A stretch of DNA of 32,801 bases from an uncultured Clostridia bacterium. GTDB lineage: Bacteria; Bacillota; Clostridia; Christensenellales; Borkfalkiaceae. A program made the translations under genes and the position numbers. Below are positions 1-32,801 of the stretch, one piece after another. How positions within the stretch are numbered: position 1 is the stretch's first letter; the number at the start of each line of letters is the position of its first letter. Location: assembly GCA_947175325.1 (NCBI GenBank), contig CAMWME010000014.1:1-32801 (forward strand), written 5' to 3'. The notes below the pieces were generated by a model. The model searched no databases. It worked only from the letters and a program-made list of their open reading frames with translations, and was not told the origin of the DNA.

Positions 1-26
1 CATTTATCTAAATCAATTGTACACAT
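1..26 (-). CDS. Possible 5' end of a divergent gene, cut by the window edge
   Basis: On the minus strand an ATG at 26..24 opens a frame reading MCTIDLDK and then leaves the window. A GGAG (36..33) lies six bases upstream of this ATG, a good ribosome binding site. Only eight codons are visible, so no family can be named and the gene could still be spurious. If real, it is transcribed away from the recombinase gene at 119, and the roughly 90 bases between them would hold two divergent promoters. Confidence 0.35.
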
Positions 27-79
27 CTTTTTCTCCGAATAATTGTTAGTTATTTTATTAAAATTTTTCCATATTTTGA

Positions 80-113
80 TATAATCATCGTTAGTAAAAG
101 CAAAAATATGGAG
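80..113 (+). promoter_or_regulatory. -10 box and ribosome binding site of the recombinase gene
   Basis: A perfect TATAAT lies at 80-85 in a very AT-rich stretch. I see no good -35 box 16-18 bases upstream (ATTAAA/TTAAAA around 57-63 is weak). GGAG at 110-113, five bases before the ATG at 119, is the likely ribosome binding site and supports that start. Confidence 0.5.
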
Positions 114-118
114 AATTT

Positions 119-997
119 ATGAATTATTTATCAAATTTTATCAACTACTTAAAAGCAACAAAGAACTTGTCCTCTAAGACTTTATTAGCATATTCAAGTG
201 ATTTAAAGCAGTTTTTCGAGTACGAAAAAAACGTGCTGCAACCAGATATCTGCGCGTATATTTCCTACATTAATACAAAATTGAAAGACGCGTCTATAAG
301 AAGAAAAATTATTACTCTTAAGAATTTTTACGACTATCTTCTTAATAACGAAATTATCAATTGTTCGCCATTTAGGAAACTTAAATTTAAGTTTAAACAA
401 GAACAAAAACTGCCAAAAACTCTTTCAATTACCGAAATTGAGAAAATTCTCAAATGTTTTAATATTGACTGCACTACTCTATCTTTGTTTGCTCAAAAAG
501 AGTACATACGCGATGCTGCTTTAATAGACTTGCTTATATGTACAGGTATCCGCATTGGTGAAGCGGCAGCAATCACTTTAGATGATATTATTTCTAGCGA
601 AAGAACGCTTTTAATCCACGGCAAGGGAAGAAAGCAAAGATTAATTTACATCTCCTCTCCCATCACTTGGGAAAGGCTTAAATGCCTTATAAAAGAGCGT
701 AAAAAATCAGATAACAATTATCTTTTTGTAAACCGATACGGGCATCAACTTTCAATACACGGCATAGAAGATATTTACAAAAAATATGCAGAAAAAGCAC
801 AAATAAACAAAAAATCGACTCCGCATTATTTGCGGCATACGTTCGCCACAAATTTGCTTGCAAACGGCGCGGATTTGCGCTCCGTTCAAGAAATACTTGG
901 GCACGCAAGTGTTGCTACCACACAAATCTATACAGAAGTTACCACAAACCGCAAAAAGCAAGTCCTTAAAAAATTTAATTACAGAAACAAGCTATAA
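119..997 (+). CDS. Tyrosine recombinase, XerC/XerD type
   Basis: This 292-residue tyrosine recombinase should cut and rejoin DNA through a covalent 3'-phosphotyrosine link. The N-terminal half (about 1-95) is the SAM-like core-binding domain. The C-terminal catalytic domain keeps the full set: Arg145 (in CTGIRIGE), Lys169 (in HGKGRKQR), His236 and Arg239 (HYLRH), His262 (LGHAS) and the nucleophile Tyr271. Length is typical of Xer-type enzymes. The start is supported by GGAG five bases upstream. It is monocistronic, with an A/T hairpin downstream and a possible divergent gene upstream. Surrounding DNA is AT-rich, as are the next three genes. It could be a housekeeping Xer protein or the integrase of a small mobile element; no attachment site, transposase or phage gene is visible, so I leave this open and give no gene symbol. 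Confidence 0.9.
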   Translation: MNYLSNFINYLKATKNLSSKTLLAYSSDLKQFFEYEKNVLQPDICAYISYINTKLKDASIRRKIITLKNFYDYLLNNEIINCSPFRKLKFKFKQEQKLPKTLSITEIEKILKCFNIDCTTLSLFAQKEYIRDAALIDLLICTGIRIGEAAAITLDDIISSERTLLIHGKGRKQRLIYISSPITWERLKCLIKERKKSDNNYLFVNRYGHQLSIHGIEDIYKKYAEKAQINKKSTPHYLRHTFATNLLANGADLRSVQEILGHASVATTQIYTEVTTNRKKQVLKKFNYRNKL

Positions 998-1037
998 TTT
1001 GTCCCGTATTCAAATTTAATAAAACGTATAAATAATT

Positions 1038-1077
1038 AAAAACTACTTGGCTGTTTGAAAGAATTTTGTAGTTTTTT
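1038..1077 (+). terminator. Weak hairpin with T-run after the recombinase gene
   Basis: AAAAACTAC (1038-1046) pairs with GTAGTTTTT (1068-1076), giving a nine-base A/T-rich stem with a 21-base loop and a T-run inside and after the right arm. It is placed as expected for a terminator of the recombinase gene, but the low GC and long loop make it a weak candidate. Confidence 0.35.
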
Positions 1078-1130
1078 CATTTAATATGACGAAACAAGTT
1101 TATATTTTTTACGCGAAAATTAAAAAAATA

Positions 1131-1168
1131 AAAAAAGAACCCAGCATTTACTGCTGAGTTCCTTTTTT
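1131..1168 (-). terminator. Intrinsic terminator of the sigma/peptidase/anti-sigma operon
   Basis: Arms GAACCCAGCA (1137-1146) and TGCTGAGTTC (1152-1161) form a ten-base stem with a five-base loop, flanked by A6 and T6, just downstream of the stop of the minus-strand gene. The one imperfect position is a G:U wobble in minus-strand RNA but a C:A mismatch in plus-strand RNA. This suggests it was selected mainly for the minus-strand operon, though it may also stop plus-strand readthrough. Confidence 0.8.
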
Positions 1169-1176
1169 ATTGTAGA

Positions 1177-1890
1177 TTAACCGAAAAATTTATTAAAGAA
1201 AGTTTCTATATTTTCGTCGGCTGACAAACAATCAAATTCATAACTTATTTTAGTACCGACAGCTTTTGCCCTCGTTGAATAGAGTTCATCATCGTCCGGT
1301 TCGGTTTTATACTCTATATAAAAACCGTTTACATCGCAAGATTTAAAATCTTCTCCGATTTCGAATGACGAAATTACGATTATGTCATAAAAAACTATTG
1401 ACGCAAGTATCCCCTCATCTTCATCAAAAATGTCAAACCTACCGCCAACCACTTTATTTTCGTCTGTATAATATAATCCGTAACTACTTGCTTCAAATTT
1501 TTGAATATCAACTATGTTCAAATCGGTTTCTTCGATTTGGTCATAAAACTCATCTGCCGTAAGCGCCTCGCTTGACGATAAATCTTTAAAACTTAAATAA
1601 TGACGGACGTCATTTTTCTTTAACGTTATCGGTAAGACAATCGCTAAGCATAAAGCAATAGCAAGAAAGACCGCGCTTAAAGAAATTATTAATTTTTTCC
1701 TTACAGCATTGCTTGACACGTTCCCGTTTGACGAGGTTGCCAAAACCGTTTCGGAAGCAGTTTCCTTTAATTCAACTTCTTGCGCCGCTTCTATTCTTCC
1801 TTTGAGCTTTTCCCAGCGTTCGGAAAAGTCTTTGACCTTGACTTCGTCCGCACGTTCCTTTAGATATTGTTCTATGTCTTTATCTTCCAT
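1177..1890 (-). CDS. Single-pass membrane protein, putative anti-sigma factor
   Basis: This 237-residue protein has a charged N-terminal region (1-65, cytoplasmic if the usual orientation holds), one membrane segment at about 67-90, and an extracytoplasmic C-terminal domain of about 145 residues rich in acidic and aromatic residues. I see no zinc-binding HxxxCxxC motif of the ZAS type and cannot name the family. The anti-sigma call is inferred from context: it is last in an operon led by an ECF sigma factor, and its topology (short cytoplasmic part, one helix, outer sensor domain) is the usual one for such regulators. It starts seven bases after the peptidase stop, with GAGG just upstream of the ATG. 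It could instead be an exported membrane protein controlled by the sigma factor. Confidence 0.6.
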   Translation of the reverse strand: MEDKDIEQYLKERADEVKVKDFSERWEKLKGRIEAAQEVELKETASETVLATSSNGNVSSNAVRKKLIISLSAVFLAIALCLAIVLPITLKKNDVRHYLSFKDLSSSEALTADEFYDQIEETDLNIVDIQKFEASSYGLYYTDENKVVGGRFDIFDEDEGILASIVFYDIIVISSFEIGEDFKSCDVNGFYIEYKTEPDDDELYSTRAKAVGTKISYEFDCLSADENIETFFNKFFG

Positions 1891-1897
1891 TTTTACC

Positions 1898-2701
1898 TCA
1901 TTGGATGATTATCGCATTAGCCCTATCTAATGAACTTTTACCATCCAAACATAAATATGTAATACCGTATTCAAACCAACCGGATGCTACTTTAAGATAA
2001 GTTCTCGTAGCTATAACTTGACCGTTTGCATTATAATAAGTATCTACTTTATACCCGCAACCTACAACCACGTGCGCCGCCGTACTGTAATGGCTGTTAA
2101 TCACTTCGCTAGCACCGCTATCCTTCCACGATACTGCATACGAATAGTTTTCGAGAAATACCGCCACCGGCTTATTGTTTTCGACGGCCGATTTATATTT
2201 GTTAAAATTTAAATTCCCCAAGTCTTCCGTTGAATAAGAATAACCGTGATTATTTACGTACGACTTCATACCTTTATGAAACCCGTCGTAAGTAGTACCG
2301 GCAGCGCCGACGTCAGTGCCCATCAAAGTATGTAATTCTTCCATTACTGCTTGAATTTCCAGACTTGCAGACCTATACTTAATAGCGGAACCAAGTTGGC
2401 CGTAAGTTTTATAGTTTGGCACTAATTCTTCACACAACCTATCGTAATAACCGATAAGAATCGTTCCCGCAACGTTAGCGCAACTTGAATCTTTAAGTCG
2501 GTCATAGTTAGGCACGTCGCCTTTTATGCTGTAAGTTGTAGTTTCTTTTCTTGAATAATAAATAGTTTCGCTTTGCTCTGTAAATCCGCCCGAACCGCAG
2601 TATTTTGTTTCGTCAGACGAAACGAGCTTAAAGCCCATGCAAAAGTTTGCAGCAACTAAGCTGAAAACAGCGACCAAACAAATTAAAATCTTTTTTTTCA
2701 T
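1898..2701 (-). CDS. Secreted C39/papain-like cysteine peptidase
   Basis: This 267-residue protein has a signal peptide (KKK, then a hydrophobic run to about residue 23). The mature part looks like the papain-fold peptidases grouped with C39-like proteins: Cys74 in SSCANVAGTILIGYYDR is the likely nucleophile, and His210 in TAAHVVVGCGYK the likely catalytic histidine, followed by a Gly/Trp-rich strand (ASGWFEYG, about 239-246). The spacing and the Cys-x-x-x-A/G-x-x-I-x-x-Y context fit this fold, but homology is inferred from motifs only. It lies between the sigma gene and the anti-sigma-like gene, with a clear ribosome binding site (GAGGTGA). It may process an envelope protein, possibly the neighbouring membrane regulator; the substrate is unknown. 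Confidence 0.65.
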   Translation of the reverse strand: MKKKILICLVAVFSLVAANFCMGFKLVSSDETKYCGSGGFTEQSETIYYSRKETTTYSIKGDVPNYDRLKDSSCANVAGTILIGYYDRLCEELVPNYKTYGQLGSAIKYRSASLEIQAVMEELHTLMGTDVGAAGTTYDGFHKGMKSYVNNHGYSYSTEDLGNLNFNKYKSAVENNKPVAVFLENYSYAVSWKDSGASEVINSHYSTAAHVVVGCGYKVDTYYNANGQVIATRTYLKVASGWFEYGITYLCLDGKSSLDRANAIIIQ

Positions 2702-2764
2702 AAGTTCACCTCGTTCAATTTTCTACCTATTAGACTATTGAACTGGGTGATTTTTACGAAAAAT

Positions 2765-3325
2765 TTAAAATATTTTTACCGTTTGTTTCAATTTTTCTTT
2801 TGCACGATAATATATTGACGTAACCGTGCTCATTGGTTTTTTAAGCTCTTTAGCAATCATTTTGAAGGTCAAGCCTTGAATATGATATAAAATTAATATT
2901 AGCTGCTCTTCCTCACTAAGCGGTGAAATATCCGAAAGAAAAGTTTCTTTAGTTATAAAATCTTCAATATTTTTATCATCTTGCGGGATATCGAAAATTT
3001 CACTGAATGCCTTTTCCGCTTTTAGCCTATCTTTAGCACAGTTAGTCGTAACTATGTATAGCCAACCGAGAGGATTTTCTATTTTCTTCAGTTTTGAAGC
3101 GTTTTGCCAAATTTTGAATAAAACGTCGTCAACTACCTCGTCGGCAAGACAAGAAGATTTAGTTACGGAAACAGTTACCGAATAAACATACCTACCGTAT
3201 GCAGAATAAAAAGCATCAAAAGCGGCTTGTTTACCCTTAGCTATTTCTTTTATTAAGCTATTAAATTTTATTTTGTGTAGATTTTTATCTTCTTCCTTCA
3301 TCTTGCGTAAAAATTTTCTTTTCAA
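2765..3325 (-). CDS. ECF-type RNA polymerase sigma factor
   Basis: This is a 186-residue sigma-70-family protein with only the two ECF domains: region 2 at about 36-104 (AFDAFYSAYGRYVYSV, then ADEVVDDVLFKIWQN and LGWLYIVTTNCAKDRLK) and region 4 at about 133-183 (LSEEEQLILILYHIQGLTFKMIAKEL, then a helix-turn-helix ending YYRAKEKLK). It would direct RNA polymerase to a small regulon. The longest frame starts at TTG (3325); an ATG at 3301 gives 178 residues and still includes all of region 2. Neither has a convincing Shine-Dalgarno site. It heads an operon with a secreted peptidase and a membrane protein, a layout that suggests response to an envelope signal. Its own promoter looks like sigma-A. 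Confidence 0.88.
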   Translation of the reverse strand: MKRKFLRKMKEEDKNLHKIKFNSLIKEIAKGKQAAFDAFYSAYGRYVYSVTVSVTKSSCLADEVVDDVLFKIWQNASKLKKIENPLGWLYIVTTNCAKDRLKAEKAFSEIFDIPQDDKNIEDFITKETFLSDISPLSEEEQLILILYHIQGLTFKMIAKELKKPMSTVTSIYYRAKEKLKQTVKIF

Positions 3326-3344
3326 ACCGTTATATTTTACGTAA

Positions 3345-3373
3345 AGTATATCATAAAAAATTTAATATGTAAA
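3345..3373 (-). promoter_or_regulatory. Sigma-A-like promoter of the ECF sigma operon
   Basis: On the minus strand TTTACA (3373..3368) and TATACT (3350..3345) are separated by exactly 17 bases. Transcription should start near 3338, only about 12 bases before the TTG at 3325 or about 37 bases before the ATG at 3301. The later ATG leaves a more normal leader. Confidence 0.7.
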
Positions 3374-3384
3374 CATATTAATAC

Positions 3385-3416
3385 AAAAAAGGCGGGTTTT
3401 AAAAGCCGCCTTTTTT
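3385..3416. terminator. Bidirectional intrinsic terminator
   Basis: GGCGG (3391-3395) pairs with CCGCC (3406-3410), flanked by A6 and T7, so the structure works in either direction. It sits downstream of the BIG2 surface-protein gene and just upstream of the sigma-operon promoter, insulating the two minus-strand units. Confidence 0.7.
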
Positions 3417-3432
3417 TGTTGCAAATAAATAT

Positions 3433-3459
3433 AAATCGGGGGCGAGACGCCCCCGATTT
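3433..3459 (-). terminator. Strong GC hairpin after the BIG2 surface-protein gene
   Basis: A perfect 12-base stem (arms 3433-3444 and 3448-3459, core CGGGGGCG/CGCCCCCG) with a three-base loop lies 20 bases past the stop of the 3480 gene. It has only a short T-run on the minus strand, so it may act together with the hairpin at 3385-3416 or protect the mRNA 3' end. Confidence 0.65.
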
Positions 3460-3479
3460 TACGTTGTAGTACTGTTAAA

Positions 3480-6400
3480 TTACGCTTTGGTAAGGGTGAA
3501 GGTTACGTTAGTAGGGTCGCCCCAGCCGCTGGGGTCAACGCCTAAAATTGCAACGTTATAGGTACCGGCTGTAAGATGAATCGTACCGCCTGCGTAGACG
3601 TCTTCGCAATCTTCGTATATAGTACAACCGCCCGACCAGTAAGAGCCGAATTCTCCGGTTCCTATCTTCAACAATATGCTGCTACCGCTTAACAAGTAGT
3701 CGCCTTCTTCCTCTATTACCAGTTTACCCGCAAGTCCGCCATAGCAACCTACGTTTTTATAAGAGTAAGTTTTACCGAGGGCCACCGTATAAGGGAAGTC
3801 CGCCGTACCGTCTTCTTTGGCAACGGTTTCAGCTATGGTGAGCACGACTGAACAAATACCGTCTTCATAAGGCACGCATACCGCAACATTGAACTTGCCG
3901 TTTGCGTCGGTAGTTCCGGATAACACATTCGTAGCGCTATATACGTATTCGTCCTTGCAGACTTTATAGCCCCAAGCACTCTTATTAAGCGTAAACGTGT
4001 AAGGCGTATTGGGTTTGCCCGTGAACACGTAAACCACGGTAGAAGCGCTAGCCAAGCTGAGGTTGTTCGTGCCTTCGGATACGGTTGCCGCAGATACGGT
4101 TACCGTAATGGTTTTCTTCAACGTGCTATCTGCCGCGGAGGTTACCGTAATAGTTGCAGTGCCTTCCTTTAACGCAGTGATGACGCCGTTTTCGTCTACC
4201 GTTGCAACCGAAGTATCGCTTGACGAATAGGTAAGCTTTTTAATGCTTGCATTTTCGGGCAATACGCTTGCCTTAGCCGACGCACCTTCACCGTAGACTT
4301 CGTCGGGTCTCTTTGCACCTACTTTCAAAGCTATGCTTTCGCTTTCGACCGTAACTGAGGTTACGGGAACGTAGATAACGGTGATTTCGCACTCGGCGTA
4401 AATATCGGAATTGTCAACCGCAGTTGCTCTTATTGTTACGGTCTTGGTCTCGTTTACGCCGCTCTTGACTCTTACTACGCCGGTAGCGTCTACCGTTGCA
4501 ACGGAGCTATCCGAAGACGACCAAGTAACTTGCGTTACGGAAGGAGCGTCGGGACTGAGCGTTGCACTAAGCGTGAGATTATCGCCGCCCACCGTCATTT
4601 CCGCAGTGGTCTTGTCAAGCGTTATGCCGGTTACCGCAACGTAGTTAACGGTTACGGTAATGGTTACCGTTTTCTCGGGGTTATCTGCCGAGGTTGCCGT
4701 TATATGTGCAACGATTGATTCCCTTAATTCGTCGCTTACCGCGATGGTTGCCGACGTATTGTTGGTGGAAGTTACGGTTACCTTTTCGTTATCGGACGTC
4801 CACGTAATACCCTTTATCGTGTAATTGTTCGTGTTGGACGCATCCTTGACGTTAAGTCCTACGTTTTGGCTTGCACCTATGTCTAAGGTATATTCGGTAT
4901 CGGTAGTGCTATTAAGCTCGAAGGTAGCAACGGGCACGTAGCTTACGGTAATTACGCAAGTTGCGGTTTTGGTGTTATCAGCTACGGAAGTTGCAGTTAT
5001 GGTAACTTGCGTTCCGTTAGTTCTGTAATCCGCATTGACCGCTACAGCGCCGTCTTCGTTAACTGAAACCACTTCGGGGTTGGACGAAGTCCACGTTACT
5101 TTGCCGTTAGAAGCAGCCGCACCGTCTGCGCCCGTCACGGTTGCCGTCAAAGTCGTTGAAGCGCCAACCTTAAGCGTTGCGGTTGACGTATTTAACGAAA
5201 CGCTGGTAACCGAGTTATACTTAACCGTGATTACGCACGTTGCTTTAACCGTTCCGTCCGCCGCGGAAGCTGCCGTAATGGTTACGGTAGTATCTGCAGT
5301 GAGGTCAGCGTTAACCGTTACCACGCCGTTTGCACTTACCGTTGCGATGCTCGCATCAGAGGAAGTCCAAGTAACTTTCTTATTGGAAGTGTCCTCGGGA
5401 CCTACCGTTGCGGTGAGTGCAAGCGTTGAGCCGCCTACTACCATATCCGCTGTCGTCTTGTTAAGCGTAACGCTTGTAGGAGCGATATATTTAACGGTAA
5501 TCGTGCAAGTTGCAAGTACGGGGTTTTCATCGGTTGAATCTACCGACATTGCCGTAATGGTTACGGTAGTAGTCGCCGAAACGTTAGAGTTAACGGTTAC
5601 AACGCCGATTAACTTGCCTTGTGCGTTTACGGTCCCGCTTACGGTTGCAATGCTTTCGTCCGAAGAAGTCCAGATAACGTTCTTATTGGAAGCGTTTGCC
5701 GCACCCACCGTTGCTTCAAGCTCAAGCGTATCGCCGCCGACCTTCATTTCGGCTTCGGTCTTATTCAAAGTAACCGAGGTAGCGTTGATATAAGTTACGG
5801 TAAGCTCGATAGTAGCGGTTGCGTTGGGGTTATCGGTTGAGGTTGCCGTTATAGTAACGGTGCCCGCCGCCTTTCCGGTTACGAGGCCCGTGCTGTCTAC
5901 CGTTGCAATGCTGGTGTCGCTTGAAGTCCAAGTTACCGTCTTGAAGGAAGGTTCTTTATCCGAATCTTGACCGGTGAATAACGTTTCGAGTGAAAGCTTT
6001 TTGCCGCCGACGAAGATTTCTTTTGAAGCGGGTTCTACAATCTCAACGTCCGTTACGGGGTTATAAACCGTAAGTTCGTAAGAACCGCCCTTAGCGTTCG
6101 AAGTCCAGATTTCTATGACGTCGCCCTCTTCAAGCTCAATCGTAAGTCTGTTTTGAGATTTGACAGCGCCCGTGTCGTCAGTAGCAATTACGCCGTTAAA
6201 CGAGTAGTAGAACGAAACGTTTGACGATACCGCGTAAAGTGCGCTTACGTTTGCGGTATGCTTATTGTGGTTAGGCGTTACCGTATACGTGCCGGTTATT
6301 AAGTTCTTTACTGCGTTGGAGATATAAACTCTGTTGTTTTCACCGAAGTCGTCTACGTAGTTGAGCAATACTTCGTAACCCGAAGTAATTTCAAACGTAA

Positions 6401-8552
6401 ACTCGTAATCGGAAGTAGGGTCGTTAGCAACGACGAGTATAGGCGCCGAGTCGGAAGTTGCCGGCGTGTAAATATAGCCGAGATTTGCCGAGTATACGCT
6501 GCCGTTTTCACCTATCTTGATGCTTGCCGTCTTGCCTTCGGTATCGAAGGTTACGCTTACGTCGTTCTTGTTATCGTCTACGCCGTGATAAACGCCCGAA
6601 AGAAGTTTTGCTTCGTCGGGAGCAGCCACTACCCTTACCTTGAAGGATGAGCTTGAACCGCTCTTGGTCGAAGTTAAAGTAACGGTATAAAGTCCGGTTA
6701 CGTCAGCCTTGAATACGCTTACTTCCGTACCGAGAATCATGTCCGTACCGAGGGTTACGTCCGAAGGGCCCGTAACGGTTGCGGTATAGGACGCATCTTG
6801 ATATGCGGGATGGTCTACCGTCGAAGTGAAGTTGAGTGCTTCGCCCGCATAAATTCTGAAATAATTATTCAGAGTATCCCATCTGGGAGTATCCAATTCA
6901 ACGTCGTAATCGTATACGCTGCAAGTAAGCCCCGTAGGGTCATTGTAAGGAACGTGCAAGGTTACGATTTTTTCAACGTTTGCAGTCTTAATAACTATGG
7001 TATGGTCGCCCGCAACGTAGGGGTTGATTACGAGTACGTTTAAAACGGGGTCGAACGAAGCTTGAATGTGCCAGTCACTACCGTTGCCGGCGTAACTAGG
7101 CTGTAAAAGCGTATCGACGTTCTTGCCGTCTTCGTCAACCGTGCGCCAGTAAATTTTAACGTCGTCCACGTAGAAGTTAGCAGTTGAGGGCGCAACGTTT
7201 TGAAGTTGAACGCTAACCGCCGTCGTAGCATTGAGGTCATACTCGTCGCCCAAAAGTCCGAGGTTTTGAATTTGAACGGTGCCGTCTTGTCTTTCCGTAA
7301 CGGTTACCCTCATAAGGTCGTAGGACGTTGCAACCATATCCTTATAGTGATAAGGCGTTTCGGGTAAAGTTTCATCCGCTTCAAGCGCGGTTTTCTGGGT
7401 AATAGTCCAGCTTTCCGTTTCCGCGATGACGGGGTTGCTTATAAGGTTCCAGTGTCCGTTTTCATCTTGCGTGAAGTTGGTTTCCGCGGGATAGGTTACG
7501 GGGTCACCGTCTGCAGTCGTGCCCGTGGTTTCGGGCGAATTGATGTAAGTATCGTTTTTAGCGGTAAGGCTTTCGACTACGCCGTTGCTTGCAAGAGTAA
7601 ACTCGAACGACAAAACGTTGAGGTGTTGACCGTAAGTTTCGTCGAACACGCCGTAGCTGAAGCTGTAAACGGTTTTACCGTTCACTTCTTTATAGCTTTC
7701 GGTAAAGTCGCCGTTGGCGTTGTTCTGTGCTTGCAAATAATAATAATTAATGAAATTGCCGACGCCGTAATCGTAGTGGTTACTGTAAACCCAAACGAAG
7801 CCGTAGCTGTAACCGTCGTACAGCTGCAAAGCGTCGCTGCGCTCGTCTAACTTAATCGCTTGATTACCGTAGCGGTCGACGAATTTTAACGCGTTGAAAG
7901 ACGAGCCGTCGGGCTGTTTTTCATACCACATTTCTTGAATTTGCGTGTTGTCGATTATATGTACGTAACCGTCGCCGAATTCAAGGTTAACGGAGGCGTT
8001 GCTCGTTTTACCCGTGCCGTAGTTCTTCGTGTAGTGCTGTGCTTTACTATTAATTGCGTTGGAGTTGGATTCCGCCGCAACCGAAACAGCCGCGGAAACG
8101 GAATTTTTATCGAACGAATATCCCGTGAAGAAAACGTCATCTCCGTTTGCATCGTAAACGTAAGTGTACGCATAATCCGAGCCGCTTACGGGGGTTACGG
8201 ATTTATAAGCACCGTTGCCCGACGCGGGGAGCTCGGGAAGCGAAACTTCCTGTTTGTGTTCGGCGTCCGTTGCACAAATGCGAACGGCTTTGCCCTTCTG
8301 CTCACGCGAGGGCGCATTGACGAACCAGTCGCCGTAAGAGTGTCCCAGTGCGCTGATAGGTCTCGTTTGCGTATCGCCGCATTCGCATACGCCCGTTTCA
8401 AGGCCGTCAGTTTCACACGTTGCCGACGTCGTAGTAGTCCACTTATAATCGTGCTCGTGCGCTTCGTCCGTACCGCAAGCCGCGGCGTAGAAAGCTGCCG
8501 AGCTCAAAGTAAGCGTAGCTGCTACAATCATCAGCTTTTTCATTGCTTTCAT
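3480..8552 (-). CDS. Giant BIG2-repeat surface lipoprotein (about 1690 residues)
   Basis: This is a secreted cell-surface protein, probably lipid-anchored. The chosen start is the ATG at 8552: AAGGAG lies nine bases upstream, whereas the longer frame from 8582 would place that site inside the coding region. The N-terminus is a signal peptide ending AAAC (Cys26), a plausible but not ideal lipobox. Next comes a His/Cys segment (HEHDYKW, CETDGLETGVCECGD, ISALGHSYGDW; about 33-76) of a type seen in clostridial surface proteins. Residues about 110-830 hold unrecognised beta-rich domains. Seven BIG2 Ig-like repeats occupy about 831-1490, each with the SVTLNKT...L.VG and WTSSD.SIATV motifs. The last 200 residues form a Cys-containing C-terminal domain. 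No LPxTG motif or C-terminal membrane helix is present. Likely role is adhesion or a structural surface layer; the ligand is unknown. Confidence 0.85.
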   Translation of the reverse strand: MKAMKKLMIVAATLTLSSAAFYAAACGTDEAHEHDYKWTTTTSATCETDGLETGVCECGDTQTRPISALGHSYGDWFVNAPSREQKGKAVRICATDAEHKQEVSLPELPASGNGAYKSVTPVSGSDYAYTYVYDANGDDVFFTGYSFDKNSVSAAVSVAAESNSNAINSKAQHYTKNYGTGKTSNASVNLEFGDGYVHIIDNTQIQEMWYEKQPDGSSFNALKFVDRYGNQAIKLDERSDALQLYDGYSYGFVWVYSNHYDYGVGNFINYYYLQAQNNANGDFTESYKEVNGKTVYSFSYGVFDETYGQHLNVLSFEFTLASNGVVESLTAKNDTYINSPETTGTTADGDPVTYPAETNFTQDENGHWNLISNPVIAETESWTITQKTALEADETLPETPYHYKDMVATSYDLMRVTVTERQDGTVQIQNLGLLGDEYDLNATTAVSVQLQNVAPSTANFYVDDVKIYWRTVDEDGKNVDTLLQPSYAGNGSDWHIQASFDPVLNVLVINPYVAGDHTIVIKTANVEKIVTLHVPYNDPTGLTCSVYDYDVELDTPRWDTLNNYFRIYAGEALNFTSTVDHPAYQDASYTATVTGPSDVTLGTDMILGTEVSVFKADVTGLYTVTLTSTKSGSSSSFKVRVVAAPDEAKLLSGVYHGVDDNKNDVSVTFDTEGKTASIKIGENGSVYSANLGYIYTPATSDSAPILVVANDPTSDYEFTFEITSGYEVLLNYVDDFGENNRVYISNAVKNLITGTYTVTPNHNKHTANVSALYAVSSNVSFYYSFNGVIATDDTGAVKSQNRLTIELEEGDVIEIWTSNAKGGSYELTVYNPVTDVEIVEPASKEIFVGGKKLSLETLFTGQDSDKEPSFKTVTWTSSDTSIATVDSTGLVTGKAAGTVTITATSTDNPNATATIELTVTYINATSVTLNKTEAEMKVGGDTLELEATVGAANASNKNVIWTSSDESIATVSGTVNAQGKLIGVVTVNSNVSATTTVTITAMSVDSTDENPVLATCTITVKYIAPTSVTLNKTTADMVVGGSTLALTATVGPEDTSNKKVTWTSSDASIATVSANGVVTVNADLTADTTVTITAASAADGTVKATCVITVKYNSVTSVSLNTSTATLKVGASTTLTATVTGADGAAASNGKVTWTSSNPEVVSVNEDGAVAVNADYRTNGTQVTITATSVADNTKTATCVITVSYVPVATFELNSTTDTEYTLDIGASQNVGLNVKDASNTNNYTIKGITWTSDNEKVTVTSTNNTSATIAVSDELRESIVAHITATSADNPEKTVTITVTVNYVAVTGITLDKTTAEMTVGGDNLTLSATLSPDAPSVTQVTWSSSDSSVATVDATGVVRVKSGVNETKTVTIRATAVDNSDIYAECEITVIYVPVTSVTVESESIALKVGAKRPDEVYGEGASAKASVLPENASIKKLTYSSSDTSVATVDENGVITALKEGTATITVTSAADSTLKKTITVTVSAATVSEGTNNLSLASASTVVYVFTGKPNTPYTFTLNKSAWGYKVCKDEYVYSATNVLSGTTDANGKFNVAVCVPYEDGICSVVLTIAETVAKEDGTADFPYTVALGKTYSYKNVGCYGGLAGKLVIEEEGDYLLSGSSILLKIGTGEFGSYWSGGCTIYEDCEDVYAGGTIHLTAGTYNVAILGVDPSGWGDPTNVTFTLTKA
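3996..6070 (-). repeat. Seven tandem BIG2-encoding repeats
   Basis: Seven diverged units of about 260-310 bases each encode BIG2 domains. Their linker/start motifs map near 6060, 5795, 5485, 5215, 4940, 4645 and 4372 (Y[VI]xxT/A-x-VTL...), and the seventh ends near 4080, followed by a junction to the C-terminal domain. The units have diverged at DNA level, so this is an old duplication rather than a fresh array. Confidence 0.75.
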
Positions 8553-8561
8553 ATATATATA

Positions 8562-8567
8562 CTCCTT
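8562..8567 (-). promoter_or_regulatory. Ribosome binding site that fixes the BIG2 gene start
   Basis: AAGGAG (8567..8562) sits nine bases before the ATG at 8552. Because it lies inside a longer open frame starting at 8582, it argues for the shorter protein beginning MKAMKKL. Confidence 0.75.
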
Positions 8568-8595
8568 AAAAAATTTATACAAATTAATTATTTTT

Positions 8596-8625
8596 ATGAT
8601 ACCACCTCATTATATGTACTGTCAA
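8596..8625 (-). promoter_or_regulatory. Sigma-A promoter of the BIG2 surface-protein gene
   Basis: A perfect TTGACA (8625..8620) and TATCAT (8601..8596) are separated by 18 bases. The predicted start near 8589 gives a leader of about 37 bases ending in the AAGGAG site. An imperfect palindrome, TTATGCA-N7-GCATAA type (8692-8712), lies about 70 bases upstream and could bind a regulator, but it is only suggestive. Confidence 0.75.
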
Positions 8626-8719
8626 CTAAATACAGTATAATAATTCAATATATTATTCTAATTTGAATAAAATTTGTTAAATTTTACAATTTTATGCACA
8701 AATTTTGCATAAATATGAA

Positions 8720-8749
8720 AATCCCGCACTTAATCCAAAGTGCGGGATT
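8720..8749 (-). terminator. Terminator of the MoxR/VWA operon
   Basis: A perfect 12-base stem (AATCCCGCACTT at 8720-8731 with AAGTGCGGGATT at 8738-8749) and a six-base loop lies 20 bases past the stop of the last gene of the operon. A T-rich run follows in the minus direction. Confidence 0.75.
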
Positions 8750-8769
8750 ATACCCTGTATAAATAAAAC

Positions 8770-10215
8770 TTATTTATAATAACCGCAGAAGACGAGCCAC
8801 TGGTTTTTATCGGACGAAAGATAGCCCATGTGCTCGGCATCTCCCGCCCCGTCGTTGAAGATATGGCGGCTTGCGCTGAACCGTTGCAAAAACTCTTTAA
8901 GTTCGGGCGTTACGGCTATTTTTCCTCCCGAATTTTTGGTATCGAAATACGACACCTTGTCTTTGAGGGCTTCGTGATTTTTCAAATCTTCCGGCAAGAC
9001 GCTTTCGGGGCTCTCCCCCACCGCCGTCAACACGCCTTCATAGCCGAGCAAAAAGAACAGATAGTTAAAGTCCGCAGTGACGTAACTGCCCGAGACGGGG
9101 TCTATCTTGTAATTGCCGTTTTCGTCCTTTACGTTGACGTTGTAAAGAGTGTAAGTTACGTGTTCAATATCGTTGAAGTCAACGACTCTGTTTGAAAGGG
9201 TGAAATAAAGAATAGTATCGCTTGAGTCTCCGTCTTCAGTACTTACGTGATAGTAACCGTCAACGGTGTCGAGGTATACGCGCTCGCCGTCGAGAAGTCC
9301 GCCGTCGTCGTCAAGCCCGAAGTTGACGTAAGTACCGTGACCTTCGGGTGATTGTTTCACCGAGCCGTCGTCGTTCACCGTCTGCGTGGGAACGACCATT
9401 GACATACCCCTTAAAGACGAGGACGCGCCGTTAGGGTCTATTATTAAGTAAACCGTTACGGGATAATCAATTCGGCTGTCGCACTTAACTACGAAGGCGA
9501 TTAGACCGTTACGGCCCGAAGGGTTGTCGTAAGTGTACTTGAAATTTTTGGTGTATATCGACGAATAATCGCTGCCGTCGTTCAAGGACTCGTAAGGTTC
9601 TTCGGGCGTCCACACGGCGCTGTTACCGTAAATGTCGATACGGGGGTTAATTTCGTTTGCGGTTATATCCGCGATAGATTCTATTACGAACGTACCGCTG
9701 TCGGGAGGGCTGAACTTGCAGCGGATTTCTTGACCCGCACGGGTAAAGTTAATCGCGTACGCACCGATTTGCGTAAAGGACTTTACGTTGCCGTACCAGT
9801 CTGTTCCTTCGCCCGCTGCGTTTAACAGTTTAATAAGCCTAATGGTAACACTTTTGCGGTAGTTGGTTGCAGTGTATGCGTTGGGGTTATACATATATCC
9901 GCGAGGCGGCGTAACGAGGGTTACGCGATAGTCGCCGTCAAGCCCCTCCGCCGTTGCAACGCCGTTTTCGTCAAAAGGTACGTCCATAATGAAGTTGGAG
10001 CCGTCCATAGCCGTCCAGCGCGCCGTAATACCTTCTTCGGGGATAAAGGCGGAGCCTTCGTAGTTGAGCGTTACGGTAAACAAGGTATCGTCTACGTTGG
10101 TGTTGCCGCCGTTGGAACCGCCGGGTTTTTTAGTCTTACCGCCCGAAACGGTGCCGCATCCGCAAGCAAAAACGGCGAGAGTAAACGCCAATAAAGCTAT
10201 CAGAAATTTTTTCAC
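8770..10215 (-). CDS. Lipoprotein of unknown function in the MoxR/VWA operon
   Basis: This 481-residue protein has a signal peptide with a lipobox ending at Cys20 (FACGC), then a Gly/Lys/Pro/Asn linker (about 21-42) and beta-strand-rich domains. I recognise no family. The start is GTG at 10215, overlapping the stop of the upstream gene in a GTGA (4-base overlap) with GGAGG just upstream, so translation is probably coupled. It is the last gene of the operon led by the DUF4175-like gene at 18387. By position it may be an outer-face partner or client of the VWA membrane proteins, but nothing in its sequence proves that. Confidence 0.75.
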   Translation of the reverse strand: MKKFLIALLAFTLAVFACGCGTVSGGKTKKPGGSNGGNTNVDDTLFTVTLNYEGSAFIPEEGITARWTAMDGSNFIMDVPFDENGVATAEGLDGDYRVTLVTPPRGYMYNPNAYTATNYRKSVTIRLIKLLNAAGEGTDWYGNVKSFTQIGAYAINFTRAGQEIRCKFSPPDSGTFVIESIADITANEINPRIDIYGNSAVWTPEEPYESLNDGSDYSSIYTKNFKYTYDNPSGRNGLIAFVVKCDSRIDYPVTVYLIIDPNGASSSLRGMSMVVPTQTVNDDGSVKQSPEGHGTYVNFGLDDDGGLLDGERVYLDTVDGYYHVSTEDGDSSDTILYFTLSNRVVDFNDIEHVTYTLYNVNVKDENGNYKIDPVSGSYVTADFNYLFFLLGYEGVLTAVGESPESVLPEDLKNHEALKDKVSYFDTKNSGGKIAVTPELKEFLQRFSASRHIFNDGAGDAEHMGYLSSDKNQWLVFCGYYK

Positions 10216-13001
10216 TTCTTCCCTCCTTTACCGCTTGCTTTGCTGAAAAGACTTACGATATCGTTCCACTTTAATTTTCTTATAATAATGTCAACGACGA
10301 ACAGCACTACGCACACGATAAGGAACGGCAAGGTTAAAGGCAGCACGTAGGTTGCAATTTCGTTTTCGTCGATTTCTACGGCGAAATTGCCATCCTCGCA
10401 GACCGTGCCTTCGCCGCCGAGCATTTTGTAAAGCACGGACGCGTCGTACACGTCAAACGCGTCGTATTCGGGCGCGTAAGAAAGGCTGAGTACCGTTTCG
10501 GCAGTATAGGTCTTTCCGCCGTAAGTATAATCTATCCGAACGGAATAATTGCCGAGGTCGGGCATAGCCAGTTCGTAATAGTAATTAGTATAGTTGAAGC
10601 TGAACTTTTCGGTCGTTACCGTGCCGTCGGGGGCGGTTACGGTAGCTTGCGCGGGTGCCGTAGGATGCACTTCCGCGGGTGCAATTTCTATCCTTGCGGT
10701 CTTGCCGTCAACCGAAGTTGAAAGCACGAAAGGATAGTTATTCTTTCCCGTAGGGGTTGCCGAAGTAACGAGGTTGTTGAAGAACGGCTTGTTGTATCCC
10801 GATTCGGCTCCGCCGTAGCTTTTTATCTCGGCAAAGTTACCCGTATAGCTTGAAACTCTGCCGTTGCCGTAATTCCAGTACGCATACAAGGGAACGTCTA
10901 TTTTGATATTACCTACGTCGTGACTGAGCTTTAAAACCGTAGTTGCGCTGGTTTTGCTTTTGCTTACTACGTACTCGGGCACGTAGTTTGTGGTGCCGCC
11001 GAGCTCCAAATCCGTAAGAACGGGGTCAAGGGGCTTGCTTACCTCTATCCACTTCCTCTGCTTAATTACAGAATCGCCCAAGTCCTTTGCAATGTCTTCA
11101 AGCACGACGCCCGCAATTTGCGCCTCGGTAACTATGCGGTAGTGTTTGCTTCCGCCGAGGCGGGCAACCTCGTCGCACCATTCTCTGTTGACCGTTCCGT
11201 CGTCTCCGCCGACGCTTATTACGGTCGTATAAATTCCGTAAGCGCGCATTTTTTCAGCCGAGTCCTTAGCAACTTGAACGTCGTCGCGGTCGCTGCCGCC
11301 TACGGTGCCTTTATAGGTTATACCGTCGGTTATAAGTATTACGTGCCTTTCGGTATATACGTCAAGATTAATTATGGTATTCATCGCTTTTTCAAGCGCA
11401 ACGCCCGCAAGCGTACCGTTCTGCACGTCGATATTGGTGAGGGTGGATATTATTTTCTCTTTATTATCCATCTTCGTGGGGGCAAGCTTTACCTCTATAT
11501 CGCCGGCAAAGAACACTACGCAAACAGAATCTTTTTCCGAGAGCGTGTTCACGAGCTGTATCGCGGACTGCCTTGCTAAGCTAAGGCGCGACCACATGTG
11601 CATACTGTAAGAGATATCGAAAACGAGCGTATACAGCTTGCCTTCCGAAGTTGCGTCGCCGAAGCGCACGGGCAACATATCGTCAAGCCGTTGAAGTTCG
11701 CCTTCGGTTTTATCTTGTACGCTCATATTGCCGAAAGTCAAAAGGCTTTTGCCGAATGTGGATACGACGGTGTTCAAGCTGTTTAAAAACATTTCGTGCA
11801 TGTCTTTGCCGCCGTGAATTGTAGTCAAGTCGATGCCGTCAAGAACGATTTCGTCGTATTTGCACAAGTCTTCAACCGTGTAAGGCGCGTAAAGGTTGTT
11901 GGTATGAATGACTACGCTATAACCCGCCTCACCGATAGACGAAATATATTTGTTTTTTTCGTTGTCCGCAACCGTCGCGTCGCCGTCGTAGACCTCCACC
12001 GCCACGCCTTCGCCGTAGCTTTCTATTATGGAAGTCGTTTCTTGCCATTTGGTGGAAATAACGAGCACGTCGAAATCGTCCGAAACCGTCTGAACGAAGC
12101 GGTATTTATTATTTACTTCGATTTCGTCCTCGTCCGCAGTAACGGTAACTTCGTACTCGAATACGCCCGCCGCATCCGTTTCCAAATCGAAATAGATGGG
12201 GTTGACGCCTACCGATAAATCAAAATAGCTGGTTCTTAAAACTTCGCCGTTAAGGCTTAAAGCTACTTGCGCTTTGGTGCTGTAACTCGTCTGCACGAGC
12301 ACGTTGACCTCTTCAGCCTTGCCTTGATAAGTAACGTTCGTAAACTGCACGCCCGAAATCTGCACTTCCTTTGCATCGGGTGAAATAGTGTCGTCAAGGA
12401 ATATCGCGTCGACGCGCACGTCTTGTGCGTGCAAGTTGGAAACGGCGCGTTGAAGCTCGCCAGAGCTCGTGTTGTAAGTCTGCCTACCGTCGGTAATTAC
12501 CACGACACGCTTTATCACGTCGTCGTTAAACAGTGAGCCCGCGTATTCCAAAGCCGAAGAAATGTTGGTTTCGGTATCGTCGACGCCCGCTTCCTTTACC
12601 GAGCTTACCTTTTTGCCGAGCTTGGTGGTGAGCTTATAATCTTTACCGAAGCAGATTACGCCGAGCTTTGCGCCGGAGGGCAAGGTGCTTTCTATATTTT
12701 CAATATAGTTATCAATCGTATCGAGGTTTTTATTAGCCGAGTACGATACGTCTGCAACGACGTACACCTCCGTTTCCGTCATTATATGCACGAAGCTGGT
12801 ACCCGCCGCCGCAAACGCAATAAGTATCGCCAGCAAAACGTGCAGTACGCCCGATGCGATATTGTGCCCGTTGCGGTTGTCTTTTCTAACTGCGATAAAG
12901 AAAGGCACCGTTAAAATGACCAGCAAAGGTATAGCTATAAACAGCATATACGCATTATTAAATTGTAAACCGCAAAGATTACCTAAGCTGATACTGTTCA
13001 T
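10212..13001 (-). CDS. Membrane protein with two VWA domains around a GATase-like region
   Basis: This protein of about 929 residues has N-terminal membrane helices (about 18-38 and 50-72). A first VWA domain starts with a MIDAS-type DVSYS (84-88) and contains VVVITDGRQ. A glutamine-amidotransferase-like region (about 310-440) lacks an obvious catalytic Cys. A second VWA has DISYS near residue 460, NGTLAG and LITDG. An Ig-like region and a C-terminal helix with a basic tail (KKLKW...GGKK) follow. VWA MIDAS sites bind a metal and grip partner proteins. I chose the ATG at 13001, which overlaps the upstream gene by 23 bases. An ATG-like frame extends to 13091, but its extra 30 residues are Cys/Trp-rich and would overlap that gene by 113 bases. 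The ribosome binding site before 13001 is weak, so coupling to upstream translation is likely. Confidence 0.8.
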   Translation of the reverse strand: MNSISLGNLCGLQFNNAYMLFIAIPLLVILTVPFFIAVRKDNRNGHNIASGVLHVLLAILIAFAAAGTSFVHIMTETEVYVVADVSYSANKNLDTIDNYIENIESTLPSGAKLGVICFGKDYKLTTKLGKKVSSVKEAGVDDTETNISSALEYAGSLFNDDVIKRVVVITDGRQTYNTSSGELQRAVSNLHAQDVRVDAIFLDDTISPDAKEVQISGVQFTNVTYQGKAEEVNVLVQTSYSTKAQVALSLNGEVLRTSYFDLSVGVNPIYFDLETDAAGVFEYEVTVTADEDEIEVNNKYRFVQTVSDDFDVLVISTKWQETTSIIESYGEGVAVEVYDGDATVADNEKNKYISSIGEAGYSVVIHTNNLYAPYTVEDLCKYDEIVLDGIDLTTIHGGKDMHEMFLNSLNTVVSTFGKSLLTFGNMSVQDKTEGELQRLDDMLPVRFGDATSEGKLYTLVFDISYSMHMWSRLSLARQSAIQLVNTLSEKDSVCVVFFAGDIEVKLAPTKMDNKEKIISTLTNIDVQNGTLAGVALEKAMNTIINLDVYTERHVILITDGITYKGTVGGSDRDDVQVAKDSAEKMRAYGIYTTVISVGGDDGTVNREWCDEVARLGGSKHYRIVTEAQIAGVVLEDIAKDLGDSVIKQRKWIEVSKPLDPVLTDLELGGTTNYVPEYVVSKSKTSATTVLKLSHDVGNIKIDVPLYAYWNYGNGRVSSYTGNFAEIKSYGGAESGYNKPFFNNLVTSATPTGKNNYPFVLSTSVDGKTARIEIAPAEVHPTAPAQATVTAPDGTVTTEKFSFNYTNYYYELAMPDLGNYSVRIDYTYGGKTYTAETVLSLSYAPEYDAFDVYDASVLYKMLGGEGTVCEDGNFAVEIDENEIATYVLPLTLPFLIVCVVLFVVDIIIRKLKWNDIVSLFSKASGKGGKK

Positions 13002-14868
13002 AACAATACACCATCCAATCTGCAAGGAAAACCAATGACAGCACGATAAACACTGCCAATAAATCGTCGTAAATGCCGTCACGCCTTTCATCGCTTGCCT
13101 CGCCCGAAAGACTGAACGAAACAGCCTCGTTGACGGGGCTTCTTTCTTCTTCGGGAAGGGCGGAAAAAATATTGAAATATCTGTTGGTTTTGTCGTTCAT
13201 AGTGAGAACGACCGTATAGGTGCCCACTTCTGTAAGCACGAACTCACCGACCGTGCCCGAGGTGTTGAGGTAGCTTACGCGGCCTGAAATGGGCGCAACC
13301 ACGCGGATACTGTCGCAGTTTGCTATTACGTTTACGCGCATAGTATCGCCGCAGAAGCCCGAAGTGGTTTCAACGACCGTGGGGAACGTGTATTCGAGCA
13401 AGTTCTTCATAAGAACGTCAAAGTTCATTTGAAGGGGCATATTGGTGTCTTCCAAGTCGAAGGCAAATACGACTTGGCGGTTGCCGTTTTCGTTGACGCC
13501 CGCAAACAAAAGCGGGAATCCGTTGTGCGAAAGCAAAGTCGTAAAGCCGCGGTAGAAACTGCACTCTTTGTAATTTATAACCGAAATAACGTCTTTTTTG
13601 TTTACGTCTTTTAACAAAGTTTCTACGAGGGTGGTGCTTGAATAGGTGTTGTAAGCCATCTCCACCTTTTCGTCGAAGGGCTGCTCCCTTTCTTGCGCGG
13701 TAAAGCCGCTTTTTGCGACGCTGCCCGTGGGGTTGAAGAACCACACTGCGGCGTTGGGCAATTCCTTGGGGGTAAAGTCGTCGAAGATATACAAATCTAT
13801 ATCCTTATCCTCCCAACCGTTGCCTACCCATTCACGCGATTCGTATTTGTTGGTATAGACGTGGCGCACGTCGGCTTTGCCTATGGATAAAAGCGACGCG
13901 TGAATAAAGAACGGGGAATCGCTGACGAACAGAACTTTATAAGAATTTTCGTAATCCGCGTTGTAAATTACCGCTTCGTTATCGAGGGGTAAAGCGTCGG
14001 TATTGGTAATTACTATCCTTGCCGTGCTGAATGACGATGTAACGCGCTCAACCGTAAAGGGCTTTTCCTCCCCTTTGTCGGCTTCTATTTCAAGCGTTTC
14101 GGCGGGAGTTGACGCGCCGTCAATGTACACCTCAACGTTTAAAAGCGCACTGCTTTCGTAAGAAATTACGCTGCCGTTTACGGTAAGCTTTTTGCCGATT
14201 TTGTCAAAGGTATATTCGGTTGAAGAAACCGCGTAGTTGACTTGCTTATCCGCCACGTTTATTACGGTGACGTTTTCGGGGTTGTCAACCTCTCTGTCTG
14301 TAAAAAGATAGGTAAGCGTCGAAGGGTTTTCGTTGAAAATGCCTTGAGCCACACCGATAGCGTCGGTATACTCGCCAGCGCTGTACCCTTGTTCAACGGC
14401 GTTCAAAAGCCTTAAAGCGCGGTCTTTATCGTCCACGTCCTTGAAAACGAGGTCGGTATTTTCACCGACGAAAACGAGGGAAAACGCGCTTCCGTTTTCG
14501 GAATCTTTTATAATAGTGCGGATTTCTTCCTTAGCCGCCTCGAAGCGGGTGGTTTCACCGCAAGTTATATTCATACTGCCCGAGCCGTCTATGACGAAGC
14601 AATAGTCGTTTGCCGCACCGTTTATAAAGAACACGGGGTGAGCCACTGCAACCGAGATTAAAAGCACAGCGATTATTTGCAGAATAAGGCTGATAATACC
14701 CACGAGTTTGTTTATGGGCAAACGCTTTTTTAGAAACCTTTCCGACAGAGTCCAGATATAGGTTGATGAAATAACTTGCTCGGTGTACTTGTTTTTAATT
14801 ATGTATATTGCTATAAGAATGGGGATGCCGATAAGACCCAGCAACCCCAAAGGATACAGGAAACTCAT
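12979..14868 (-). CDS. BatA-type membrane protein with VWA domain
   Basis: This 629-residue protein begins with the BatA N-terminal signature: LYPLGLLGLIGIPILIAIYI (first helix), a short basic/polar loop (SSTYIWTLSERFLKKRLP) and a second helix at about 54-78. A VWA domain follows with a perfect MIDAS motif DGSGS (94-98). Beta-rich regions and a C-terminal helix (about 600-620) complete it, so the VWA domain is held outside the membrane. Such proteins occur with MoxR and DUF58 genes and are thought to assemble or regulate envelope complexes. Its ATG overlaps the stop of the DUF58 gene (ATGA), which indicates tight translational coupling. Confidence 0.85.
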   Translation of the reverse strand: MSFLYPLGLLGLIGIPILIAIYIIKNKYTEQVISSTYIWTLSERFLKKRLPINKLVGIISLILQIIAVLLISVAVAHPVFFINGAANDYCFVIDGSGSMNITCGETTRFEAAKEEIRTIIKDSENGSAFSLVFVGENTDLVFKDVDDKDRALRLLNAVEQGYSAGEYTDAIGVAQGIFNENPSTLTYLFTDREVDNPENVTVINVADKQVNYAVSSTEYTFDKIGKKLTVNGSVISYESSALLNVEVYIDGASTPAETLEIEADKGEEKPFTVERVTSSFSTARIVITNTDALPLDNEAVIYNADYENSYKVLFVSDSPFFIHASLLSIGKADVRHVYTNKYESREWVGNGWEDKDIDLYIFDDFTPKELPNAAVWFFNPTGSVAKSGFTAQEREQPFDEKVEMAYNTYSSTTLVETLLKDVNKKDVISVINYKECSFYRGFTTLLSHNGFPLLFAGVNENGNRQVVFAFDLEDTNMPLQMNFDVLMKNLLEYTFPTVVETTSGFCGDTMRVNVIANCDSIRVVAPISGRVSYLNTSGTVGEFVLTEVGTYTVVLTMNDKTNRYFNIFSALPEEERSPVNEAVSFSLSGEASDERRDGIYDDLLAVFIVLSLVFLADWMVYCYEQYQLR

Positions 14869-15749
14869 TTTAAAACCCCCACCGTTAGCATATTTTTAAA
14901 GAAGACTTCGTTAATAGAATCTTCCGCGGAAGCGAGAAGATAATTCGCCCCGCGACTTAAACACAAATCGCGCACCTTGCCCGTAACGTATTCAAGAGCT
15001 TTTTTGTAAGCGGCAATAATTTCACGGTTGATATTTTTGCGGTAAAATTTGTTGCCGTCCTCGGAATCGAAATAATGAAGCTTGCCGCGAGCCTTGGGAT
15101 TAAGCTCCTCTTTGGATAAAATCTGCAAGCAAAAGACGTCGCGTTTTTTACCAACGAGGTAGTTCACCGCCTCCTCGTAGTCGTTATCCGTGAGGAAATC
15201 GGAAATTATAATTGACATACCGTCGCCGTAGCCTACGGTCGACTGCAATATTGCTTCGCTTATGCGGCTGTCGCCTTCGAAAACGATATCGTTAAGTTTG
15301 CCTATGGAATTGATATAGGCTTCCTTGCCGAGCATACCCGAAATAACTTCTTCCAAACCGTTCTCGTGAATTACGTAAATTGAAACTTTATCCATTTCGT
15401 GTATGGAAAGATAGGCAAGAGCCGCGGCGGTTTTAAGCGCCTGAACGTCCTTCTTACCCTTGCCGTGTGCCATCGAACGGCTGCCGTCGATATAAATTCT
15501 GGTGTGCATTTGGCGCTCGTCAAGATAAAGCTTTAAGTAAAGCTTTTCAAAACGGGCGTATGCGTTCCAGTCGATTTTGGTTATATCGTCGCCCGGAATA
15601 TAGTCGCGGTAGTCGGCAAATTCGCACGAAGAACCGAAGGTTTTACTTTGGTGGTTTCCGCCGAACTGCCCCGCAACGTTGTTTTCAATGAGCATCTGCA
15701 ACATTTCAACTTGTTGCAAAAACTCCTCGTTTATTACTAATCCGCTCAT
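14865..15749 (-). CDS. DUF58 family protein (MoxR partner)
   Basis: This 294-residue protein contains the DUF58 signature SSCEFADYRDYIPGDDITKIDWNAYAR (about 40-66), followed by a VWA-like strand with DGSRS (88-92). It has no N-terminal membrane helices, unlike many DUF58 proteins, so it is probably cytoplasmic. DUF58 proteins are found next to MoxR ATPases and are thought to be their adaptors or substrates. It starts 46 bases after the MoxR stop with no strong ribosome binding site; a small CCGC/GCGG hairpin lies in that gap and might modulate translation. It overlaps the next gene by four bases. Confidence 0.9.
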   Translation of the reverse strand: MSGLVINEEFLQQVEMLQMLIENNVAGQFGGNHQSKTFGSSCEFADYRDYIPGDDITKIDWNAYARFEKLYLKLYLDERQMHTRIYIDGSRSMAHGKGKKDVQALKTAAALAYLSIHEMDKVSIYVIHENGLEEVISGMLGKEAYINSIGKLNDIVFEGDSRISEAILQSTVGYGDGMSIIISDFLTDNDYEEAVNYLVGKKRDVFCLQILSKEELNPKARGKLHYFDSEDGNKFYRKNINREIIAAYKKALEYVTGKVRDLCLSRGANYLLASAEDSINEVFFKNMLTVGVLK

Positions 15750-15795
15750 TACAATTACTTAAATGGTTATTTTCCGCGTTTGCGGGTGAGAAACT

Positions 15796-16785
15796 TTACG
15801 CCTTTGCTTTGGGCGTATCGTCTATCAACATAGCTATTACGTCGTCTACGGTAAGCTTGTCGTTTACCGCGTTATAATTGATTTTTACCCTATGCCTTAA
15901 AACGGGGTATGCGAGGGTTTGGATATCCTCGTACGAGACGTTATAGTTGCCGCACATAAGCGCGCGCACCTTTGCCGCCGTTATAAGCGCTTGCGCCGCA
16001 CGGGGCGATGCGCCGTACTTAATATACTTTTTAGCCGTAGGCGGGCAGTCGGGAAGCTCGGGGTGAGTGTTCGATACGAGGTTTACCGCGTAAGTTAACA
16101 CGTCGTCGATTACGGGAACGGTCTTTGCAAGCTCGCGCATTTCCAAAATGGTTTTGCCGTCGATAACCGCGTTAGCCGTTTCGTCCAAAGTAATCTGCGT
16201 CATATTGACTATGCCCGCAAGCTCCTTGACCGTGGGGAATTTTACGACGAGCTTGAACATGAACCTATCCATCTGCGCTTCGGGCAGAGGGTAAGTACCG
16301 TCTTGCTCTATGGGGTTTTGGGTTGCAAGTACGAAGAAAGGCTCTTCGATTTTATAAGTTTGTTTTGCAACCGTAACCTTGTGCTCTTGCATGACTTCAA
16401 GCATCGCCGACTGAGTTTTGGGCGTTGCACGGTTGATTTCGTCCGCAAGAACGAGGTTTGCGAATATGGGTCCGCGCTGGAACACCGTGTTCATCTTGCC
16501 CTTTTCGTCCTTTTCGATTACGTTGGTACCCGTTACGTCCGAAGGCATAAGGTCGGGCGTGAACTGTATACGCGAGAAGGGCAAGCTTAAAACCCTTCCC
16601 AGCGAACGGACGAGACGCGTTTTACCTACGCCGGGGACGCCTTCCAAAAGCACGTTGCCGCCCGCGATTATCGCGATGATTACGTTATCGACTATATCTT
16701 CTTGACCGACGACGTCCTTTTTTAACTCGTCTTTGATAGTCGTTATTGATTTGCTGAATTGTTTTACTTTTTCCAAACTTTCCAT
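15796..16785 (-). CDS. MoxR-family AAA+ ATPase
   Basis: This 329-residue ATPase has Walker A GVPGVGKT (49-56), Walker B LVLADE (111-116) followed by INRATPKTQSAMLEVMQE, sensor-1 ATQNP (154-158), and YPLPEAQMDRF just after. These are the standard MoxR motifs and the length is typical. MoxR ATPases use ATP to remodel or activate partners carrying VWA domains, often with metal loading. It lies 18 bases after the DUF4175-like gene and precedes DUF58 and VWA genes, the usual order, which supports a joint function on the inner side of the membrane. Confidence 0.93.
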   Translation of the reverse strand: MESLEKVKQFSKSITTIKDELKKDVVGQEDIVDNVIIAIIAGGNVLLEGVPGVGKTRLVRSLGRVLSLPFSRIQFTPDLMPSDVTGTNVIEKDEKGKMNTVFQRGPIFANLVLADEINRATPKTQSAMLEVMQEHKVTVAKQTYKIEEPFFVLATQNPIEQDGTYPLPEAQMDRFMFKLVVKFPTVKELAGIVNMTQITLDETANAVIDGKTILEMRELAKTVPVIDDVLTYAVNLVSNTHPELPDCPPTAKKYIKYGASPRAAQALITAAKVRALMCGNYNVSYEDIQTLAYPVLRHRVKINYNAVNDKLTVDDVIAMLIDDTPKAKA

Positions 16786-16803
16786 TTTGACCGTCCTAAA
16801 AAT

Positions 16804-18387
16804 TTAATCCTTATTTGAATTATCAATTCCGCCGAAAAGAATGTTGAAATATTCGCTGACGTACTCGAAGTCGCCGTTCAATATTCTGTCGAAAAATCTT
16901 TGATAATACTCGTTTAATAATTTACCGTACTCTACGTACTCGCCCGTGTCGGGGTCGAAAATTTTATCGTTACTTCCGAAGATAATTTCGCCGCTGCCGT
17001 AACCGCCGTTAGGGTCGCCGGGACCGCCGGGGGTGTTGCCGCCGGGGTCTGTGCCGGGGGTGTTGCCGCCGCTTGTACCTTCGTTAGCATCGCTGAGTAC
17101 GGGTAATTCGCCAAGCGGTACGCCGAAGATATCGGAGAGTTTTCTTCTTGTGAAAACGTCCATTATGCGGTTATAGCTTTGTTCTTTTAAAATGGTTACG
17201 AGTCCGTTTTTAAAAGTATCGAAAGCCCCGTCGATTTGCGTGTTAAGGGTGCTTATGCCGTAGCCCTTGCCAACCAAATTGTAGGTATTGCGAAGGCTTA
17301 CCCTTAAATCGTTTACGCAACCGTACAGCGCGTCGTCCTCGTTAACGCCGGAAGCGGTGAGTGAAGCCGTAAGCCCGCCGACAAACGCGTTGAGCTTTGC
17401 GCCGTTATCGCTATTGCTTTCAAGGTGCAGCGGGGTACACGAAGCCAAAACTACTTCTTCAAGAACTTCGGCTATCATATCGCCCAACTCGTATTCGAGC
17501 GCTTTTATAAATCTGAAATTAGTAAGCTGAGCGTATGAGGATTTGTAAACAGCAACCGCGTTAGGGATAGCCGTGGCAAGTTCCTCGTCGTACGCTTTCA
17601 AGTGTTCGCAAATTTTTTGGTAAGTGTTTGCGGTGTCGGTTACGCCGTCTAACATCTGAACCGTTGCATAAATGCACTGCTTCATGCGGGTTTGGGTATC
17701 AACTGATTTAAGGGTTTTATCCATATCCTCAACGATTTGAATAAACGCGGGTTTTATGGTTGCATCGTCAAGGGAGCAATTTCTTAAATCGAGAATAAGG
17801 TCCGCTATCGCCGCTTGCTGTTCGAGGCTGTACTCCCAAAATTCGGGTCCCCTTTCCGTTGCGCCGGTGTTGCCCGAAGCCGTGCCCGAGCCGTCGTCCC
17901 TCGTAAGAGGCGGAATTGCAAGTGCGGGAACGATAATCGCAACGGCAAGCACCGCGCAAGCCACGCACTGCCATAAGCGCGTGGTAACGAAGTACTGCCA
18001 TAAGCTTTTTGCAGTGAGTTGACGCTTGGGAAGGTTATTTAAAATTTCACCCGTGGCTTCACGCTGTAAGACTAAAATGTCCCCCTCTTGGTCGGCAAAC
18101 TCTACCATCGTTTGAACCTTTTCGTTCAAGCCGTACTCTTTATCAATTCTTTTCGCGGACTTGACGTCCGTGGGGCGAAAGACGAAGAACAAACCCGTTC
18201 CCGAGCCCGCGGCAACCGCTGCGCCGATAAGAATATAAAAGCCGAAATGAAGGTCTACGCCGCTGAGTTTAAGCGCAAGCAAAACCACGCCGACCGCAAA
18301 CAGCCCGCACGATACGCCGCAAATAACGCTTTTAATTACGGCTTCCAATAAATGTTTGTGTTTTAATTTTTCAAAACTTTCGCTCAT
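16804..18387 (-). CDS. DUF4175-like membrane protein, first gene of the MoxR operon
   Basis: A protein of about 527 residues has two N-terminal helices (about 19-40 and 46-66), a third near 130-150, and a long extracytoplasmic alpha-helical part. It ends with a Gly/Pro/Asn-rich segment (about 435-465) before a last charged region. The phrase RIDKEYGLNEKVQTMVEF after the second helix resembles the A-x-x-LD-x-x-LGL-x-E-R-x-x-T-A-x-E pattern of DUF4175-type proteins that accompany MoxR operons; this is a family-level guess. Three in-frame starts exist: TTG 18408, ATG 18399 and ATG 18387. I chose 18387 because GGAAA precedes it at a workable distance, but 18399 is nearly as good. Confidence 0.7.
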   Translation of the reverse strand: MSESFEKLKHKHLLEAVIKSVICGVSCGLFAVGVVLLALKLSGVDLHFGFYILIGAAVAAGSGTGLFFVFRPTDVKSAKRIDKEYGLNEKVQTMVEFADQEGDILVLQREATGEILNNLPKRQLTAKSLWQYFVTTRLWQCVACAVLAVAIIVPALAIPPLTRDDGSGTASGNTGATERGPEFWEYSLEQQAAIADLILDLRNCSLDDATIKPAFIQIVEDMDKTLKSVDTQTRMKQCIYATVQMLDGVTDTANTYQKICEHLKAYDEELATAIPNAVAVYKSSYAQLTNFRFIKALEYELGDMIAEVLEEVVLASCTPLHLESNSDNGAKLNAFVGGLTASLTASGVNEDDALYGCVNDLRVSLRNTYNLVGKGYGISTLNTQIDGAFDTFKNGLVTILKEQSYNRIMDVFTRRKLSDIFGVPLGELPVLSDANEGTSGGNTPGTDPGGNTPGGPGDPNGGYGSGEIIFGSNDKIFDPDTGEYVEYGKLLNEYYQRFFDRILNGDFEYVSEYFNILFGGIDNSNKD

Positions 18388-18457
18388 ATATTTTTCCATT
18401 TTATTCAAAAAATGTATAATTATAGAAAAAATACATTATAAATTACATATTTTTTTC

Positions 18458-18486
18458 ATAATATCATAATTTTTATACAATAGCAA
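18458..18486 (-). promoter_or_regulatory. Probable promoter of the six-gene MoxR/VWA operon
   Basis: TTGCTA (18486..18481) and TATTAT (18463..18458) are separated by 17 bases on the minus strand, just downstream of the terminator of the previous operon. Two further TATAAT-like boxes lie closer to the gene (18415-18445) without clear -35 partners, so the exact start is uncertain. Confidence 0.5.
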
Positions 18487-18547
18487 GCAAAAACCGCCCA
18501 AATTGCTTATTGATATTATAATATCGAAAAACGGCGTATCCCGTGCA

Positions 18548-18580
18548 AAAAAGCCGTCTGCGGTTGGCAGACGGCTTTTT
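18548..18580 (-). terminator. Strong terminator of the GH3 operon
   Basis: A perfect 14-base stem (AAAAAGCCGTCTGC with its complement, arms 18548-18561 and 18567-18580) with a five-base loop and a T-run starts two bases after the stop codon of the last gene. It closes the operon and separates it from the MoxR promoter. Confidence 0.9.
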
Positions 18581-18582
18581 AA

Positions 18583-19371
18583 TTATTCGTTTGAAATTTC
18601 TCGTAATTTTTTGCGCTTTTGGATAGCTTCTTTTATTATCGGTCCTATATGCACCGCGGTTATTGCAAACGCGCCTATCGCGATTATAGTTGCAAGGTAC
18701 GCGCCGTAGCCGTGTTTTAAATTCAGTATCGGCAAGCCGTCTATCGGCGGGTGTACGAGGAAGAAGAAATTGATATCGTACATTCCGTTTCTCGAATATA
18801 CTTGCAGCGCGCCGTTGACCCATAGCATTATAATTACGAGTGCAAGCAAGATTATTACGTTTCTTATATACGCCTTTAATTTTAAATCGACTTGCTTGGT
18901 GATTATTAAGTACAGTGAGAACCACACGATGCCCGAGTGGTAAATGAAGCCTTGCCATACCTTAATAGTATTTTTTACATTTGAACCAACGAAGAAAACG
19001 CCGTCGTTGGGGATTAAAATGGCAAGTATTCCGCCGCAAAGCGCAACGGGCACGTAGAAGCTTAAAAGCGCGGATTTTACTTTTTCGTTTTTGGTAAGCG
19101 CAAGCGCAAACACTATGAATATAAGGATAGAGCAAAGATGCAACGGGAGCGCGGATACGTCGATAAAGCCGCCGAGCCCGCCCTTCCATTTAAGTGCGTC
19201 GTATTCCTTTATGCGCGAAAAAACTTTTACGAGCTCGCTTAAAACGGAATAACCGACCGCCACCCAAAGCGCGGTTTTATATTTCCATTTTTGAAGCAGC
19301 GACCAAGTAAGCATTCCGCCTATTATGACTGCACATATGGCAATCCATGCAAAATGAAGTCCCGTAAACAT
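18583..19371 (-). CDS. Polytopic membrane protein, YwaF/TIGR02206-like
   Basis: This 262-residue protein has about seven hydrophobic segments and a basic C-terminal tail (KKRKKLREISNE). The motif SALPLHLCSI near residue 73-82, a conserved His late in the chain (HPPIDG), and a size of about 260 resemble the YwaF/TIGR02206 family of integral membrane proteins, whose biochemical role is not established. It starts four bases after the upstream stop, so it belongs to the GH3 operon as its third gene, and its stop abuts the terminator. A transport or lipid-related role is possible, but nothing in the sequence decides. Confidence 0.65.
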   Translation of the reverse strand: MFTGLHFAWIAICAVIIGGMLTWSLLQKWKYKTALWVAVGYSVLSELVKVFSRIKEYDALKWKGGLGGFIDVSALPLHLCSILIFIVFALALTKNEKVKSALLSFYVPVALCGGILAILIPNDGVFFVGSNVKNTIKVWQGFIYHSGIVWFSLYLIITKQVDLKLKAYIRNVIILLALVIIMLWVNGALQVYSRNGMYDINFFFLVHPPIDGLPILNLKHGYGAYLATIIAIGAFAITAVHIGPIIKEAIQKRKKLREISNE

Positions 19372-19375
19372 ATTA

Positions 19376-20356
19376 TTATTTTTCTTCTTTGGTGTCGTTT
19401 AATGCGTTAAACGCCTCTTCCTTTTCGTTTTTAATCTTTATTGCCTCGACCGCGTTATCGAAAGCCTTTTGGATTTTTTCGGGATAAGCCGCCTTTTCCT
19501 CTTCTTTAAGCTTAGGGTTTTCCGAAGCTTTGACGATTGCAAAATAGGTCATCGCCTTTGCGTTTACTTGCGATTTCGCTTTTGCGTATTCCTTTTCGGC
19601 GTTGTTCTTTAACGCCTTGTCTTCCCAAAGGTTCATTTTGGCTTCGGCCTTTGCAACCTTTTCCGCGGGTGCGTTAGCCGCAACTAATTTTTCGTACTTT
19701 GCCCTTGCCTTCTTTGCCATCTTGTTGTTATCGGGGAAGATAACCATAAAGATAAAGAAGAAAATTACCATTGAAACGCCGCCCGTTAAAACGGTTTTAA
19801 GTAGTCCGTTAACGATGTCGGGGCTGCCCCAGTGAAGTAAGAACGCGTTGCACACGCCCCAAAGTGCGTTGGTTGCTACCGATACGAGCACCCAGCCGAT
19901 AAAGTACCACATTGCTTGGAACCAAGGGTTGCCGTGAGAGCGGTAAGTGATATTTCTTTGCAGCGGGAAGTTTATGCACTGCGCCGTGAATACTGCGATT
20001 TCAAAGCAGATAAAGGTTGCCCAGCCGTCTTGGTCGCCGAAAATAATAAATTCGTTTCCGCCCGCCGCGCCGATGGGTATCATAGGCCAGCCCACGGGAC
20101 CCGTCTTGGGCAAGAACAAGGGCACGACAGCCATAATTATGAACTGCCAAATGGTTACGCCCATCGAGAATACTACGAAGAAAAATACCTTGTAGACGAG
20201 CGCGGAAAACTTGGGTTTTTTATCGCAGAAGCCGTACCATACGCCCAGCCACCAACGAAGGATTTTTTGGAAAAACCTTACGAAGGCGTTACCCGATAAC
20301 GGTTTGATTTGGCTTTGAATGTCCTCTGCCGTGTACTCTTTTACTTCTTCACTCAT
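19376..20356 (-). CDS. GtrA-like polytopic membrane protein with charged C-terminal tail
   Basis: This 326-residue protein has four or more membrane helices between about residues 50 and 212, and then a highly charged Lys/Glu/Ala-rich tail of about 115 residues likely to form coiled coil. QCINFPLQRNITYRSHGNP (about 132-150) resembles the NF-x-x-x-R-x-x-x-F pattern of GtrA-like proteins, which help move lipid-linked sugars, but the match is partial. It starts one base after the GH3 stop, with GGGAG inside the end of that gene as its ribosome binding site, so translation is coupled. The long tail is unusual for GtrA proteins. Confidence 0.55.
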   Translation of the reverse strand: MSEEVKEYTAEDIQSQIKPLSGNAFVRFFQKILRWWLGVWYGFCDKKPKFSALVYKVFFFVVFSMGVTIWQFIIMAVVPLFLPKTGPVGWPMIPIGAAGGNEFIIFGDQDGWATFICFEIAVFTAQCINFPLQRNITYRSHGNPWFQAMWYFIGWVLVSVATNALWGVCNAFLLHWGSPDIVNGLLKTVLTGGVSMVIFFFIFMVIFPDNNKMAKKARAKYEKLVAANAPAEKVAKAEAKMNLWEDKALKNNAEKEYAKAKSQVNAKAMTYFAIVKASENPKLKEEEKAAYPEKIQKAFDNAVEAIKIKNEKEEAFNALNDTKEEK

Positions 20357-20357
20357 T

Positions 20358-22754
20358 TTACTTTTCTCCCTTTTTTACTTTTTCCTTTGAAAAAAATCTG
20401 CCTAAGCCTTTAAAGAAATGACCGTTGAAAATTAAAAGCAAAGCTTCCATTTGCCTACGGCTCATACCGCCGAACTTGGCAAGCCCCCTTACGGGCTGAT
20501 GCAGTACGCCCATTACCAAAGTGTTTGCGGTCGTTCTGTTGCCCGTCTTTTTCAAAAACGCTATTGCAAACCTTATGACGCCCGCGAACGCTCTGCCGAC
20601 CCAACGCTTGGAATATCTGAGGTCTGCAACGGTGCAGTTTTCGTGGATAACCATTCGGTTTTTCTTGTAGAAGTTATAGCCCGATTTGGGGATATCTCTG
20701 CCGAGCAGCGTTTTGAATTCCGCGTCCGATACTGCCTTTATGTTGCCGTTGTAATACGAGGGCAGTTGCGCCTTGTCGTAGGGGCAGTCTTCAGTGGTGG
20801 CTTGTTTTGAAATACTTGCTTCGAGCTTAATATCCGCTATGCTTGCGCCGATATAGAACTGATACTCGCCCCCCTCTACTTCCCACTTGTTCGTGTTTAC
20901 GTTGAAGTAGCGGAAAGTTTTATCGTCGAAGGAAATGGTAACTTTTACGCTTTCGCCCGACTTTATAAATACCTTTTTAAAGCCTTTAAGCTCCTTTGCG
21001 GGACGGAAGATTTTGCCGCCCTTTTTGCCGATATAAAGCTGCGCTATCTCCGCGCCGTCGTAGCTGCCCGCGTTGGTGATTTTAAAGGTAACGCCCTTTT
21101 CGGTTACCGAGATATCGGAGTATTCGAATTTCGTGTAAGAAAGTCCGTAACCGAACGGGTACGCAACGGGGACTTTTGCCGTGTCGTAATAACGGTAGCC
21201 TATATACAAGCCCTCGCGGTACTCCACCGTCATTTGCTTGCCCGGGAAGTAGTTTGCCGTTGAGCAGTCATCGTATTTTACGGGGAAGGTTTCGGCAAGC
21301 TTACCGCTGGGGTTGACTTTACCGGTAATTACGTCCATTACCGACTTTGCGCCCGCTTGACCCGAAAGACAGCCGTACACTATTGCGTTGGAGCTGCGGC
21401 ACCAGTTCGTTTCGATAGCACTGCCGCAAGACAGCACGAGCACGAGTTTTTTACTGAATACGCGGACTTGCCTAAACAGCTCGATTTGGTTTTGAGGGAT
21501 TTTGATATGCTCCCTATCCAAACCCTCCGCCTCGCTGACTTCGTCCAAGCCTAAGCAAAGAACTACCACGTCCGCTCGTTTTGCAAGCTTGACGGCTTTT
21601 CTTATAAGCTTGGGTTTATCCTTGCCGTATCTGTCGAAGCCCTTTTCGTAGCCGATGAAATTCAAATTATCTTTTTCGTCCAAAAGCGAGGTAAGCTTCG
21701 TGGGGTTGACCACCGACGAGCCCGCGCCTTGGTATCTGGGTTTATCCGCAAAGTCGCCGATAATTGCAACTTCAACTTCGTTATTCAAGGGAAGAATTCC
21801 GTCGTTTTTCAAAAGTACGATGCTTTCTTCCGCACATTTCTGCGCTAAATTATGGTGCGCTTCCGTATCGAACGGCTTGCCCTTTTCGCCTTCGGAGGTC
21901 TTTTCGATAAGCGTTAAAATTCTTTCTACGCTTTCGTCAACGAATTTAATATCGAGCTCTCCGCTTTCAACCGCTTTGACTATATCGTCCGCGCCGTATC
22001 TGCAAGACGGCATTTCCAAATCACTGCCAGCCTTCGTGGAGGCAACCTTGTTGTTGGTGCCCGCCCAGTCGGAGATTACCACGCCGTCGAAGCCCCACTC
22101 TCCGCGCAAAATATCGCGGATAAGATGCTCGTTTTCGTCGGCGAATTTGCCGTTGACTTCGTTGTACGAGGACATTATCGCATTGGTTTTGCCCTCTTTT
22201 ACGGCTATTTCGAAAGCTGTTAAATATATCTCGCGCAAGGTGCGTTCGTCCATTACGCTGTCGGTAACCATTCTGCGCTCTTCTTGGTTGTTGCCCGCAA
22301 AGTGCTTTACGCACGCCGAGGTGCCGTTTGCTTGTATGCCCCTTATATACGCCGCCGCCATTTTACCCGCAAGGTACGGGTCCTCGGAAAAGTACTCGAA
22401 GTTTCTGCCGCAACGGGGGTTGCGCTTCATACAAGTGCCTGGGCCTAATAAGACGTTGACGCTTAAAGACGCCGCCTCGGTGCCGAGTGCTTTGCCCATT
22501 TCTTCGCCCAGCTCTTCGTTCCACGAGTTTGCCATAGTTGCAGCCGTGGGGAAGCAGGTTGCGGGGATACTTGCGTTTAAGCCGAGGTGGTCCGCCTTAG
22601 CCGCTTGGCGCCGAAGTCCGTGAGGCCCGTCGGATAAAAATATCGACGGCACGCCAAGTTCCGGAAAGTCGAGCGTTTGCCAGAAGTCTTTACCCGTCAA
22701 AAAGTCCGCCTTTTGGCGCAAAGTCATACTTTCGATTATCTTGCCCTTATCCAT
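20358..22754 (-). CDS. Glycoside hydrolase family 3 beta-glucosidase-like enzyme
   Basis: This 798-residue GH3 enzyme should release terminal beta-linked sugars from oligosaccharides. It has the (beta/alpha)8 domain with SDGPHG (41-46), CGRNFEYFSEDP (115-126), KHFAGN (150-155) and the nucleophile Asp229 in VISDWAG. The alpha/beta sandwich domain follows (IVLLKNDGILPL..., GLDEVSEAEGLDRE), then a fibronectin III-like domain. The last 120 residues are an extra tail with hydrophobic and basic stretches (e.g. FNGHFFKGLGRFFSKEKVKK) that may touch the membrane. No signal peptide is present, so it is probably cytoplasmic. It leads a three-gene operon with two membrane proteins. The exact sugar cannot be read from the sequence. 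Confidence 0.92.
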   Translation of the reverse strand: MDKGKIIESMTLRQKADFLTGKDFWQTLDFPELGVPSIFLSDGPHGLRRQAAKADHLGLNASIPATCFPTAATMANSWNEELGEEMGKALGTEAASLSVNVLLGPGTCMKRNPRCGRNFEYFSEDPYLAGKMAAAYIRGIQANGTSACVKHFAGNNQEERRMVTDSVMDERTLREIYLTAFEIAVKEGKTNAIMSSYNEVNGKFADENEHLIRDILRGEWGFDGVVISDWAGTNNKVASTKAGSDLEMPSCRYGADDIVKAVESGELDIKFVDESVERILTLIEKTSEGEKGKPFDTEAHHNLAQKCAEESIVLLKNDGILPLNNEVEVAIIGDFADKPRYQGAGSSVVNPTKLTSLLDEKDNLNFIGYEKGFDRYGKDKPKLIRKAVKLAKRADVVVLCLGLDEVSEAEGLDREHIKIPQNQIELFRQVRVFSKKLVLVLSCGSAIETNWCRSSNAIVYGCLSGQAGAKSVMDVITGKVNPSGKLAETFPVKYDDCSTANYFPGKQMTVEYREGLYIGYRYYDTAKVPVAYPFGYGLSYTKFEYSDISVTEKGVTFKITNAGSYDGAEIAQLYIGKKGGKIFRPAKELKGFKKVFIKSGESVKVTISFDDKTFRYFNVNTNKWEVEGGEYQFYIGASIADIKLEASISKQATTEDCPYDKAQLPSYYNGNIKAVSDAEFKTLLGRDIPKSGYNFYKKNRMVIHENCTVADLRYSKRWVGRAFAGVIRFAIAFLKKTGNRTTANTLVMGVLHQPVRGLAKFGGMSRRQMEALLLIFNGHFFKGLGRFFSKEKVKKGEK

Positions 22755-22811
22755 TTAACACCTCTTTACACCCTTTACGAATTAATGAAATAATTTTTCA
22801 TAACTTGTAAT

Positions 22812-22841
22812 ATTGTAACATAAGCCTTTTTTGTTTGTCAA
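22812..22841 (-). promoter_or_regulatory. Sigma-A promoter of the GH3 operon
   Basis: A perfect TTGACA (22841..22836) and TACAAT (22817..22812) are 18 bases apart. Transcription would start near 22805, giving a leader of about 50 bases ending in GAGGTG before the ATG at 22754. Confidence 0.75.
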
Positions 22842-22891
22842 TATTATATAGTTAAATTGTCGATTTATTACTTATATTGCAGTGCGCGCTG

Positions 22892-22948
22892 TCGTCCGCC
22901 GGCACCTTTTAGGTGTAAACGCCGTATAATGTATAAGACGATTTTTTT
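22892..22948 (+). other. Possible upstream leader structure with T-run
   Basis: TCGTC (22892-22896) can pair with GACGA (22937-22941), which is followed by T7 (22942-22948). Inside, CGGCACCT and AGGTG...CCG form a second hairpin (22900-22924). A perfect TATAAT (22925-22930) lies within the same stretch but has no good -35, so it may be a promoter or only part of the fold. Promoter and structure cannot both be right as drawn; I record both. Confidence 0.3.
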
Positions 22949-22951
22949 ATT

Positions 22952-23003
22952 TGCTACATATTCACCCTTGCTTACGGCACGGGCGGATATGTAGTATTTT
23001 TTT
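22952..23003 (+). terminator. Terminator-like hairpin in the leader of the DUF11 cassette
   Basis: CTACATATTC-A-CCC (22954-22967) pairs with GGG-C-GGATATGTAG (22981-22994) with one mismatch and one wobble. After one more mismatch, TGC/GCA continues inward and leaves a five-base loop. T7 (22997-23003) follows, and then the ribosome binding site. A terminator placed exactly between a transcription start and the coding region is typical of attenuators or riboswitch platforms; it may alternatively be a stabilising 5' hairpin. Confidence 0.6.
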
Positions 23004-23005
23004 AC

Positions 23006-23013
23006 AAAAGGAG
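23006..23013 (+). promoter_or_regulatory. Ribosome binding site of the first DUF11 gene
   Basis: AAAAGGAG ends six bases before the ATG at 23020. It excludes the longer TTG-initiated frame beginning at 22951, which would read through the leader hairpin. Confidence 0.85.
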
Positions 23014-23019
23014 ATTATT

Positions 23020-24723
23020 ATGCCTTTCATTCAACGATATTCCGACGTAAAAAAAGGCGGTATCGTTTTTACGGGCAATACGCTTGGTTTAAGCAAAGCT
23101 TCAAACCAAAACGCCCCCGGCACGGAGGGCTCGATAGGCGCGTTTACAAGCCTTAACCCCGCCTTGCAAGTGGGAACCTTCCCCGCGGGGACTACGCTTG
23201 ACTATACGCAAAACGGCTCCCGCGCGGTGCTGAATTTGCCCGCCGGCTCTACCGTTTTATATGCGGAGCTCGTTTGGGGCGGGTTGTTCCGCTCGTCCGT
23301 GAACAATATTTCCGCGCTGACGAATAACAGCGTAACCTTTACTACCCCTCTCGGCGCGTTTACGGTTGCGCCCGACCCCGTAACGGCGCAAAGCTTCAAT
23401 ATTCCCGCCGACGACATTACGGTAGGTTTTTACGTGAGGACGGCGAACGTAACCGCTTTGGTGCAAGCCGCGCTTGCGGGGACCTACTCCGTTCAAGGCG
23501 TACCCGCGCTTATCGAGGCCATTGACAGCCGAACTGCCGACACCAACCACGCGGGTTGGACGCTTGCGGTAGTTTACGAAAACGCGGGCTTGCCTTTAAG
23601 AAATATGACCGTTTATTGCGGCGGCACCGTAGTTTCGCCGAATACGGGCAGTACGACCATAACCGTTTCTAACTTCTTAACACCCGAAGTTTTGCCCATA
23701 ACGGGTAAAATATTCGTTTCCGCACAAGAAGGCGACGCCGTGCTGACTGGCGACCAGATGCTGTTCGGGCAAAGCGTTGCCACCCTTACGAATCTTTCGG
23801 GGCCGAACAACCCGCAGAACAACTTTTTTGCTTCTCAGATAAATAACGCAAACGGAACTCTTGACACGACGGGTACCTTTGGTACCCGCAACGCGAACGC
23901 CGCGGCGGGGACGAACACTTCGGCGTGCCGTCAAGGCTGGGATATAACCGCCGTGGACGTATCAAACAAGCTTGCGGCAAACCAGTCGAGCGCGGTTATC
24001 CGCTTTACGAGCGACGGCGACCTTTACGTGCCGAACGCGCTTGCACTTTTAATTGACAGCAAGGGCGCAAACCTTGTAATTACGAAATCGGCCGACAAGA
24101 CTTTTGCGGAAGTGGGTGAAGAAATCACCTACACCCTCGCCATACAAAACACTGGCACCGTGGACGCACTGAATACCACGATAACCGATATGTTGCCGCC
24201 CGAAACCAGCTTGGTTGCAAACTCGGTAACGGTCGACGGCGTGCCCTATGCCGGAGCGCTGCCCGTAGTTATTCCTACGATAGCGCCCGACCAGACGGTT
24301 ACCGTAACTTTCAAAGTTACGGTAAACAGCTTGCCCGCAGTGAACCCCGTATTCAATATTGCAAGGGCGGACTACGAATTTTTCCCCTTTGCGGGATACC
24401 CCGCAACGAGCTTTTCAAACTCTAATCCCGTTGCGGTATATATAATATCGCGCAGTATGACGATAGTTAAAAGCGTTGACAAGGCTTACGCCGTAAAGGG
24501 CGATATTTTGACCTATACTTCGGTTATAACCAACACGGGAAGCGTGCCCGTAACCGAGGTTATTTTCAAGGACGAAATACCCGCGGGCACGACTTTTATT
24601 GACGGCTCGGTAACGGTAAACGGCGTAAGCTTCCCCGCGTATAACCCCGAAACGGGATTTTTTGCCGCGAACTTGACCCCGCAAGCAAGCGTAACCGTAG
24701 TATTTCAAGTACGAGTAAACTAA
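23020..24723 (+). CDS. DUF11-repeat protein with MPFIQR-type N-terminal domain
   Basis: This 567-residue protein starts MPFIQRYSDVKKGGIVFTGN, which I recognise as the conserved start of a family of DUF11 proteins in Bacillus and Clostridium. Residues 1-345 are a beta-rich domain with typical phrases (LNPALQVGTFPAGTT, AELVWGG, TNHAGWTLAVVYEN, EGDAVLTGDQ, ACRQGWDIT). Two DUF11/TIGR01451 repeats follow at about 350-465 and 480-567 (KSADKTFAEVGEEITYTLAIQNTG; KSVDKAYAVKGD). There is no Sec signal peptide or anchor, so how it leaves the cell, if it does, is unclear; release on mother-cell lysis is one option. It stops directly after a repeat, and TAAGGAG forms both the stop and the next gene's ribosome binding site. 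Confidence 0.85.
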   Translation: MPFIQRYSDVKKGGIVFTGNTLGLSKASNQNAPGTEGSIGAFTSLNPALQVGTFPAGTTLDYTQNGSRAVLNLPAGSTVLYAELVWGGLFRSSVNNISALTNNSVTFTTPLGAFTVAPDPVTAQSFNIPADDITVGFYVRTANVTALVQAALAGTYSVQGVPALIEAIDSRTADTNHAGWTLAVVYENAGLPLRNMTVYCGGTVVSPNTGSTTITVSNFLTPEVLPITGKIFVSAQEGDAVLTGDQMLFGQSVATLTNLSGPNNPQNNFFASQINNANGTLDTTGTFGTRNANAAAGTNTSACRQGWDITAVDVSNKLAANQSSAVIRFTSDGDLYVPNALALLIDSKGANLVITKSADKTFAEVGEEITYTLAIQNTGTVDALNTTITDMLPPETSLVANSVTVDGVPYAGALPVVIPTIAPDQTVTVTFKVTVNSLPAVNPVFNIARADYEFFPFAGYPATSFSNSNPVAVYIISRSMTIVKSVDKAYAVKGDILTYTSVITNTGSVPVTEVIFKDEIPAGTTFIDGSVTVNGVSFPAYNPETGFFAANLTPQASVTVVFQVRVN

Positions 24724-25292
24724 GGAGAATTTTTATATGATAATACCCAACCAATCGAATATTGCCTTCAACTACGTTTTGCCCGACGGGCAGACGATTG
24801 CCGCGAACTTGGACAGCAATATCGTAAACACGGAAATTTTGACCTATTCCGTTCCCAAAATTAAGAGCGGCGACAAGACATTTATGCAAGAGGGCGAAAC
24901 CTCCGTGCATACCGTAGTTATAACCAATAACTCACAGACGCCGCTTATCAGTCTTTCGCTAAAAGACAATATGTCGCCCGGCGCAACTTACGTTGCGGGC
25001 AGCGTAACCGTGAACGGCGTGGCGCAGCCCACTTACGACCCCGTAGCGGGCTTCCCCCTCCCCGACCTTGCCGTAGGTCAAGCGGTTACGGTAACTTACA
25101 CCATTCAAGCAAACAACCCCTTAACGCAGTCGACCGTAACGGACTATGCTACGCTGACTTACTCGGTAAACGACCAGACGAGACAAATCCTAACCTTTAC
25201 CGAAAACACGAACACCGTTACCGTGCAGATTATTTCGAACAGAATTACGAACGTGAAGAGCGTTGACAAGGCTTACGCCGTTAAGGGCGATA
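24472..25292 (+). repeat. Near-identical DUF11 repeat segments in two adjacent genes
   Basis: 34 bases at 24472-24505 recur at 25259-25292 with one difference (encoding SVDKAYAVKGD). A second pair, 25048-25092 and 25441-25485, is also almost identical (GFPLPDLAVG). The similarity at DNA level points to recent duplication or gene conversion between repeats on both sides of the gene boundary. Confidence 0.8.
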
Positions 25293-25528
25293 CCTTGCAC
25301 TACACTTCGGTTATTACGAACACCGGCTCGCTGTTAAAGAGCGACCTCGTGTTTACCGACCCTATACCCGCGGGAACGACCTTCGTTGCGGGCAGTGTTG
25401 AAATAGACGGCGTTGCTTACCCCGCTTATAACCCGCAAACGGGCTTCCCCCTTCCCGACCTTGCCGTAGGCGAAGCGGTTACGGTGGAATTTGACGTAAC
25501 GGTGAACAGATATGAAAACTATAATTAA
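24737..25528 (+). CDS. Second DUF11-repeat protein, continuation of the cassette
   Basis: This 263-residue protein is made of two DUF11 repeats (about 38-165 and 169-259). Its first 38 residues (NQSNIAFNYVLPDGQTIAANLDSN) look like the inter-repeat linker of longer DUF11 proteins, as if one long ancestral protein had been divided at a repeat boundary. It has its own strong ribosome binding site, GGAG (24724-24727), nine bases before ATG, and starts 13 bases after the previous stop, so division into two chains appears to be used rather than decayed. No signal peptide or anchor. The C-terminus (VNRYENYN) overlaps the next gene by 17 bases. Confidence 0.85.
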   Translation: MIIPNQSNIAFNYVLPDGQTIAANLDSNIVNTEILTYSVPKIKSGDKTFMQEGETSVHTVVITNNSQTPLISLSLKDNMSPGATYVAGSVTVNGVAQPTYDPVAGFPLPDLAVGQAVTVTYTIQANNPLTQSTVTDYATLTYSVNDQTRQILTFTENTNTVTVQIISNRITNVKSVDKAYAVKGDTLHYTSVITNTGSLLKSDLVFTDPIPAGTTFVAGSVEIDGVAYPAYNPQTGFPLPDLAVGEAVTVEFDVTVNRYENYN

Positions 25529-25688
25529 TATATCGAGTGTAACAGACTACTCGGGCGAGACACCGATTATAACCGACAGTAACCCCGTTACTACGGTTAT
25601 TAGGGAGCCCTCTCCCACTATAATTACTACAAGAGTTTTCTGTTGCCAGTCTTGCGACTGCGACTGCTGTTGTAACTGCTGTAACTAA
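25512..25688 (+). CDS. 58-residue protein with cysteine-rich tail
   Basis: This is a short frame starting at the ATG at 25512, overlapping the second DUF11 gene by 17 bases, with GGTGA (25501-25505) as a plausible ribosome binding site. The first 43 residues are Thr/Ile/Val/Pro-rich (MKTIINISSVTDYSGE..., REPSPTIITTRVF). The last 15 are CCQSCDCDCCCNCCN, with nine cysteines at 44, 45, 48, 50, 52, 53, 54, 56 and 57. Codon use matches the DUF11 genes and the stop TAA is followed at once by the terminator hairpin, both signs of a real gene. I recognise no family. Such a tail suits metal binding or disulfide crosslinking, for instance into a spore or surface layer with the DUF11 proteins; that is inference. 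Confidence 0.75.
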   Translation: MKTIINISSVTDYSGETPIITDSNPVTTVIREPSPTIITTRVFCCQSCDCDCCCNCCN

Positions 25689-25717
25689 AAAAGCGGCGGG
25701 GCCGTGCGGTCCCGCCG
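25687..25717. terminator. Convergent terminator between the DUF11 cassette and pectate lyase
   Basis: CGGCGGGGCC (25694-25703) pairs with GGTCCCGCCG (25708-25717) with one wobble and a GTGC loop. On the minus strand it is followed by a T-run (complement of A6 at 25687-25692), so it is a good terminator for the pectate lyase gene. For the plus-strand cassette the stem is equally strong, but the T-run is weak. Confidence 0.8.
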
Positions 25718-25726
25718 TTAAATACT

Positions 25727-27445
25727 TTAGTATTTACTTTTTAAAAGTGAAAGTGAAATTTCCGATTTTGCGCCCGCGCCGTAGTCGACGTTTGCAAGGT
25801 ATTCTTCCAAATCTTTAAGCTTGGTAACCGACGGAGTAAACGGCTGTTCGCCGTCCTCGGTGTGCCAAGAGAAGAACTCGGGTGTTAAAATGCTCGACGA
25901 GCTGTTTGAAAAGTTAGGGTACTTATCCGACGAGGAGCCTATATAAGGCGTATCGTTAGCGTATTTTTGATAGCTGCAGTTTACTATTTGATAGCCGCCG
26001 TTTACCAAATCCGCCGAGTTGCTGTCGTTGTTTTTCAAGAGGTTTTCTATACCTCTGAAAATGCAGTTTTCCGCCTTGACGCTGCCGCCGTTGCCGCAGA
26101 CTATGCCTTGCGAAACCAGCCCGCACTTCCAGTTGCTTTTTACTGCCGAAACCAAGCCCGCCGCATTTTTGCTTCTTAGTTGCGTGCGGTATGCAAAATA
26201 CTGCGAGCTGTCAACGACGCAGTTGTACATATACGCGTTGCCGCCGCGAAGCTTGGGGATTCTGTCCTCCAAATTCTTGAACGTGCAGTTTGCAAACGAA
26301 ACTTGCAATTTCAAATTGTAAGCGTATTCGTCGCCGCTGTCGCCGCACAAAAAGCCCTTCTTTTGAGGAATTGCTATACCGTACAGAATTTCTTCGGGGG
26401 TTATGCCGCCGTCCCTTAACGCTTTGTAATAGAGGGCGGTGTAGTTGCCGTTTTGATAGTCTTCCTCTATCTCTTGCATCATTTTGTAGAGGTAGCCGTC
26501 CTCGTCGTCGCTGCCCGCGTTGAAGTTGCACCAAGAAATATGCACGGATGAAGTGCCGTCCGCACCGTAAGGTGCGCGGAACGCAACGCCCGCGTTTGCC
26601 GTGTATTCGGGGTTTGAAATATCAATCTGACCGTCGTAGGATTTGCCGAAGGTGCAGTGGTCTATCCAAATATAGCCGCAGAACGCGATTTTGAAGTACG
26701 CCCAGCCGTGGAAGTCGTAGTCGCCGATAGCCGAGGTCGAGGACGACGGGGAATCCTCCCACTGCCAAATTTCGTCCATTACGAGGTTTCTGAAAACGAC
26801 GTTGTTATCGCTCGTAAGTTTAAAACCGCAGTGCGTAAGCTTTACGCCGTTTTTGGAATAGATTAAAAGGTCGGAAGTGTTTTCTACTTTTATCTGTGAA
26901 ATGCCGTTTTCCTTGACCATTTCGGAATTGTAATCGGTAAAGTGTTTGGACATAGTCTTTCTTGAAAAGTCCTCCACCACTCCGCTTGCCTTCGCTGCGT
27001 CGCTTAAAACCTCGTAGCCGAGGTTTAAATCGTTTGCGATTTCGATTACGCGAACCGTGCCTTTAAAGTTATCTTCCGTGTAGCCGTCCGCGGGAACTTG
27101 CGTATAGGTGCTTGTTTCCTCGTCCCACACGTTGGTGTAGTGGCACTTAGCGTCGACTATGGCCTCTAAAAGCTCTTCCGCGGTGGTTACCTTGCGGTAC
27201 GCCTCGGTATTTTCATACACGGAAAAGTCGCCTATGTTATCCCTAACGTAGCCGTCCGCCGAAAGGTTGGCTTTTAAATGAGCGGTTAATTTGTCTTCGG
27301 GCTTGGGCTCGGGTTTGGGTTCGGGTTGAATAATTTCGTTTCCGCCGTCGCCTTCGCCGTTTTCCGTACCGCCGCCGAAATTACAGCCGCATACGAGGGT
27401 TGCCGACATTGATAAGGCAAGAATTGCCGCAATAAATTTTTTCAT
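25727..27445 (-). CDS. Pectate lyase-like lipoprotein, polysaccharide lyase family 1
   Basis: This 572-residue surface lipoprotein has a signal peptide with lipobox VCGC (Cys21) and a Gly/Glu then Pro-Glu-Lys linker (about 22-52). The parallel beta-helix domain has family 1 hallmarks: VVFRNLVMDEI, IWIDHCTFGKSYDGQIDI near residue 260, and RIPKLRGGNAYMYNC near 397, corresponding to the R-x-P-x-x-R-x-G catalytic region. The enzyme would cleave polygalacturonate by Ca2+-dependent beta-elimination at the cell surface. An insert rich in Asp/Glu and Tyr (about 310-360) separates the two motifs. The start is the only ATG that keeps the signal peptide, yet it lies six bases from the -10 box and has no Shine-Dalgarno site. 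It is transcribed alone. Confidence 0.85.
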   Translation of the reverse strand: MKKFIAAILALSMSATLVCGCNFGGGTENGEGDGGNEIIQPEPKPEPKPEDKLTAHLKANLSADGYVRDNIGDFSVYENTEAYRKVTTAEELLEAIVDAKCHYTNVWDEETSTYTQVPADGYTEDNFKGTVRVIEIANDLNLGYEVLSDAAKASGVVEDFSRKTMSKHFTDYNSEMVKENGISQIKVENTSDLLIYSKNGVKLTHCGFKLTSDNNVVFRNLVMDEIWQWEDSPSSSTSAIGDYDFHGWAYFKIAFCGYIWIDHCTFGKSYDGQIDISNPEYTANAGVAFRAPYGADGTSSVHISWCNFNAGSDDEDGYLYKMMQEIEEDYQNGNYTALYYKALRDGGITPEEILYGIAIPQKKGFLCGDSGDEYAYNLKLQVSFANCTFKNLEDRIPKLRGGNAYMYNCVVDSSQYFAYRTQLRSKNAAGLVSAVKSNWKCGLVSQGIVCGNGGSVKAENCIFRGIENLLKNNDSNSADLVNGGYQIVNCSYQKYANDTPYIGSSSDKYPNFSNSSSSILTPEFFSWHTEDGEQPFTPSVTKLKDLEEYLANVDYGAGAKSEISLSLLKSKY

Positions 27446-27451
27446 AACTTT

Positions 27452-27480
27452 ATTTTAACACTCAATTTATTACAAGTCAA
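27452..27480 (-). promoter_or_regulatory. Promoter of the pectate lyase gene, directly abutting the ATG
   Basis: TTGACT (27480..27475) and TAAAAT (27457..27452) have a 17-base spacer. Only six bases separate the -10 box from the ATG at 27445, so the transcript would start at or next to the start codon (leaderless). Confidence 0.65.
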
Positions 27481-27490
27481 TATGCAAATT

Positions 27491-27650
27491 GCCCTCTTGC
27501 TTTTTTACAAGGGGGCTAAAATTTTAGCAAAATTATCCGTAACCCGAAAGTCATATTGCGGAAGTTAAAACTAAATAAGAACCACATTATTTCATTTCAC
27601 ATGCCCGAATCGCCTTCGGGTTACGGTATGACTACCCGATATATCGGGAT
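27491..27650. repeat. Palindrome-rich intergenic region
   Basis: Within 160 bases lie GCCCTCTTG/CAAGGGGGC (27491-27499 with 27508-27516), a GCTAAAATTTTAGC palindrome (27515-27528), CCGTAACCCGAA (27537-27548) inverted as TTCGGGTTACGG (27615-27626), a nested CCCGAA/TTCGGG hairpin (27604-27620) that competes for the same arm, and CCCGATATATCGGG (27635-27648). Some may end transcription of the giant gene at 27666. The density suggests a REP-like or decayed mobile palindromic element. Confidence 0.6.
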
Positions 27651-27665
27651 TGCCATTAGGCTGAG

Positions 27666-30600
27666 TTACTTCATATCATCGGGCGATACGTCGTCGTAGA
27701 AACCGTCGGCGTCGCTTCCGAACGCCTTACGACTGGATACCGCTATTTTCAAAGCCGCTATTGCGATTATGAGTATCAAAACGGTTACCACGGACATTAT
27801 CGCAATTACAACGGGGGATAAGCCGACGGAGTTCGTACCGCCGTTACCTTCCGCCGGAGCGGCAGAACCCGTTATCGTGAGGTCCAGATACCCCTTTACC
27901 ACCTTGTAGTTAGCGGTATCGTCGGGCGTGAAGGTGTATGCACATCTGTTCATACCCTCTTTAAGCACTTGCTCGGCGTTATCCCAAGTAAACGTGCCCT
28001 TTACGCCGTTTTCCAATTCGTCGAAGAACAAATCACTGAGCTTAGTTCCCGACGATAGGCTGCCGCTTACCACGGGTCGGCTTACGCTAGGTTCAATCTT
28101 GTTTATAATAAGCTTCACCGTACGGGGCATTATAGCGTTGTGGTTTGCGTCTACCTCGAAGCTTACCGTTACAACGTAGTCGCCGGCATTGACTACTTCG
28201 TCCTCGGATACCGTTTTACCGTTCAGTGCATAGCCGTATTGAACGCCGGTTACCCCGACGGGCAACTCTTTTATGCGTACCGCTTCCGCCAAGGAGTTAC
28301 CGTCGTTATAGTCAACCGTAACGTCTACTAAGCCGATTATCTCGCCGCAATCCGCGGGCGTGATATTCAGTTCGGAAGAGATGGCTGCGATTTTGTTGTA
28401 GTTGGCCTCGTTCGCCTCGCCTTTAAGCGTAAATCTTACCGTTATGCGGTAGGTGCCGACGTCGGTTAAATCGTCAGCCGTGCAAGACTCGAACACGCCC
28501 GAAGAATTGCGCTTTGCATAGGTGTAAGATACTTCGCCGTCTGCAAACGTGCCCGTTATCGCGTACGCCTTGCTCGTGCCGTCGTATTCCGCACTACTGC
28601 TTTCGGGGAAGTAAATTCCGCTTAAATCGTAATCCTTAGGGATTACGCGTATTCCGTTGACTTCGCGCTTGATGGGCTTTTCAAGGGTGCCGTTCGCGTC
28701 GTAGATTACGGTGATATATGTATCGCCTACCCATAACGCATCGCCCGATAAATAGCCTATCGTGTAATCCGTGACTACTTCTTCAACGCCGTCGTTGCGG
28801 ACTGCCGTTACCTTTATACTTGCTCTGTCGAATTCGTCCAAGCCCTTATATTCGGTCTTGAAGTTTTCAACCTTATCCACTTTCAGCGAATAATCGAGGG
28901 CGATATAGTAAGCGTCGATTGTGTCAACCTTGCCGTTATAGCGCACCGTAAGTACATAAGTGGTGTTACCGAATTTAGGCGAATCGCCGCTGTTCTCCCA
29001 GTTACCCGAAATAGTGTATTCTGCGGACTTGTCAAGCGTAATGGTATCCGTTCTACCAGTTAAGTCGCACGTGATTTCAAGATACTCGCGGATTTGCTCC
29101 AAAGTTGTACTTACGTAGATAGAAGGCATCGTGCCGTCGCGCCAGCCGACGTGTATTGCCGATATCTTTGCGCTGATTGCATTCAATATCTTCTTCACGT
29201 AAACGGTGTTGAAGTTTTCCGTATCTTGGGGCGTGAATATCCAAATGTACTCGTTCTCGCCGAAGATAAGCGCGGTATGCTGACAAGCAAGCGTACCCGT
29301 TACTTCGATATCGCCGAGATGAGGCGTACCGTTTAAGTTGAGCGTAGGCACGCTGCTGCCTTCGTACAGTTCGTCAACGCCTTCGTTGTACTCTTCCCAC
29401 TCTACGGCAACGGATACGTCCGCCTTCTTTATTTTGAAGTTGCGGCTTCTTGACGAGAATGTTTCGTAGTTTGCCAACTCGCCCAAGGAAACCGTTACGA
29501 GGTAGTCGCCCGCGTTAACGGGTAAATCCGTACCCGAGTAGTGCGTATCGCCTACGCCTTCGTAAGCGTGTGCAAGCGTTACCGTGTCTTTATCCACTTC
29601 GGCTACGCCCGTAAGCGTTGCCGTTACGCCTTGACCCGCGCCGTTATAGACGTAGTCGCCCTCGTTCCACTCCAAGCCGAGCAACGCCTTTACGATGGTG
29701 AAAGGAATTTCTATCTCGCCGCCGTAGTTGCCGCTGCCTTTGACCTTGACCGTAACTTCCGTGCCCGCGTCGTAGGCGGTCGTGGAATAATTTACGGTGT
29801 AGTCTTCGCCCTTGTCGAGGGTTATCGTATTCCCGCCGTCAACGAGCTGTAAAGCAACCACGGGTGCGGGCGTCCATGACGAGCCCTTATATGTATAAGT
29901 AGCCTCGATACCGCTGACTTCGTCAGAGGCTATCTCTCTGGGCGTTATAGTAAGCGTTGCGTACATGTCGGCGGGTGCAGTATAGTTGCCCGTACTGCAC
30001 GTGAATTTTGCGGTTATTTCATAGCCCGCAACTTCGCCGCCTTCGTAGTGAACGTCCGTTACGCCCGTAAACAAGTCGGTAGTGTTTTTGTAGTAATAAG
30101 TTACTTGCATCTCGTCGGGAACGCCGTTTGCAAACAGCTCGTGATTTTCGCCGTCGTAGGGAACGCTATCCGAGATGAAAGTTATATTCAACACACCGTC
30201 CGTTATCGCGAAGGTATAACCGGGGTTCGTGATTACGAACGAATAGTTATCGTAGGGCGAAGCTTCGGGGAACGCGTCTACGCTGGGAGTATATACGCCC
30301 ACGTTCTTGCGCTCGGCGTCGGGGCCCGCGTAGTTTACGGTGATAAGCGCGCCGAAGTTTTCGGTAGTGATAACGCCGATATCCTCGCCGACTGCACCCG
30401 CAACTTCGAGTACCGCGCTGTGTACGGTTCCGTCGTAAGGGCCCTCTTCGCCGTTCCAAGTAAGGCTTAACTCCGCCTTCTCTATCGTGATTTCTATTTC
30501 AAGAGTCTTTGCGTTGTAGTTCGTGCTCTGTTCAACGCTTACGACGAGATTGCCGCTATCCGAAACGTATTTGAATTCGTTATCAGAATAATTGACCGTC

Positions 30601-32801
30601 TGCTCGCCGTTGGTTACTTCTACGCCGCTTATTATGGTTATGGTTTCGCCGCGGTAAGTGTAAACCGTTTGAAGGTCGGTAGTATCGAACTCCGCTTCCG
30701 CGCGGTTGATAATAAGTTGTGCAGTCTTGTCTGCGGGTACCGCCACGTTTGCGGTATCCGTTACCTTGAACACAGCCACAACCGTGTATGCGTCAGAGTC
30801 GGTAACTTCCGTAAGCGTTTCGCCGTTGTAGGTGTAGTGGTCTACCTCTACGCCGTTAGGAAGGTTTTCCGCAGTTATCGACCAAGAAGAGCCGTTGTAG
30901 GTTACTTCTTTATTTTCCATTTCCACTTCGGACATATCCACCGTCTTCTTTACTACGTGTATTTCTACCGTAGTAGTAACGTCGTTGCCGCCCTCGGTGT
31001 AGTAAATTGTCATCGACTTGCCGTCGTCTGCTACGAGGAAGTAATTTGTGCTACCGGGGTATGAGAAGGTCCAGCCCTCAACCGCCGTAGGCGTCTTGCC
31101 CGACGCGTAGGTAGCCTCTACCACCATTCCCGTAGTATCGAAGGTGTCGTACGCGGAATAGTTCGTGATTGCGTTGTAAACGCGGATTGAAACGACCTTG
31201 AAGCTTACTTTTACGCTTGCAAAGCCCGTCGCGTTGTTGTAGTTTGCCGTGTCGTCGGGAACGAAAGTCCATTTGTAACTGCCGCCGTCGGTAAGCGTTA
31301 CGGTGCCGTCCGTCCACGATACGCTGCCCTTAGCGTCGCTTTCGGCAACGGTGATGCCGATATTGCTTAAAACGTCTCCGACGAAATAGGTGCCCGTAGC
31401 CACGCTTACAGTTACCGTAGGCGTTGCCTTATTTATGGTAAGGGTTGCCTTTAACTCGGGCGTGTTGTAGTTGTCGGGGTCAAGGTTGTTAAGCACTGCC
31501 ACGACTTCGTATTCGCCGACGTTAGTTCTACCCGTTGCCTCGGAAAGGTTGTAGATGTAGTGCAAAACTTCAAGACCGCTTTTGCCGCCGTTTAAGCCCG
31601 TGGGCAAAGTGCCGGCTACGGTTATACTCTTTTCTTGACCGTTGTAAGGCTCGGTTTTATCGTCCATACGGACGCTAGATAAATCGTAATCCGCCTTGAT
31701 TACGGTGATTTCAACTTCCGTGTTTACGGTTATTCCGTTTTCAGCGTATTCAAACGCTACTTCACTACCGCTGTTAGCGACGATAAAGTAAGTATTGCCG
31801 TCCGTATAAGGAACCGTTATGGTGCAGTCGTCGGCTGCAACCGTGGCGTCCGCAACCCCGCCGAGGTAGTGCGCGGTTATAGTAAGCCCGCTCGTCGTAA
31901 AGCTGTCGTACGCCGTATAGGTGCCTATACCTACTACGCTTAGGCTATCCAGCTCAGCTACCGCCGTTACGGGAAGGTTGCCCGTTACGTCGTTCCAGTT
32001 TGCAGTGTCGGCGGGAACGAAAGTCCAGCCGTAGGTACCGCTTGCCGCCAAAACCGTGCTGCCCGTAGTCCACGCAATTTCGCCGTCGGGATTATCGCAT
32101 TCGATACCCACCGTTGAAAGCTCGCGGCCTATGTAATAAGTACCGTCTACCACGCTTGCAGTTACCGTGGGCGTGGCTTTATCTATGGTGAAGGTTTTAG
32201 TTGCAGTGCCCGTGTAATTGGCTGAGGTGCTCGTTGCCGTAATCGTAACGGTTGCATTAGGGCCCGCATTAACGTTATTAGAATAGCTTACGGTATAGTC
32301 AGTTGAACTTGAAAGCGTTTTATCCATAACAACGCTTAATACGTTCGGCTCCTTTGCATTACCGTCGTAAGTAAAAGAATTTATATCCAAAGTAACCGTT
32401 GCATTAGTGATAGGAGCTTTTTCCACGGTAAAGGTCGTGCTTGCGGTGCCCGTATAGTTACCTTTGCCCGTTATAGTAACGGTTGCCGTACCTGCATTAA
32501 TGTTGCCCGAATAACTTACCGTATAGTCGGAACTTGAAGGATTGAGATTGCCGGTTGTTACTACTTTCGTTATCGAGGGCATTTTTGCGCTTCCGTCATA
32601 AATAAAAGACGTCGTGCCAAGCGTTATCACTCCACCCGTTATGCTAGCGGGGTTTATAGTCCAACTCAAATTTGCAATAGTAGGCTTATTGTAGTTTGTA
32701 GTGTCGTAACTTAAAGTTGCGCTTGCCGTATACGTGTCCGCATTCGTTTTTGAGTTGTTCGAATAAGTTGCCGTAACGCCGCTAGGTAAGCCCGTAACCG
32801 A
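27666..32801 (-). CDS. Giant MBG/Big_3-repeat surface protein, 5' end outside the window
   Basis: The frame stays open to the window edge, so 1711 C-terminal residues are visible and the true start is upstream; the TTG at 32669 is internal. The chain is a series of MBG-type repeats (YDGSAKMPSI..., DYTVSYSGNINAGTATVTITGKGNYTGT) alternating with Big_3-like units (YTAYDSFTTSGLTITAHY, YSAYDTFDTTGMVVEATY, EYKGLDEFDRASIKVTAV) and YNG/YDG 'Y.Y.G....V...GNYN' modules. The C-terminus has a Gly/Asn spacer, a membrane helix (SPVVIAIMSVVTVLILIIAIAALK begins near 55 residues from the end) and a short acidic cytoplasmic tail. It lacks LPxTG, so it is anchored by its own helix. Likely a long adhesin or stalk; the ligand is unknown. 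Confidence 0.85.
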   Translation of the reverse strand, partial: SVTGLPSGVTATYSNNSKTNADTYTASATLSYDTTNYNKPTIANLSWTINPASITGGVITLGTTSFIYDGSAKMPSITKVVTTGNLNPSSSDYTVSYSGNINAGTATVTITGKGNYTGTASTTFTVEKAPITNATVTLDINSFTYDGNAKEPNVLSVVMDKTLSSSTDYTVSYSNNVNAGPNATVTITATSTSANYTGTATKTFTIDKATPTVTASVVDGTYYIGRELSTVGIECDNPDGEIAWTTGSTVLAASGTYGWTFVPADTANWNDVTGNLPVTAVAELDSLSVVGIGTYTAYDSFTTSGLTITAHYLGGVADATVAADDCTITVPYTDGNTYFIVANSGSEVAFEYAENGITVNTEVEITVIKADYDLSSVRMDDKTEPYNGQEKSITVAGTLPTGLNGGKSGLEVLHYIYNLSEATGRTNVGEYEVVAVLNNLDPDNYNTPELKATLTINKATPTVTVSVATGTYFVGDVLSNIGITVAESDAKGSVSWTDGTVTLTDGGSYKWTFVPDDTANYNNATGFASVKVSFKVVSIRVYNAITNYSAYDTFDTTGMVVEATYASGKTPTAVEGWTFSYPGSTNYFLVADDGKSMTIYYTEGGNDVTTTVEIHVVKKTVDMSEVEMENKEVTYNGSSWSITAENLPNGVEVDHYTYNGETLTEVTDSDAYTVVAVFKVTDTANVAVPADKTAQLIINRAEAEFDTTDLQTVYTYRGETITIISGVEVTNGEQTVNYSDNEFKYVSDSGNLVVSVEQSTNYNAKTLEIEITIEKAELSLTWNGEEGPYDGTVHSAVLEVAGAVGEDIGVITTENFGALITVNYAGPDAERKNVGVYTPSVDAFPEASPYDNYSFVITNPGYTFAITDGVLNITFISDSVPYDGENHELFANGVPDEMQVTYYYKNTTDLFTGVTDVHYEGGEVAGYEITAKFTCSTGNYTAPADMYATLTITPREIASDEVSGIEATYTYKGSSWTPAPVVALQLVDGGNTITLDKGEDYTVNYSTTAYDAGTEVTVKVKGSGNYGGEIEIPFTIVKALLGLEWNEGDYVYNGAGQGVTATLTGVAEVDKDTVTLAHAYEGVGDTHYSGTDLPVNAGDYLVTVSLGELANYETFSSRSRNFKIKKADVSVAVEWEEYNEGVDELYEGSSVPTLNLNGTPHLGDIEVTGTLACQHTALIFGENEYIWIFTPQDTENFNTVYVKKILNAISAKISAIHVGWRDGTMPSIYVSTTLEQIREYLEITCDLTGRTDTITLDKSAEYTISGNWENSGDSPKFGNTTYVLTVRYNGKVDTIDAYYIALDYSLKVDKVENFKTEYKGLDEFDRASIKVTAVRNDGVEEVVTDYTIGYLSGDALWVGDTYITVIYDANGTLEKPIKREVNGIRVIPKDYDLSGIYFPESSSAEYDGTSKAYAITGTFADGEVSYTYAKRNSSGVFESCTADDLTDVGTYRITVRFTLKGEANEANYNKIAAISSELNITPADCGEIIGLVDVTVDYNDGNSLAEAVRIKELPVGVTGVQYGYALNGKTVSEDEVVNAGDYVVTVSFEVDANHNAIMPRTVKLIINKIEPSVSRPVVSGSLSSGTKLSDLFFDELENGVKGTFTWDNAEQVLKEGMNRCAYTFTPDDTANYKVVKGYLDLTITGSAAPAEGNGGTNSVGLSPVVIAIMSVVTVLILIIAIAALKIAVSSRKAFGSDADGFYDDVSPDDMK

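Follow-up and report, generated by a model that had tools for sequence, protein, structure and literature searches.

The last frame of a three-gene operon, located in the 32,801-nucleotide stretch of DNA that was analysed as a whole (hereafter, the window), is a real conserved coding sequence of 58 residues, and its product, when compared with the proteins encoded upstream, hardly resembles a Cys peptide that acts alone. The first ~30 residues of this small protein appear to resemble the missing end of the last DUF11 repeat of the protein encoded by the preceding gene (gene 2), and the N-terminus of the gene 2 protein seems in turn to correspond to the end that the product of the first gene (gene 1) lacks. 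The reading that we favour, with modest confidence, is that the three genes would form a single chain in which each gene border lies inside an Ig-like DUF11 domain, and that this chain would be laid on the spore and end in a disulfide-locked cap. The elements of the window that are referred to below are as follows.

22903..22931, + strand: weak candidate for a sigma-K-like promoter 5′ of gene 1, with two mismatches to the consensus in PMC5749712
22953..22995, + strand: leader hairpin (CTACATAT...ATATGTAG) and subsequent T-run, directly 5′ of the ribosome site of gene 1
23020..24723, + strand: gene 1, encoding a head protein of 567 aa (MPFIQR...) that has a complete DUF11 repeat and, at its end, an incomplete one
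24457..24720, + strand: last DUF11 repeat of gene 1, which stops at VFQVRVN without the final strands (end motif as in gene 2)
24737..25528, + strand: gene 2, encoding a DUF11 spacer protein of 263 aa here and 257 aa in most relatives
24737..24838, + strand: N-terminal segment of gene 2, proposed donor to gene 1 (matches the last 33 of 132 repeat columns)
25238..25507, + strand: last DUF11 repeat of gene 2, incomplete and 39 columns short in the alignment to complete repeats
25501..25505, + strand: GGTGA, a ribosome-site-like stretch within gene 2, 6 nt 5′ of the small ATG
25512..25688, + strand: small gene for a 58-aa Cys-tailed protein (ORF translation, homologue alignment, codon analysis and Cys-density scan)
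25512..25601, + strand: residues 1-30 of the small protein, which form its core and are proposed as donor to the last DUF11 repeat of gene 2 (fusions and match to the gene 2 N-terminus)
25641..25685, + strand: Cys tail, residues 44-58, with 9 Cys of 15 (CCQSCDCDCCCNCCN)
25692..25719, + strand: hairpin 3′ of the operon, a likely terminator by folding energy

Conservation of the small gene

The frame, coordinates, sequence and TAA stop given for the small gene in a preliminary description were all confirmed, as were its length of 58 aa and the nine Cys in its last 15 residues. When the six frames of the window were scanned for ORFs with a minimum length of 20 aa (397 in all), the small frame alone reached at least 6 Cys per 15 residues, and no ORF with 6 Cys in 15 was found in 30 resampled windows in which the dinucleotide content was kept. 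A protein search with the small protein identified 13 proteins at E≤1, including that of the window itself; four of the 13 are already catalogued in public metagenome-assembled genomes (MAGs), where they are named hypothetical protein. Alignment of the small proteins revealed a well-kept core (approximately INxSSVTDYSGExPxxTDSNPVTTVI) followed by a Cys tail that varies in length, and the best-conserved part is this N-terminal core, not the tail. Differences within the core (residues 6-30, 20 loci) occur at rates of 0.26, 0.17 and 0.59 at codon positions 1, 2 and 3, respectively, and dN/dS is ~0.13, a value that is only rough because dS is saturated (1.94). The core is under purifying selection, and a chance frame was ruled out by the Cys-density scan together with this codon-level selection. 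The preliminary description had made conservation in relatives the test of its frame, and the result is favourable: the frame is kept and third codon positions vary most.

Its statement that no named family has this tail also holds, in that the small protein has no Pfam or NCBIfam match at E≤1 and falls below the curated cut-offs of DUF11 and TIGR01451; since it represents at most the end of a repeat, it is not classed as a DUF11 protein. The longest small protein (L065, 3069-3518) has 149 aa and 27 Cys, and carries an N/Q/W-rich tail of 105 residues.

The hairpin that had been noted after the TAA is present at 25692-25719 and forms a strong fold: the stretch 25680-25735 folds at -26.4 kcal/mol, none of 200 shuffles being equally stable. 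This hairpin is not among the calls of a simple terminator scan, and an Rfam scan of 22500-26000 gave no match at gathering score. Convergent with the operon lies a gene for a 572-aa pectate-lyase-like protein (25727-27445, - strand; PF00544, E 8.4e-09), whose N-terminus is lipoprotein-like by eye, and farther along is a repetitive frame of 1667 aa (27666-32669, - strand) with a hydrophobic segment near its C-terminus, which by eye looks like a large surface protein.

Pairing with gene 2 and distribution

A small Cys-bearing gene was found 3′ of gene 2 at all 30 places where the end of gene 2 was covered. Scanning genomes with gene 1 identified 24 loci, comprising 19 with gene 2, three that end before gene 2 is complete (L067, L070 and L076) and two fusions without gene 2 in the stretch (L068 and L073). 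Each of the 19 gene 2 loci carries the small Cys gene, which makes 20/20 when the window is added, and ten more places with the small gene were found in other genomes (L045, L047, L097, L098, L099, L100, L101 and L106, plus L048 and L049); gene 2 of L047 is cut by the contig start, and L048 and L049 were counted at the second spacer gene. Seven loci whose genome had already been counted were omitted (L042, L043, L044, L046, L103, L105 and L107), and the degraded operons that keep the small frame (L052, L102 and L108) and the X-type DUF11 genes stand outside the count. Over the 30 places, the number of Cys per tail ranges from 5 (L101) to 27 (L065). In L048 and L049, X-type DUF11 genes lie 5′ of the spacer gene; they are isolated in L051 and L104 and reach the contig end in L050. 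In these last three, no head or small gene adjoins them in the stretch examined, and such lone genes may provide additional spacers in trans.

The operon is an accessory element: 11/71 genomes of the genus carry gene 2 or a relative and 12/297 genomes of the order carry gene 1, and a class-wide draw yielded gene 1 in 2/341 genomes, the window's own and G180, both of which belong to the window's order. Most loci by far have the split form, which extends across several families of the order.

Overlap with gene 2 and translation start

According to the preliminary description, the small frame overlaps the second DUF11 gene. This is true of the window, where the frame (from 25512) begins within gene 2 (24737-25528), but the overlap is absent from 19 related loci, in which the gene 2 stop precedes the small ATG by 1 nt (16 loci) or by 14-16 nt (3 loci). 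The stop codon of the relatives is TGA (TAA in L064), and the window reads AGA at this place, so that its gene 2 is 6 codons longer; P0014, which shares 256/257 residues with the gene 2 protein of the window, is of the short form with the usual end. The C-terminus of gene 2 is FDVTVN, FDVKVN or FDVTVD in 18/19 loci, and L057 has an E-rich extension. This acidic form (L057, 7712-8533) is accompanied by a small gene with its own strong ribosome site, and acidic C-terminal extensions after the last repeat (with endings such as EHTAEIEDNEE) were also observed on the gene 2 proteins P0046, P0075, P0078, P0101, P0108, P0117, P0120 and P0131.

In 16 of the 17 loci with a gap of at most 1 nt, the window included, gene 2 uses GTG for its last Val (the exception is L074), set against a background of 22% GTG among the 533 Val codons of the operon genes in a comparison that is not kinship-corrected. 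With this GTG codon, GGTG(A) stands 6-7 nt 5′ of the ATG of the small gene, and at the three loci with gaps of 14-16 nt the small gene has its own GGAGG-type ribosome site. As ribosome sites are thus either embedded in gene 2 or the small gene's own, a separate, coupled start is favoured over frameshifting.

Proposed splitting of DUF11 repeats

Genes 1 and 2 encode DUF11/TIGR01451 repeat proteins, with PF01345 matches of 74.1 and 61.7 bits (cut-off 24.6) and TIGR01451 matches of 125.1 and 88.6 bits (cut-off 24), respectively. The repeats were compared using 11 of the 20 gene 2 rows, the window row being cut at 25507 without its 6 extra residues. In all 11 rows the last repeat of gene 2 ends at column 92, short of columns 93-131, which are occupied in complete repeats. 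The N-terminal segments of gene 2 and its relatives align to exactly the last 33 of the 132 columns of the complete repeats, and none of 300 column shuffles scored as high. The small core aligns with the gene 2 N-terminus over 27 columns, 1/300 shuffles being as good. As the likely counterpart of the missing repeat end of gene 2, the core would indicate the joining partner of the small protein, a point beyond the preliminary description, and this N-terminal half is the more telling part of the protein.

The direct comparison of the small core with complete repeats was not significant (77/400 shuffles as good, and 25/300 in a second test); its best local match does, however, fall on the last strand. 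Alignment of the small family with DUF11 repeats by hhalign without bridging sequences was weak (E 0.11), and comparison of each small core with its own gene 2 N-terminus (20 pairs) gave between 0 and 167 of 200 shuffles as good, mostly not significant. Pfam searches of excised repeats did not cleanly separate complete from incomplete ones, and of the 114 positions of the Pfam profile, the complete gene 1 repeat matches only to 89 and the incomplete one to 84. A search of solved structures with the repeat alignment gave one weak match (9ifr_A, E 0.0013), and searches with the gene 2 and gene 1 alignments gave none.

Natural fusions at both joints

Both joints occur as natural fusions, the first (gene 1 to gene 2) in one genome and the second (a single frame that runs from a DUF11 repeat through the small core to the Cys tail) in five proteins, namely those of L068 and L073, and P0134, P0135 and P0136. 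In L068 and L073, which are two MAG contigs, gene 1 encodes 641 aa and its last DUF11 repeat, 67-83% identical to 11 gene 2 rows, continues in frame into the core and Cys tail. A search with the fused tail identified the three further fusion proteins at E≤1 among 26 candidates, including P0136 (63%), which comes from a clearly different lineage. When small cores from which the Cys tail had been removed were compared with the fused tails, 24 of 25 had 0/200 shuffles as good and one (L049) had a single such shuffle; the window's core aligns with the L068 tail without gaps over 43 residues. At the other joint, gene 1 and gene 2 of L098, which belongs to another family of the order, form one 830-aa frame in which the AGGAGA and ATG of gene 2 are still recognisable, and a separate small Cys gene follows. 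Each joint is therefore covalent somewhere, which is the usual sign of binding between the separate proteins.

Upstream elements and a probable link to the spore

A sigma-K-like promoter upstream of gene 1 is suggested by its sequence. The site in the window, with two mismatches, has a resampling P of ~0.10, and an element with at most one mismatch lies 5′ of gene 1 in 10/26 loci. The leader hairpin is kept in 17/20 aligned upstream stretches, and 4 of its 13 predicted pairs are changed on both sides; it is cleanly missing from L058 and L062, and the upstream stretch of L075 does not align. The hairpin and T-run before gene 1 resemble an attenuator or a 5′ stabiliser.

The window's genome encodes Spo0A_C and SpoIVA, and Spo0A and SpoIVA were found in 28/31 and 23/31, respectively, of the genomes searched, whether or not the operon is present; they therefore mark sporulation as possible, not the operon as serving it. 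By eye, none of the three operon proteins has an export signal, and this fits deposition on the spore by the mother cell better than a vegetative surface system. PF13157 (S-Ena) was found in 0/11 operon-bearing genomes in a search in which no control genome reached a match, and PF13799 (DUF4183, F-Ena) in 0/11 in a search in which one control matched below the cut-off. As far as sequence can place it, the chain is probably located on the spore surface.

Proposed assembly and alternative readings

Judging from sequence, we infer complementation in trans, expression at the time of sporulation, a spore location and a disulfide function. The gene 1 protein (head) would end in a DUF11 repeat whose last strands are missing, and these would be supplied by the N-terminus of the gene 2 protein (spacer), which would itself end in a similarly incomplete repeat whose missing strands would be donated by the N-terminus of the small protein. 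The latter would cap the chain, thereby attaching the Cys-rich tail to it, and the matching half-domains would set the order of head, spacer and cap; gene 2 may also polymerise with itself. The mother cell would produce the chain during sporulation, and disulfides between the tail and a spore layer or other chain ends would form later, outside the reducing mother cell, to anchor or cross-link it. Counting against this reading are the non-significant direct comparisons of the small core with complete repeats and of most small cores with their own gene 2 N-terminus, the X-type DUF11 genes of L051 and L104 that have no small gene, the lack of S-Ena and DUF4183 in the 11 operon genomes (in searches in which no control reached the cut-off) and the weakness of the sigma-K-like site in the window. 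A disulfide-linked assembly with the DUF11 proteins, one of several roles considered in the preliminary description, is plausible. A bolder proposal, to which we commit ourselves only tentatively and with less belief than in the chain as such, is that gut Clostridia may build a chaperone-free, three-part spore-surface fibre, ordered by half-domains into head, spacer and cap, the cap both ending the chain and locking it by disulfides.

The main competing reading, which we hold to be unlikely, sees in the small protein an independent Cys-rich peptide that binds metal or acts in redox chemistry and whose gene shares no more than a transcript with the DUF11 genes. The CxC and CxxC spacings in the tail, the great variation in tail length (5-27 Cys over 30 places) and the lack of any family match would all agree with such a peptide, but in five proteins the core of the small protein continues a DUF11 domain in the same reading frame, and the strongest conservation lies in the N-terminal core rather than in the tail. 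Somewhat less probable again is a vegetative cell-surface or gut-adhesion system that the Cys tail would fasten to the cell envelope or host material; the accessory nature of the operon (12/297 genomes of the order) and the glycan-related neighbours in the window (GH3, pectate-lyase-like) point in this direction, whereas the absence of a visible export signal from the three proteins and the S-Ena neighbours of a homologue in Priestia (see below) point away from it.

We give least credit, and very little, to the view that gene 2 and the small frame make one protein through ribosomal frameshifting or are an old single gene decaying into two. The stop-to-ATG gap of just 1 nt in 16/19 relatives and the existence of fused forms are what this view would explain. 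Programmed frameshifting was set aside because at three loci the gap is 14-16 nt and the small gene is preceded by its own strong ribosome site; 16/17 other loci retain the embedded GGTGA, and the predominance of the split form over loci and several families, with purifying selection after the split, also counts against this view. If the favoured reading of a capped three-part chain is true, it would provide partners and a role for tiny Cys-rich genes, which so far are hypothetical proteins where they are named at all, and a fixed-order assembly route for DUF11 proteins, which are common on spores and cell surfaces without an assigned function; the proposed joints are short and defined by sequence.

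Comparison with known systems

The open-access literature searched, as far as its text was available, contains no account of split DUF11 domains or of a Cys-tailed small gene. What would be new is the joining of donor-strand-like assembly to Cys-rich anchoring, a combination not found in that literature. In chaperone-usher pili and TasA, the latter cited as a donor-strand-complemented fibre in the available text of PMC11952670, an N-terminal segment completes the Ig-like fold of the previous subunit, and the same is proposed here. The present case would differ in that about two strands are donated, each joint has its own matching gene, and no usher or export signal was seen. One hallmark of donor-strand complementation, namely that the N-terminus of the next subunit corresponds to the missing strands, was found for gene 2 by segment alignment and for the small protein by way of the fusions and the gene 2 N-terminus, the direct test being not significant.

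Among Cys-rich proteins, CsxA, CdeC and CdeM of the exosporium build clostridial spore surfaces; they are Cys-rich like the proposed cap, and the descriptions by which they were compared do not present them as capping DUF11 chains. In Clostridium aceticum, F-Anchor-3 contains DUF11 repeats and is proposed, in the available part of PMC11952670, to hold a spore appendage on the exosporium. It is one long protein with DUF4183 and CsxA-like domains, whereas DUF4183 was not found in the 11 operon genomes. In Clostridium taeniosporum, CRD1, CRD2, P29a and P29b are spore appendage proteins, and DUF11 proteins of 564 and 269 aa, compared with 567 and 257 aa here, are encoded in the cluster, according to the text of PMC5749712 that was available. 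The likeness lies in the described sizes and domain and in sigma-K-like promoters, and the available description mentions neither a Cys-tailed small gene nor a split domain.

A parallel in sequence is a homologue of gene 1, 50% identical over 92% of gene 1, which on a Priestia megaterium plasmid (NZ_CP069612; L110, 4001-5458) lies between genes annotated as S-Ena endospore appendages. The chain of this homologue closes with a DUF11 repeat, then the strand SNQVLTVI and finally a Cys tail; in Priestia the tail is in cis on one protein, whereas here it belongs to the product of the small gene, and the Ena subunits of the Priestia plasmid had no counterpart in the 11 operon genomes, in a search in which no control matched. 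The S-Ena neighbours hint at what DUF11 proteins of this kind may do.
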